From assembly GCA_030549175.1 (NCBI GenBank), contig JAUKUA010000002.1:3348001-3412000 (forward strand): 64,000 nucleotides of DNA, read 5' to 3'. The translations under genes were made by a program, and so were the position numbers. The DNA is from Lasiosphaeris hirsuta. Taxonomy: Eukaryota; Ascomycota; Sordariomycetes; Sordariales; Lasiosphaeriaceae. Under the pieces are notes generated by a model. The model was not told the DNA's origin. It ran no database searches and saw nothing but the letters and a program-made list of their open reading frames with translations. Positions 1-64,000 of this stretch are shown here, one piece after another. Numbering within the stretch: position 1 is the first letter of the stretch; each line of letters starts with the position of its first letter.

Positions 1-769
1 AGAGACAGACCGACTGATCGGCAGTCACGAGCCGCTGGATCCCAATCAGATGAAAAGTTTTGTCCTGCAGAATCCGACGGCTGAAAGCATTCTTTTCCAG
101 AGCACTTGGTGCTGCTGTTGTTTTTCGGCAGGCTGCAGGACGGCTGGGTGGATGGACGTCGAACTGCACGCCCAGCTTGATGTTCGCCCTGTCATGGACG
201 GGTCAATTTTGGCCGCTGTCTTTGCACATGCGGGGGGCACAACATAGGGTATACCTGCTGTAGGACTCTGGAGTGTGGCTCGAGAGACCAGGGGCAAGTC
301 TGCCTCGTTTCTACGCCTCAAACAGACATGGCGGTAGCTCGCGGCTCGTCTCTGTGGTGCTGGTGGCTTTGTGGGGATGAGGAAGAGGCTGCTATTGGAT
401 ATGCAGGTCAGGATTTCCACATTCAAGAGACCTGCCGAACCAGGTCCTGCGGGGGAACATAATTTCACTCCTGGTTCCTTGCATGTCAACCGCAGCAACC
501 ACGACACGGAGGCTCAAGTTACACACATGCACGGGACAGGGCGTGTGCTGTGTAAATGAGGATGCCTAGAATATAAGTCCTGCCGTGAACCCCGGGACAG
601 CCTCCTCCAAAAGGTCCTTCTCCATCCGCGCCGTGTTGACACTCCATCGCGCTTACAGTCATTACTTTCAGTCATTACTTGCCCTCAACCAAAAGAAGAA
701 GGAAAGAAAAAAACACATTCGCTTTAGAGACCCACTCCTTCACAATCCCAAACCGACACCACAGCCAAG
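1..769. other. left-edge region without a supported gene
   Basis: Open frames exist on both strands (the longest is 153 codons on the minus strand, 46-507), but none shows a recognisable domain, signal peptide or splice structure. The last 100 bp is A-rich and precedes the ATG at 770, so it probably holds the promoter and leader of that gene. No RNA gene was seen. Confidence 0.4.
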
Positions 770-1502
770 ATGCGCACCACCGTCCTCCTCCTCGCCGCCA
801 CGGCCATCACCTCGGCCTCGGCCGCCCTCAACCTCGAGAACCCCATGTCGACGCTCAACCGGCGCCAAGCCTTCGACCCGGATGAGACGACGAGTACGGG
901 CGCCAACTGTGTCGACGCCTTCGGACCCGGCTACGTCGAGTGCGTGCCAGAAAAGGACTTTGAGCCGCGCCTGTGCATCAACCCGTCCGAGGGCGAGATC
1001 TGCTGCGAGAACAAGTGGGGCTGCCCGGCCGAGTCCTTCTGTCTGGTCCAGGACCTGTGCTGTCCCGAGGTAGCTTCCTTCCCCAGTTCCTCTTCATCCA
1101 CCATCGTGGATAGGAAAACTGACAAAATCTCAGGGCACCGACCCGGCTTCGTGCGCGTCGCAGAACGGCGTCAACCTGCCCCCCAACTTCGTCAAGACCA
1201 CGGCCGCGCCCATCGCGGCGACCGCCACGGCCGAGGCGAGCGCATCGGCCTCCGACGTCGGGTATGACGATGTGTTCTCATCATCCGACGACGTTGGTGG
1301 GTTCTACACGACCGAGAAGACTGCGGGCGTCACGGGGCTCGAGACGTCGGCGACCTCGACGGCGCTGTTCGGCGGCCAGACCACCGCCACCACGACCCGT
1401 GCCTCGGCGACCACCTCCAAGGCGGTGCTTTCGGGCGCCGGCCAGGAGCGGGTTGGGTTCGTGGCCGCTGTGTTGGGGGCTGTGGCGGCTTTGGTGCTTT
1501 GA
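770..1502 (+). CDS. secreted Cys-rich protein with Ser/Thr-rich stalk and GPI-type C-terminus
   Basis: Two exons, 770-1069 and 1134-1502, separated by a 64-nt intron (GTAGCT...CTCAG) and giving 222 aa. The first ~19 residues (MRTTVLLLAATAITSASAA) are a signal peptide. Residues ~45-105 hold about ten cysteines, including two adjacent Cys pairs, which suggests a disulfide-bonded extracellular domain. Residues ~115-195 are Ala/Ser/Thr-rich like an O-glycosylated stalk. The protein ends in a hydrophobic tail (GFVAAVLGAVAALVL), the usual GPI-anchor signal. It is probably a cell-wall or plasma-membrane surface protein. I do not recognise a named family. The open frame reading through the intron gives a non-hydrophobic Arg-rich end, so the spliced form is preferred. 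Confidence 0.85.
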
Positions 1503-2634
1503 AGGGGTCGGTAGGGGATGATGCACTGGAGTCTGGTGGTTGAAGAGGATGTGGGAACTTTGCAGAATAGAATATACCCGATCAGGAAGTAGATAATGGT
1601 CTTGTTTATCATCAATAGGAAAAACTCAATGGCAAGAACTCATGTCTTGGGTGTCTAACCTGAGGGGCGACGGTGATGTAGCGAACAAATAGAGCGCTGC
1701 AGACAGAAACCAGAATAGCAGACAAAGAAACCAGAATAGCAGACAAAGAAACCAGAATAGCAGACAAAGAAACCAGAATAAGGGAGGCATTTACCTGTTG
1801 ACTTGCGCACATTGCATAAGAGTACTGTCCTGAGCACAAAGAGAGCCAAGCCCTAGGTTTAAAAGTCGTGTCGTACCTCGGCATTTGCCGTCGTTTCCAG
1901 GTGACTCAATACCTGGGCTGAACATTCACATGGCTACTTGTGTTCATCGAATACGGATATAATTTACAATTTCATATTTTACTTCTACCTTTATACACCG
2001 GTTTTCTGTCAGGAGCATGGGGAGTTAGTAGTCCAAAAATCTTTGCCAATCTCAAAGAGAGTAGTCACCCCCAACCCGAACTTCTCCCTCATCATGGGTC
2101 CTCCAAGGGATTGCAGCACTCGGTAAGTAAAAGGGGCGCCGTGATTGTCGTGCACCACAATTTTGTTTTTACCGTGCTGACGAGTGATAGCGGAGCCACC
2201 GAGCGGTGTCGCGGTAATCCTGGTCCATCTCATGACTGCGACGAAGTATTGCCACCTACCGGTGGCCCGGTCCTGGGAACCTTTACTGAACTAGGTAGGT
2301 CTAGCGATTAGTTCTCTAGCAGTAAAATCTTAGGTCCAAATTCCACCACCTTTAGGAGGCTGCGCAACACTTCTTATAACCGTGAAAGTTGGCCCCTTCG
2401 AGTAACTTCCGGACATGGACGGGCCTTGAGTTAGGTAACGATGGGTGAGAATCTCATGCATTTCCGCGATATGGTCGATACAAACTTTCATTTTCGGCGG
2501 TTCAAGCTCCTCCTCTATGAGTGAGTGCGTAGAGGTAATCCAGCTTGATCGAAATGTCGAATGAGAAGCCTCGATGCCGAGTTAGGCTATACCTTATCTC
2601 GCCCGTATTCTGAGACTGGCGACGCAGAAATTGG
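1503..2634. other. intergenic, with a short tandem repeat
   Basis: No convincing gene. It contains the 21-bp tandem repeat described separately and AT-richer sequence around 1940-2000. Short open frames here have no recognisable product. Confidence 0.5.
1700..1779. repeat. 21-bp tandem repeat, about four copies
   Basis: The unit CAGACAAAGAAACCAGAATAG is repeated nearly perfectly about four times, the first copy slightly different. Minus-strand frames run through it and therefore look repetitive, but nothing else supports coding there. Confidence 0.9.
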
Positions 2635-2886
2635 CTAGTCCCCAAGGTCATGAAAGCCCAAGCCAGAAAGAGCGTCTTCTTTCATCAGCTCCCTGTTATC
2701 AAACTTTGAAAGCGGGACAGTCCAAGTCATAAGCCTGAATAGATTGTAAAGCAAGTGGCATGTTTGTTCGCGGCATGTCATGACAAGTTCCGTAAAGTCA
2801 TCCTTTCGCTTCCGGATTTGCGCCCACCCAAAAGCCTGTCTTGCCGGAGAGTTAGGTATTTCCATCAGTAGCCGCCTCTGGACCAC
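2635..2886 (-). other. possible exon or gene fragment, unidentified
   Basis: An 83-codon minus-strand frame with amphipathic composition (Arg/Lys/Glu and Leu rich). It lies downstream, on the same strand, of the broken reading frames at 3073-4157 and might be a further exon of that locus. No family is recognised and no clear splice sites link them. Confidence 0.2.
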
Positions 2887-3072
2887 CTCCTCTGCCGTGA
2901 TAGTTGGGGTTTCTTGACATCAAGGCTGTACATCTCCATTGAAGCGAGATCTCTAGACCATGCTCGCCTGATTTGCGTTTCACAGAAAGGTACTCAATGT
3001 ATGACTGTTCCGCACAATAACCCATAGCCTTGAGGACACATTTAGAGGGCCAAGGAACCCGACTCTTGAACC

Positions 3073-4157
3073 CTATTCTTGTTCACGGGATCCGACCGTG
3101 ACTCGGGGGGGATTCGGGTCGGATAATGAAGAAAAGCCATTCTCAATGAGCTGTAGCCATGTCAAAGGCGGCGGTGTAGATGGTGTCGTATCGCTTGTGC
3201 CTGTTTGAGAGGAATATTGATTGAGGAATCGTTCCGAAGACGAGGTAACGGGCAACGCCGCTGAGCTAGAGCTATGCACAGACTCCATCGCCGCTAGAGT
3301 GTAGATTCCGCCATTGAACCCAAGAGTTTGGCGGCCATGGAGTTCCCATTTGGACCAGTCTACTAGTTGTCCAAAATCCCTAGGGGTAATGGCTAGAGCT
3401 TTCGGGTGGAAGTATGTGTTAAGCACTTCATACCTCCGCGCCAATGCCGCATGTTGAAAATCGAACACTGCCCATGTCGACGGGTGATGCTCAGTCCGCA
3501 CGTGGAGGAGATTGAAAAGTTCAAGGGGGCTGTTGGACAGGACTGGAATACCCAAATACGGCGATAGCCAGGTCGTTCGGTATCTCGCAGATGTGCTGGA
3601 AATGTCGGCGTTCTTGTCCGAGCAGCCGTACGCTGGCACCAGACGGCGGGCACTGAATTGGAAGTTATGTAGGCCTCTCTCTCCAAGAAAATCTTCTCTG
3701 CCTTCAACCAACAGCTCTGACCAACGGCCAGCAATCATGTCCGACTTAGCTGCAAGGTCCCCAACCAGGTGCGCGCGTGTTCACTATCGATGCGTCCCCG
3801 GTACTTATCAACAAAACTCTGGGCTTCCTCATCAGTTTGGATGATTTGGGAGGCTGGGAATTTTTGAGGATGGCATACGGTGCAGCCCTCTTCACAGTCG
3901 AAGGGGGAGGGAGGGAGCTGGAGCTGGGGTCGAGGCGGCTGACCAAATACCGCAACTCCATAGTTCCTCGATGGCGTCTGGAGGCAATTTCTGAATCTTG
4001 GGCCCTCTATAGGACTTAGCGACAGCAAATCGGACGTACGGTCCCAATGGAAGACGAGTAGCTGCAAAAAGTCCTCCTCCGACCCATACATGCGAATGCC
4101 CCCAAAGGACCATTTCAGCCTCCCTAACAACAAACGAACAAATGTCAGGCGGGGCAA
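3073..4157 (-). pseudogene. unidentified gene in two overlapping frames, probably frameshifted
   Basis: Two minus-strand frames, 3735-4157 (140 codons) and 3073-3738 (221 codons), meet end to end. The coding character continues across the junction: near 3760-3790 the upstream frame ends in HARTWLGTLQLSRT-stop, while the neighbouring frame reads LVGDLAAKSDMIAGRW and runs on into the second. I tested a GTACCG...TTGCAG intron here and its phases do not match. A frameshift is therefore the simplest reading, though an unrecognised intron or a sequencing error is possible. The product has no domain I recognise. The CxxC near CEEGCTVCHP might be a metal-binding knuckle. Confidence 0.4.
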
Positions 4158-5217
4158 TGCTTTCGGAGACAGTTTTTGTGGTGTGTTCCTGGATACTAGA
4201 TACGCTGCCTAAGGCGGCTACTACTGTTGGCTGGGGTTGCTGGTCTGCTCACCAAGAGTCTTGCTGGGGGTGAGCATCTAGACCAATGTGAATAACTGCT
4301 GTGCGAGTGATAACCCAACTGGCTCAAGATGAAGCCTTTGTTGTTGGAAACAAGACATCGTTATGTCATGCTTCTTTGGAGGGTAGCTGCCGAGAGAATT
4401 GCACGACCCGATTTCAATGTGTTTTGCCGTTTGGGCCCAACCGTCCCAGCTCTTGCTTCAGAGAGAAGGCTTCGGGCACAAGGCGCAGGCACGGCTGGGA
4501 TGCATCCAGGGCTTTGTGCGCGAGGCTTGCTGGTCGGGCTTGAGGATAGGTAGTGAAATATCAGGTACGTGGAGGGGCGACGACAAACAACGTCAGCTTG
4601 GGCAGCATGCTCGAGCAGGGCGATGGTGGATGTGGTCAGCGGTCGGCAACGTGGCTGCATGCGGTGCGCATGGAACATTTGGCAGGCACGCAGGCCAATC
4701 ACTGCAGGACAATGGGACAATGCCATGCGAACACCAAAAAGGTACACACAGCACCTGCGCACCCGCTTTGGCTGACAGGAGTGACAGGGTGAGGGGTCAG
4801 CCCCCCCCACTCTCAAGTTACCCACAAATCCAAATTCCCAGGGCTTCCAGAGGGCCAACAATCGTCCAGGTCGGCCTTTCATCGTGCATCGTGCATCGCA
4901 TCCCCCATTCACTGCTGCAAGTGTTGAAAGCCTCCTCCTGGAGGGCCACGATGCTATCGCTCGAAAAGCTCGAGGTGCCACGCCCCTACTCCGACACCTT
5001 TGGCCTCGCCAGCTCCTGGACAGTCTGACCGTTATAAGGCGCCCCCCTCCATCGCCATCTGCAGCACTCTTTACCTTACCTACAACTGCCAGGCGGAGTG
5101 CATCGCCCGTCGCAACCGCAACCGCAACCGCCTCCGCAATCGACAGCCGCAGCCAGGTCCCGACTCGGTCGGTCCCGACTTCCCTGACCGCCTGCCCATC
5201 CAACCATCGCCGCAACC
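4158..5217. other. intergenic region upstream of the 5218 gene
   Basis: Several overlapping frames on both strands (up to 284 codons on the minus strand) show no recognisable protein. The ~180 bp before 5218 is C-rich and T-poor on the plus strand, as expected of a fungal leader, and runs into the start ATG in the context ACCATGG. Confidence 0.4.
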
Positions 5218-6276
5218 ATGGCTGACTCGCCCTTCTCGACGCCCAAGAGGAAGCATGCGCAGCTCTTCAACGACGACCATGACAATTCCAATCTTTACAC
5301 CTCGACCCAATTCACTTTCGATCCACACTCTCCCCTCAAGGACGGCAGCGCGAGCCCCCGCACTAATGTTGCTCATCGCTTCAGCGGCCTCGACCTCGGG
5401 GGCGGGGGCGGGGTTAGCGATCCAAGACCATCGCAATCACCCGGCCCCAACATGAAGTCGCTCCCCTTCAGCCACGTCTTTGGGTCCCTGCAGATCGACG
5501 CTCGAGGCGATGGGGCCCGGAAACGGATGAAACTGCTAGACGGCGAATTGCCCGATGCCGACATTCCCGACCTGCACGTCTCTGTTGCCGCCCGGCATGA
5601 CCCCACCTCCCCGGCTTACCGCAGCGCTGGATACGCAACTACCACATCTCGAAAGTCTGGAAGCCAAAGTCCGCGACAGCGATCTCCAGGAGCGGTCAAG
5701 TTCGCACTCGACACTGCCGTCGTCGAGCAATCCGAGAAGGTAGCCAATACGGGGTCCAGTCGTAGCTCACGCTTTCAGGCTTCGCCATCACTGCCAAAAA
5801 CATCCACGGACGACACCCACAAACCCCTCAGGGGCAAGCGCGCCGGCACGCCCCCGCTGGCCTACAAACCTAGCCCCGGCGCGAAGCCCCTCATGCCCGC
5901 CAAGAGCGAGACCGACGTCGTCAGCAGCAGCAGCAGCCCCGGCTCCGACGACACCTTCATCACGGACCCGCTGCGGGCCAGCCTGACGTGGCACGACGAC
6001 GAGATCACCATCTACGACCCCGACGACAGCGACGACGACGGCACGGGCATCAACGGCATCGGGTTCAAGCCGACGCCTGCCATCGCCCATGCGCGCACCG
6101 TCAAGCGCAAGCAGCAGCTGGCCGAGTACCGCAAGCGCGAGGAACGCGAGGCGCGTGCGAAGCGCAGCCAGCGCCGGAGGGGGAGTCCCGTGCCGGGGCT
6201 GGTTGAGCTCAAGGGGACGGTGGAGAGGAGGAAGGTCCGGTTCATGGAGAGCGCGACGGAGCTGCTTTCATTTTAA
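5218..6276 (+). CDS. conserved-looking hypothetical protein, disordered and charged, possibly nuclear
   Basis: A single open frame of 352 aa starting at an ATG in the context ACCATGG. The protein is largely low complexity: Ser/Pro-rich from ~1 to 250 with many SP/TP sites (STPKRK, SQSPRQRSPG), an acidic run DPDDSDDD near 265, then a highly basic helix (~285-320: VKRKQQLAEYRKREEREARAKR) and a short C-terminal tail. The basic Lys/Arg clusters and many proline-directed phosphorylation sites suggest a nuclear protein, but that is inference. No enzymatic domain is visible. The strong coding bias and absence of stops argue that it is real. Confidence 0.8.
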   Translation: MADSPFSTPKRKHAQLFNDDHDNSNLYTSTQFTFDPHSPLKDGSASPRTNVAHRFSGLDLGGGGGVSDPRPSQSPGPNMKSLPFSHVFGSLQIDARGDGARKRMKLLDGELPDADIPDLHVSVAARHDPTSPAYRSAGYATTTSRKSGSQSPRQRSPGAVKFALDTAVVEQSEKVANTGSSRSSRFQASPSLPKTSTDDTHKPLRGKRAGTPPLAYKPSPGAKPLMPAKSETDVVSSSSSPGSDDTFITDPLRASLTWHDDEITIYDPDDSDDDGTGINGIGFKPTPAIAHARTVKRKQQLAEYRKREEREARAKRSQRRRGSPVPGLVELKGTVERRKVRFMESATELLSF

Positions 6277-6772
6277 ATAATGGGTAATGAGGCGTTTGTG
6301 TTTTAGGGATAGGCTGGGGGCTTCAGGAATATGGGTTCTGATGACTCTTTTCGGTCAGCGAGCGAGCGAAAACGCGTTTGCCGATGGAATTGTTCTGTTT
6401 CGGGGCGTTAGCATGAAGGGAAGGAAGTCTTCGTCTGGGAAAACAGGAGGTGACTAGGCAAGGCGAACCGCGGAAGGCGGACTGGCGCTTTGAATATATC
6501 ACGGAGTTCGCTGGGGGGTACTGGGGGCAGGGAGTACAATAGCTGGGAGCTTCTGGCGATTAGCTTCGAGCAGCTTGAGCTGCTGTTGCAGTCCTTACTG
6601 GTGGCTCGATTCTTTCCAGGTAGGATAGGGCTCCGTCCAACGAAAATAGCGAGATCTTTCATTTTATCTTCAGTGGCTGCTGGTGGACAAAATGGTACAC
6701 GCGAGAGCCTTTGAGGAAAACCCGCGGTAATGATATACACCGCTCAACATACACTCGTCCTCGTAACACCCC
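6277..6772. other. convergent intergenic region
   Basis: Lies between the plus-strand gene ending at 6276 and the minus-strand COX20 ending at 6773, so it holds both 3' ends. No gene or conserved element is recognised. Confidence 0.5.
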
Positions 6773-7306
6773 CTACCAAAACTTCCACCCCCTCTTCCTC
6801 CCCTCCTCCTCCTCCTCCTTCCTCACCCGCTCCCTCTCCTCAGCCGCCCTCCTCTCCTCGGCCTCGGCCTTCTCCCGCGCCTGCCGCGCTGTGTACACCT
6901 CCACCATGCGCACCATCTTCTCGCGCTCCGCCCGCCGTCCGTACTGGCACCACTCGTACTGGACCAGCGCCGCCAGCGCGCCTGTCCCTACCGCCCAGTT
7001 GGCCGCGCGCGGCGCCGGCAGCCCAATCACCCACCGGAGGATGCCGATGCCCGCACCCGCCCCGATGCCCGTCAGGAAGCCCTGCTGCGAGCACGGCGAG
7101 CGGTGGACCGTCAGGAAGTCCGCCGGCTTAATGGCTGTTATGGCGTCTTTGATCTTGGCGGGCGGGGTCGGTGGTGGGAGGGGGGTTGTGGGCGTTGTGG
7201 GCGTTGTGGTCGGAGAGGGGGTCGTGGGTGGTGGTGTTGGTGTCGTGAGCCAGGACCGGGTTGGGTCGGGGCTGTTGTTCCCCGAGGATGGGGGTTGTGT
7301 GGACAT
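6773..7306 (-). CDS. COX20: cytochrome c oxidase assembly protein COX20
   Basis: Single exon, 177 aa. A Pro/Thr-rich N-terminal region (residues 1-50) is followed by the COX20/FAM36A core: a PADFLTVHRSPCSQQGFLTGIGAG segment, a first membrane helix, then NWAVGTGALAALVQYEWCQYGRR forming the second helix with the typical YEWCQ motif. A strongly charged coiled-coil tail (~130-177) rich in Glu, Arg and Lys follows. COX20 is a mitochondrial inner-membrane chaperone that handles newly made Cox2 during complex IV assembly. The length is within the usual range. It is transcribed toward the 5218 gene and divergently from POL2. Confidence 0.88.
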   Translation of the reverse strand: MSTQPPSSGNNSPDPTRSWLTTPTPPPTTPSPTTTPTTPTTPLPPPTPPAKIKDAITAIKPADFLTVHRSPCSQQGFLTGIGAGAGIGILRWVIGLPAPRAANWAVGTGALAALVQYEWCQYGRRAEREKMVRMVEVYTARQAREKAEAEERRAAEERERVRKEEEEEGRKRGWKFW

Positions 7307-8054
7307 GATGTAAGACCGGGGGGTTTGAGAGGTGGCGTAGTATGAACTGGGTGCGACTTCGAGGCTGTCAAGATTCAGCGTTTGAGGGAGTTGTTTATGC
7401 TGGGCAACTGTGATGTCAATTGCGGCTGGCCCTCGTTTATTTCTAGTAGAAACACAGTGTTGACCAATTTCGCTTCAATTCTCAACTGACCTGATAATTT
7501 TACCGACTGAAGGGCGTCCAGAAGGCCGGCAAGCAAAGCTTCCTTCCCAAATTTGCGTGATCCGCGACAGCTTCACAAGCTTTCCCGAGTCTGCGTGCTT
7601 TCGCCAAGGTGACGCAGGGTTAGGGTCGTCAGCTGTGGGGTTCGTCGGCCCCTGCTTCCATTGGCCGCGGCTCTCCTGAAAACAGCGTCGTGCTGCACCC
7701 CGCCAAACAGGGGCTGGCCCGTCGCGTCACGGCAGCAGGGAAGTCGCGCTGGTCGCGTCGGCTTGCACGCTAGTTTAATGGGATTCTTCATCCACACACA
7801 CACACACACACACACACAGTGCCCTCCCGAGACACTCCAAATCGGTGAAACGAGGCCAATGTTCTAGGGGACGCAATCTTTTCACGACTTCTCTGGCTTT
7901 GCGTGTTCATTTCTCTATGCAGGGCCATTCCCACTCTCTTTTTTAACGTCCTCGTCTCTTTTTTTTCCACCGTAGGGCGACTCCTGGCAAAACAGGGGTA
8001 GCAGGAGAGAGGAGCGTCCGACAGCCCGGGGACAACAGCCTCTCGCCCGCAACG
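7307..8054. promoter_or_regulatory. divergent promoter region between COX20 and POL2
   Basis: About 750 bp separate the two start codons, so the region must hold both promoters. It contains a (CA)n tract at 7793-7818 and T-rich tracts at ~7938-7970 just upstream of the POL2 ATG. No specific binding site can be assigned with confidence. Confidence 0.5.
7793..7818. repeat. (CA)n microsatellite
   Basis: About thirteen uninterrupted CA dinucleotides within the COX20/POL2 intergenic region. Confidence 0.95.
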
Positions 8055-11000
8055 ATGCCCAACACATCTCTTCGACGGCCGCAAAACGGCTACCGCCGCG
8101 GCGGCAAGACTGCCTATCATGGCGCTAGGACAAAAACCTTCGCCGCAACCTCGGGCGGCCGCGGCGAGGCCACCTCGACAGACGAGAAGTGGGAGCGGAC
8201 AGCCCTCGCCCACCAGATCGACGAGAACATGGGCTTTGCCCGCTACGATGCAGGACGCAAGCGCGACGGCTGGCTCGTTAACGTCCAGCCGACATCGATT
8301 GACGATCCCCGAGTCCCTGGAGGCAGCGGCAGAGCCGCCCTCGACTGCTACTTCATCGAGGAGGACGGGTCGACGTTCAAGGCCACGGTCGAGTACGAGC
8401 CCTACTTCCTCATCGCCTGCCGGAAAGGACACGAGGGCGATGTGGAGGAGTGGTGCAAGCGAGTGCCGGGCGGCGGCGTCATCAAGTCGGTCAAGAAGTT
8501 GGAGAAGGAGGACCTCAAGATGCCCAACCATTTGCTGGGCTACCGACGGACATTTCTCGAGTTGAGGTTCCATAATGTGCAGGACTTGCTGGCGGCCAGG
8601 CGAGATATCGCCCCAATTGCGGAGAAGAACAAGAAGGGCATGGATGCCATGGACACATATGCCGAGGTTGCGACGTGGGTTCCCTCGATTGACCCCTGCT
8701 GGGGGGGGGGCGCTACCGTCTGCTAACGAAATTTCTGTAGGGCCAATGCCGATTTCGACCTGTTTGATGACGACTTACGAGATGATGACCGACGAAATAC
8801 TACCTCTTTTGCGGAAGCGAGTGACTTTATTGTTGATATTCGGGAATACGACGTGCCGTACCACGTTAGAGTAATGATAGACTTGGGTGAGTGCTGGATC
8901 GCAAGGCTTGAGGGACAGGGCTAACCTGCCACAGACATTCGAGTTGGTGTTTGGTATTTTGTCGAGGCCAAAAATGGGGTTACCACGATTGTTCGCGACC
9001 ACGACCGCTTGGCGCCAGCCGACCCTGTCGTGATGGCTTACGATATCGAAACGTGCAAGTCGCCCTTGAAGTTCCCCGACGCCGCGGTCGATCAGATCAT
9101 GATGATATCCTACATGATTGACGGCCAGGGGTTCCTAATCACCAACCGCGAGGTCATTTCCGAAGACATTGCCGACTTTGACTACACGCCGAGGCCGGAA
9201 TACCCTGGGCCGTTTATGATCTTCAACGAGCCAGACGAGAAGACACTGATCGAGCGCTTCTTCCTGCACATCAAGGAAGCTCGGCCGACGGTGATTGCCA
9301 CTTACAACGGCGATTTCTTTGATTGGCCCTACGTTGAGACCCGCGCTAGTGTCAATGGCATTGACATGTATCACGAAATCGGGTGGAAGAGGGACACCGA
9401 GGACCAGTTCAAATGCAACTACAGTGTCCACATGGACTGCTTTCACTGGGTCAACCGAGACAGTTATCTGCCCCAGGGTAGTCGAGGCTTGAAGGCTGTC
9501 ACAGTCGCCAAGCTAGGCTACGATCCCGACGAGCTCGATCCCGAACTCATGACGCCATACGCGAGCGAGAGACCACAGACATTGGCAGAGTATTCGGTCT
9601 CCGATGCCGTTGCGACCTACTATCTGTACATGAAATATGTGCACCCCTTCATCTTCTCGCTTTGTACCATTCTGCCTCTCGGCCCAGACGACACGTTGAG
9701 GAAGGGGACGGGGACCTTGTGCGAGATGTTGCTCATGGTGCAGGCCTACCAACAGGGAATTGTACTCCCAAACAAGCACATTTCAGCAAAAGAATCGTTC
9801 TGGGAAGGTCATTTGCTGGACTCGGAAACATACGTTGGCGGTCACGTCGAGAGTATCGAGGCCGGCGTGTTTCGGGCAGATATCCCGGTGAACTTTGCTG
9901 TGGACCCTGGGGCAATTGATGAGCTGCTTCGTGATCTTGACGCCGCATTGGAGTTCAGTATCACGGTCGAGGAGAAGAAGTCAATGGACGACATTGCCAA
10001 CTACGACGAGATCAAGAAGCAAATTGCGGCCAAGTTAGCCAGCCTCAAGGAGACGCCGAACCGAACCGAACGACCCCTGATCTACCATCTCGATGTTGCC
10101 TCCATGTACCCCAACATCATGACAACAAACCGTCTGCAGCCAGACTCGATGATTTCAGAATCCGATTGCGCCGCATGCGACTTCAATCGACCGGGGAAAA
10201 CCTGTGACAGGAGAATGCCGTGGGCGTGGAGAGGAGAGTATCTTCCTGCCAAGCGCGACGAGTACAACATGATCAGACATGCGCTCGAGAACGAGAGATT
10301 TCCGGGCAAGCACGCCAACAGCCCGATACTAACATTCGACGAGCTGAGTGCAGACGAGCAAGCCGGACTCATTCGGAAACGTCTGCAGCTGTACTCGCAA
10401 AAGGTTTACCACAAGATTCACGATTCCACCACCATCGTTCGGGAAGCCATCATTTGTCAGCGTGAGAACCCCTTCTACATCAACACTGTGCGTGATTTCC
10501 GAGATCGCCGATACGACTACAAGGGCAAGGCAAAGGAATGGAAGGGCAAGACTGAGGGCCTCAAGAGCTCAGGGGCGTCCTCTACCGAAGTTGAGAAGGC
10601 GAAGAAGATGATCATTCTTTTCGACTCCCTACAGCTTGCCCACAAGGTCATTCTGAACTCCTTCTACGGCTACGTCATGCGAAAAGGATCGAGATGGTAC
10701 TCCATGGAAATGGCTGGCGTCACCTGCTTGACAGGAGCCAAGATCATCCAAATGGCCAGGCAACTTGTTGAACGCCTAGGCCGGCCACTGGAGCTTGACA
10801 CGGATGGTATTTGGTGCATGTTGCCAGCCACATTTCCCGAGAATTTTGCTTTCAAGCTCAAGAACGGCAAGAAGCTGGCCATCTCCTACCCCTGCGTCAT
10901 GTTGAACCACCTCGTCCACGCAAAGTTCACCAACCACCAATACCAAACCTTGGTGGACCCCAGCAACTTCAAGTACGAGACGCACAGCGATAACTCCATC

Positions 11001-14000
11001 TTCTTTGAAGTCGACGGTCCGTATCGGGCCATGATTCTTCCTACCTCCAAGGAGGAAGACAAGAACTTGAAGAAGAGATATGCAGTGTTCAACGACGATG
11101 GCAGTCTGGCTGAGTTGAAGGGCTTCGAGGTCAAGAGAAGAGGTGAGCTCAAGCTCATCAAGATCTTCCAGCAGCAGATCTTCAAGTTCTTTTTGGAGGG
11201 AAAGACCTTGGCCGAATGCTATACTGCTGTTGCCACAGTAGCAAATCGCTGGCTGGACGTGCTCGATAGTAAAGGCACAACACTCGCTGACGAGGAGCTC
11301 ATGGAACTCATTTCTGAGAACCGAAGCATGAGCAAAACTCTCGAAGAATACGGAGCGCAAAAGTCCACATCAATCACCACGGCCAAACGTCTCGCGGACT
11401 TCCTCGGAGAGGGAATGGTCAAGGACAAGGGCCTGAACTGCAAATTCATCATCTGCGCGCGGCCAAGGGGTGCTCCGGTCACCGAGCGTGCAGTGCCCGT
11501 CGCGATCTTTTCCGCCGACGAAGACACGAAAAGGATCTATCTCAAGAAGTGGCTGAAGGAGGAGCCCGCGGATACCGACCCTCGAGCGCTGCTGGACTGG
11601 AATTACTACACGGAGCGTCTGGGCTCGGTTATCCAAAAGCTCATCACCATCCCTGCCGCTCTACAAAAGGTTCGCAACCCGGTCCCGCGGGTGCCGCATC
11701 CGGACTGGTTACAGCGCCGGATCAACATCAAGGACGACAGGATGAAGCAAAAGAAGTTGACGGACCTCTTCGGTCCGGCGATCAAAGGTCCACTGAACGC
11801 CACGGCAAAAGTCGGCGCTCGTCTTGACGATATGGAGGACTTTGGCGATCTGCTCAAGCCGAGAACACTGAGCTCGGTTCTCTCTGCTTCTCAAGCCCCA
11901 TCAGCCACCCAGAAACGGAAGTCGCCCGAAACGGCAGCGGCTGAGGATGGAGACCCCTTTTCCGCCCTGCCCAAGAAGATGCCGTCGCCCAGTGATGACT
12001 ATGCAGCCTTCTTGGAATACCAGAAACAGAAGTGGAAGCTCCAGAAGCAGGCGAGGGCACGTCGGCGCCATCTCTTTGGCGAGCGGCGCGGCAATGCGGC
12101 AAATAACATTACGCAAACCTTCCGCAACCAAGCCCAGATGACCTTCCGGAACACGTGGCAATTGCTCCAGCTCAAAGCCTCGGACACGCCTGGCCTCGTC
12201 AACGCCTATGTGCTCATCGACGCCAAGATCCACATCATCAAGATCAACGTTCCACGCCAGGTCTTTTTGAACCTTAAGAGCAAAGACCTGCCAGACATTG
12301 AGGTTGATGGCTGTCATGCCGAGCAAGTTAGCCACACGTTGCCCAATGGCCACTCATCAGTGCATCTCTTCAAGCTCAGTGTGTCGGAGGAAATCTACTT
12401 TTCCGAGGCGGAGAAGTTTACGCTTCTCTTTAACCATCCTAGCGTGGAAGGTGTGTATGAGAAGCAACTTCCGCTCAATATTCGGGCCGTCCTGCAGCTG
12501 GGCAACATGTGCACCATTGATGAGAGCCAGGCTGGCGTGCTTGGAAAGGGTCTCGATCAGGGGTTCGACTTGTCCGGCTTGAAGAAGCCAGCGAAGCCAA
12601 GAGGGTACCTAGAGGGCGCGCGCATGTCATACATCTACCTCTCACACATCAGCGCGGGTGATCGTCAAATCTTTGGTCTGTTCTCAACAGCAGGAGATCA
12701 GGCCCACATCATCATCCAGCAGAAAAACAGAGATGGCGGACAGGACCTGCCGAACACCACGAAGATGTACGCCGATCTTCTTGCGCGGCGGAACCAAGAG
12801 TCGGCCGAGACCAACTGGCAAGAGTGCTTCACCTACCAAGAGAAGCTGATCTTCAAGATCACCCAAGTTACCACCCGCCGCAAAGCACTCCTGGAAATCG
12901 GTGACGCTGTCAAGAGGATGCGAAAGGATGAGACTGGCCCAACCATCATGGTTATCCAGTCCTCACAGCGCAATCTCCTCGTTCACGACATTCCCGTCTT
13001 GGGAGAATTCCCTGTTTTGCCCCTGAGGTACGACCAGGCAGACAGCTCCTTGCCCCCACTGGGCTGGCAGATCGTTGTAGCCCGCCGGCTGGTAAACCAC
13101 TACCTCAGTCTCGGTTCTTGGCTTAGCCATCTGACCGCCCTGGCCAAGTACGGCGATGTGCCGCTCTGCAACCTAGAGCGAGATGATCCCCGGTTCCTGA
13201 TTGATGTCGCCTACGCGCGCCGCTTGCAGGCAAACAACGTGGTGCTGTGGTGGTCGTCCAGCCCACGCCCGGACCACGCAGGGTACGAGAACGATGATGT
13301 CACCGGGCCCCTCGACAAGGTGCAGATGCCATCTGTCAACAAGCCAGGTACATATGCATCTGTCTGCATCGACCTCGAGGTCCGGAACCTCGCTATCAAT
13401 ACCATCTTGACGTCTTCGCTCATCAATGAGCTGGAGGGTGCGGACAGCATCTCGTTCAATCCTGCAGGGGACACGAACGGTGCGACAGACGGCAACGAGA
13501 TGCTCTTCTCCGAGAACGCGTTTGCCAATGCTGGGGTGCAAGTTCTTCGGGAGATGGTCAAGTCATGGTGGGCAGAGGCGTGCAAGGGCTCAACAATGGC
13601 TGATGTCATGGTCCAGCATCTTGTCCGCTGGGTAGAGTCGCCTGTCTCCTGTCTGTACGACCGCGCTCTGCACTACTACGTACAGATGATGAGCCGCAAA
13701 GCTCTTCTGCAGCTCATGGCAGATTTCCGTCGGGTCGGGTCGCAGGTCATCTACGCCAGTGCTAACCGGCTGCTTCTGCAGACAACCAAGTCTGAAGTTG
13801 GCAACGCGTACGCCTATGCGCAATACATCCTCAAGAGCATCAAGGGAAAGCCCCTCTTCCACTTTATTGACCTCGAGATCAAGGAGTACTGGGACTATCT
13901 CGTCTGGTATGACGAGTTCAACTACGGAGGCAAAGCCTGTCAAGAGGTGTTGGAGAAGGACGAGCAAGATCTCCAGATGATCATGCACTGGCAGATAGGG

Positions 14001-14975
14001 ACGTTTTTGCCAGTGCGCTTGCAGCCCATCTTCAGCGAGTGGGTGGTTGAGTTCATCGAGCTCATGCACAGCATCAAACGACCAACAAACGGCAGCGATC
14101 CCACGGCAACGCCACGACTCACACAACTCCCGATACAAAATGGCAACGACGCGCTGGGAGAGGGCGAGCCGGGGCAGATTATCCTAGGCCGCACTTTCGA
14201 GAAGCCGCTGAAGAAGGAAATCGCCGGCCTCGTCAACACTCAAAAACGAGAGCTGCTCCACCCCGAGCTTGCTGGCGACTACTCTTTCCCCGAGCTTCCC
14301 GGCTCGTACCTCGCACAGCTATCCTCAAACACCAAGAGCCGAGCACAAGAGTCCACGACGAAAAACGGCAAGCGCAACCCCCGCTCCTCAGCCAACCCGG
14401 TGCTTGAACTCGTAAAGGCTCTCATGCAAGTCCTCAGTCTCGACAAGAACATCACGCTGGAGGCCCGTCTTTTACGCAAGGAACTCCTCGCCATGTTTGA
14501 CGTCCGCGAGTTCAGCAAGGAGGGCGCGTTCCAGAACCCGTCGGAGAGTCTCAAGATTACACAGATCAGCTGCGACAGCTGCACCATGGCACGCGACCTC
14601 GACCTCTGCCGCGACGAGGACCTAATGCCGGATCCTGCGGCAACCGGGGTGGGGGGTGAGGGTGGCGGCGCGAATGCGCGGTGGAGGTGCTCGTACTGCG
14701 AGGCCGAATATGACCGGAACGAGCTCGAAGAGCGGCTGGTGGCAAACGTCGAGGCCGCAATCGTCGAGTGGACGACGCAGGATCTCAAGTGCGTCAAGTG
14801 TTCGGCGCTGCGGGTGAATGAGTTTATGGAGCACTGCACGTGCAGTGGCGACTGGGTGGAGAGTGTCAAGCGGGAGGAAGTGATGAAGCGGCTGAGAGTG
14901 TATCGGAATGTGGCCAAGTTTTACGGGCTGAAGATGTTGGCGGATGTGGTGGAGAGTGTTTTTGAGGGGCTCTAG
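8055..14975 (+). CDS. POL2: DNA polymerase epsilon catalytic subunit A
   Basis: Three exons, 8055-8674, 8741-8886 and 8935-14975, with introns of 66 and 48 nt, giving 2268 aa, the usual size. The intron calls restore the ANADFDLFDDD and DIRVGVWYFVE segments in frame. Proofreading exonuclease motifs are intact: Exo I YDIET (D292/E294), Exo II TYNGDFFDW (D382) and Exo III YSVSDAVATYY. Polymerase motifs are intact: motif A LDVASMYPNI (D642), motif B NSFYGYVMRKGSRW, and motif C LDTDGIW (D877/D879), the DTDG form specific to epsilon. The C-terminal half is the inactive polymerase-like module. It ends in two Cys clusters (CDSCTMARDLDLC...CSYC and CVKCSALR...CTCSG) that bind the Dpb2-type subunit. 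This is the leading-strand replicase. The long third exon has no stops and the gene appears fully functional. Confidence 0.98.
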
Positions 14976-16196
14976 GGCTGGTGTTGGGTATCAGGGTGGT
15001 TTGAGTTGGGTGTTTGGCGTTTGCTGTGATGTTGGGGGTCATGTAATGTGTGTTAAGAATAATGAGTACCTAAATATGTGAGAAGGAATGCGAATCCCGC
15101 CCTTGCCCTGTTTTTGCCCCGTGTGCACTTGAATTCCCGGGTTCTGTGATGGGGCAAGTATCACGTAACAAGGCATATATGTTGGCACAGTGTAGCTCTT
15201 GTGGCTCTGCGGGCTACATCTGTAGCGGGGAGGTACCGAGGTAGTAATGCCTAACAAAGCCAGAACTGGCTGCTCACCCCACTGCTGACTCCCCAGCCAC
15301 TGGCTCCCACTTTTGCGGTTAGAGGCCGGCGTACCGGGACTGGGCTCTCGCCGAGACCCACAGCAACTCATCAGAATTCCAATGAGTTACTGTGGATCCT
15401 GCACGGCTCCGTGCGAATCTTCCAAACTGCCCGGCATTTGCCCGGAAAAGCGCGCGGTCTAATTCGCTTCATCGCCTTGCTCTGACAGCAGATCTTCTTC
15501 CGACAAACTTACTATCTAATTGCGCTTGCTTCCAAGTACATCTCTACCGTTTCTCCTCAAAGAGCTGAAGCAAGTGATTTTGAGGGAAACTTTGAAGCAA
15601 TTCTATTCGGTCGCTCGCACCCAATGAGGATGCCCTTGGAAGGGGATGCCCGCAAATGGTAACGCCAGGGTGTCTCGGAAATTTCCGTTGGTGCCAGAGC
15701 CAGCCACGTCAATATCCTTGGGCATCAAGACCGCGACAACCGCGCGGGGAGCACCACTTCAACTTCACCACATTCCCCTTTTCGCAGCATTAAACGACTT
15801 GACCCCTTAATAAAAATGTGCATATAACGGCGTGGCTAGCGGTTTCTGTTGTATGACGTGGTGGAAACGGACTAGGCGCGGCAAAGGAAGCCAGGAAGTG
15901 TCGGGAGCACAAAATAACACGCCACCGTCTAGTGCCATCGTACGAACAAATCAAGCAGAAGGTGTGGAGGAACAACGATCTCTTGTGTTCCCTGCTAATG
16001 AACTCTAGTTCCCGTCCTCCCAGAGCAAACTACTCTACCGATCACAGCAGCCCCTTCGATCCCGCAAGCAATAGCAAATGCCTCCGCCCTCGTTGCAGCA
16101 TTGCCGCCTACACCTTCAAGCATAACACCGCGCGCTCCTCCGAGCAAAACTGGTAATAAGATTGAAGAGACATACCAGGAGGCAACAAATAGCGGA
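14976..16196. other. region between POL2 and the HET gene; may hold 5' exons of the latter
   Basis: No independent gene is supported. The POL2 terminator region is at 14976-15100. At 15853 an ATG opens a short basic frame (MTWWKRTRRGKGSQEV) that can be joined through a putative intron (donor GTGCCA at 15932, branch GCTAATG, acceptor CTCTAG near 16008) to the frame of the HET-gene first exon. The donor is weak and the join unproven, so the HET gene is annotated from its first in-frame ATG at 16197. Confidence 0.35.
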
Positions 16197-19100
16197 ATGA
16201 CAGACAGTTGCGACAGAGCACACAATGCTCTTAAGGCAGAAAAAAAGCCGCTGAAAGACGATAGGACGTTTCCCCTCCCTAAGGTACCTCTGCACTGGGA
16301 CGCCGGAGACGTACAGTCCTTCCCGGAAGAGCACCATCGCTCAGCCGCCCCCATCGTCAAGCTCCTCACTCCTGAGATTCACGCCCAGTATAGCATCATA
16401 AACAGCCAAACCCCGCCAGATTCCCTATCGCATGAACTACCAATAGCTAGCAGGAGCCTACCCTTCGAAATGGCATCCACAGCCGCACAAGGTTTTGGTT
16501 GGATTCATGACGATTTTAAGGTAGGATTTATTCTCCAGCTAAAGCCTTAAATTTTAGAATCCATTAAGATATAGAGGATACATTTTCAGTTAAGGATTAC
16601 TCGCTGACGATAAATACGTTTATAGGAGGTATGTTGATAGGCTGTGAACTAATAATATATGCTGACCTTAGTATGTATGGTGGTGTAGGAGGTAAGTAGA
16701 CCCTTTGAGATGGATGAGATGGTGATGATTACTGACCTTGGTGTGTGTGGTGGTATAGGACGTAAGTAGACCCTTTGAGATGGATGAGATGGTGATGATT
16801 ACTGACCTTGGTGTGTGTGGTGGTATAGCGGGTAAGTAGACCCTTTGAGATGGATGAGATGGTGATGATTACTAACCTTGGTGTGTGGTGGTATAGTTGG
16901 TAAGTAGACTCTTTGAGATGGATGAGATGGTGATGATTACTGACCTTGGTGTGTGTGGTGGTATAGCGGGTAAGTAGACCCTTTGAGATGGATGAGATGG
17001 TGATGATTACTGACCTTGGTGTGTGTGGTGGTATAGTTCGTAAGTAGACCCTTTGAGATGGATGAGATGGTGATGATTACTGACCTTGGTGTGTGTGGTG
17101 GTATAGTTCGTAAGTAGACCCTTTGAGATGGATGAGATGGTGGTGATTACTGACCTTGGTGTGTGTGGTGGTATAGGACGTAAGTAGACCCTTTGAGATG
17201 GATGAGATGGTGATGATTACTGACCTTGGTGTGTGTGGTGGTATAGAACGTAAGTAGACCCTTTGAGATGGATGAGATGGTGATGATTACTAACCTTGGT
17301 GTGTGGTGGTATAGCTGGTAAGTAGACTCTTTGAGATGGATGAGATGGTGATGATTACTGACCTTGGTGTGTGTGGTGGTATAGAACGTAAGTAGACCCT
17401 TTGAGATGGATGAGATGGTGATGATTACTGACCTTGGTGTGTGTGGTGGTATAGAACGTAAGTAGACCCTTTGAGATGGATGAGATGGTGATGATTACTA
17501 ACCTTGGTGTGTGGTGGTATAGCTGGTAAGTAGACTCTTTGAGATGGATGAGATGGTGATGATTACTGACCTTGGTGTGTGTGGTGGTATAGAACGTAAG
17601 TAGACCCTTTGAGATGGATGAGATGGTGATGATTACTGACCTTGGTGTGTGTGGTGGTATAGTTCGTAAGTAGACCCTTTGAGATGGATGAGATGGTGAT
17701 GATTACTGACCTTGGTGTGTGTGGTGGTATAGTACGTAAGTAGACCCTTTGAGATGGATGAGATGGTGGTGATTACTGACCTTGGTGTGTGTGGTGGTAT
17801 AGTTCGTAAGTAGACCCTTTGAGATGGATGAGATGGTGATGATTACTGACCTTGGTGTGTGTGGTGGTATAGTTCGTAAGTAGACCCTTTGAGATGGATG
17901 AGATGGTGGTGATTACTGACCTTGGTGTGTGTGGTGGTATAGGACGTAAGTAGACCCTTTGAGATGGATGAGATGGTGATGATTACTGACCTTGGTGTGT
18001 GTGGTGGTATAGGACGTAAGTAGACCCTTTGAGATGGATGAGATGGTGATGATTACTGACCTTGGTGTGTGTGGTGGTATAGAACGTAAGTAGACCCTTT
18101 GAGATGGATGAGATGGTGATGATTACTAACCTTGGTGTGTGGTGGTATAGCTGGTAAGTAGACTCTTTGAGATGGATGAGATGGTGATGATTACTGACCT
18201 TGGTGTGTGTGGTGGTATAGTTCGTAAGTAGACCCTTTGAGATGGATGAGATGGTGATGATTACTGACCTTGGTGTGTGTGGTGGTATAGTTCGTAAGTA
18301 GACCCTTTGAGATGGATGAGATGGTGATGATTACTGACCTTGGTGTGTGTGGTGGTATAGTACGTAAGTAGACCCTTTGAGATGGATGAGATGGTGGTGA
18401 TTACTGACCTTGGTGTGTGTGGTGGTATAGGACGTAAGTAGACCCTTTGAGATGGATGAGATGGTGATGATTACTGACCTTGGTGTGTGTGGTGGTATAG
18501 TGGGTAAGTAGACCCTTTGAGATGGATGAGATGGTGATGATTACTGACCTTGGTGTGTGTGGTGGTATAGGACGTAAGTAGACCCTTTGAGATGGATGAG
18601 ATGGTGATGATTACTGACCTTGGTGTGTGTGGTGGTATAGCGGGTAAGTAGACCCTTTGAGATGGATGAGATGGTGATGATTACTGACCTTGGTGTGTGT
18701 GGTGGTATAGTTCGTAAGTAGACCCTTTGAGATGGATGAGATGGTGATGATTACTGACCTTGGTGTGTGTGGTGGTATAGTACGTAAGTAGACCCTTTGA
18801 GATGGATGAGATGGTGGTGATTACTGACCTTGGTGTGTGTGGTGGTATAGGACGTAAGTAGACCCTTTGAGATGGATGAGATGGTGATGATTACTGACCT
18901 TGGTGTGTGTGGTGGTATAGGACGTAAGTAGACCCTTTGAGATGGATGAGATGGTGATGATTACTGACCTTGGTGTGTGTGGTGGTATAGAACGTAAGTA
19001 GACCCTTTGAGATGGATGAGATGGTGATGATTACTGACCTTGGTGTGTGTGGTGGTATAGTACGTAAGTAGACCCTTTGAGATGGATGAGATGGTGGTGA

Positions 19101-20758
19101 TTACTGACCTTGGTGTGTGTGGTGGTATAGAACGTAAGTAGACCCTTTGAGATCGATGAGATGGTGATGATTACTGACCTTGCTCTCTTTTATAGATATC
19201 TTGGACACGTAATATCGCTGTGGAGTTTCAGAGTGAACTGTTGCCAAATGCCTCCCATAATACTGTCTCTTCCGATTTAACGGCGAACCCTCCATACTTT
19301 TTCTTGCTACAAAAGTGGCTTCAATTCTGCGACTCAAACCATTTCGAATGCCATCGGCAACGAGAAAAGGAGAAATTTTGGCCGACGAGGGTCATCTTTG
19401 TTGGTAACCTTAACAAATTAACCCTTGTTGAAGAGCCGCTTCAGGGGGAAGACTACCTTGCACTCTCGCACTGCTGGGGCATTCTTACAGAAAAAGAAAA
19501 GAACCGTTTCTGCACCACCCGAAAAAACCATCAAGATCGACTGCAGGGCTTCAGCTACGATGAGCTACCGAAGACATTCCAACACGCAATTCAGGTGACT
19601 CGAGCATTGCAGAAGCAGTACCTCTGGATCGACGCCCTCTGCATCATCCAAGGAAATGACGGCGACTGGGGAACCCAAGCCAAGACGATGGCAGATATCT
19701 TCGCCTGCGCCTACTGCACTATTGCCGCGAGTTCAGCGCGTGGTTGGGGAGATGGCTTCCTAAGTCCACAGACGGATCCCCCGGATATTGGAGCACTAAT
19801 TACTCCAAGCACACTAACTTGCAAGTGTGACTTCAACAAAGATGTGGATGAAGGGGCACTCATGGAGAGAGCTTGGGTACTGCAAGAACGGGTACTTTCC
19901 CGGCGAATCATCCATTTCACTGCGGCACATACGTATTGTGAGTGTGGAGACGGAGTGCTATGTGAACAGCTTACAAAGCTGTCCCCGTAAGTCTCCACAA
20001 TTGAATATCAGACGTGGTACGAAGTCTTACCTTGCTTTAGGCCGCGTGGGAAACAATTTTTCATTCTTGACCCTACTTTTCCAAGTAGACTTACTAAATC
20101 TGGGTCTACACGCACCGCCGATTTCGTCCAGTTCCTATTCAAGAAGTATTCGGCATCTCACCTTACTTTTGGAACTGATAGGGACGTTGCGATTGACAGC
20201 CTGGTCGAGCGTGTGGCGCAGGTGCTAGAAACTGAAGTAAGATATGGGATCTTCGATCGCTTTCGTGGTTCCCTTCTCCTATGGAAGCGATCTCAGGAGG
20301 ACAAGACGCCCCGGATTTCCTACGGTGATCGAACTGTGCCATCATGGTCTTGGATGGCATATTCCGGAGGTATTGATTTTCTCTCCGATATAAAGCAGAA
20401 TCTCGTGGTCCCAAGCAGCGTAGATCTTGGTTTTGCCGATGATGGGAAGGCGTTGGATGTCAAAGTAAGGCGGTTTGGTGAAAATTGCCGAGTGGAACAA
20501 CAGGCGGAAGGACATGTTATTGTCAATGGGACGGAGGAAGTGGGCTGTATATGGTTTGATGTGGCAGATCGGATCGAGTTCAAACATTGCGTGGCTGTTG
20601 GCATGGACAAGTACGACAAGAAGGAAGACCCTCGGAAGATTTACTATATCCTTGTCGTCTGGAAGAAAGAGGATGGCGTGGAATATGAAAGGCTAGGGGT
20701 TGGAAAGGTGGAAGCACAGTATGTGTCCAGAGACGGCGATGCTGGAAGACTTTGGTGA
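16197..20758 (+). CDS. HET-domain protein with an array of 37 single-codon microexons
   Basis: Proposed exons: 16197-16520; 37 three-base exons between 16626 and 19133; 19196-19986; 20041-20758. These sum to 1944 nt, an exact frame of 647 aa. Exon 1 ends GATTTTAAG in phase 0 at a GTAGGA donor. The HET exon begins ATATCTTGG in phase 0 after a TTTATAG acceptor. It encodes DYLALSHCWG, then LPKTFQHAIQVTRAL, YLWIDALCIIQ and ADIFACAYCTIAAS, the hallmark blocks of the fungal HET domain. A 54-nt intron (19987-20040) leads to the C-terminal part (FILDPTFPSR, VPSWSWMAYSGG). HET proteins trigger incompatibility cell death after recognition of non-self. The N-terminal segment has no known domain. The start is uncertain: 16197 is the first in-frame ATG, and a spliced start at 15853 is possible. 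The HET part is certain; splicing of the microexons is inferred from phase and splice signals. Confidence 0.75.
16521..19195 (+). repeat. tandem array of introns separated by variable single codons
   Basis: The period is 70 bp: a 67-nt intron (GTAAGTAGACC...TTACTGACC...TATAG) plus 3 nt; four units have 65-nt introns. Microexon starts by codon: GAG 16626, 16689; GAC 16759, 17177, 17943, 18013, 18431, 18571, 18851, 18921; CGG 16829, 16967, 18641; TTG 16897; TTC 17037, 17107, 17663, 17803, 17873, 18221, 18291, 18711; AAC 17247, 17385, 17455, 17593, 18083, 18991, 19131; CTG 17315, 17523, 18151; TAC 17733, 18361, 18781, 19061; TGG 18501. The first two introns (105 and 60 nt) are diverged in sequence and the last (62 nt, ending CTCTTTTATAG) has its own 3' end. 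Reading the array as a plain minisatellite inside one 2.7-kb intron is possible but ignores that each unit carries complete splice signals. Confidence 0.95.
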
Positions 20759-21351
20759 TATTCTTTTTCTTTGTAGCCTGATATATTTCCTAATTAAATG
20801 ACAGTGATTCGGAGGTTGGCTATAGAATATGAATTCTCACTTTTCTGTCTTGGTGTGTGGGTGAAGCGATTAGTGCATGTCATGTAGCGAGACAAGGGAT
20901 TATGAAGTGAAAGTAGCGGTATGCTGGGACCCTGGGAGACCGTTGCTCAGGACCCCAGCGTTGGCACCGTGACAAGAAGTGGGAGAAGAGAAAGTGGAGA
21001 GGGCAGATGGGCCAAGTCAGCAGTAGACCAGTTTTGGCTGTGTTAGCCTTTGCTCCCTCGATACCTCCCCGCTACAAGGGAAATCTTACTCAGCCACAAG
21101 TCTATCCCGCATTCCTTAAAAAATTAACAAAAAAATCAGCGACACCCAATTCGCCTTCCACTGTATAACAGTAGTCTAGCTGTATAGGCAATAGAGTTTT
21201 CTTTTACTAAAGTGACGTGTTCCGATGATCCATGCGGCTCGTGCACTGCAATTTTAGACCCTACGAGGGCTTGAAAGCAGAGCCGCATTGTTAGTGGAAA
21301 CGGGAAGCACTACATGCACGAAAGGCTGCCCGGTGGTCCGAACTGAAGGTA
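20759..21351. other. intergenic, 3' of the HET gene
   Basis: No gene recognised. The AT-rich sequence just after the stop probably carries the HET-gene polyadenylation region. The Tc1-type element begins immediately after the TA at 21350-21351. Confidence 0.5.
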
Positions 21352-22372
21352 CAGTCAGGGTTCAAAAGTCTGGCCCACCCCACTTCAATTAAACGCGCTT
21401 CGCGACGCGTCGAGCACTACCACAACTCCAGCCCAACATGATCAATTTAGACGAGGTCGGATCCAAATTAACAGCTGGACGTCAGAAAAACGAGGAGTTA
21501 TCAGCTTTTGCACGTGCAGCCATTATAGGCGCCGTTGCGGCTAGGGCAAGCCAGTCGGCCGTGGCTCGCGCATTTCGCGTCAACCGGAAGGCAGTCCAGC
21601 GAGCTATTCAACGGTTCGAATCTTCAACCACTGCTGAATCTAGACCTCGAACTGGTCGGCCAGAGATTCTCACTCGCCGGGAAAAGCGGTATATCATCCA
21701 TTTGGCCAAACGGAACCCTCGCCTATCAATCATGATATGGGCAGGTATCTAGAAAGGAGGGAGAACCGACATCGTGGTTATGGAACGTAATTATACCTCC
21801 TCAAAAAGGAGGTTATAGCTCAAGGGGCTATCAACAAGCTTTGAGAAAGGGTTTCTTTCCAGTTTATGACGGTACAAGGTATTTCCAGCAAGATAATGCT
21901 CGTATACACACCTCCGCATCCTCAACTGAGTGGTTGCTCAGACATGTGATTGAGGTACTTGAGGATTGGCCGGCTCACAGCCTAGATTTAAACCCAATTG
22001 AACATGTTTAGGCTTTATTTAAACGGAAGATAAAACAGCTATATCTTGATATATGGCACCTGAAGAAAAATCAGCTTAATATAGCTGAATTCACAAGCTG
22101 TATCGAAGAGTGTTGGTGGGCTATCGGCCAAGCTGACATAGACCGGCTGATTGACTCAATGCCCCGTCGGCTGGCTACGGTGAAAAAAGCTAGGGGTTGG
22201 TATACAAGATATTAAGAGTCCTGAACCTGGGCTCTTATCTGTATATATCTATTTTGCTAGAAACTCAGCCGGTAAAAAGCTATGGGGAGATATACTGGGA
22301 GGTCAAAGGCTAGATAAAAGAGGGGGCTGGGTCTCATGGTGCGGTGTGGGCCAGACTATTGAAACCCCACTT
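21352..22372 (+). mobile_element. Tc1/mariner-type transposon relic, internally deleted
   Basis: Bounded by TA on both sides (21350-21351 and 22373-22374). It has imperfect terminal inverted repeats sharing the block AGTCTGGCCCAC near each end. A transposase frame starts at 21438 with a helix-turn-helix region (SAVARAFRVNRKAVQRAIQRF, then GRPEILTRREKRYI) and then jumps to IMIWAGI-stop at 21752. The sequence between, which should carry the first catalytic Asp, is missing. Downstream remnants keep FQQDNARIHTS (second Asp) and HSLDLNPIEHV, where the following Trp codon is TAG. The element is about 1.0 kb, shorter than a full copy, and non-autonomous. Confidence 0.88.
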
Positions 22373-22374
22373 TA

Positions 22375-23124
22375 CCTTTGTAGTAGGTAGGTACCTAGGT
22401 AGATAGGTACAGTATGCACCATAGCATGCATCCCGTCTCCAAACGGCAAATATTTATGTAAAGTGTCATTGCAATAGGTCGAGCCTATCATCCCTACGCT
22501 ACGTGAATATTCTATTCGCTTTGGTTCTTTCTTGACAGGATATCCCATGGGCATCTTCAGCCTTTCGGACCCCCTGAGCAGGTCTGCCCTGACGTGCCAC
22601 ACCGCACCTGCAATTTTGTAGCCCACGGAGGGCTGATTTCCAAGTCCATGCAAAGTGCAGCGCTTCAACTGGCCCCTTCAATCTTCTACGATATGCAGCC
22701 TAAATGCCAATTAACGCAAAGGCACTGCATTTTTCGCCCTCTAAGAAGAGAGGGCTGCATGGCAGTTAGAGAGCTGCACTGTTGGGAGACCAACCGCAGT
22801 GTCTGTAATATATCCCACATTTCTGCCCAGCGTGATCATAATTGAGGGCAAGGGTCTAGCGAATACTTTCTTCACTTTATTTCCTGACAGGAGATGCCCG
22901 CCCTTACAGAAGGGCTTACTGTGACGACAAAATCTTGCCGTCTCTATGACCGCTGGCAATACTTAGTCAGTTCCGGTCACCACCAAATCCCAGCAAAACT
23001 GTCAGAGGTATGGGAAACAAGGGACCCATAACGCCAAATCCGCCGCCAATTTATCTACTTTATAAGCCTTCAAAAACCTCTATCCCAAGCCAATGCCATG
23101 CAAACCCCCCTGAACAACCCCGCC
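22375..23124. other. intergenic
   Basis: No supported gene. It includes a GTAGGTAGGTACCTAGGTAGATAGGTA-like low-complexity stretch near 22381-22410 and the 3' flank of the CFEM gene. Confidence 0.5.
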
Positions 23125-23727
23125 TCAAAGCACCAGCACGGCATACGCCGCCACGACCGCCAACATCCCCGTCGACGCCCGATCTACCCCACGCCCAGCC
23201 TCATTCGGCCTCCCGCTCGCCGAGGTAGACGAGGGCGCAGCGCCGGAGCCCGTGGCGCTCGCGCGCGCCAGCGCCTGCGAGACGGCCGTGGTGGCCGCCG
23301 CGAGGTCCGACTGGGCGGGGCCGGCAGCGACGGCGGCGCAGATCTTGCCGGCGAGCGCGGCGAGGTCATCGAGGTCGTCGCACTCGTCCTTGGCCTCGTC
23401 GTCCTTGTCGTCCCCAAACAGGGTCACCCCGCCCAGGCAGCTCGCCATGTTGATGCTGAACGAGGTCGTCTTGTCGCTGCGGCAGAGGCACGAGAAGTCT
23501 GTAGGCGTGCACGAGACCTGCCGCGCGGCTGTGTCGAAACACGGCACGGCGCAGGCTGGGAGCTGGGAGACGAGCGACGGCAGCGAAGTTCCTGTCGGCA
23601 GGGGGTTGGGGACGGTGGCGATGGTGACGCTGGGGGTGGAGATGCTAGGGATACTAAGGGTCGAGGTTGAGAGCTGGGCAAGGGTTAGGGTCGAGAGGGC
23701 GGCGAGGGTGGCGAGTTGGAGATGCAT
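23125..23727 (-). CDS. CFEM-domain GPI-anchored protein
   Basis: Single exon, 200 aa. The signal peptide is MHLQLATLAALSTLTLA. After a Ser/Thr-rich linker, residues ~55-135 carry the eight-cysteine CFEM pattern: LPACAVPC, VSC, DFSCLC, ASC, DEC, KIC. The aspartate that binds haem iron in fungal CFEM proteins is plausibly the D of PTDFSCLC. The region from ~145 to 185 is Ala/Ser-rich, and the protein ends in a hydrophobic GPI-type tail (MLAVVAAYAVLVL). CFEM proteins sit at the cell surface and act in haem/iron capture, adhesion or host interaction; which applies here cannot be told. A T-run/G-run junction lies directly upstream of the start codon. Confidence 0.9.
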   Translation of the reverse strand: MHLQLATLAALSTLTLAQLSTSTLSIPSISTPSVTIATVPNPLPTGTSLPSLVSQLPACAVPCFDTAARQVSCTPTDFSCLCRSDKTTSFSINMASCLGGVTLFGDDKDDEAKDECDDLDDLAALAGKICAAVAAGPAQSDLAAATTAVSQALARASATGSGAAPSSTSASGRPNEAGRGVDRASTGMLAVVAAYAVLVL

Positions 23728-23738
23728 TCTTTTGGTGG

Positions 23739-23773
23739 TTTTTTTTTTTTTTTTGGGGGGGGGGGGGGGGGGG
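23739..23773. repeat. T16-G19 homopolymer junction
   Basis: Sixteen T followed by nineteen G on the plus strand, 12 bp upstream of the CFEM start codon as read on the minus strand (C-run then A-run). It lies in the leader or core promoter of that gene, and its length is likely to be unstable. Confidence 0.95.
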
Positions 23774-24839
23774 TGGTTGACTTGGTGCCGGATTTGGAGA
23801 CGGTCGTTGCTCTGGGCTGGGAGAACGCTGGATTGGGAATGCGCTGGGTATCGTGAATGACGAAATGCAGAAATTGCAAGAAAAAGAAATCCAAAACAGA
23901 TCCAAAACGAAAGATGGGAAACCGCTAAATAGGAGCAAAGCAGATGCTGGGAACAAGAATTCTATTAATACGAGGAGGCCGTCGAGGAGGAAAGCGGGAA
24001 GGATTGAGGCGAGAGGTAGATCTCGTCCCCTTTTCTTCCTTTTTTTTTTTTTTTCACAGCATCGAAACCGCAGGCCGGCAGCGGCAGCTTGGCAGATCGG
24101 GCACTGCCCCACTCTCTTTTCTGAAACGCCCAATGGGATGCCTTCTGCAAGCCATTCTGGCACAAGCTGTGGCAGGCGTCGTCAGCGCCGTCTGACTGCT
24201 CCTGCAGCCCTAACAGCAGACGGGCGGGCGCAAGCTGACGGTCTTTTGGTTCTTTTGGTAATTCTCTCTTTGTCTTTTTGGTCTGATTTCCAAAATGCAA
24301 TTGCCGGAAGAAAAAGACGATTCTCTGCTGAACAAGGTTGTTTTCGTGTTTCGCCAGAGTTTGCAGGCTTCGCAGTCGCTTGGCTTGGCTCGACACGCGT
24401 CGTCCTTGCTGTGCCCCCTGCGGTGACGTCACGCCCTTGGTCGTTTCGTGGTTTCAACGGGGAGGAGTTGTCCCAGAATTGTCCCATACAGGCAGGCACG
24501 CAGGGGGGCCACTGTTCTGGACATGACGCGGGGCAAATACGATTCTGACCTCAGCTGCCCTCATAATACGTCTGTTCGTAAAGTGTTTCAAACAAGAGTA
24601 CTTTGGCACACACGCCACACTCACATGGCAGAACACGGCCAGGGTTAGGGTACATGAGGCTGGCGTCGTGCTGCATAATCGCGAATCGTACGATCTTCCC
24701 ACAGGTGCATAATCTCAATTCAGTTAGCATCATGCTCGATTGAGCAGCACGAAACACAACTCGAGACGAAATTGAGGAATTGCCTCCAACTCAGAAAGTT
24801 GTAACATTGAACTTAATAAACACCGTGACCCCTTTACAT
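23774..24839. other. intergenic, divergent promoters of the CFEM and PAQR genes
   Basis: Open frames here (up to 231 codons) are Arg/Lys/Ser-rich, lack similarity to known proteins and cross low-complexity T-runs. I see no gene. It is the upstream region of both flanking, divergently transcribed genes. Confidence 0.45.
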
Positions 24840-26230
24840 ATGACCGAAACAAACACAAATGACTGCGACATGGGTCCCCAAAAAGAATCCAGTGCTCAGA
24901 ATATCAGGAGCATGACACATCTGCGGCTGAGATCATCGGCAAAAGGCCCGACCGAACACCCAAGAGTCCAAATCACAGACTCTCTCTCCGCAGCTCAAGC
25001 CATTCAACTTGTCTTGTGGCACGACTTGCGTATGTCTCCGGGCCCTAAGCCAAACTCAGAGTATTATGCCAACTGACAAACGTGTTCCATAGCAGCCTGG
25101 CAGCAGTAAGTCCAAGACGATATCACGACTCGGAGTCCTTCGGTTGCTGACTGGGGCCAGAGAAGGAAACCATTACGTAGAAACAGGCTACAGGTCTGTT
25201 TCACGAGATCCGGTTTGCAGAGTTTAAACTTGACATTGAGCTTAATAAGTCATTGCCGAGTATTCTAGGCCAGTGGCTGCATCTATTCAACATTGCCTCC
25301 ACAGCTTGACATATCTCCACAACGAAACGGGTATGTTCCCCGCCTCCTTTGAGTCTCGAGTTTGTTGGGACACTTACACTAGACTTTGGCAGTCAACATC
25401 TTTTCTCATACCTTCGGGGCTATCGTGTTTCTCGCCCTCCCTGCCTACGTCTTTAATGTGGAGATACCGCCTCGCTACGCCATTGCCACCCCTGCTGACA
25501 TGGTTGTTTGTTCCGTCTACTTTATCGGGGTTGGCATTTGCTTTTTGTTTTCGGCCATGTAAGTTGCACCTACGGCCAGTCCAGCCGCAACCAGTTATCT
25601 CTCTGATAAACGTCCAGTTTCCACACATTGGTATGCCACAGCCCCGATATCTTCTCTTTTGGACTGAAACTGGACTTTCAAGGAGTCATCCTCCTAATGT
25701 GGGGTGCCAACATTCCCCTAATATACTACGGCTTCATCTGCGACCCGGGGCTTCAGCTTGTCTACTGGTCCCTGACATCATTCCTCGCCCTCTGCTGCTC
25801 AATATTCACCTTCCAGCCCCATTTCAGTGACCCTCATCTTCGCCCCTTGCGAACGGCAACGTTCGGCTCTCTGGCGCTGTCAACGTTCATACCCGTCGTT
25901 CACGGCTTAGTCAAATACGATTTCGCGCTTCAGTACCAGCGTATCGCTCTACCGTGGATCCTGCTCACGTTGCTCTTCAATGTCTTGGGGGCTTCCGCTT
26001 ACGCTTTCAAGGTAGGTGCTTCGTCACAAGCTTCCGCGTCTCCATGTCTCTCAAGTTGCTAACTTGGGTGTAAGTTTCCCGAGAAGTGGTATCCTCGCCG
26101 CTTTGATATGTTTGGCGCAAGCCATCAAATAATGCACATCATGATTCTGATTGCGGGCTTTATGTATGCCTTTGGCGTGCTGGCCGAGTTTGACTATCGG
26201 CACAGCAATATCGGCCGGTGTCTGGCCTAG
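24840..26230 (+). CDS. PAQR / haemolysin-III family seven-helix receptor (Izh-like)
   Basis: Seven exons: 24840-25029, 25093-25105, 25161-25193, 25269-25330, 25393-25558, 25618-26011 and 26075-26230. They sum to 1014 nt, an exact frame of 337 aa. The joins restore the family pattern: LVLWHDLPAWQQ, GNHYVETGYR, SLTYLHNET, VNIFSHTFGAIVF, IFHTLVCHSPDIFSFGLKLDFQGVILLMWG, and ASHQIMHIMILIAGF at the C-terminus. The His of FHT and the two His of SHQIMH are the family zinc ligands. These proteins are membrane receptors or ceramidase-like hydrolases linked in yeast to zinc and sterol homeostasis. Exon 2 is only 13 nt and exon 3 only 33 nt. No single open frame covers the gene, so it is easily missed. 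Confidence 0.88.
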
Positions 26231-26599
26231 GGGGATCAGCCGGGGCGATAAATGACCTGCGGTGGCTCCAAACCACATTTCAGCAGATAATAGTGACGGA
26301 TATCTGCGTTTTTATTGAGGGGATCTAAGGGGGTCTCGGACACTGTAGAGCGGGACGATATGCATAAAGCTCTGAAATCGCAATCACCATTTTCACTATT
26401 CCGACCTTTTCTCACCACTAGCAGATATTCGTCGGAATTACAAAACTAACACTGTTTTCTACCACCAATATAGGGCGCGTCTAACTCAATGTTACCCCAT
26501 ATTCACCCAGGTACCTCTGGATGCAAGTTTCAGATGTAGGATGGCATTTGGGCTTAAGCAGGGTGGTGGTAATATCGCGATTCGCCTAGGGGGGTCTTT
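26231..26599. other. intergenic 3' of the PAQR gene
   Basis: No gene recognised; includes the PAQR 3' end. The sequence leading into the NACHT relic (26541 on) is open but not recognisable. Confidence 0.4.
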
Positions 26600-26890
26600 G
26601 CCCCTGTTTTGTGCTCACAACATGCTAGGGACATTGAGGAAGGGGCGGACATACGCCCGACGGTTCCATCATGGCACCGAGCTCAACGCAGAGCACGTAT
26701 CCCGTGCCATTAGCCTCTATTTCGATCACAAAGTCTCGCAGCTCACCCTGATACAACACGACAGTGCCCTGCAGTGTGAGGTTCGAGAGCAGTTGCGGCA
26801 AAAGGCTGAAGGGACTTTCCTCTGGGTAGCTCTCGTTTCCCAACAGCTTTCGATGTGCAAGCTACCAAAAGATGTTCTTCTTCTCGACTC
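26600..26890 (+). pseudogene. NACHT-type NLR fragment (relic)
   Basis: Within a plus-strand frame, LNAEHVSRAISLYFDHKVSQL followed by VREQLRQKAEGTFLWVALVSQQL matches the region of fungal NACHT proteins just after the nucleotide-binding core. There, a conserved I..YI..KV..L helix precedes KA.GTFLWVALV. No P-loop, HET or WD part is present on either side and no ATG lies at a sensible position, so this is a stranded fragment. It lies antisense to the 3' end of the MFS transporter gene. Confidence 0.6.
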
Positions 26891-29124
26891 CCGCTTCGCT
26901 CTTGCTCCCCGCCCTCACCCGCATTCGACACAATATCCACCGGCGTCACCTTTCCACCGGGCTCGACATAGTACGCGACGGCCACAACAGTAACAACAGC
27001 CTGCTCCTCCCCCACCGTCTCCCGCGAGGCCCTATTCTCCTTGCTGCCCATCCGCACACTCTCCCGCGTCTTGGACGCGCAGCACGTGCTATCCGTATTG
27101 GACCCCGGCTGCGCCCCGCCGTTCCCAGGGGCCTGCGCCTCCTGGTAGAGCCGCGACAGGCGCATGTCGGGTGTCAGGGTGATCTGCGAGATGTGGTTGT
27201 CGCGGTCGATGACGGTATTGGCCGGGTCGACCAGGGCTGTGCTGGCGATGCGGCCGCCGCGGAGGACGAATTTGGAGGCGAGGGTCTTGTTCATCGAATG
27301 CCGCCGGATGGCGAGGCTGAGAACGAAGGCAACGCAGGCGACGCCTGTGATGGTCCAGTAGACACCATGGAAGCCCTTGACATCTACAAGGGGTTAAGGG
27401 TTGATTGGAAAAGGGGGGGAGGAGAGACTAACAAGCTTCGAGGGCGCTGATGCGGGTTGGGTCTGTTGCGGGGAGGGCGATCATGGTCTGGACAAAGGCC
27501 TCGGACTCGTGAGCGATGCTGTCGGGGAGGCCGAGTCTATCGAGCTCGCCGCTCATGACGTTCTGGAAGACAGTGCCGCCGATGGCCACGCCGAACGACA
27601 TGCCTAGCGTGCGCATAAAGGCATACATGGCAGCAGCACGACCGGCATCTTCAACACGGCTGATAGCCTGAATGCCAACGTTAACGCTGGTAAGCAGCAT
27701 ACCATGGCCGATGCCGAAGATTGCGAGGATGACGACCCACGCGGGTGTGCGCGTGTCCTGGTCAAAAAATAGAAACAGGCCACACCCGAGCGCCGTCATG
27801 GCCCAGCCGCCCCAGATGGCCCAGCGGAAACGGCCGATGCGTGATGTTACTAGGGAGATAACGATGCTGCTAGGGAGTAGGAGACAGGTCACAGGGAATA
27901 CATCAAGGCCGGCTTGGGTCGGCGACACAAAGCGAACGGCTGTGAAGTAGAAGGGGACATAGTACAGGGCGCAAAAGAGCTGTAATTTCCAGGAATATTA
28001 GTGCAGACACAGACATGACATGAATTGGATTTGGGGGGGGGGGGGGGAGGGGCATACAATGAAGCCTTGGAAAAAAGCGCAGGCATAAGTGATGAGTGCC
28101 GAGGGCGACTGGAACAGCGACGGGCGGAGGAAGGGCTCCCTAGCAAAATTGCATTCCCAGAAAATGGCAAGAGCGACACCCGCAGCACCCACAACCATGG
28201 GCGCAATGCTCTGCACGCTCTGCCACTCGAACTGGATACCCGCCCAGGAAATCCCCACAAGGAAGCTGGTAAGGCCCGCCGTAAACAGAAAGCCGCCCAT
28301 CCAGTCGACCCTGCTGAGCTTCGACTTGATCGACGACTTCTCCGTGGTCATTTTGACGTAGATTGGGACAAGGACCAACCCCAGCACGCAAAACGGAAAC
28401 TGCGCAAGAACCAAGGTCAGCAATTCATCACAGACGCAACAATTCTTGGGCGAGCACGTACATTGATGTAAAAGCACCATGCCCAAATGAGATGCTGGAC
28501 AAACAACCCCCCGATCAGCGGGCCCAGCACACTCCCCAGCGCCCACGCCGCGAGCACGATGGAGAAGTACTTTGGCCGCTGCCGGAGCGGCACGATGTCG
28601 GCAAAGATGACCTGGCCCATGGTGATGATGCCGCCGCCGCCGATCCCCTGGACGGCGCGCCCGACGAAGAAGACGGTGAAGTCCCTGGCGATGGGCGCGC
28701 ACAGCGCCGTGCCCATGCTGAAGAAGAGCACCGACACCACGAGCATCTCCTTGCGCCCAAAGATGTCGGACAGCGCCGCGATGAAGGGCTGGCACACGGC
28801 ACACGCGAGCAGGTACGACGTGCCCGCCCAGAAAGCGTCGGTTGCCGAGCCGCCGAGGTCGACGGCGAGGGTCTGGGAGAGTATCAATTTCTTGTTTTCT
28901 TTTCTTCTTGGGAGGAGGATGCTAACAGGCAGCACAGAGACCAGGATCGTAGCATCGAGAGCCACCATCAAGGAAATGGTGGCTAGCGTGGCCATGACGG
29001 CATACTCCTTGCCCCCGGGCTTCCACTCCATCTCCTTTTCCTCACACATCTCCAGTTGGCCCACATCCCGGTCGCAGAGTTCGAGGCCATCGTTGATAGC
29101 CGGGACGTTGACATGGGAAGTCAT
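26743..29124 (-). CDS. major facilitator superfamily drug:H+ antiporter, DHA2-like
   Basis: Five exons on the minus strand: 29124-28927, 28872-28462, 28399-28058, 27979-27433 and 27383-26743, summing to an exact frame of 712 aa. Introns are 54, 62, 78, 53 and 49 nt class, with GT/AG ends at each join chosen to restore membrane helices (for example WCFYIN-FPFCVLGL and FFQGFI-LFCALYYVPF). An N-terminal acidic tail precedes TM1 (ATISLMVALDATILVSVLP). The MFS signature loop GRKEMLV follows, then GRAVQGIGGGGI and the antiporter motif GSVLGPLIGG. This is a plasma-membrane exporter, substrate unknown. The last ~120 residues are polar and unlike the family; they are encoded by sequence antisense to a NACHT relic, so the natural stop may have been lost. 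The first intron is 54 nt without a stop, so its retention would keep the frame. Confidence 0.85.
28033..28047. repeat. G15 homopolymer inside an MFS intron
   Basis: Fifteen G on the plus strand (a C-run in the sense direction) just after the GTATGCCCC donor of the third intron of the MFS gene. Confidence 0.95.
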
Positions 29125-31244
29125 GGGGTATGAGTTTCTGAAGCTTCGTCCCTCCGGGAGGGGCGTACAGGGAAAAGTCTCGCAAGACGGAGAGACTGGT
29201 GGTGATCGGTCGGCTACCCTATCCCTTCACAATAGCCAGCCAGAAAAAAAAAAAAAAAAAAAAGTAACGAGTAACAGGCGAGAAACGAATGGCCACCAGG
29301 TATGTATCGACCAATTCAAAGATAACGAGATGCTTAGGGGAGCCATTGCACATTGTTTCAGGGGAAGCAGGCCATTAACCCCTTTGTACTGATGCTCATC
29401 AGTGGCAAGGCAGAGCGGAGGAGAGGAGGCTGATGCCACGATGCCACGATGGAATCAGACGGGAACGACTGTGCCCCGCCTGTCAGGCCAGCAATCGGAA
29501 CTTTGTTCTCGTTACTGAGGAGGTCGGCCGTATGCCGAGTTCGAGGCTATACTTGGGGCCGAAGGTCACAGGACCCGGACGCCCGGGAAGCTGTCAGGTA
29601 CCAACGGCCGTTGGGTTGTGTGGTTTGTCGTTACAGCGCGGGATGTTAGCCGATACCTGACACTTACTCTAGCGGAAGCACCGTTACTCTGGGAGCTTGC
29701 ATCCTGCTGGGCAGTGGAAAATACTACTATCGTTGCTATTAGTGGAAGCATCTTGTGGCCCCCACTGGCGGCCACCGGTGAGCCTCAGCCCTCATCAGAG
29801 GGTTCACGAGGTAAAACAAAGATGTCCTGAAATGACGAGATTTTTCTCAAATAGGAAGCTGTTTGTTGATCTCGTATCTCATGAGAAGGACAAGGGGCTG
29901 TAGTGGGCGGCCCGCAACCACATGTCAGCGTCCCATGGCATTGGAATTGGGTTCACCGGTGGCATGAGCTAGGTGACGCCGTCTTGAAGTAGGAGGTCTA
30001 CCGCCGTCTCACAACTGACTTTTAGTCCAAAGCTAAGCCTTAGGGACCTCAGATTGCCACTGCGATGGAGAGATATTGAAGAGGGGACCTGGAAACGGTC
30101 TTGAAATGCCCCTTTGGTGCAACATCGCCCATGTCCCACCAACACAACCCCACGCGCGCTTCCACCGCGCAGTCCTTCAAAACCTCTCTCAGATTGGGCG
30201 CCCCGAGTTGTCAACTTCCTTCAATCTTTAATCAAGTCGTAGCAATCTGGGTATAGTACAGTCACACCTTGATGCGTAGCTAGGGCTCGGGCTGAGTCAG
30301 GCTGGCTTCCGCAGTACTTTTTATCATCTAAAAGTCCAACACAAGCACCGCCGTTGAGTAATACTCTAAAAACGGCTGCCTACAACGGGTCTCGGGCTGA
30401 TTGTCTTGATTGCGGGTAACAACCGGGCTGATTGCCGAAACACGGACAATCAATTACAGCCGTCCTATGTAAGTTCCCTCTACCACGACACGTAGTCGTG
30501 ATACCCGACTGGAGCCGCTAGCTACGCGCATGTAGGAAGAAACTCGGATTGCCACTGCGTGCAGTGTTCAAGCTACCACGTCTTCAAAGTAAAGCATCCG
30601 GCCCTAATAATGGCCGAATCGGGCATAACCACACAGCGTCGAAAACACGTACTCCCGTTGTGCCCTCAATGGTCATTGTGAGGGTTACTGCTTGAGGAAG
30701 CTGAGACTCAATACCTAGCACAAATAACAATCTTCGTCTCGGTTCAAGGGCAGTAAACCATCACCAAACCTGCATAGTCGTCCCCACCCTCCATTGTTCG
30801 CCCCTCCTGTCAAACCTTGCATTCGACAGCGTACGCAACTGGGACCTGTCTTGCATGTCCGCAAACGGTGGTCTCAGACAGCGCTTTCCAGGCCGGGGTC
30901 TCGATCGATTCTGACCCCGCCCGGCGTGTTCTCTTTGATGTGCGTCCTCAGCCCTGTAGATCCACTGTCTCATAAGGAAAAAGTCACACGGAGCGGATGC
31001 GACAATGGTGTCGGGTCATCCTAGCTGATATATCCAAAGTCTCGGCCTGGCCTGGATAAAAAAAGAATCACATGAGAGCAGATGTTGACTCGGGACTGAT
31101 TGGTGTTTTTTTGCCAAGTCTGAAATCATCGCCTCTGACCTACCACGAACTATTCTGCTGAGAGTTTCCATCTTTGTCGGATATCTTTCTTTTCTTCTTT
31201 GTTTCTCGGAGCATCATCAGGCTCGAACACGAGTAGCAGTCAGA
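29125..31244. other. long gene-poor interval
   Basis: About 2.1 kb without a supported gene. It contains an A20 run at 29244-29263 in the MFS promoter region. All open frames are short, and none has a recognisable domain, signal peptide or partner exon. It also holds the promoter of the DUF829 gene at 31245. Confidence 0.5.
29244..29263. repeat. A20 homopolymer
   Basis: Twenty A on the plus strand, about 120 bp upstream of the MFS transporter start codon, that is, a poly(dA:dT) tract in its promoter region. Confidence 0.95.
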
Positions 31245-32378
31245 ATGGGGAAGCGTCCACACTCCACCCCTTTCGTCCCCGGCTTCGTCTCCCTGGCCCC
31301 GTCCATCTACGTCCAAGACAGCCGGGTACCCGCGCCCGACCAGCCATACCAGCAACCGGCCGGCACCTTCCCTCGGCCTTCCTCCTCCTCCTCCTCCTCC
31401 TCCTCCTCCTCATCGCCCCTCCCGCTCCCCGTCTCCTCCGAGGGCACCACCCACGACACCCCGGACCTGATCATTATTGCTTCCTGGACGGGTGCCATTG
31501 CCAAGTACATCGCCAAGTACACCCTCTCGTACAACAAGCTCTACCCGACCACGCCAATCCTGGTCATCACCACCACCATCTCCGACCTGGCCTTCCACTC
31601 CATGAAGCACAAGACCCGCGCCCTCACCCCAGCCGTGGAGTACCTCCTCACCACCCCTCCAAAAAGCCGCATCCTCCTACACGCCTTCTCCGAAGGCGGC
31701 GCGCACAAAGCCGTCTGCCTCGCGAGCAGCTACCTGCGCTCCCCCCTCAACCCAACATCAGCCCGCCTGCCCATCGCCGCCTTCGTGCTCGACTCGTGCC
31801 CGGGCACGCCGCGGTACGCGTCCAACGTAGCCGCCTTCCGGCGCTCGCTGCCGCGCAACCCAGTCGCGCAGGCCCTGGGGGTGCCGTTGGGGGCGTCGGT
31901 GCTGGGGGTCACGTGGGTGCTGTTTATTGTGTTTGTGGGGTACGACAACAACCTGATCAGCAAGACGCGGCGGGCGCTCAACGACGAGCGGCTGTGGGCG
32001 GTGGCGGGGGTGCCACGGACGTATCTGTTCAGCGAGCGGGACGACTTGATTCGGGCGGGGGATGTGGAGCGGCACGGGGTGGAGAGTGCGGAGGAGAAGG
32101 GGGTCAGGAGTTTGATGGTGCGGTTTCGGGATAGTGGGCATTGTGGTCATGCGAGGGGGAATGAGGGGGTGTACTGGGGCGTGGTGAGGAGGACATGGGA
32201 GGGCCGCGGGAGGGTTGGCGAGATGGTAGAGGTGATGCAGGTTGCGGTGGAGGGGGGAGAGCGGGCGCAGGAGTCTGTGCAAGTGCCGGTGCAAGGGTCG
32301 GGGCCGGTGGTGACGGAGAGTGGGAGCAGGGCAAATGTCTTGACGTGTGTTTGTTGTGGCGAGGAGTTGGAACCGTAA
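31245..32378 (+). CDS. DUF829 / TMEM53 / PaxU-like alpha-beta hydrolase-fold protein
   Basis: Single exon, 377 aa. A Ser run (residues ~46-58) precedes the core, which begins PDLIIIASWTGAIAKYIAKYTLSYNKLYP, the diagnostic W.GA...IAKY...Y..LYP block of DUF829. LLHAFSEGGAHKA follows, with a nucleophile-like Ser in S-E-G-G. Then come VLDSCPGTPRY and a C-terminal Asp/His region (FSERDDLI...RFRDSGHCGHARGN) containing the candidate catalytic His. Family members include PaxU from indole-diterpene clusters and nuclear-membrane TMEM53; catalytic activity is mostly unproven. A hydrophobic stretch (~205-228, GASVLGVTWVLFIVFVGY) may associate with membranes. No other secondary-metabolite gene is adjacent, so a biosynthetic role is not supported. 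Confidence 0.87.
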   Translation: MGKRPHSTPFVPGFVSLAPSIYVQDSRVPAPDQPYQQPAGTFPRPSSSSSSSSSSSSPLPLPVSSEGTTHDTPDLIIIASWTGAIAKYIAKYTLSYNKLYPTTPILVITTTISDLAFHSMKHKTRALTPAVEYLLTTPPKSRILLHAFSEGGAHKAVCLASSYLRSPLNPTSARLPIAAFVLDSCPGTPRYASNVAAFRRSLPRNPVAQALGVPLGASVLGVTWVLFIVFVGYDNNLISKTRRALNDERLWAVAGVPRTYLFSERDDLIRAGDVERHGVESAEEKGVRSLMVRFRDSGHCGHARGNEGVYWGVVRRTWEGRGRVGEMVEVMQVAVEGGERAQESVQVPVQGSGPVVTESGSRANVLTCVCCGEELEP

Positions 32379-32850
32379 GGGGGCAGGGGAAAGGTCGGAG
32401 CGCGTCTGCAAGACCTTGAGTTTCGCGGATGAAAAGAGCTATAGGCCTTGTGTACTGGTTGCCGGGTTATCCGCAGTGATGGGGACATTGAAACGAGACT
32501 GCTAGGACCTGGAAATCTGGTGGTAAGATTGGCTGATTCCCCGAGTGATCACAAGGTAAAAACCCTGCTCGAGTGGGATATCGAGCCCGAAAACGTCGTC
32601 GGTGCAGACCAGCTCGTCTTGGAAAATGATATGTAATTCTTCTTCTGCTGCCTTTGTGCTCATTAGGGCCCAAAGCAGACACCTGCTGCCTCGGCGTATG
32701 ATGCCTGTGTTAACTTTGCGCCCAGCCAACTCCTGTCATTGATGCCGGATATCAAATCGTACACCTGGAAAACCCAGTCATTATTCGTCACCATGCTATG
32801 GCCGACCTTACCCAACGCTCCCTTCTAACACGTATACATTTCCGCACCTA
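32379..32850. other. convergent intergenic region
   Basis: 3' ends of the DUF829 gene and of the minus-strand membrane protein gene. No gene seen. Confidence 0.5.
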
Positions 32851-33573
32851 CTATGCCTTGCTCTCCTTATTCTGCGCTGAGAGGTTGGACTGGCTGCTTT
32901 CGGCCGAGTCGAATCTCTTTGGCCATGTGTTGGAGTTCTTGGGTGGGTTTAACCCATCGAACGACCTGACCGAGACGGCATCGTCGGCAGAGGCGAAGGG
33001 ATTCAAGTGGCCCGGTTGACCTCCCGCTGGCGGACCAGCTTTCGGCAAATCGTCGATCGACAGCTGCGGTCTGTGTCCCGGGCGTTGCTTCTTCGGCGCT
33101 GCGCCGGGTATCTCGTCTAGTCCGTAGTCTGACATTTGGAAGTGGTCGGCCTGCTCCTCCTGTTTTTCCCTCTTGTTCTTCTTTATGTGGAAGTACAGCA
33201 ACACCGAGAGTGTGGTGGCGATCACAACGCCGCTACGTATCACGCGGATTAGCAGGAGAACGAGTGGGCGGCCCCGCCAAGGAAGCTCCGGGACTGAAAG
33301 GGGGACGCTGTGCGGTTTGCGCATGGAACCGGGAACTCACACAACAACACCGATGATGATGCCCGTCATGGCGGCCGATGAGATACCCGGCTTCTCGCAG
33401 AGGTCGACATCTGGCTGGGGGCGGCACTTGTCTACTTCCCGCCTGACAAGGACATTCAGCGTGCTCGCTGCGCGGGCCCAGAACGACGACGACGACGACG
33501 GCGACACTGACTCGGCCCGCGCCGGTAATGACGGCGCCGCCATGGTGTCGACTAATTGGCTGTGTGGTGCCAT
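32851..33573 (-). CDS. single-pass membrane protein with basic juxtamembrane region, unknown function
   Basis: Two exons, 33573-33341 and 33232-32851, with a 108-nt intron (GTGAGT...CGTAG), giving 204 aa. The splice joins GIIIGVVV to GVVIATTLSVLLYFHI, forming one continuous transmembrane helix (~70-93) followed by the stop-transfer KKNKREKQ. This supports the intron call, because neither exon alone gives a complete helix. The N-terminal part is Ser-rich with two Cys (KCRPQPDVDLC) and is probably extracytoplasmic. The cytoplasmic tail is Pro/Asn/Ser-rich with conserved-looking short motifs (SDYGLDEIPG, PFASADDAVSVRSFDGLNPP). No enzymatic domain is seen, nor a named family. Confidence 0.8.
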
Positions 33574-35809
33574 TGTGTTTTAGTTCCCTGACTATTTAAC
33601 GTAGTCCAACTTGTATTCCTAACCCAAGCTCGATCCTGAACCCCTAATCCAACTCGCTGGTTAGCCTTTTTTGTCCCGCCTGTCGATCGTTGGCATCGAC
33701 AACACGGTCGGCTCCTCGCGGCGGATGTGGTGATCAAATTGCGCCTCGATGCGTGCCTAGCGTCGCTGTTGTGTGCTGTGTGCTATGTGCTGTGTGGTGA
33801 GCGCTGTGGCTGAAGCGCGACGCGCTGCAGGAGCGGGTAGGAATGTGAATTGAGCCTTTCGATTCGTCTTTGGTTTTATCGCGCAGCTGGCTCGCATGTG
33901 CGTGTAGCGTTCGGATTCCGCTGCAGCAACGTCAAAGTGCTGTATTCAATTTGTCTGATGCCTCCGCGCTCGCGATGTCGATTCACCCGGTCTTGCTGGA
34001 TTTGCAATCGAAGTGCGTTAAAAACGAAAAGGTAAGAAAGGAGATTGAGAGAGAAAATCCTGCGACGGACCTCGACTCCTGAATTCATCCAGGTGACGTA
34101 GAGGTAGGCGAGGATCCACCTGGTGTCAAGGGATAATTGCTAATTATACAGGTGAAACATGATTGGTGCCTCAAGCGGGCCAACCTACGGCATCTAATGC
34201 GACCGCCAGGGCAATGCCTCCACCTGCCATGCTTGCCAGCGCCTGGCTGGCTTGGCTCGTGAGCAAGGTCTTGCATTCGAGATTGGCCTCTATTGGCGGG
34301 ACAGCCCTCCGCCGATTGTTTGAGGCTCTGGCGCGAGTTTCAAGCGGCCGAGTTGGACAAACTAGCCAGATACTCAGGGGGGATTTATTGCATCCTTTTT
34401 TTTTTTTTTTTTTTTTTTTGCGTCATATAGAAGTAGCCCGCACTCATGTGTCCTGCCAGAAGTTGCAAGACTCTGATCATCTCCAAATAGACCTCGACGT
34501 CATCTAGTGGGATTCCGGGTAAATACCCGCCAAACGAACTGGGCCGTTCCCTATTGCGGGCGGCAACTTGCTCAATTCGCCGAACCAGCGATATTACCTG
34601 GACGTCAACGGTATCTGTCCGCTCTGGCCTCCAAATGCCACCCTATAAAAGTGCTGTCATGCGCCGTATCTGTGATATCTTATCTTGTGGCGGTGTTTGT
34701 GTGATCTGACAGGAGTTTGACGAGATGACAGACATCTTCCGAAAGGCCCTATTGCGGTCGCACCGCAGCAGTCGCGAGTCACGATGCAACACAAGTTCGG
34801 GCGGGCGTTCCTTGCAGAAGCGCACCGTGTTCAGCAGCGCTTGGAAACCTGGTTCGCGAGTTGGCCCGGGAGCGTCCTTTTCGCAGGCGAATCTTGAGCA
34901 CTCCAGTGCCGTCAAGGAGGCAACAAGGCTCTAAACATCATTCAATATAGCTCGTCTGACATAAGGTAGTAGATAAAACCCATGCTCGGCATTTCAATGA
35001 ACCTTGCACACACTACTGTCGTTGCGACTTGGTGTGGGTTGCTTGCTGTCGATTCAGCCTGAGCCTCGCCAGCACAGTAGCGAGAGGAGATGAGGGGCGA
35101 TAAGTAGGCGATGGATTGGAAAGCGCTTCAGGGGATCGGTATGGCCAGCGACGGCCTATCACAAATGCTACCTAGTTTAGTCAGTTTTTTCAGTTAGACA
35201 CATTTGACTTGCCGGATTAGTGTTAGTGTCACACCGCGACTTGGCCGATTTGTAGATTCGCCTGAGAGACAGACGGTGTAGCCAGCAGATCAGCGAAGCG
35301 GCGGTGTCGGGCAGTTAGCATAGTAATAGGAGCGGTCACACTTTAGCTGACGCTCTAAGTTGTCGTCTCCTTAGAGCATCGCTTACCACACAGTAGGGAA
35401 GGTGCAGCTGGGCAAGGCCTGCCAGCTTCAATAGACACATGTGGACACTGGGAATGCCCTCACGCTGGTCCAGCCATCATCAAATGTGTGTGCTTGCGAA
35501 AAGGGTCGGGAGCCATCCTCGGCAAAACCGTTGTGTTTGGTGGGGGGGTTTTGTCGGCCTTGAAGCTACTGAATGCCATGAAGGCCCGTGCGTCGCCGCG
35601 CCAACGATCTCCAATTTTCCACCCGTGTTTTTCCTTATGGCTACAACCACACCGCCGACTTGCCATTGCGAAGTCCCTCGCGCGTCATCTGATCACCTAA
35701 TTGGACGCCGCTCTGCATCGCCTGCCAGAGCAAACTGTCAAAAAAGAAGCTGCCACCACCCGCACACAAAGGAGAAAGCCGCCGTCAACGACGAGAAAAT
35801 CCAGCTGCA
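33574..35809. other. long gene-poor interval upstream of the CBS-PB1 gene
   Basis: About 2.2 kb with no supported gene. It contains a T24 run at 34396-34419. Open frames are short and unrecognisable. The last ~200 bp should carry the promoter and leader of the gene starting at 35810. Confidence 0.5.
34396..34419. repeat. T24 homopolymer
   Basis: Twenty-four consecutive T on the plus strand in an interval without genes. Confidence 0.95.
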
Positions 35810-38140
35810 ATGTCGGCCACCCCAGGGACCCTGCGCGGGACCCCGAGCCGCGGGCAGAACCAGAACCGTGGAGCTATTCCCTTCGCCAGCCCGTCGACAA
35901 CTTCGGCGATCCCCCGACCGGTTCTCGAAACGACCGCCAGCCATGCCGCTCCCGCTGCTAGTGAAGCCGGTGCCTCCTCCATGAGTGCTAGCAGACAAAA
36001 GCAGACTAAGAGGGATGAGGTATGTTCCGTGTCATGATCCTGTCTCTTCCCGAGCCCCGGATTGTCCTCACCCCGCCCCCGTCGATCTCCCGCTGTGCCC
36101 TTGTCAAACGGTGTTGGCGTCCCCGGGTGACCTGGGGCAAACTTTGGCTTCTAACCTCTCATCTTTGGAGCAAGAGTGGACGAAACTTGAGCATTTGAGC
36201 GACGATGAAGACTAACCTCCAAATGACAGGCCATCCGCCGCAAGATGGAGAACGACCTCTCCAAGAAGAAGCACCTCACGAGCCGTGCCCGCCACTCCCG
36301 AAAGGCCCCCCCGGGCACCGTCCTCGCCCTCAAGCCGAGCCCCGCCCTTCAGATCAAGCCCGCCACAACTGTCGCCGAGGCCGCCCAGCTCATGGCCGCG
36401 AAGCGCGAGGACTGCGTGCTAGTGACGGACGACGATGATAGGATTGCGGGAATTTTCACAGCCAAGGATCTGGCCTTCCGTGTTGTCGGAGCCGGCCTCA
36501 AGCCCAACCATGTCACCATTGCCGACATCATGACAAAGAACCCTTTGTGCGCGCGGACGGATACCAGCGCTACCGATGCCCTAGACCTGATGGTCCGCAA
36601 GGGCTTCCGCCATCTGCCCGTCATGGACGAGAACCAGGACATTTCGGGTATTCTGGATATCACAAAATGCTTCTACGACGCCATGGAGAAGTTGGAGCGC
36701 GCCTATGCCTCGTCTCGGCGACTCTACGACGCTCTCGAGGGTGTTCAGTCAGAGCTTGGAACCAGCCAGCCTCAGCAGATCATCCAATACGTCGAGGCGC
36801 TGCGTTCCAAGATGTCGGGTCCCACACTTGAGTCGGTCCTGGATGGCCGGCCACCGACCACCGTTAGCGTTCGCACTTCAGTTAAGGAGGCAGCCCACTT
36901 GATGAAAGAGAACCATACGACGGCGGTCTTGGTGCAGGACCAGGGAGCTATTACGGGTATCTTCACCAGCAAGGACGTTGTTCTCCGTGTCATTGCCCCA
37001 GGCCTCGACCCTGCGACCTGCAGCGTTGTCCGCGTCATGACGCCCCACCCTGACTTTGCGCCCATGGACATGAGCATCCAGGCCGCTCTGCGGAAGATGC
37101 ACGGTAAAGCCACGGGCCGCTCTGGAAGTTTGACGGAAATGCTAATTCCCGTTTTAGATGGCCACTACCTCAACCTGCCAGTTATGAACGAGACCGGCGA
37201 GATTGTTGGCATGGTCGACGTTCTGAAGCTTACGTACGCTACCCTTGAGCAAATCAACACTATGGGTACTAGCGATAGTGAAGGCCCGGCTTGGAACAAG
37301 TTCTGGCTTTCCCTGGACCACGAGACCGAGTCTATGGTTTCGGGCGAAGGCTCGCACCACCACACCAACCCCGGCCCGCGGTCTCTGATGTCGCCTGAAA
37401 CGTCGCGCGCTGAGAGGCTCGCGAATGACAGCCTTGCCCCCGGAGACTCAGCCAGCCATGCAGGTGCCGAATCGCCCCCGCACAGCGCTGTTGGAGCCGC
37501 GCCCGAGGTGTCGCCCAGCGAGGTGCCGTTCCCCTTCAAGTTTAAGGCCCCCAGCGGCCGCGTCCACCGGCTGCAAGTCACGGCCGCGCACGGAATGGCC
37601 GAGTTCGTCGCCAGTGTCACGGCCAAGCTTGGCTCAGAGGCCGAGGCTATTGGTGGTGTCCCCATTGTTGAAGACGGAAAGTTGACGGGCGGATTTGCGC
37701 TCAGCTACCTAGACGACGAGGGTGATTCCGTCTCCATCACAACAGATGAGGATCTCCTCGAAGCTATCCTGATTGCCCGCCACGGCCACCGCGAGAAGGT
37801 CGACCTGTTTGTCCACGACCCGAAAGAGTCTCCGGCTGCGGCGACTCCACCCACGGTTCAGCTCCCTGAGCCAGTGGTTCTGCTGCCTGCCGCGCCCGGA
37901 GCGTCTACGGTTCGCGAGCGCCGGAAGGTGGTGGAGGATGAGGAGGATCAAGATAGTGACTCTGAGGATGATGATGCCTCGCCTGCCCGTCGCACGCGGA
38001 CACGTGCGCGCCCGGCCCAGCAGCAACCTGAGCAAGTCATTGCTGGCGTGCCCAATGAGCTCCTCCTACCGGGTGCTATCGTCACGTTGGCCGTGGTTAT
38101 TGCTGGCGTCTTTGCCGTGTCGAGATTGGGCAATAGATAG
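35810..38140 (+). CDS. CBS-domain and PB1-domain protein with C-terminal membrane anchor
   Basis: Three exons, 35810-36019, 36230-37103 and 37158-38140, giving 688 aa. The first intron (210 nt, GTATGT...GACAG) joins KRDE to AIRRKMENDL. The second is 54 nt and open in frame; removing it restores ALRKMHDGHYLNLPV, the expected CBS sequence. The order is a disordered N-terminus, then four CBS motifs in two pairs (~105-235 and ~275-415; DRIAGIFTAKDLAFRVV, GFRHLPVMDE, GAITGIFTSKDVVLRV). A PB1 domain follows (~500-580; FKFKAPSGRVHRLQV...YLDDEGDSVSITTDEDLLEAI), then an acidic linker and a C-terminal helix (LLLPGAIVTLAVVIAGVFAVSRL). CBS pairs bind adenine nucleotides and PB1 mediates oligomerisation. 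It resembles fission-yeast Mug70-type proteins; function is poorly known. Confidence 0.9.
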
Positions 38141-38602
38141 TCAGTCACAGGGGGATGTTTTGCTTCTTGCCTTGAATCTTAATGTCACTATTTAAGGAGG
38201 GGGGAGTAGGGAGGATTAGAGATGGCGGCCCTGCTGGGATTGGGGTAGGAGTTTGGGCTGTAGATTTGTGTATCAGACCAGACAGAAACTTTACGACCTG
38301 TTTTTTCCGCTGCGGGCTTTAGCCATAGAATAATATGCATATCGCGCCTTGTTCTTCTCGACTCACCTTTTTCTGGTGGATAATGTGTTGAGGCGCTGGT
38401 GTTGATGTTGATGCGCCCCTGAAGCTCCCTGCTGGGTGGTGCTGTGTGGGGTCCGTCCAGGTTGGCGCTAGTTACAGGATAATGCCGCGGAAGGGTAGGG
38501 TAGTGTGCGCACGGGCCACCTCAATTGGAAAAGCCGTGTCGAGAAAAGTTGATCGGCCGTTTCCCAACCCTCGACGATGGAAGCAACAACGGCGAATTCA
38601 CC
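38141..38602. other. intergenic
   Basis: 3' end of the CBS-PB1 gene and promoter of the uS2m gene. No gene seen. Confidence 0.5.
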
Positions 38603-39859
38603 ATGATCATACGGAATATTGGTCTGCGGCACGGTAAGCAGCCGGACGGATTTCCCTGCGGTTACATGTCTTGCTAACAATCGATTGGTCCCAGGCCGCC
38701 AGGTCATCGCCGCTTCAGCGTCGCCGTCATGCTGCGTGCGAGCTCTCTCGACCTCTGCAGCCAAGTCCGCAACGACGACTCCCAGAGCCCCTACCAACGT
38801 CCCCAGCTTCTTCACCACGCCCGAGCAGCGCGCCAGGCAAGAAGCGATCAAGGCCGAGATTGACAAGGTCCCCGACAACTTCAAGGAGTTCCGATCGATC
38901 CAGAAGAAGACGGTCAAGATGGGCGGCGAGACACACCCCCGCCACCTGCCCGACGAGATGCTCAAGTACCCGCCGCACGACGCCACGCTCGAGATGCTCA
39001 TGGCCGCGCAGGCACACATGGGCCACAACACGTCGCTGTGGAACCCGGCCAACCAGCGGTACATCTACGGCGTGCGCGAGGGGATCCACATTATTGCCCT
39101 CGAGACCATCGCTGCGCATCTACGGCGCGCGGCCAAGGTGGTCGAGGAGGTGGCGTACCACGGCGGCCTGATCTTGTTCGTCGGGACGCGCAAGGGCCAG
39201 ACGCCGATTGTGGTGCGCGCGGCCGAGCTGGCGGGCGGGTGCCACTTGTTCCAGCAGTGGACGCCGGGCACGATTACGAACCGCGACCAGATCCTGGCAC
39301 AGGGCAAGCTGCGCATGGTGGACGAGCTGGACCGCGATGTGCCTGGGTTTGATGACCACATCCAGGACTGCCGGCCTGTGATTCCCGATCTGGTGGTTTG
39401 CCTGAACCCGCTGGAGAACTACCCCATGCTCCACGAGTGTGGTCTGGCGAATGTGCCGACTATTGGTATCATCGATACCAATGCCGACCCGACGTGGGTG
39501 ACGTACCAGATTCCCGCCAACGACGACAGGTAAAGAGTTTCCACTCCATCTTGGAACGGGAGTGTGTTTGCTGACGTGGTGGCAGTCTACGTGCTATGGC
39601 GCTCATCGGAGCGGTGCTCGGTCGGGCTGGACAACGTGGACAGGAGCGGAGGTATGCCGATGCTGAGGAGGGTATTATCTCGTGGGAGACACCCTCAGAG
39701 GTCCGGCGCTTCGTCCAAAACACATTGGCCGCCAAGGCACAGGAGAAGAAGGACCAGGCGAGAGAGTCACTCGAGCCAGATGGGGGGAGAGAAATGATTG
39801 AAAGCGATGCGGATATCAAAAAGGCGATAAAGGAGCTTACGGAAGAGGAGGGCCTCTGA
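38603..39859 (+). CDS. MRP4: mitochondrial small-subunit ribosomal protein uS2m
   Basis: Three exons, 38603-38633, 38695-39529 and 39586-39859, giving 379 aa. The 31-nt first exon supplies the only suitable ATG. Joined, the N-terminus reads MIIRNIGLRHGRQVIAASAS, a basic, acid-free mitochondrial presequence. The body is the S2 family: AAQAHMGHNTSLWNPANQRYIYGVREGIHIIALE, LILFVGTRKGQTPIVVRAAE, WTPGTITNR, PDLVVCLNP, and after the second intron LRAMALIGAVLGRAGQ. An S2-specific GIIDTNADPTWVTYQIPANDDS segment spans that splice. It is a structural protein of the mitoribosomal small subunit. The C-terminal extension (~330-379) is charged and typical of fungal forms. Confidence 0.92.
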
Positions 39860-40700
39860 GGAAGGGTAAGATAAGAGGGTGAGTGTACCTGTCACGATAG
39901 CCGATTTCACATTCATCTGTAGCATATAAAAAACTAGTTGTATTCCAGGCATGTGCTCTCGCGAGGAAGGTTGTCCACGGGCGGCGTTATAGCTGGTGAT
40001 GGTGGTGGTGACTGCCGAGGTAAATTGTTAGCGGCGCTTACCTACACTACCTACCCAGTCAACCAGTCAACCAGTCTGGCAGGACCGGGGGGGTGTGGAG
40101 GCGGAGGGGCGGTCGCGTGACTTGGCTCGTCCTCAACGCGGCCCCAAATCTTCGCTCCTGCGAATTTCCCCTCACCGGCACAAATCATCACCACGAACAT
40201 TTCAGCACGAGCGCAGCCGTCGTTTGAGGTGTCGCCCTTGCAAGCCTCGGAGGATCCTGTCCGCCCACATCACGCCACCCGCCATTCTTGTGATTGGTGC
40301 TGTATTCCACTGCCGGGTGCCAGCAGCGCGCTGCGACAGCGCCGCCAGGTCCCCGAACCTGGACCTGGGCTCCTGGAATAGTCAGAGAGCCGGAGTGTAC
40401 CTCTCCGCCTGTCGGTCGCCAGGCCGCCACGTCAGGAGAGCGCAGCGGTGCAGCGGCGCAGCTTCGTTGCGGGGACGAGTGCGGAGCGCGAGGTACGGAT
40501 ACGAGGTACGGGCACATACGGGCACATTCCAGCAGACCCGTACCTAAACGCACGGGGCCGCAGACGCATGTCGACGAAATAGACGCTGATGGTGATATCA
40601 TTGCGCAGGGGACGTGTTCCGGGTGTCTTTGTGCCGTGTGCTGCCGGATCGCCACCGTTTCCCCCGTGTTCCGGACTCCAGCGGCCCCCCCGCCGCCAAG
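39860..40700. other. intergenic, promoter of the SPT10-like gene
   Basis: Open frames overlap on both strands, but the plus-strand frame of the next gene has no ATG before 40701. No separate gene is supported. Confidence 0.45.
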
Positions 40701-42680
40701 ATGCCTCCTCCGACTATGCTGGAGGACCCCTCCGCCGGGACTATTTACCGTATCTCGGGAGACGCCCCCTATCCTGACCCCGCCAACCCATCCATCCCGC
40801 CCACCATCCTTCCGCGCCACGTAACTCTCCGTGACCGCCAAACCGTCGCGACCGTCGTCCCCTTTGCCTCCCGGCACCAGGTTCCCGACTCGCTGCTGCG
40901 CTACCTCAATGACCAGTTCAACAAGGAAATCGAGGGCGGCGACACCTACCCCATGATGGACAACCTGCCCTTTGACAAGTTTGCCCGGTACTGGTTCCAG
41001 AACTTTGGCGGCATCATGCTCCTCGGCAACATCGAGAGTGCCGACGACGTCGTCGACGGCAAGGACTGGTCCAAGGAGTGCCTGGGCACCTTCTACATCA
41101 AGCCCAACTACCCCGGCCGCAGCAGCCACGTGTGTAACGCCGGCTTCATCGTCACCGACGCCTCCCGCAACCGTGGTGTGGGCCGGCTAATGGGCGAGAC
41201 ATACCTCGACTGGGCGCCCAAGCTGGGCTACTCGTACTCGGTCTTCAACCTGGTCTACGAGACCAACGTGGCCTCGTGCAAGATCTGGGACGCTCTGGGA
41301 TTCAAGCGCATCGGGCGGGTCAAGGGCGCCGGCAACCTCAAGAGCTACCCGGACCGGCTGGTGGATGCCATCATCTTTGGGCGCGACCTCGGCGACGCGG
41401 CGGGCGGCGCGGGCAGCGAGGAACTTGTGAGTGAAGAGCGTTTCGACAAGATCAAGTTTTACCTCAAGTACGGCCGCTATCCGAACGGCGCTGACCGGGC
41501 CGAGAAAAGCAGACTGCGTAGCGCCGCAACCCACTACAAGCTGCTTGAGGGCGACGTCCTCATGCTCAAGGAGAAGGAGGTCATCTCGGACCCGCAGCGC
41601 CAGTGCGACATTGCGAAGCAGGTGCACAATCAGGCCCACGGGGGCATCAACAAGACAACGGCCACCATCGCCGAGCGTTACCACTGGAGCCGCATCAAGG
41701 AGACGGTCTCGGATGTAATTAGGAACTGTGCAGAATGCAAAGAACTGGGCAAGGCCTCAGCCTCGGCCTCGGCCTCACAGGCCCAGCAGCCGTCGCCGGG
41801 GAGTGCCGCCGTCCATAGCCTAAAACGTCCCAACCCCAATGCTTCCTCGGGTGCCCCCGGCTCCAAGCGCTCGTCCCCGAGCCCGACGACGCCCGGGTCA
41901 CTCAGCGACGTGAACATGTCCAGCCAAGCCCGCCCACCCGCCGCCGGCCCCTCCCTCCCGGACCCGTCCCACCTCGGCCCCTTTACCCTGCCGCCGCACC
42001 ACAGCTTCGCCGACCCCGCCGGCGACATCTCCCTCCCACCGCACCCCCACAGCCTACCCACCATCGCCAACAGCCACCACCCGGCCATCGCCGGCGCCCA
42101 CAACCCCATGCTCCAAGACTCGTCGCACGCCCCCAGCACCACCGCCACCAGCAACACCGTCCCCCTCCCGCCCCTCCCGCCCCTCCCGCCCCTCCGCTCC
42201 CTGGCCCCCTCCGCCCCCGTCTCCGTCTACCAGCCCATCGACCCGCAAATCATCTCCCAGCCCTCCAACCACCAACATCATCACTACACCTTCTCCAACC
42301 ACCACCATCACCACCACCACCACCACCACGACGGCCACGACCCCGACCCCGACGCGGACACCTTCCAAGCGCTCCTCAACGCGGCTGACGACGACGACGA
42401 CGAGGATGTGGTGCCCGTGGGGAACGGGACGCGCCAGCGGACGCGGGAGGAGGACGAGGCGGAGCAGGCGGCGGTGGATCGCGACATGGAGATGCTGATT
42501 GAGCAGCCGGGGGAGGACGAGGACGAGGGGGAATGCGAGGTGATGGAGGTGGATAGTGTGGGGGGGCGCAAGATGGCGGCGGGGAAGATGGATGTGAGCC
42601 ACTTGCTGTCGGCGCATGAGGACGATGAGGGGAAGGAGAAGGGGAGGGGGATATATGACGGGTTGGAAGGGGGTGTGTGA
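40701..42680 (+). CDS. SPT10: SPT10-like GNAT acetyltransferase with integrase-type zinc finger
   Basis: Single exon, 659 aa from the ATG at 40701; the upstream in-frame extension lacks an ATG. Residues ~70-230 form a GNAT fold with the acetyl-CoA loop RNRGVGRLMG and the C-terminal NVASCKIWDALGFKRIGRV. Residues ~305-348 carry an HHCC zinc finger like that of retroviral integrases: QVHNQAHGG...AERYHW...VIRNCAECK. This pairing is characteristic of yeast Spt10, an activator of histone genes that binds their promoters through that finger. The rest is disordered: Pro/Ser-rich, a His-rich run near 530-550, then acidic blocks (DDDDDEDVV, EQPGEDEDEGECEVMEVD). It acts in the nucleus. Orthology is inferred from domain order. 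Confidence 0.85.
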   Translation: MPPPTMLEDPSAGTIYRISGDAPYPDPANPSIPPTILPRHVTLRDRQTVATVVPFASRHQVPDSLLRYLNDQFNKEIEGGDTYPMMDNLPFDKFARYWFQNFGGIMLLGNIESADDVVDGKDWSKECLGTFYIKPNYPGRSSHVCNAGFIVTDASRNRGVGRLMGETYLDWAPKLGYSYSVFNLVYETNVASCKIWDALGFKRIGRVKGAGNLKSYPDRLVDAIIFGRDLGDAAGGAGSEELVSEERFDKIKFYLKYGRYPNGADRAEKSRLRSAATHYKLLEGDVLMLKEKEVISDPQRQCDIAKQVHNQAHGGINKTTATIAERYHWSRIKETVSDVIRNCAECKELGKASASASASQAQQPSPGSAAVHSLKRPNPNASSGAPGSKRSSPSPTTPGSLSDVNMSSQARPPAAGPSLPDPSHLGPFTLPPHHSFADPAGDISLPPHPHSLPTIANSHHPAIAGAHNPMLQDSSHAPSTTATSNTVPLPPLPPLPPLRSLAPSAPVSVYQPIDPQIISQPSNHQHHHYTFSNHHHHHHHHHHDGHDPDPDADTFQALLNAADDDDDEDVVPVGNGTRQRTREEDEAEQAAVDRDMEMLIEQPGEDEDEGECEVMEVDSVGGRKMAAGKMDVSHLLSAHEDDEGKEKGRGIYDGLEGGV

Positions 42681-42720
42681 CGGGAAGGGGGTGGGTGACG
42701 GGAAGGGGGTGGGTGACGGG
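42664..42720. repeat. 18-bp tandem repeat overlapping the SPT10 stop
   Basis: Three copies of a GGGTG-GTGACGGGAAGG-type unit. The TGA of the first copy is the stop codon of the SPT10-like gene, so the repeat expanded across the coding end. Confidence 0.85.
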
Positions 42721-43005
42721 TCTTGTATAGATAGTTATGAGCATTCGTATCTATATCTGTGAAAGGGCTAGGCGTTTTGGCAAGACACATAGAACAGCGC
42801 GCAAAACACGGCGAGTAGGTTTGGCACGGCGTTGTTTGTTTTACTTCTTGTATTTTCAGGCTCAGGCCTCGTATCATGACCGAGGCGCCTGTTTTAATAG
42901 GCATTACATCATACGACCAAGGCACTGCATGACCACCTCTAATTCTTTTCTCTTTTTTTCATCCACTTTCATCTCGCATTATCGACAAGGTGCAGATTCA
43001 CCCTC
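42681..43005. other. convergent intergenic region between SPT10 and CCT7
   Basis: Contains the two 3' ends and the last repeat copies. No gene seen. Confidence 0.5.
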
Positions 43006-44865
43006 TCACCGTCTGGGCATGCCACGGCCACGGCCGCGCAGCGCTCTTTGTGCGGCACCGGGTGGCAGGGCCCGGCCCGGCGCCGCCGGCGCCTGGCTTT
43101 GCTCGTTGCGGATCGTCTCGTCCACGCCCAGAATCAGGCATGCCGCCTCGGTAGCGGCCTGGATGGCGTTGATCTTGACCAGCGCGGGCTCCCATACGAA
43201 GCGCTTCATCATGTCGGTGACGCCTTCGTTCTGGAAGTCAACACCAGCCCATGTGTTGCCCTTGCGGTGCTCGACGCGCAGCTTGTTGAGGATATCGGTG
43301 GCATCGAAGCCGGCATTGTCGCACAGCTGGCGGGGGATGATCTCAAGGGCCTTGGCGAAGCTCTTGATGATGGCCTGCTGCTTGTGGGGCACGTCGCGGT
43401 CGGCGAAGCGGTGTAGGTAGGCGGACAGCTCCATCTCGCAGGCACCGCCGCCACCGACAATGGTGCGGTTGCGGATGGCGCGCTTGACGATCATGATGGC
43501 GTCGTGCAGAGACCGCTCCACCTCAGCAATGAACTGCTCGGCGCCGCCGCGCAGCACCAGCGTGCACGTCTTGGCCTCGGGGCAGTCCTCGAAGAAGTTG
43601 AAGCGCTCGCCACCAATCTGGCGCTCGTCGAACGAACCACATGTGCCGAGGTGCTCGGGGAAGATATCCGAGCACGTGCTCTGGATGGTGGCGCCCGTGG
43701 CCTGGACCACGCGCTCCATGTCATCGGTGGCGACGCGGCCGGCGCAGAAGACGTCGCGGTCGGCAAAGTACTGGGTAGCCAGGTCGCCGATGGGCAGCTT
43801 GGAGAGCACCACCTTGGCGCCGGTCGCGTGGATGTTCTCGAGCTTCTTGAAAATGATTTGCCACTCGGCATCGACGATGGCCTGGTACTCGGACACCTGC
43901 TCGACGCGCACCTCGGCATTGTCCTTCTCGGCCTTGAGCTCCAGCTCGACGTTGAGGCAGAGGATCTTGGGCTTCTTGAAGGTCTTGGGCTGCTGCTCGA
44001 AACCGGCGTACGAAAACGTCTTCTTGAACGCGACACCGTTGACGAAGATGGAGTCGGTCAGGGAGCCGCCGGGGATCTTCTTGATGCCTATTAACTTCTC
44101 GTTGAGGTCTTCTTGGTCGAGGGTGAGGACGGCGTCGACAACCACTGAGTAGTGTTAGCATGGCATCCGGGCCAGCGCGCGCGCCAGCTCGGGGTCTTAC
44201 TCTTTGTGAAGAAACTAGTGTTGCGCTTTATCAGCTTGCTGGTCATGGCGGTGGCGGCCAGCTTGCTGAGCGTTTCCCTCCGGTTTGCCTCGTTTGTCAC
44301 GATGGCCATCTCCTTCATCTTGTTGACAGCCATGGTCGAGGCTCTCCTCAGGCCCTTGATGATGATCTGAGAGCTGACACCTTGTTCCACATGCTCCTTA
44401 ACCTCCTTCAGGATCTCGCCGGCGAGCACGACGACCGAGGTAGTGCCGTCTCCGACCTCAGCATCTTGCGACCGGGCAATGTCGACGAGGATTCGTGCGG
44501 CGGGGTGGACAATGTCCAAAAGCTGCGGCGTGTCAGAAAGGGCCGCGGGGGTATTCTCTCGGGCGCAGTGCGCACCTTCATGACGGTGGCGCCATCGTTG
44601 GTAATCGTCTGCCTGCCGTTCTCGTCCACCATTAACAGGTCGCCGCCATAGGGGCCGAGAGTCGACTTTATCGTGGCCTGGACAGCGAGACAGGCGTTAA
44701 TGTTGGTGATGATCTGGCCCTTGCCCTGCGAGGCGTCGGTTCCTAAGAAAGCGTCGAGTTGTCAGTGAGGGGGCGCGTGGCGGAGGTGTGGAAAGTGGGA
44801 GGATGGAGGGGCTACCGACCCTCTTTCAGGACGATAATCGTCGGTGTTTGGCCTCCGAAAGACAT
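43006..44865 (-). CDS. CCT7: T-complex protein 1 subunit eta (CCT7)
   Basis: Four exons on the minus strand: 44865-44820, 44742-44576, 44522-44201 and 44144-43006, an exact frame of 557 aa. The protein begins [33 protein letters not shown]. It has the group II chaperonin ATPase elements [22 protein letters not shown] and [19 protein letters not shown]. The apical region and [19 protein letters not shown] follow, then [12 protein letters not shown] and [29 protein letters not shown]. The tail is Pro/Gly/Arg-rich and ends GRGRGMPRR, as usual for eta subunits. It is one of eight subunits of the cytosolic TRiC/CCT folding chamber for actin, tubulin and WD proteins. Introns are 77, 53 and 56 nt with good GT/AG ends. 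Confidence 0.97.
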
Positions 44866-45146
44866 GTTGGGAAGAGGCGGGTGGGTTGCAAACGGTGGTA
44901 GCAGCAGCGAGGGAGCTCGAGTGCGCGTTTGCAGAGCTGAGAAGGGGGTGGTGTCAGGGAGTGGGCCGGGTATCAAGAGATGCACGAGATTAGCGGGCAG
45001 TCGTCTTTGGAGGGAGCTCCCAAAAAATGCCAAAAAAAAAATATTGAAGCCTTTGTTCACACGCTAGGCAAGGCGGGGGGAGCTGCACCCGTCGTTGTCG
45101 CCTGCGCACGGACCACATTACCGTGCTCAGTCAGCTGACAGCCCCC
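44866..45146. other. upstream region of CCT7
   Basis: Divergent interval between CCT7 and the split ORF at 45147; no gene seen. Confidence 0.4.
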
Positions 45147-45833
45147 ATGGCCACCACCTTGCAGACCTGTGGCCTCCGCAGTCTCTGGCAACCCCTGACA
45201 GCTGTCGCCAAGTACAATCCAACCCTGGTTTGTTTGTTATCGCGGGACCTCAGAGTAGAAAACTCCTTCCGAAGTGCCAACTATTCTTTTTTTAAAGATT
45301 CTAGAAATTCTGTCATGCTAGTAAGACCTTGACCAAAACCAGATATATGTCTTTCGAAATGCCAGAATGGTATTTTTTTTTTTTCCACAATGGAAAGGCC
45401 TTGCGGAGGCTTCAATATCCCTATTAGCCGCAGTGTTCCCCGCTAACAAACAAACCAGGGTGGATTGTACATGTGCGACGACGGCAGACACGGCTCGATG
45501 AAGCTCGTTTATTATCGAGCCCACAACAGCACATTGCTCATCCACGCCCCGACCGGCTGCGATGGGCAGATGTGGATACCCAACAGCTGGGTCGAGCGCT
45601 CGTATAGCCAATGCAGCGCCAGTCTGCGGAAGACAGACAATGGAGGCCGGGCCATTGTCGTGCACACTTTGTACCGCGCGTTTGGACCGCTCATCAACTG
45701 CTGTGTCACCGGAAAGTTCCATGACGACGCAACGGGCATCAGTGGGAGACCGAGCCCTGTGGTCGTGCTTGCAGGGAAGCGCGGCGCCGCTCCGCCGGGT
45801 CATGACGAAGAAACGACGGCATGCCCCCCTTAG
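45147..45833 (+). pseudogene. small unidentified ORF disrupted by a MITE
   Basis: An ATG at 45147 opens a frame (MATTLQTCGLRSLWQPL...) that is interrupted at a TAC codon (45213) by a 255-bp insertion. The same frame resumes at a duplicated TAC (45468) with MCDDGRHGSMKLVYYRAH and runs to the stop at 45831-45833. Without the insertion the frame would be continuous, about 143 codons. With it, translation stops at a TGA near 45330. The product is not recognised; it has several Cys and no signal peptide. That both parts are open and in the same phase supports a former gene, but a fortuitous frame cannot be excluded. Confidence 0.5.
45213..45469. mobile_element. MITE with ~35-bp terminal inverted repeats and TA duplication
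   Basis: The left end (TACAATCCAACCCTGGTTTG) and the reverse complement of the right end (TACAATCCACCCTGGTTTGT) match over about 35 bp, differing by a one-base indel and a few changes. TA is present at both edges (45213-45214 and 45468-45469), as for Tc1/mariner-type insertions. The interior is about 185 bp, AT-rich with a T-run near 45372, and has no coding capacity. Confidence 0.88.
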
Positions 45834-46245
45834 CAGAACATGCTGAGCCTCCGCGACAATCTCCGAGCTGCGATCCGGCAGGGTGAGCCGAAGAAACCGG
45901 CTTGATTGACGGCGAAAGACTGTGGAAGCAGTCGCTTAGTCTTTGCGGGATGGGGATAACACAGAGGAGTCGAACAATACATTGGGTCCCGGGAGGGGGG
46001 GGAGGGGGGAGTGGTTTCTCAGAATTCAACAAAAAAGTGATACCCGATGACAATGAAAATCCAGTCCCCCCGGAAGCAAAGGAACAAAGACATCGTTCAG
46101 CTATGTGTAGCTAGTTGTTCAAGCAAGTAACAAGGCGCCAGGGATACAAAAGACAAGAGTCGCCGGTTTGAGTGTGCTATTCACGGTCAGCAAACCTAGC
46201 ACGAGTTTACCACAGCGCCCACCCCCTTGCCACACAGCCTTCACG
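45834..46245. other. intergenic
   Basis: No gene seen; contains a G-rich run near 45990 and the leader of the membrane protein gene that starts at 46246. Confidence 0.5.
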
Positions 46246-47301
46246 ATGCCTCGACTCGACTCAATGCTCGAGGAAGCTGCCTACCTTTTCGACAACATGT
46301 TCCCCTTTTGGAGACTTATTGCTTGGCTCACGGTTGTGCAGGTGAGGTCCTGGGTTCTCTGTGCATACGGGTGCCTCCTCCCCTTGATCCGGCGCGTTTC
46401 TAATTCGTGGGTAAGGCCCACCATGGTCGTCGTGGGGGGCCTCGTGGCTTTTATCGCTCTCGTGGTCTTGAGCGCCGTCACCACCTTCTTCGGATCATTG
46501 ATCGGAACCCTTACTCTTTCCTTTCTTGCCACCGCCCTTGTCACAGTAGCCGAAGTGTCGGTGGTCTTTTGGATCTACCTCGTCATGATCTGGCTCGATG
46601 CACCCGGAAGTCGGGGGAGTGTGATACTGGGGCTTCCCAGATACCTCAAAGTCTACTCTTTTTTCTTCCGGGTCACGGAAGAGCTATTGCCGGCCGTGGT
46701 CCTGTCGATGATCAAGATGCCCGGCATCCCGTGCACCCTCTACCGCTTTGACCAGTGGGCTGTGACCCAGATGTATGGCGCCGGAGGGCTCATGACACAT
46801 TTGTACCCCGCCGGCTCTCTCGCCATGCATGCGAATCTGGCGTTGCATATCTGGATGCAGACTCTGTGGGCGCTGGGCTGGTACGATATCACCCGTGCCC
46901 TGCTTGACCGAGCCGAAACCATCCACTTTATGAGGCAGTTCGATGCTGAGGGAAACCGGAGGCCGGTCCCGGTGGATCTCCCAACAATCGGGGCGGAATG
47001 GAAAGGGGGGTTTATAATCTCGATGAGCTGCGCACGTCTCTGCGGCCGAATCCTGTATCTGATGGGCGATATTATCAACCTGCAGGGTCAGCTGCTCGAG
47101 TCGTTAGGCTACACGGGGTGGATGGCATTCACATACCGCTGGGCCATGAAGATGTGGATCTGGCTCATTCGGGTGCAATGGGATCCAGCCTTTGTCTACG
47201 TCGTCGACGAATCCGTTGAGTGGCTTGCCGCCCAGGTTCGCCGCCGGCAGCGAGCCCGTGAACAGGCAGGCGGCCAGCAGCAACGCCGGCGGTGGTGGTG
47301 A
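46246..47301 (+). CDS. polytopic membrane protein, unknown function
   Basis: Single exon, 351 aa from the ATG at 46246 (MPRLDSMLEEAAYLFDNMF); upstream in-frame codons lack a better context. Several hydrophobic segments are visible: WRLIAWLTVVQVRSWVLC (~22-42), MVVVGGLVAFIALVVLSAVTTFFGSLIGTLTL (~60-95), ATALVTVAEVSVVFWIYLVMIWL (~96-120) and weaker ones near 195-215 and 245-265. The C-terminus is very basic and Gln/Arg-rich (RRRQRAREQAGGQQQRRRWW). No family is recognised. The protein lacks stops and frameshifts and has normal codon use, so it is probably expressed. Confidence 0.7.
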   Translation: MPRLDSMLEEAAYLFDNMFPFWRLIAWLTVVQVRSWVLCAYGCLLPLIRRVSNSWVRPTMVVVGGLVAFIALVVLSAVTTFFGSLIGTLTLSFLATALVTVAEVSVVFWIYLVMIWLDAPGSRGSVILGLPRYLKVYSFFFRVTEELLPAVVLSMIKMPGIPCTLYRFDQWAVTQMYGAGGLMTHLYPAGSLAMHANLALHIWMQTLWALGWYDITRALLDRAETIHFMRQFDAEGNRRPVPVDLPTIGAEWKGGFIISMSCARLCGRILYLMGDIINLQGQLLESLGYTGWMAFTYRWAMKMWIWLIRVQWDPAFVYVVDESVEWLAAQVRRRQRAREQAGGQQQRRRWW

Positions 47302-48270
47302 CGGCGACACTAACAAAAATGTAGGGCCGAAAAGGACCAAGTGATGGTCCGCCGAGAACAGAACGAGGCGGACCAACCAGGGTCACAAGGATTCTTCCTG
47401 TCGACTTTCCTTTAGCAGAAGAGGCAATGCAACCCGGGACCAAGGTTTATACGAACTGATCGCCGGGTGCCCACTGCCCAGTCAGACCATTTGCAAGTAA
47501 ATGCCGACGGAACGCTAGCAGGACCCCGACGGGGATGCAGCGCTGAGGGTGAGTCCCGGCAACCAGCGCACCGGTGTTTCGATTCTTGTCGATAGGGCTG
47601 CGGGCTACAGTTAGAAACAGTACCTGTAGTAATAATTAAACGATTGCAATTTATTCTTGTCCGGTGCCTGTGGTAGGGCTGAGCACCTACTACGCCATGA
47701 TGGAATGTTCTTATGTGCTAATAAGTTGTTTTGCCGTGGATAGGAGACCTCACGTACCTACCTAGGCTAGGTTAGCCCTTGCAGCTTCTGGGCGGAACTC
47801 GCAACATGATTGGAAGGGGTCGACGTCGCACTTTTGTACCCTGTTCGTATATGTGCTGTACGTACGACCAATTTCTCGGGTCGGGGCAGTGGCACCCTAT
47901 AGGCAGCTCCGTCGGCAGCTCCTCTGGGCAGCGCAGTGGCAGTGCGTCCAATCAAGGGCCTTCCAGACACAACAGCCCTTCTGGATGAATTCCAGCATGA
48001 CGTGAGGAAGCAACTCCCATTTGCGTGGGCCGTAGATTAGCCTCCGTGGCCTCGTATTGGGCCTTCTACCACCTCACTCCGAATGTGGCCATTCAAACCT
48101 CGGCGTCCGAGTCGTATTTTGCTTGTTGGGCCGTGTGGCGACTGAAAATGGATAAATAGAAGAGGGCATTTCCCCCAAGAGGACGAACAACAACAACAGA
48201 TCTCATTCATAATCACCATCAAATAAAACAAAATCTCAAGTCTAACTAAATTACTTGATCAATCGCCAAA
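47302..48270. other. intergenic
   Basis: About 970 bp without a supported gene; includes an AT-rich leader (48180-48270) for the secreted protein gene. Confidence 0.5.
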
Positions 48271-48797
48271 ATGGTCCAATCAAGCGCCCTCATGGCCTTT
48301 GCGGCCGCCCTCCTCCCCGCCCTCGTCTCAGCCCAAACGAACGAGACGCTCTACCCGATCCCCATCGCCATTGGCACCATCATGTACCCTCATGGACACA
48401 TTATCCTTGCCTGTAAGACCCCGTCCGCGATATGCCACAGACCCTAGACTACTAGTGTATACTGACTCTTGCCAAAGGGGAACCGACCAAGACAACGTTT
48501 AAGGGGGCGTGCAGCCCGGGGGTTGATAACCCCACCAGGACGTATCTCCAGACTGTTAATACCAATATTTATTCCAAGCCACTCTGCAACCAACCGTTCG
48601 ACATCGACGGCTACAAGAACCTCGAGCTCCTCTGCGCCGACGCCGATGACGGCAACTACCATGCCTCTCAAGTCACGGCCATTGCGACGGACGGCAAGAA
48701 GACGCACGACTGCGTCAAGCTTCCGAGAAATCTGTACCCCGTAGCATGCGACGACACTCACATCACGTCGATTGAGCAGAACTTTGCGTGCCAGTAG
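48271..48797 (+). CDS. small secreted protein, effector-like
   Basis: Two exons, 48271-48412 and 48478-48797, with a 65-nt intron (GTAAGA...CCAAAG), giving 153 aa. The first 22 residues (MVQSSALMAFAAALLPALVSAQ) are a signal peptide with a cleavable ALVSA end. The mature part has about six cysteines (GACSPG, PLCNQP, LLCAD, HDCVK, VACDD, FACQ), consistent with disulfide bonding, and no transmembrane or GPI tail. The intron restores WEPTKTTFKGAC in frame. No domain is recognised. Size and Cys content fit the broad class of small secreted proteins, but a role in interaction with other organisms is only inference. Confidence 0.82.
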
Positions 48798-49697
48798 TCA
48801 AATTCTATGGGTTTATCATGGCGGCCCCGTCGATGGCGCAACTGCATTGTGATTGGGGACAGGAGTAACGGCGTTTGATGTTTTACGAAATGATGGATGA
48901 ATTTGGGGCTAGTTAGATATGACTACACAAGCTATACATACAAGAAATTAATCAACCTGATGATTTAATTTCCCACCTCTGGTACGCAGGGAAATACTTC
49001 CTCGGTGGCAGGCATGAGCATGGACTTGCCTTTAGGGGCTCTGACTGGGAACTGCAGCAATGCTGTTACACGTGCGATTCGACAATGGGGTATATACATC
49101 GTCCCAACTCGGTGGACAGTTGAGGCCAAACGAGAATATCACAACTCTTTCGATTAGGCATCAAAAGACGGGTATTCTCACTCATGCGCCGAGACGGAAG
49201 TACGGCTGCAGGGGATGCAGTTGAGCCTGAAGAAGTTTGACCGTGAGGCTTTCTTGTAACACCTTTTGGACTCTCAGGCGGGGGTAGATGGCGGCGTGGG
49301 AGGCGAGGGAGAGAGCAGAAGCCAAGAATAGGCCGCCGTCGGAGCAGCCTATGATGAGGATGGTTCGTCCTGGGGGGGGGCCATGTTGGGAGAAGTAGAT
49401 GTTGAAACAGGCCAGGCCGGGACGCCGACGGTATAAATGCGGACCAATGACATGGGGGGCGGGAGATGAACTCTAGCAGTGTGACAAGTGGCCCGAAATT
49501 GTTCCAGCGCCACTCGGATTTCATTGTCATATTTCCAGGTTGCACTCCAGCTAGGAAGCATGTGCCGTGGTTTGGGCTGCTGTTTTTCAACCCCTTCTAA
49601 TTCTATTCCTGCTACCAAATCTCCTACCACCTTTGCCAGCTCATCAGGTCTTTTCTTTCCGTTCATTGACAAGACAATTACGACGGTGGCCAACTTT
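48798..49697. other. intergenic with unresolved minus-strand frames
   Basis: Frames at 49066-49590 and 49349-49693 (minus) are open but unrecognised. The latter (GKKRPDELAKVVGDLVAGIELEG) follows directly after the HNH relic on the same strand and could be a downstream exon or a separate remnant. Nothing else is supported. Confidence 0.3.
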
Positions 49698-50515
49698 CTA
49701 GATGCCCATTAGCATCTTGTCGCTCAAGATGCGTTCCAAGTCGGTTGATCCATCCGAAGCAATGTTATACACAATATGACCCTCATATCGCCAGAGGCTC
49801 TCTTGAACGGCGAGACCGGTACCACTTACTTTTAGAATACGGGCAATCCGTAAGTGGACATCAAGAATATCCGGGTCAGGTCGTGGGACGTCAGTATCGT
49901 GCTGGGCAAAGGTAACAACAGTTGGCAGCTGCGTTGTATAGTGAGAATCCTCCTCCAAGATCTCAATACGGTATTTGTGTTCCTATGTAAATATGTTAGT
50001 GGTATCTTGTGAATCAGGAAGATAATATACCTCGTTCGTAGCTTGGAATCCAAACGTAAACTGACCAAGCTCTTCGTCAAATATCGAGTTTAACGTTATG
50101 GCATTTATCGGCAGGTTGACCGTATCGGCCCCAATCTTGTTCTTCAAGGCCGGGAAATACTCGTAGAGTGCCCACCATATCGTCGCCTTGTTCTTCATAT
50201 ACGTAGCATTCTTCTCCTCGAGTTTGCTAAGCGCGAACGGCAAAATACGCGCAGAACGTGTTCTGGTATATCCAGTACCCCTACGTTCGCCTGGAGGCAT
50301 CTTTTTGTACGCCTCCGAGTCGATGAGGCCCGGACAACACAACGGTTCCCATCTCTGCGGAGGCACGCTTCTTTCAGCGACTTCTGCCCTCCTCGGGTCG
50401 ACCCTTCAATCTGTGTCATGGCCAATTCGATTGCGAACGCTGCTGACTGGTTGGGCGAAGGTGTAATTGGGGGCTGTTTACCACCAGCGGTAGCCACTGC
50501 GTCTGAGCGGAACAA
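49698..50515 (-). pseudogene. HNH-endonuclease-type gene, frameshifted
   Basis: On the minus strand, SLKEACLRRDGNRCVV (50515-50195 frame) is the start of the HNH domain common in fungal proteins. The continuation, GLIDSEAYKKMPPGERRGTGYTR, lies in another frame (50366-50031). A frameshift thus falls near 50335-50350, between RCVV and GLID. A 48-nt intron (50030-49983) then joins FGFQATNE to EHKYRIEILEEDSHYTT, and the frame ends at 49698. No ATG precedes the first part within the open region. The family is a set of multicopy fungal proteins of unknown role with an HNH nuclease module. The locus is probably inactive, and it lies close to the left end of the Helitron. Confidence 0.65.
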
Positions 50516-50961
50516 GGGGCCACCAAACGCGGGATTTAATTGGGCAGCCCTAGTAGGTCACGTAGGTGCAGGGGGGATGGAGTGCAAGAAGGGTCAGTTT
50601 TGATGGATGTGTCAAGGCGCCGCCGGCTGGCAATAGCCGTCCCTGACATTCACTTAGGCATGGTGAGGTAGTGGGATTCGTTTCGTTCGTTTCGTTCGTT
50701 TCGTACGTTTCGTTCGTTTCGTACGATCTCGAACCGACTCGATCGAGCGTGAATTGCTGCTGCTGCTACGAAGCGGCCCCAGACCTAGACCCCAGCGCGG
50801 ATCGTTCCGATTGGTAAGACCTGCATTGTTGGGTTCCCAGCCCCTGGAACGGTTGGCAAGCATCTTGGATTGATTGAAAGTATCTTCTTGGTCCTGTGGA
50901 CCTGTCGCTAACTAATGTGGGCCCGACCCGCCGCGACCAGACCAGCCGTTGTAAAAAGCTA
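50516..50961. other. intergenic, left flank of the Helitron
   Basis: No gene. Contains the GTTTCGTTC-type tandem repeat described separately. Confidence 0.4.
50679..50727. repeat. CGTTTCGTTCGTTT-type short tandem repeat
   Basis: About five tandem copies of a 9-10 bp unit (TTTCGTTCG / TTTCGTACG) ending in CGTACGATC. It is noncoding, although a Lys/Thr/Arg repeat appears in the minus-strand translation. Confidence 0.9.
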
Positions 50962-51455
50962 TCTAAACTATACTACAGCTCAGTCTTGGAAGTCTTGGAA
51001 TTCACTCTTAGCGCGTTATCCGACTCCCCTGCAAATGCCCGCAAAACACCCTGGGCTTCGCTGTGCTCGGGCCGCAGCACTAGCAGACTGTTAGCGAAGC
51101 CCTGCAGATCGCCGGAAATACCTTAACACCATGAATAGTCTTGGCAGTTAGTGCCGATAGTGCTCCTGACCTGCAATTTGTTTTGCGGCCCTTGCGGCCC
51201 TTGACGGCCCACCTCCGGTCTCTCTCTGACCGTTCGGTGGTCCGTGATGCCGCGATGCTGTGGTATATCATTTGCGGTGTTCTCCAGGCCGTCGTCTTCT
51301 TTCATTTTTTCTCTTCTCGCGGTGTTGATCTCGCAGCGCCCCGCTGGAAGAACCTTTTCTAGCTGCTCCCTTCCGTTTCCGCTGTAACTGTTCTGAGTTA
51401 CGGCGTTGTTGTCCTCTCTTTTTGTTACCCTTTGCAGTCCGTTTTCCTTGATACC

Positions 51456-54400
51456 ATGCCTCCTAGGCGACGTCGTGGCCCCGTCGCAACCCCTGAGCAG
51501 CACTGTACCGGTTGTAATCGACTGTTAGCTGCCGCCATGTTCGAGATGAATAGCCGCGGGGTTCCTTACAGAACGTGCCGGGCATGTAGGGTTCGCCAGA
51601 GAGCAGCTCCTGTGTTGGATGTCCCCGGTGGTGGCCGTGTCACCCGCGGATGTAACCGACGGGCGGAGGCTGAAGTTGCGGCCCTTAATATCTTCCCGCA
51701 AGATGGCGCGGCTCCTTTCCGGTTAGATTACCGACCGCTTAATCTAGGTGAGCCGAAAGGTTGGATACCTACTAACGGGGTTGAGAGTGTTAGCGAGCAT
51801 GATGTAGGGCCCATGACGGTGGAGTGTGAGAAGTGCGGGGCTTTGCACTGGTTGGATGAGAGACTTGCGGTTCGTGATTCCTTCCCCTATACCATTGACG
51901 TGTTTTAATCTCTTGGTAGCGATCATCTGCGGCGAATCCCAAGTTCGGGAAGTGTTGCAGCGGCGGAAAGGTTGACTTGCAGCCGTGGCGGGAGCTTCCG
52001 GCATTCTTGACGGCTTTGCTGAAGGGCGAAGCTCCTAATTCTACGACGTTCCGTAAGAATATACGGAGATATAATAACGCCTTCCAGTTCACTTCGGTCA
52101 AATGTACGTAGCGAGCCGCTCCCGGAGGCGCAGGGCCCATGGACTTCCATATCCAAGGCGCTCTGTATCATTATTCCGGCAGTTTGGAGGTGGCTGCGGG
52201 GAATGAAGCGTTCGTAACGGTCTATTTGCTCGACCCGGAAGTCGCCGTAGACTGCCGCTCCAGAGGGCGTGACGGAATTAACGTGGGCGATAGCCCGCTT
52301 GACCGGTAGTTGTGCGTACTGCTAGATCAGTATATCCGGGAGAACTGCGAGTTCTACCAGATGTACGTAACTGCACACGAGAGGTTACGGAACGGCGGCC
52401 CTTCCACAAAGATCATGATTACCCCGTAACTGAGATTGGTGGTGGAACAAGGCGCAGATCTCCGTAGGGAGAACTTACCTACGGCTCAGGAGGTAGCACT
52501 TGCGATTCCGGCCGAGTACGAGAACAAGTGCTTTCGGGATGTGGTATTGGCGCACCGGCACGCGGATGGTACGGTCCAAAGCTTCCACATCATCGATCCG
52601 CACAGTCCCGCATATCTCCCGTTGGCATACCCTCTCATGTTCCCACACGGCGATCCTGGGTTTCACTGGGCCATGCCGCTCCGCGATAAGGAAGATCGCG
52701 GTCGAAGAGCTCGCCGTGCCTGGCCGCGAGATGACGGGGGTGGAATTAACGATGCGGATGCGGACGGTGATGACGATATTGGCGGCGAGGATAAGGTAAA
52801 GTGGAATATGTTTTGCCGTTTCATCCTGCACCCTCGCCGCTGTCAACAGAACGTGCCATTTCGCTATGGACCGTTGTTTCAACAGTTCTTAGTCGACATC
52901 TACGCTACGCAGGACCAGAACAAGCTGAGGTGGATTCGGTACCATCAGGATGATATTCGTGCGGATCTTTTCAACGGCGTGATAGACTGGGCGGCGAATG
53001 ACGGGGACCCGCGGAACATCGGCACCCGTACTATCCTACCGTCAAGCTATATCGGCGGCTCGCGGTTTATCTCGCAGTACTATCACGACTCCATGGCCAT
53101 TGTTCGTCACCTTGGTCCCCCGACTTTCTTCATCACGATTACTGCAAACCCGCAGTGGCCCGAGATCCAACGCCAGCTCCTGGAGGGACAGCCTGCAAAC
53201 TATCGTCCTGACGTTATTGCCCGCGTTTTTGAGATGAAGAAGAACGCGATCTTACGGGAGGTCAGGGGCGGGCTCTTCGGCGACTTTGCGGGCAATGTGT
53301 GGACCATCGAGTACCAAAAACGGGGTCTTCCACACTGCCACCTCTTGGTTTTCTTGAAGCCCGCGTCTTCGCAGTTATACCGAATCCCCGCAAACATTGA
53401 CCGGGTCGTTCGGGCTGAGCTTCCGACTACGGCAGAGGATCCTGACGGGAAGTTGCGGGCTATCCTGCAGAAGATGATAGTCCACGGCCCTTGCGGGCAG
53501 CACAACGAGAAGTCTCCTTACATGACTGAGCCGCGCGGTGGCGGTCCTACGGCCTGTTCCAAGAAGTTTCCCAAGGACTGGGCGGACGTGACGGCGGTTC
53601 CGGAAGATGGCTACCCCGTATATCGCCGTAGGAACAACGGCGAGACCTTTCAGAAGATGGTCCCCCAGGGAGCCCGCCGCAAACCTTTGCCTGTTGACAT
53701 AGATAACCGCCATGTTGTCCCGTATAATCCCTACCTCTCTCGCAAATACAACGCACATATCAACGTTAAGATTTACGGCTCCGTCAAGGCCGTCAAGTAT
53801 ATCCACAAATATATCTACAAAGGAACTGACCAGGCAACGATCAGTATTACGGTTGCTGACGAGGTTGAGCAACACTTATCGTGCCGTTACTTGAGTCCTT
53901 CGGAGAGCTTTTACCGCATTTTCGAGTTCCATACTCACGAGGAATTCCCCCCTGTAACCCGCCTGAAAGTCAACTTAGAGGGCGAACATTAAGTTAGGTT
54001 TCGGGGGGATGCGGGGCCGGAGGAGATTTTACAGGCGGCAGAGGCTGCAAAGACGACTATGCTTACGGCATTCTTCAAGTACAACGCGGACCATCCGAAC
54101 GATCGCAACACGTTATACGTGGACTTTCCCATCAACCACGTCTGGAAGAGTCAGCTTGCGGTTTGGCAACCCCGTCAAAAGGGAACCGCGATCGGCCGTA
54201 TGTATTACGTCCCTCCTACCGCCGGCGAGGCTTTTTTCCTCCGTTTGTTGCTTTGCCATGTCCCTGGGCCGAAGTCCTATGAGGATTTACGGACTTTTGA
54301 TGAGGTTCAATACGAGACTTTCAAGGAGGCATGCGATGCTAAGGGCCTGCTGGAGGACGATTTGATGTGGGTGCGGACTTTTGAGGAGGCTTCCGGGTTC

Positions 54401-56143
54401 AAGACGGGTGCCGGCTTACGGAATCTCTTTAAGATCGCCCTCACACAAGGTAACGTAACTAACCCTCCTGCCTTATGGGCCCAGTTTGCGGAGAAGTTGT
54501 GTGATAACCTGCCCCGTAGGATTGAACGGAATCGACTAAACCGCCCTGTGATAGATAAACCGGAACAAGATTACGGTCTTTTCCTCTTGGACCGCATGCT
54601 ACAAGACGCAGGTAAGTCTTCGCAGCACTACCGGTTACCCGCGTATACTTTTCAGTGGGAGAGGGTCGATCCGAATCCCTTTATCCAGCGGGAGGTTACG
54701 TACAATCACGGGGACCAGGCCCGTATTTACGAGGATGTTAAGGGTCGGTTGAACGCCCGCCAGTCCGAAGTCTTCCGTGAGATTGTTGATGCTGTCGAGG
54801 GTGGCCGGGACGCCCATTTCTTTATCCAGGGTGCGGGCGGTACCGGGAAGACGTTCCTTTATAAGGGCATTTGCGCGTATTTCCGGTCAAAGGGTAAGAT
54901 CGTATTGTGTTACGCTTCTTCGGGAATCGCCGCTTTGCTTCTTGAAGGAGGCCGCACTACGCACTCCCGTTTCAAGATTCCAATTGAGCTACACGACGAT
55001 TCGAATTGTAGCATTACAGCTGGCTCTCACCTTGGCGGACTGTTGCGGCTAGCTGACATGATCGTCTGGGACGAGGTTCCCATGCAGGATAAGCGTTGCT
55101 TCCATGCCGTTGACAGGACTTTGCGGGATCTTCGCAGGAACGATTCGCTTTTCGGGGGTATCCCTACCATCTTTGGCGGCGACTTCGCGTAAATACTGCC
55201 CGTTGTCGTCAATGGTTCTGAAGCCCAGATTAAGGCAGCCTGCTTACGGAACTCCCCCATCTGGCTACAGCTTCAGGTCCGGGTCTTGACGGAGAATATG
55301 CGAGTTCGCGGCGCCTCGCCAGAAGACCGGCAGTTCATTTCCTGGCTCCAGCGTATATCGTACGATCCGCAAATGCGCTACTCTGTTACGCCGCTGCCTT
55401 CGATGAACTTCACGGCGAATTTTGGCGCCTTCGTGGCTAGGATTTATCCGCAGGAGGACCTGAACCGGGTTAAGACTGACCACACGGTCTTCGCAACGCG
55501 GTCGATCTTAGCCCCCCTGAACGCTACGGTCGATGAGATCAACGTTATCGTGCTTGGGAAGTTGCAAGGCTCCGTAAGGGAGTATGGGTCGTATAATGGC
55601 GTTGAGGCGTTGTCTGATCATGCTGAGGGCCACCCGCCAAATCTCAGCCCGGAGTTCCTCGCAGCGTTGGACCTCCCTTCTCTCCCGTCCGCGAAGTTGT
55701 TCTTGAAGGTCGGGGCCCCCGTTATCCTCCTCCGCAATATAGATCCTGCGGCCGGCCTTTGCAATGGGACCAGACTCGCAGTGACTCGCCTTAGCAACAA
55801 CGTCGTCGAGGGCCGTATCTTGACAGGGGATTCGGCCGGGCAGTTGCGGATGATCCCACGTATCGATTTGTATTCGAATCCGAATGACTTTTACTGTGTT
55901 GTGCGGCGGCGGCAGTTCCCACTTCGGCTTTGCTTTGCGATGACGATCAACAAGTCGCAAGGCCAGTCTTTTGAGACAGTTGGCGTGGATTTACGGTACC
56001 CGGTCTTCACTTACGGGCAGTTGTATGTTGCCATGTCCCGCGTTACGAGTGTGGCAGGTGTTATGATCTTGGGAACAGAGGATATGGTGGGCTTGCTGTC
56101 GTTAAAAAACATCGTATATCCGGATGTGTTAATTCAAGGTTGA
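51456..56143 (+). pseudogene. Helitron RepHel protein (HUH replication initiator plus PIF1 helicase), with premature stops
   Basis: A zinc-finger N-terminus (HCTGCNRLL..., CRACRVRQ, then CEKCGALHWLDERL) starts at 51456. After a frame change near 51868-51917 (a GTTCGT...GGTAG intron or a frameshift), one frame runs to 56143. It carries the Helitron_like_N region (FGKCCSGGKVDL), the HUH motif in QKRGLPHCHLLVF, and the Tyr motif KYIHKYIYKG. The PIF1 helicase has Walker A GAGGTGKTFLYKG, Walker B VWDEVPM, GGDFA, and C-terminal INKSQGQSFETVGVDL and YVAMSRV. In-frame stops fall at 52109, 52307, 52427, 53990 and 55190; the last sits where GGDFAQILP is expected. The protein nicks and unwinds the element for rolling-circle transposition when intact. 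Confidence 0.88.
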
Positions 56144-56407
56144 CGGGCTTAATTGCCGTCAAAGCGCTTATGGCTGGTAAGGAACGCTTATAGTTATCTG
56201 GCTTAAGGTGCGAAAATCGTATAATTCACACATATTGGGACTTTTGTATAGTTATGGCCTTCCATTTTCGTAGGTAGTGTAGATATTATCTATAAGCGTA
56301 ATGTCCCTATCTGTTCTCCCGGTATGGTTCCGGCCCGTAAACTCCTCCGCGAATCCCAGTACATGGCTGCAACCCCCAGGACATGCCCGCAAACTATCCG
56401 TAACCTA

Positions 56408-58088
56408 CTACTTACCAAAGATCTCATCCTCCATGACCTCATCATCCTCATACGGCACGTTGCCGTGAAAGGTGGGCTGCTGCCGGGTGTGGCGGGGAGG
56501 TTGGTAGCCACCGTAACCCTCAGAGGCGCCGCGAATATTAGCAACCGAAGGCGAGTGCCGAACCGGCGGCGGGTAGGGCGCGGAACGGGACATAACGCGG
56601 CTTGATGTGACCCGTCTGGGGGGGGCGGGATCGTCCGCAAAAGTGGCGGCCTGCGACTGAACGCTCCACAGCATAGGGCCCTGTCGGGGGGACGGCCGAT
56701 AGTGGGAGGGCGCCTCTGGAATATACTGCTCATATTGCTGCGGGCGATGCACGGTGTCCTCGCGGTATTGAGCGGCCTCTCGGTACCGGGGAGGGGCAAG
56801 CATAGGCACGTTACGGGCCGCATCATCGGCCAGTTGATAGGCACGATCTCTGTCAGCCTCAACGGTACGGACATAAGCCCGCACGTCGTTCAGTTCGGCC
56901 CGCAAAGTCTGCTCACGGGTCGCAGCAAGCGCTGCCTGTGATCGGCGTTCCGTGCCGATCCGGTACTACTCGGCGGCGGCAACCGTCAGCCAACGTGACA
57001 TAACGATCTCAGGGACTTCGCCCGGCGGCAAAACGGGGATTTCCATGGGGTTTATGGGCTCTTCAGTAGGTATGCCAGGCGTAACCGATGTGCCCACCTG
57101 GCTGCTAGGGAGGGCCGGGTTGTATAGCGAATGGGTTGTGCGGCCGGAATGGCCCGTTGCCTGCGGGGAGGTGTCCCGTATATCGATATCTGTACCGGTA
57201 ATAGTCGAGGGACCGGTTTTCTTTCCACCGCCATTGCGCTTGCCTTTGCCTTTACGGCTGGGCGATTGATGGCCTTCAGTGTCCGTAACGGGTAGGACTG
57301 GGGTCGGGGCAGGCTTCTGCGGAGTTTCTCTGCTGCGGAACGAACAGTCGGCGCCCATGGAGTTCATATGGCAGTTTGCGCAGGCGCCGCGGCCGGCCGT
57401 TGAGTGGGTTATGCATTGTTTGAACGTGCCGCTACCGCCCGCGCATTTCTTGCAGGCCAGTTTATGGACCGTGTCTCCTGTCATTTGCATCAGTGTTGCC
57501 TCGCCGTTGACGGGCCGCGAGAAGTTGATAGACTTGGGCATGCCGTTAGCTTCGACACGGAGCTCGGCATTGCGTTTGAATGTCTTCTGCTATTACGTTG
57601 TTAGCAAACTATAGCGGTGGTTTACGGGTTTGTGATGTACTTACATCGGCCATTAGGTTCGTCAATACACCGCTCAGCTTCAATCTACCATCAGTTTTTT
57701 CTCTCTCGATGGCCGTAACTGCGGCATTCCAGGTGATCCTATTATTGTGGACTTTATTACGGCCGCCTTTGTCCATGGCAGGCGACGCCGACGTGCCGGA
57801 ATCCTCCGCAATGGTCTGCTGCCGCTTCTTCGGGCCAAGGGTATCGTCAAAGGCGCGAGCGGCGTCCCTAAACAGTCGGTTGCTGCGGCGGCGATTGCCA
57901 CTACTGCTGCCTTCGCCCGTGTTGACGTCTCCGCTTGGCTTTACGGGCGTCTGCAAATCATCGTCGGGGTTGGTCGCAGCCAAAATGGTATCGCTAACGG
58001 CGCCGGAAGTGTTGTCAATGCCCGCAGTGGGCTGGTCGGGCTGGTCAGTGTCCGCCACTGCGAGCAAAAATCGGTCAGCACACTGCAA
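56408..58088 (-). pseudogene. second Helitron-borne gene, Cys-rich, unknown function, one premature stop
   Basis: Minus strand, antisense to RepHel. An upstream exon (58088-57645, 5' end unresolved, no ATG) is joined by a 58-nt intron (GTAAGT...AGCAG) to 57586-56408. The protein has a basic, disordered N-terminus (GNRRRSNRLFRD) followed by a Cys cluster (KLACKKCAGG...KQCITH...GRGACANCHMNSMGADCSFR) resembling a C-x2-C zinc module. Then come a Lys/Gly-rich stretch and a coiled coil (RAELNDVRAYVRTVEADRDRAYQLADDAAR). A TAG at 56966-56968 splits an otherwise continuous frame. It is not a helicase or nuclease of known type. Its placement inside the element suggests an accessory or captured gene. 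Confidence 0.6.
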
Positions 58089-58411
58089 ATACCCGCTGAA
58101 GAGCCTAAAAAATTATAGCGCATGACTCGAATTGTACTTACTGATTGCGACAACAGGTGGTAACTGGCTGTAACGGTCCGCGGTGGCTGTGACGATCGGT
58201 GTGGCGGATGGTTGCAGGTAATGCAGGAAAATTATTTTAGGCAAAAAATGGATTTAATTGCGTTGCGGCTGGCCTGGGTTTTTTTACTGCGGTTGATGGC
58301 CTATAATTGGCTCCAGTTTTCACTTTTTTGCGTTAAAAATCGCTTTTTTTACTTAAATATTCTACTCCGCGGATCCAACTGACACCGGCCGAAGGCCGGC
58401 ACGTCCTCTAG

Positions 58412-59036
58412 TTTAATTGAGCTACAACAAGGATGGCCCGAGAAGCCGTCAACCCCCCGCGATAACTCGGCGGCCACCGCCAAAGTCAGATTCGACTTCT
58501 GGACGTTGTACCACGCCGCCCCCAAGAACCAGGCCGACACCAAGCTCCGCCGACAGTCGTGAATAGCAAGAAGATCCCCGATTACTTCGCCGCTCATTCC
58601 GCCACCGACCAAGAGGGCGAAGAGATCGATGAGCTTGCCGACGCGTAGGATGAGTTGTGCGACGTCATGAAGTAGTTACGCGCAAGGCCCGTCGTTACAT
58701 GGCCACTCAGTCTGAGTTGGATGAAGATTTGGACGATAAAGCAGCGGGCCTTGTCAGTTCTGAGAAGGCTTCTGGCTTTGTCTATCAGTCCATTACAGAC
58801 TAGGGTACAGCTAGGAGCGAAACTGGCGTCCCGTCGCTTAAACTCCACTGGTGTAAAATAGCGCACGGATGTGCTGCCAGTAGTATGGGTTATTGTTTAT
58901 CCACACGCGGTACTTGTGAGTCATGGCGGGTATCCGAACGACGGATTTACGATTTTGCCGCATTCGAGAGTACGGGAGGCAAGTGTTATCTCGCTCCTGT
59001 GCTGACAGCAACATCACCAACAGTACCACAGCTGCA
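58412..59036. other. degenerate repeat-like DNA between the Helitron and a transposase relic
   Basis: Immediately after the Helitron end a short open stretch (REAVNPPRDNSAATAKVRFD...) ends in stops. It may be a fragment of another element into which the Helitron inserted, but I cannot identify it. Confidence 0.3.
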
Positions 59037-59156
59037 ATGGCGCTGAATCTGGCTCTCCACAAGCGTGCTCTAATTCAGACCATAATCAACGGTAAGCTAC
59101 AAGTTGACGATGGCCCAGAAGATGACGAGATAGCAGAAATAAAGGGGACGGAGTGA
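59037..59156 (+). pseudogene. N-terminal fragment of a Tc1-like transposase
   Basis: The stretch MALNLALHKRALIQTIINGK followed by EDDEIAEI resembles the first helix-turn-helix of fungal Tc1/mariner-type transposases. It stops at 59156, next to the end of the NLR gene on the opposite strand. No DDE part follows, so it is a truncated relic. The identification rests on a short match. Confidence 0.35.
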
Positions 59157-59173
59157 AAGAGACTTGAAACGTA

Positions 59174-62109
59174 TTAAACATTTCGCGAGAAGCCAATGGT
59201 AAGAACTCGTCCCGATGAACAGCCGATGGATACCATTCGCCCGTAGACGGCGGAACAGCTCGGGCGGTATTCTGGTGGTAACCATAGTACATTCTTACCA
59301 TTACAAGTAACCCATAGCTTGTCACATCCGAAGCCATACTCCTGCTTTCCTAGATAACCCGGCTGAACAACGCTTTCAGTAATAGCTATAGTTATGTCGA
59401 TACGCCCGGCATCGGTGATAAGGTAGCGGCCGGTATGATCAAACGAGACATGGTATACTGGTCTATCGACATTTTCAGTCTGTAGGCATTGCCCCGACTC
59501 GGGATCCCAGATCTTGATCGTCTGATCGTACGAGCCCGATACGAGCCGCTGGCCGTCCGGCGAGAAGGCGACCGACCGAACCCAGCCGCCATGGCCTTCT
59601 AATGTCTGTAGGCATGAATTCCAATCCGCTTCTATAACAGGCTTGGTACTGATCCAGTCAGGTTTATCCACCCCGAAATTTTTTTTTACTAAACAGCCGG
59701 TTGGTACAAATACAAGGGCTGAAGTGTATGCTTGAAGAGGCGCTTGCTCTACTATCCATCTATAAGACAGAGTAAACCGGTAAACATCTCGTACAAGGGT
59801 TGGTAGCTGCCTTTGGTCGACGTGGCCCTATTTCTTTGTAAGTCCTGACTTCTGGTATTTTGTAGTCTTGTACTTACTAGTAGGCCCTTGAGCTGCCCTA
59901 CGGCAATGACGCCCTCCGACATAGCCCGGAGTAGACTGAGAGTCTCAAGCCAATAAAGGTACTTCGTCTTGAGGAATGTATGGACGGCCCCATCATCCTG
60001 TAGAAAAGTGTCTAGGTTTACGTTTGTGCCGGAAATTGAGTCAGAAAGGTGGTTTACCCAGTAAACACACGAGTACCGCACTGTCGTAAGAGGATCAGGG
60101 TCCGGCACGCGGACTTGGTCGATAGGAAACTCCGGTTCGTAGAGGCCGTATATGTCGTATTGTAACTTGTCAGACAGGAGTTTCATTGATCGATCTAATA
60201 TGTCGTGGTGGGCCATTGCCACGCCGTGGGGAAAGAGCAGAGTGGAGGCTCGGTCGCTCAAATAGTCCTTGGCTGATTGATGAACGAGGTAGATCCGATT
60301 GTCTCTGACTGTAAGGAATGATCTACACTTGGCCACGATCTTTCTGACATTTTCCGTCGATTTTGTAATCTGTTCTAGCAATCTAGACAAGGCGCCTATT
60401 TCAGCCAAGTGAAGTGGGCGGTATGTGACCGTCACTACGGAAAGTATTCGTCGGCAAAAATCCGCGTCCCATCTATACTGCTCAATCTCCGTCAACATAC
60501 GCTCGTACATGCCATCCAGGCCACGCGGTACGTCTTCGACAATTGGCAAAACATGCCAGCTCTCAACCTCACCCTTGCTCAGCTCTTATAGGACGAGAGA
60601 GGCCCAAAGGATCGTGCCGTCTACCTTTTAGCGTAGGATATCCCGCACTCGATTCTACAATGGGAGGTCACCCCAAAGAGATATAAGACCGGATAGCTTG
60701 TTATCGATATACCCATCGATATCACAAGACACCTGTTCTACATTCGTTTCTAGCCCGAGACCGAATTCTATTAACCTATCACTAAAACGTAGCTTCCTCT
60801 CGATCATTAGCCTGTTCTGACTCGCTACGAGCCACTTGACACGTTCCGACGAGGTACAGACGATAAGGTCTAAAAGCTTCGGTAGGTCGGTAATACATTC
60901 GTCAAGGGCGTCGATGACTAGGTAGGTGACCTTTAGGTTCGGATCTTCTAGCATCTCCCGGAAAACTCTCGATAGGACGATCCATGCTATTGCGTTATCG
61001 GAGGGGTATATATTCTCCGGCAGACGCGAGAGGAGACGTGGTTGCCGGTGGACGAGTAGGTAGATTAGCCCCCGCAGCACTGCAATCGCGCTGTTGATAC
61101 GCGAGTCAGTGGCTTGGCAAAAGTAATACGCCAAGTTGTGACAATGCCCGCCGGCCACCATGGCCCGCTCTAGCTCATTGATGATGCCGCAAAGCAACAT
61201 GGTCTTGCCTTTGCCGGAGCCCCCCCGGATCCAGAACATACGGTTTTCCGGCAGGTGCCATCGGTCGAGGTTAAGGCTCTCGAGGGCCCGGCGGTAAGCG
61301 TTAACCACTAGGCCGCCCTTTGCCTCTTCGATACGCTCCTTCTCGAGGCGCGGGTCGGCAGAACGCAGGTCCGCCAGACGGTGGTAATCCTTGTCGATCC
61401 TCTCTCGCAGTCTGCCAAATGCCTCCACCTCTCCTTCGCCGTAGAGAAGCGGCATATGCACATCGAAGATGCCAAATAAAGAGTACGCCTTGTCTTCTTC
61501 GCGTGTTGTGTTGCGCTTCTTGACCCACGCCATTCTTTCGTCGATGCTGAAATCGGAGAGTATGCCGCCTCGGAGAGCTCCGAGGGGAATCCCGGTTATT
61601 TCATGAATCTGTCGTTCCAAAGACTTCTTATCTCCCAGGCGCTGACCCTCTATGGAGAAAAATTCGATAATAGTTGGAGCAATGAGTTCTTGAAGTGTCC
61701 ACCCACGTGTGAACCACTTGCTAGCTCTAAAAGCCGCTTCCCAGCTGGACTTATTGTCAGGGGCAGAAGTCGAGACGTCTGCTAGGTAGACGTAACATTT
61801 CGCCGCGTTGCGGTACCAACGAAACATGGAGTTGAGAGCGTGCTGAAGCTCGGCACCGTCAGACTTGTCGATGCAGCATGTGTCTTGCTAGAAGAATCTT
61901 AGCCTATCACGCTCGGCTTGCTTTCCGCAAAACCGAATCTTGGCGTAGCCTGGTTTGTTTTTGGCCGTACCGTCCGCCAGGTCTTTGAAGAGCACCTCTT
62001 CGTCTTCCCTCCATGTGTGTGAAAGTATCGCGTAGGGCGGAATCGCGTCGTTTGGGAGGTGCTTCGTCAGGTGGAACTCGCCGGTATCGCCACGCTCCAG
62101 GAGTCGCAT
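59174..62109 (-). pseudogene. HET-NACHT-WD40 NLR (HET-E/HET-D type), with four in-frame stops
   Basis: Minus strand. From 62109 one frame reads MRLLERGDTGEFHLTKHLPN, IPPYAILSHTW, GYAKIRFCGKQAERDRLRFF, stop, DTCCIDK, the HET domain of the NWD family. The stop at 61888-61890 replaces the conserved Trp of FWVDTCC. RWYRNAAKCYVYLADVS and RGWTLQELIAP follow, then the NACHT P-loop IRGGSGKGKTMLL and Walker B TYLVIDALDEC. Further stops lie at 60655, 60628 and 60586, around the KADGTFLW-like helix. A 50-nt intron (59877-59828) leads to IVEQAPLQAYTSALVFVP and the WD region. Only one good WD40 repeat is left (LQTLEGHGGWVRSVAFSPDG...IKIWD) plus a degenerate end, where HET-E-type genes carry many. These proteins sense non-self and trigger cell death; this copy is broken. 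Confidence 0.9.
59828..59877 (-). other. intron of the NLR pseudogene
   Basis: GTAAGT...AAATAG, 50 nt, phase 0. Its removal joins QLKGLL to GHVDQRQLPTLVRDVYRF and continues into APLQAYTSALVF, the conserved junction before the WD repeats. Its retention explains the apparent frame end at 59752. Confidence 0.75.
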
Positions 62110-63677
62110 TGCATAAAATCACCAGACTTAGTTCTCTCAGCAGTTATTTATATCGATGCTCGGAAAAGACGAGCGGGTGCGCGAAAGGGAACACTTTGCG
62201 TTTGCGAGATCTGTAGGTATAACAAGTCAGTAGCTGAAACTAAGGTCACGAGGAATAGCCAGGAATGACCTGCTTCTGGTTATCGAGGTGCGTAGCGCAA
62301 ATGTTGGCGGGTTTAATGGGATGTTGAACCTCGAAGGTGGTTGTTGTTGCTGTCTCGAACGGTCGCGGCGTTTCGCTGCCTAGATCATCAAACAACCCCG
62401 CAGCTGGGCATCTTCGTGGAGTTGCCACCTCGGCGCTGGCGCCAATTGCCATGCTCGAAGCATCTGATTGGTTTTTCGCTGGTGCGCCTCAGACACATGT
62501 CTCTTCAGAATGTAATCGCGACAATGCAGGAACTGTCTTGTGGTAAAGCAAAAAGGATACTGGGAAAGGGGCAGATGCTAAGCCTACCCGAAATAGCTAC
62601 GTAGGTACCCTCTCTCTGTCGTTGCACTGTGGGACAAATCACGTAAGCGCCGCACGGCACTATCAACCTTGTGCTACTTTATGATACTTGCTTCACTCGA
62701 TGTCGGCACAAAAAGCGTGTGAGCGTCACGCCGGGGCGTAAGGCAAGCACCCTAGGGGTTGGTGATCGAAAGGCTAGGTGTTGAAAGTAAGTACTCTCTG
62801 ACGAAGGTGGATACTAAAGCGCGGCTGGTGGGCAAGAGCAAAAACCCGACCACACCCTACCGGACCAAGCAGCCTACCCTCTGCGTATCTGGCCGCAAAG
62901 GCCAGATCAGGGCCCCTGGAAGGGCCGCAAGTTGAGTCTTGCTCCTTGGATTTCCATCGCTCAGATCAGGGGGCTTCGGTCGGCCAGATCAGGTGTTCGG
63001 TCTTCGGGGTTCGGGGTATCCAGGGCTTTCTGGAAAAGGCTTTCAAGGTGCCATTTCTAAAGTCTCTTGGGTCCCTACCACCAACTTCACCACCTAGCGC
63101 GCGGTAGTCCCTCTGAGAACAGCTACAAGGGCGAGAAGGCTGTCTATGGTGGTAAAGCGCGTGATGTGAAGCTGCTCAACCTACTTGAATAAGGTCACCG
63201 CGGGGTATATCGGTGGGCTGGATAAAGGTAGTAGTATTACATTTAATAATGGTGTTAAGAGTGATATTGATGGGTTAATGACGATTTAGATTAAGTATCT
63301 GAATGGGGATAGCGGCCCTTGTTATGTGAATGTAAGGGTGAATGGGGATGGAGGGAGGAAGATTGCGTTCTTACCTGCAAGGAGAGACTTGGCAAGTAGT
63401 ACACTACATAGGAATTTGAGGAAGGGGGATAACACGATTTGTGATTGAGGGGGTTGGGAATGGATGGGCCATAGACGTGGACCGGTTTGATGGTGCCAGT
63501 TCAGTAGGTAGCCGGGTGCCAAGAGGAGACAGAAAGGAATGTCGGAGTTGGTGCAGAAGAAGTACAAGGTAGAAATGAAGCTGCGGAATTCTGGTGTCGC
63601 ACAATGGAAGGAACCACCTGCATAGCGAAGGGAAACCCTCAACGTTTTTCCAGTTCCTTGCAGGCCATGTTGACCGA
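62110..63677. other. repeat-like, gene-free DNA upstream of the NLR
   Basis: No intact gene. Contains GC-rich short palindromic stretches around CTGGCCGCAAAGGCCAG (~62890) and repeated CAGATCAGG words (62910-62990). The 62110-62250 part should be the NLR promoter. Confidence 0.4.
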
Positions 63678-63998
63678 TCAGACCTCATAGGCACCATGAT
63701 CCCTAAAGGCATCCCCTGCAACCTGTTCCAAACCTTGCGACTGCTCTTCTCCAGGTGGGGGGTTCCCGAATATACCACAGACGACGGTGTACTCCTCTCC
63801 CGGAATGATGTAGCCCTGGAAGTTGTCGGCGTCGAGGCGACCGTCTGCTAGAGTGTCGGGATCGAAGTATTGGGCAAGAGTATCAACAGCGTCGTTTGCC
63901 GCACTGCTGCTAGCGTCTTGCTCGGCGTGCAGTGCGGAGTCACCCTGAGAGTTTCCACCTTCGTCAGGTGGGGAGGCATAAGGGTAAGATGGACCGGT
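63678..63998 (-). CDS. 3' part of an unidentified ORF running in from the right edge
   Basis: On the minus strand an open frame enters at the window end and continues for about 106 codons to a TGA at 63680-63678. It is rich in Asp, Ala and Pro (AEQDASSSAANDAVDTLAQY, ADGRLDADNFQGYIIPGEEY). No domain is recognised. Its context between transposon and NLR relics suggests it may be part of a mobile element. The start lies outside the window. Confidence 0.35.
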   Translation of the reverse strand, partial: TGPSYPYASPPDEGGNSQGDSALHAEQDASSSAANDAVDTLAQYFDPDTLADGRLDADNFQGYIIPGEEYTVVCGIFGNPPPGEEQSQGLEQVAGDAFRDHGAYEV

Positions 63999-64000
63999 AT

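Follow-up and report, generated by a model that had tools for sequence, protein, structure and literature searches.

A candidate hypervariable segment of single-codon microexons upstream of the HET domain in a gene of Lasiosphaeris hirsuta

The window analyzed in this work, a stretch of 64,000 nucleotides from Lasiosphaeris hirsuta, harbors a HET gene that is interrupted at positions 16521-19195 by 38 canonical introns, leaving between them 37 exons of exactly 3 nt each. We consider it probable that this array represents a variable multi-exon segment of the HET gene, that is, a hypervariable recognition segment in which the introns serve as recombination spacers. The two components of this reading should be weighed separately: judging from the DNA, the trinucleotides are very probably coding exons, and, by analogy with known recognition proteins, we lean, with some reserve, toward the idea that they form a recognition segment.

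Results

The gene, located on the forward strand, was modelled as spliced from an ATG at 16470 to a stop at 20758, giving 556 aa with no internal stops. The coding part of exon 1 (16470-16520; MASTAAQGFGWIHDDFK) ends in phase 0 with the letters GATTTTAAG at 16520, directly followed by GTAGGA; the frame is already open from about 16101, and the putative start at 16470 agrees with the N-terminus of the homologue P0001, which begins MASTAAQGFDWIHDDFE. A diverged intron of 105 nt (16521-16625) precedes the 37 microexons and the 36 introns between them (16626-19133; first microexon at 16626-16628, last at 19131-19133), and a final intron of 62 nt (19134-19195), with a diverged 3' end terminating in TTTATAG, leads to the HET exon (19196-19986). 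The latter starts in phase 0 (ISWTRN...) and carries at residues 87-231 of its translation the only Pfam domain matched in the exons of the gene (HET, PF06985; E=3.1e-28, 99.4 bits vs a cut-off of 22.5), with no NACHT, ankyrin or WD40 match. An ordinary intron (19987-20040, GTAAGT...TTTAG) and a last exon backed by homologues (20041-20758, terminating in ...GRLW and the stop) complete the gene. The counts given in the initial annotation (38 introns and 37 microexons, with two diverged units first) were right according to our recount of the window sequence, and the phase 0 flanks and exact overall frame that it proposed hold in the spliced model.

The introns measure, in order, 105 nt, 60 nt, 65 or 67 nt (35 introns) and 62 nt. 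Each of the 37 trinucleotides is preceded by an AG end (TATAG in 36 cases, TGTAG in one) and followed by a donor that is GTAAGT in 36 cases and GTATGT in one. The 36 introns lying between microexons comprise just five distinct sequences, 21 of them being identical, and among the 36 units starting GTAAGTAGAC the branch-site A and the end of the intron are separated by 24 nt in 31, by 22 nt in four and by 19 nt in one. Tandem Repeats Finder (TRF) describes the array as a repeat with a 70 bp period, 36.1 copies and 95% matches. If left unspliced, the array contains 95-103 stops in each frame; if spliced, it would encode the 37-residue peptide EEDRLRFFDNLNNLNFYFFDDNLFFYDWDRFYDDNYN. Codon types are tied to the types of the flanking introns (Leu codons are flanked by types c and d in 4/4 cases, and type b comes after TAC in 4/4), which is a mark of unit duplication. 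Target-site duplication by intron insertion was also considered and rejected, adjacent codons being identical in only 7/36 cases.

The search of the 44.4 Mb genome revealed seven arrays in all. In addition to the window array, four are tandem repeats embedded in HET, HET-NACHT-ankyrin and ankyrin genes (L009-L012), and two (L044 and L047) lie in HET genes and have non-repetitive introns, with exons still of exactly 3 nt. L009 belongs to an ankyrin gene. L011 belongs to a HET-NACHT-ankyrin gene with ankyrins, HET and NPHP3_N (PF24883) above its cut-off and NACHT (PF05729) at E=7.6e-5, below its own; its 26 tandem 3-nt exons (chain scan, relaxed rule) sit between ...VDYEYE and TPLLRAV..., that is, at the position of an ankyrin hairpin. 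Some arrays have in-frame stops nearby: the HET match of L047 contains one TGA, and a TAG follows the array of L009.

When 45 loci (559,644 strand-bases) were scanned for splice chains under the strict branch rule, six arrays emerged at exon length 3, and no chains of two or more equal-length microexons of 1, 2 or 4-12 nt were found in the same loci. Because other exon lengths give no chains in these loci, the window array cannot be attributed to chance. The scan took the top 30 of the 51 HET matches at E<=1e-20 plus one more inside L047, and covered 23 of the scanned matches with 1.5 kb flanks only; arrays correspond to ranks 1, 2, 3, 4 and 7. As for the 182 ankyrin matches, eight 4-kb stretches were scanned for chains, with zero arrays there.

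Genome-wide, single matches to the positive pattern numbered 130 (12 in the control) and tandem pairs 89 (none in the control). The GTAAGT donor and TAG end combined with exons of 0-2 nt gave 26 matches over the whole genome (control 10), and with exons of 4-30 nt 123 (control 64), with no tandem array among the matches listed; those listed for both length classes include dispersed repeats and re-matches inside L011. No further array emerged from the variant patterns, that is, CAG ends (six matches, five of which are a single 13-bp repeat), BTAG ends (three matches, including edge units of L010 and L011), VATAG ends (one match; control 1), GTATGT donors (seven; control 5) and GTGAGT donors (three; control 9).

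Codons are 14-350 times as diverse as introns in the four larger arrays, and every intron column is less diverse than the codon columns in L011, L012 and the window array; three intron columns of L010 match its first codon position in diversity, and L009 is invariant at the third codon position. L012 has five different codons, yet its 17 introns (65 nt) occur in just two sequences. These diversity counts leave out one chance match (TAT within the second intron) and the introns less than 80% identical to the array consensus (window 1/36, L009 1/5, L010 0/14, L011 1/25, L012 0/17); the L010 edge unit TGG is counted in a 16-unit version and left out in a 15-unit one. In the minimal codon trees, which are minimum spanning trees and not phylogenies, 25 of the 26 edges are nonsynonymous (binomial p=0.007, the synonymous share of 0.24 being assumed, not computed), and the inferred changes at codon positions 1, 2 and 3 are 14, 11 and 6, respectively. 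Transitions and transversions stand at 11:20 in codons vs 34:11 in intron columns, which were counted after the same 80% identity cut and whose transversions take in multi-state columns. All the counted codons are sense codons, 113/113 when L044 and L047 are counted and 102/102 without those two; the larger set leaves out the L010 TGG and, in L009, L012, L044 and L047, other diverged units at the edges or exons of 6 nt whose parse is uncertain. The absence of stops is in itself weak evidence, because the copies of an array are not independent. Taken together, the codon-centred diversity, the nonsynonymous changes and the all-sense codons give the trinucleotides the appearance of coding exons subject to diversifying selection rather than of minisatellite debris. 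The proposal of the initial annotation, i.e., an in-frame coding segment of a HET gene with one codon per intron, is supported at the sequence level both by its recurrence at six other genomic places and by variable codons among near-constant introns.

If, on the other hand, a minisatellite had grown inside one long intron, by slippage or unequal crossing-over from an intron plus 3 nt, the trinucleotides would be spliced away and meaningless. Such an origin would fit the tandem repetition of the array, the absence of the segment from several homologue models and the lone degenerate unit (L043) in a stretch without a recognised HET gene. It would not account, however, for diversity concentrated in the trinucleotide, for changes that nearly always alter the amino acid with 0/113 stops, for exons constant at 3 nt while intron length varies, for the lack of any repeat in the introns of L044 and L047, or for the zero chains at the other lengths in the scanned loci; hence, we regard it as improbable.

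The intron interiors of the HET arrays, compared pairwise, are alike at 35-37 of 57-58 positions, and the units of the three HET arrays are distantly related; for most pairs involving ankyrin-gene arrays the similarity is no better than that of shuffles. When two window units served as a DNA query, the matches listed fell only in the window array, in that of L012 and in one relic (C13:575419). The distant relationship of the HET-array units, the conservation of introns within arrays and the peptides resembling a translated window intron with which 18/120 homologue models begin might suggest that the introns are the functional part, acting in expression control or as a splicing brake, with the codons as passengers. 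Intron interiors have nevertheless diverged between arrays and codons vary within them, and we give this idea slightly less credit even than the minisatellite.

The junction between exon 1 and the HET exon can be recognised in twelve homologues (11 of 120 from a pattern, P0017 by eye), and in seven of them (P0001, P0008, P0018, P0019, P0028, P0029 and P0034) the exons are joined with at most two extra residues, the P0001 model being exactly 37 aa shorter than that of the window gene. About 13-23 residues occur at the junction in P0006, P0007 and P0017, a short insert in P0024 and a 39-residue insert in P0101, which may be an ordinary exon; the NLR homologue P0121 has two residues between DYEYE and TPLL. 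The direct joins weigh against our reading and the residues in P0006, P0007 and P0017 in its favor; the former may reflect the limits of annotation or be real. The read-through N-terminus of the Fusarium model P0033, used as a query, matched only itself. The sequence evidence supports the earlier suggestion that ordinary gene prediction misses the segment.

It might also be supposed that the gene is dead and its array drifting, as the in-frame stops noted for L047 and L009 could indicate. The window gene is, however, open across 556 codons, its protein is 87% identical along its length to one of Lasiosphaeria hispida, and the introns keep consensus splice sites, which renders this the least credible of the explanations examined, and a very improbable one.

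Discussion

How might such a segment be expressed? We infer that each intron of about 67 nt would be excised individually, by intron definition, and that the simplest order would be 5'-to-3', every step lengthening the upstream exon by 3 nt and exposing the next GTAAGT. Each trinucleotide would contribute one amino acid, placing up to 37 residues ahead of the HET domain. Since each microexon is one phase 0 codon, the gain, loss, reordering or skipping of any unit keeps the frame, and near-identical introns offer a homologous spacer for recombination, through which units may be duplicated and reshuffled while their codons diversify under selection. The resulting peptide would most likely be a recognition surface in self/non-self recognition, similarly to the WD and ankyrin repeats of fungal NLRs.

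A broader and more speculative extension, to which we attach a good deal less than even confidence, is that of a diversity device in which intron-padded codons are inserted, lost, swapped and possibly skipped singly, always in frame, with variation confined to codons by strong selection or codon-focused mutation. The peptide might then evolve like an antigen-binding loop, and the device might be common to HET genes, kinase-HET genes and the ankyrin hairpins of NLRs across Sordariomycetes.

The main purpose might instead be combinatorial alternative splicing, isoforms arising by the skipping of sets of microexons and genomic variation being secondary. The frame survives any skip, and alternatively spliced microexons of codon size are reported for Tuber melanosporum; but the uniform consensus splice signals of the window units favor regular removal, and the divergence of codons is a genomic signal, and we therefore hold this explanation to be rather unlikely, even if less so than the other alternatives.

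If the codons are spliced in, an allorecognition gene would contain a hypervariable segment of 37 residues invisible to standard annotation, as would be the case for similar segments in related fungi. The spliceosome would join dozens of consecutive 3-nt exons, and a recognition peptide would be mutable codon by codon without frameshifts.

The micro-exon genes of Schistosoma also have many short exons in multiples of three, which the window array shares, although the exons are longer and diverse and the genes unrelated. Introner-like elements and the stwintrons of fungi are near-identical spliceosomal introns, either dispersed among unrelated genes or nested; unlike introner-like elements, the window units are not dispersed in many genes, as the few places retrieved among the matches listed indicate.

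Closer similarities are found in fungal NLR genes. In the Podospora anserina NWD (HET-NACHT-WD40) genes, internal repeats are reported to be highly conserved, with selected variation at few codons and concerted evolution (PMC4986451). The window units are likewise homogenised, with variation centred on codons; however, the WD40 repeat unit is exonic, whereas each window repeat is an intron except for 3 nt. The hairpin of fungal NLR ankyrins is reported to be part of the binding surface (PMC4986451).

The initial annotation knew of no described family built in this way. This is not supported, given that codon-sized (3-bp), alternatively spliced microexons, credited to Iotti et al. 2012, are reported for the NACHT-ankyrin (nank) genes of Tuber melanosporum (PMC4986451, PMC3689799, PMC10197012). 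As far as these accounts of the truffle genes extend, both systems have tens of codon-sized exons in fungal genes of the NLR/non-self type, and in L. hirsuta these exons also occur in the HET-NACHT-ankyrin gene of L011 and the ankyrin gene of L009. Unlike the truffle genes, for which alternative splicing is reported, the window gene, from the Sordariales, is a HET gene in which neither NACHT nor ankyrin domains were matched, and its array lies upstream of the HET domain. What is new here, relative to those accounts, is the presence of such arrays ahead of the HET domain in HET genes, together with the contrast between introns and codons, and the report on truffle NLR genes is thereby linked to the HET genes of Sordariomycetes.

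Structure of the Array in the HET Gene

Direct parsing of the sequence revealed 37 trinucleotides in window 16626-19133, each with an AG end before it and a 5' splice site after it, together with the 38 introns surrounding them, as the initial annotation had proposed in describing a HET gene whose tandem introns isolate single-codon microexons; the observation of the array (16521-19195) is confirmed. The array is preceded by MASTAAQGFGWIHDDFK and followed by the HET exon. Phase 0, which had been assigned to both flanks, holds at each of them: exon 1 ends in this phase at 16520, and the large exon after the array, carrying the HET domain (PF06985, E=3.1e-28), starts in it at 19196. The introns are nearly identical and 65 or 67 nt long in 35 of the 38 cases; among the 36 inner ones, 21 are identical, and five distinct sequences occur overall. 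When left unspliced, the array contains 95-103 stops in every frame, whereas the splice model that removes all 38 introns and the ordinary intron at 19987-20040 predicts an open protein of 556 residues, so that the exact frame previously claimed is recovered. Judging from the DNA sequence, the trinucleotides are very likely to be coding microexons. Just downstream of the gene, a broken Tc1/mariner-like transposase (21438-22213), with pieces in different frames, was identified by eye, with no Pfam result.

Other Arrays in the Same Genome

Pattern searches for TATAG-NNN-GTAAGT arrays in the genome that the window comes from (44.4 Mb, 14 contigs) disclosed four further ones: six codons in an ankyrin gene (L009, period mostly 67), 15 in a HET gene (L010, mostly 70), 26 in a HET-NACHT-ankyrin gene (L011, mostly 72), and 18 in another HET gene (L012, period 68). 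Arrays with non-repeat introns were found in two further HET genes, corresponding to matches 3 and 7 of the genome's HET list. In the former (L044, 4071-7970, minus strand), a protein kinase exon is followed by GAT GAA TAT CGT AAC GCT and then by HET, apparently within one gene; the latter (L047) carries TAT AAG CAT CCG AGA. The strict chain detector recovered five and four of these exons, respectively, the remaining ones coming from the pattern search. For all six non-window arrays a phase-0 choice of the flanking junctions exists by inspection, other junctions being possible, and the genes of L010 (MEEDSFV) and L012 (MDRDLFE), read by eye, probably also start with a short exon.

Some of these loci show additional features. 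A perfect 17-bp repeat (7.1 copies, 7933-8053) spans the end of the reading frame of the HET gene in L010; the gene in L011 harbors 6.5 ankyrin-type repeats of 87 bp with 95% matches (6321-6888); and an in-frame TAG occurs in the repeat soon after the L009 array, so that this gene may be truncated or possess another intron.

The chain detector required consecutive introns with a GT[AG]NG donor, a length of 47-125 nt, a branch motif and a final AG, with every exon between them of the same fixed length. Over 495,644 strand-bases, the scan yielded six arrays, in each of which the exons measure 3 nt, and no chains at exon lengths 1, 2 and 4-12; the window and L009-L012 had been chosen for their 3-nt arrays, while the HET loci (L044 and L047 included) and the ankyrin stretches had not. 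The result stayed at six 3-nt arrays and no chains at the other lengths when eight ankyrin stretches were added and chains of two were permitted (559,644 strand-bases, 45 loci). Relaxing the branch rule brought in fragments of L009 as well as a single additional exon in both L011 and L047.

The intron units are not the same from array to array. Nevertheless, those of the three HET arrays (window, L010 and L012) are related: 35-37 of 57-58 aligned positions inside the splice sites are alike, and each pair scores above 500 of 500 shuffles. For the remaining pairs, the score is reached by 9 to 248 of 500 shuffles, with L009-L011 (9/500) and window-L011 (32/500) being borderline. An orphan, degenerate copy of the window unit (L043, G000 C13:575419-575473, minus strand; 84% identity over 56 query bases) has no recognized HET gene beside it.

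Variation of Codons and Introns

In the window, the mean pairwise diversity of introns is 0.0106 vs. 0.74, 0.58 and 0.41 at codon positions 1, 2 and 3, and every intron column is less diverse than every codon column. All codon columns also lie above the intron columns in L011 and L012 (ratios of means 21 and 351); in L010 (ratio 14) three of the intron columns attain the diversity of codon position 1, and in L009 (ratio 4.7) the introns are all different and the third codon position is invariant. Across the window and L009-L012, 25 of the 26 edges of minimal codon trees change the amino acid, the changes being distributed 14/11/6 over the three positions. Transitions and transversions stand at 11:20 among codon changes vs. 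34:11 in variable intron columns (Fisher p=0.0008). No stop occurs among the 113 codons counted, and C, M, Q, S and V are not encoded by any of them. Some window codon types are tied to their flanking intron types (Leu 4/4, TAC 4/4); since the two travel together, the unit inherited in this array seems to consist of a codon flanked on either side by half an intron.

The excess of codon over intron differences might be explained by diversifying selection or by a mutation process focused on the codons. A donor, a branch site (with the A about 24 nt from the end) and an AG are present in every window intron. If removal proceeded from 5' to 3', the spliceosome would at every step face the end of an ordinary exon with GTAAGT directly after it, and thus no 3-nt exon would need to be recognized by itself. 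A skipped or recombined unit would keep the frame, and the near-identical introns might favor unequal exchange.

The L011 array splits the ankyrin region at the hairpin position of the repeat, with ...VDYEYE before it and TPLLRAV... after it, and the placement in L009 is similar. According to PMC4986451, positively selected and polymorphic sites of a Podospora NLR ankyrin domain lie, with one exception, on the inner helices and the hairpin/loop.

Relatives in Other Fungi and Comparison with Known Systems

The closest protein among the 120 matches listed, out of 1913, is that of Lasiosphaeria hispida (P0001; 87% identity, 519 aa), whose model splices exon 1 straight onto the HET exon and falls short of the window model by exactly 37 residues. 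Seven homologue models have no peptide at the exon junction; junction peptides are present in those from Achaetomium (P0006), Podospora didyma (P0007, EEWYYDLDEYLGY) and Cladorrhinum (P0017). Translated from its ATG, the window intron reads MDEMVMITDLGVCGGI, and 18 of the 120 listed homologues (Immersiella, Parathielavia, Triangularia, Lasiosphaeria, Fusarium and Clonostachys being among their genera) have a predicted N-terminus matching a loose pattern of MDEMVMIADLG-like peptides; that of the homologue P0061 is MDEMVVIADLGVCGGI. The annotated N-terminus of a Fusarium falciforme protein (P0033) looks like a read-through of several array intron units, which would point to arrays annotated wrongly in public records. 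On the basis of these intron-like N-termini and of this read-through, related arrays, or at least the window intron, probably occur in Sordariales and Hypocreales, the relatives having been compared as protein models.

The initial annotation knew of no described family built in this way, a statement that is not supported: three papers attribute diversity in the NACHT-ankyrin genes, or in the NLR sensor domains, of T. melanosporum to microexons of codon size or 3 bp that are alternatively spliced, a finding credited to Iotti et al. 2012 (PMC4986451, PMC3689799, PMC10197012). Another paper states that filamentous fungi had no described functional microexons, although it lists Iotti et al. among its references to fungal microexon work (PMC11121469). 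By term search, the word “microexon” does not occur in a survey of NLRs in Sordariales from 2025 (PMC12258605), and the titles and abstract openings listed, from a collection with few subscription papers, described no arrays of this type in HET-only genes. The kind is already known from truffles, and the arrays in HET genes appear to be a new form of it; in the latter, the evolutionary evidence is unusually clear. The nearest documented regime is that of the Podospora NWD repeats, in which concerted evolution is accompanied by selected codons (PMC4986451).
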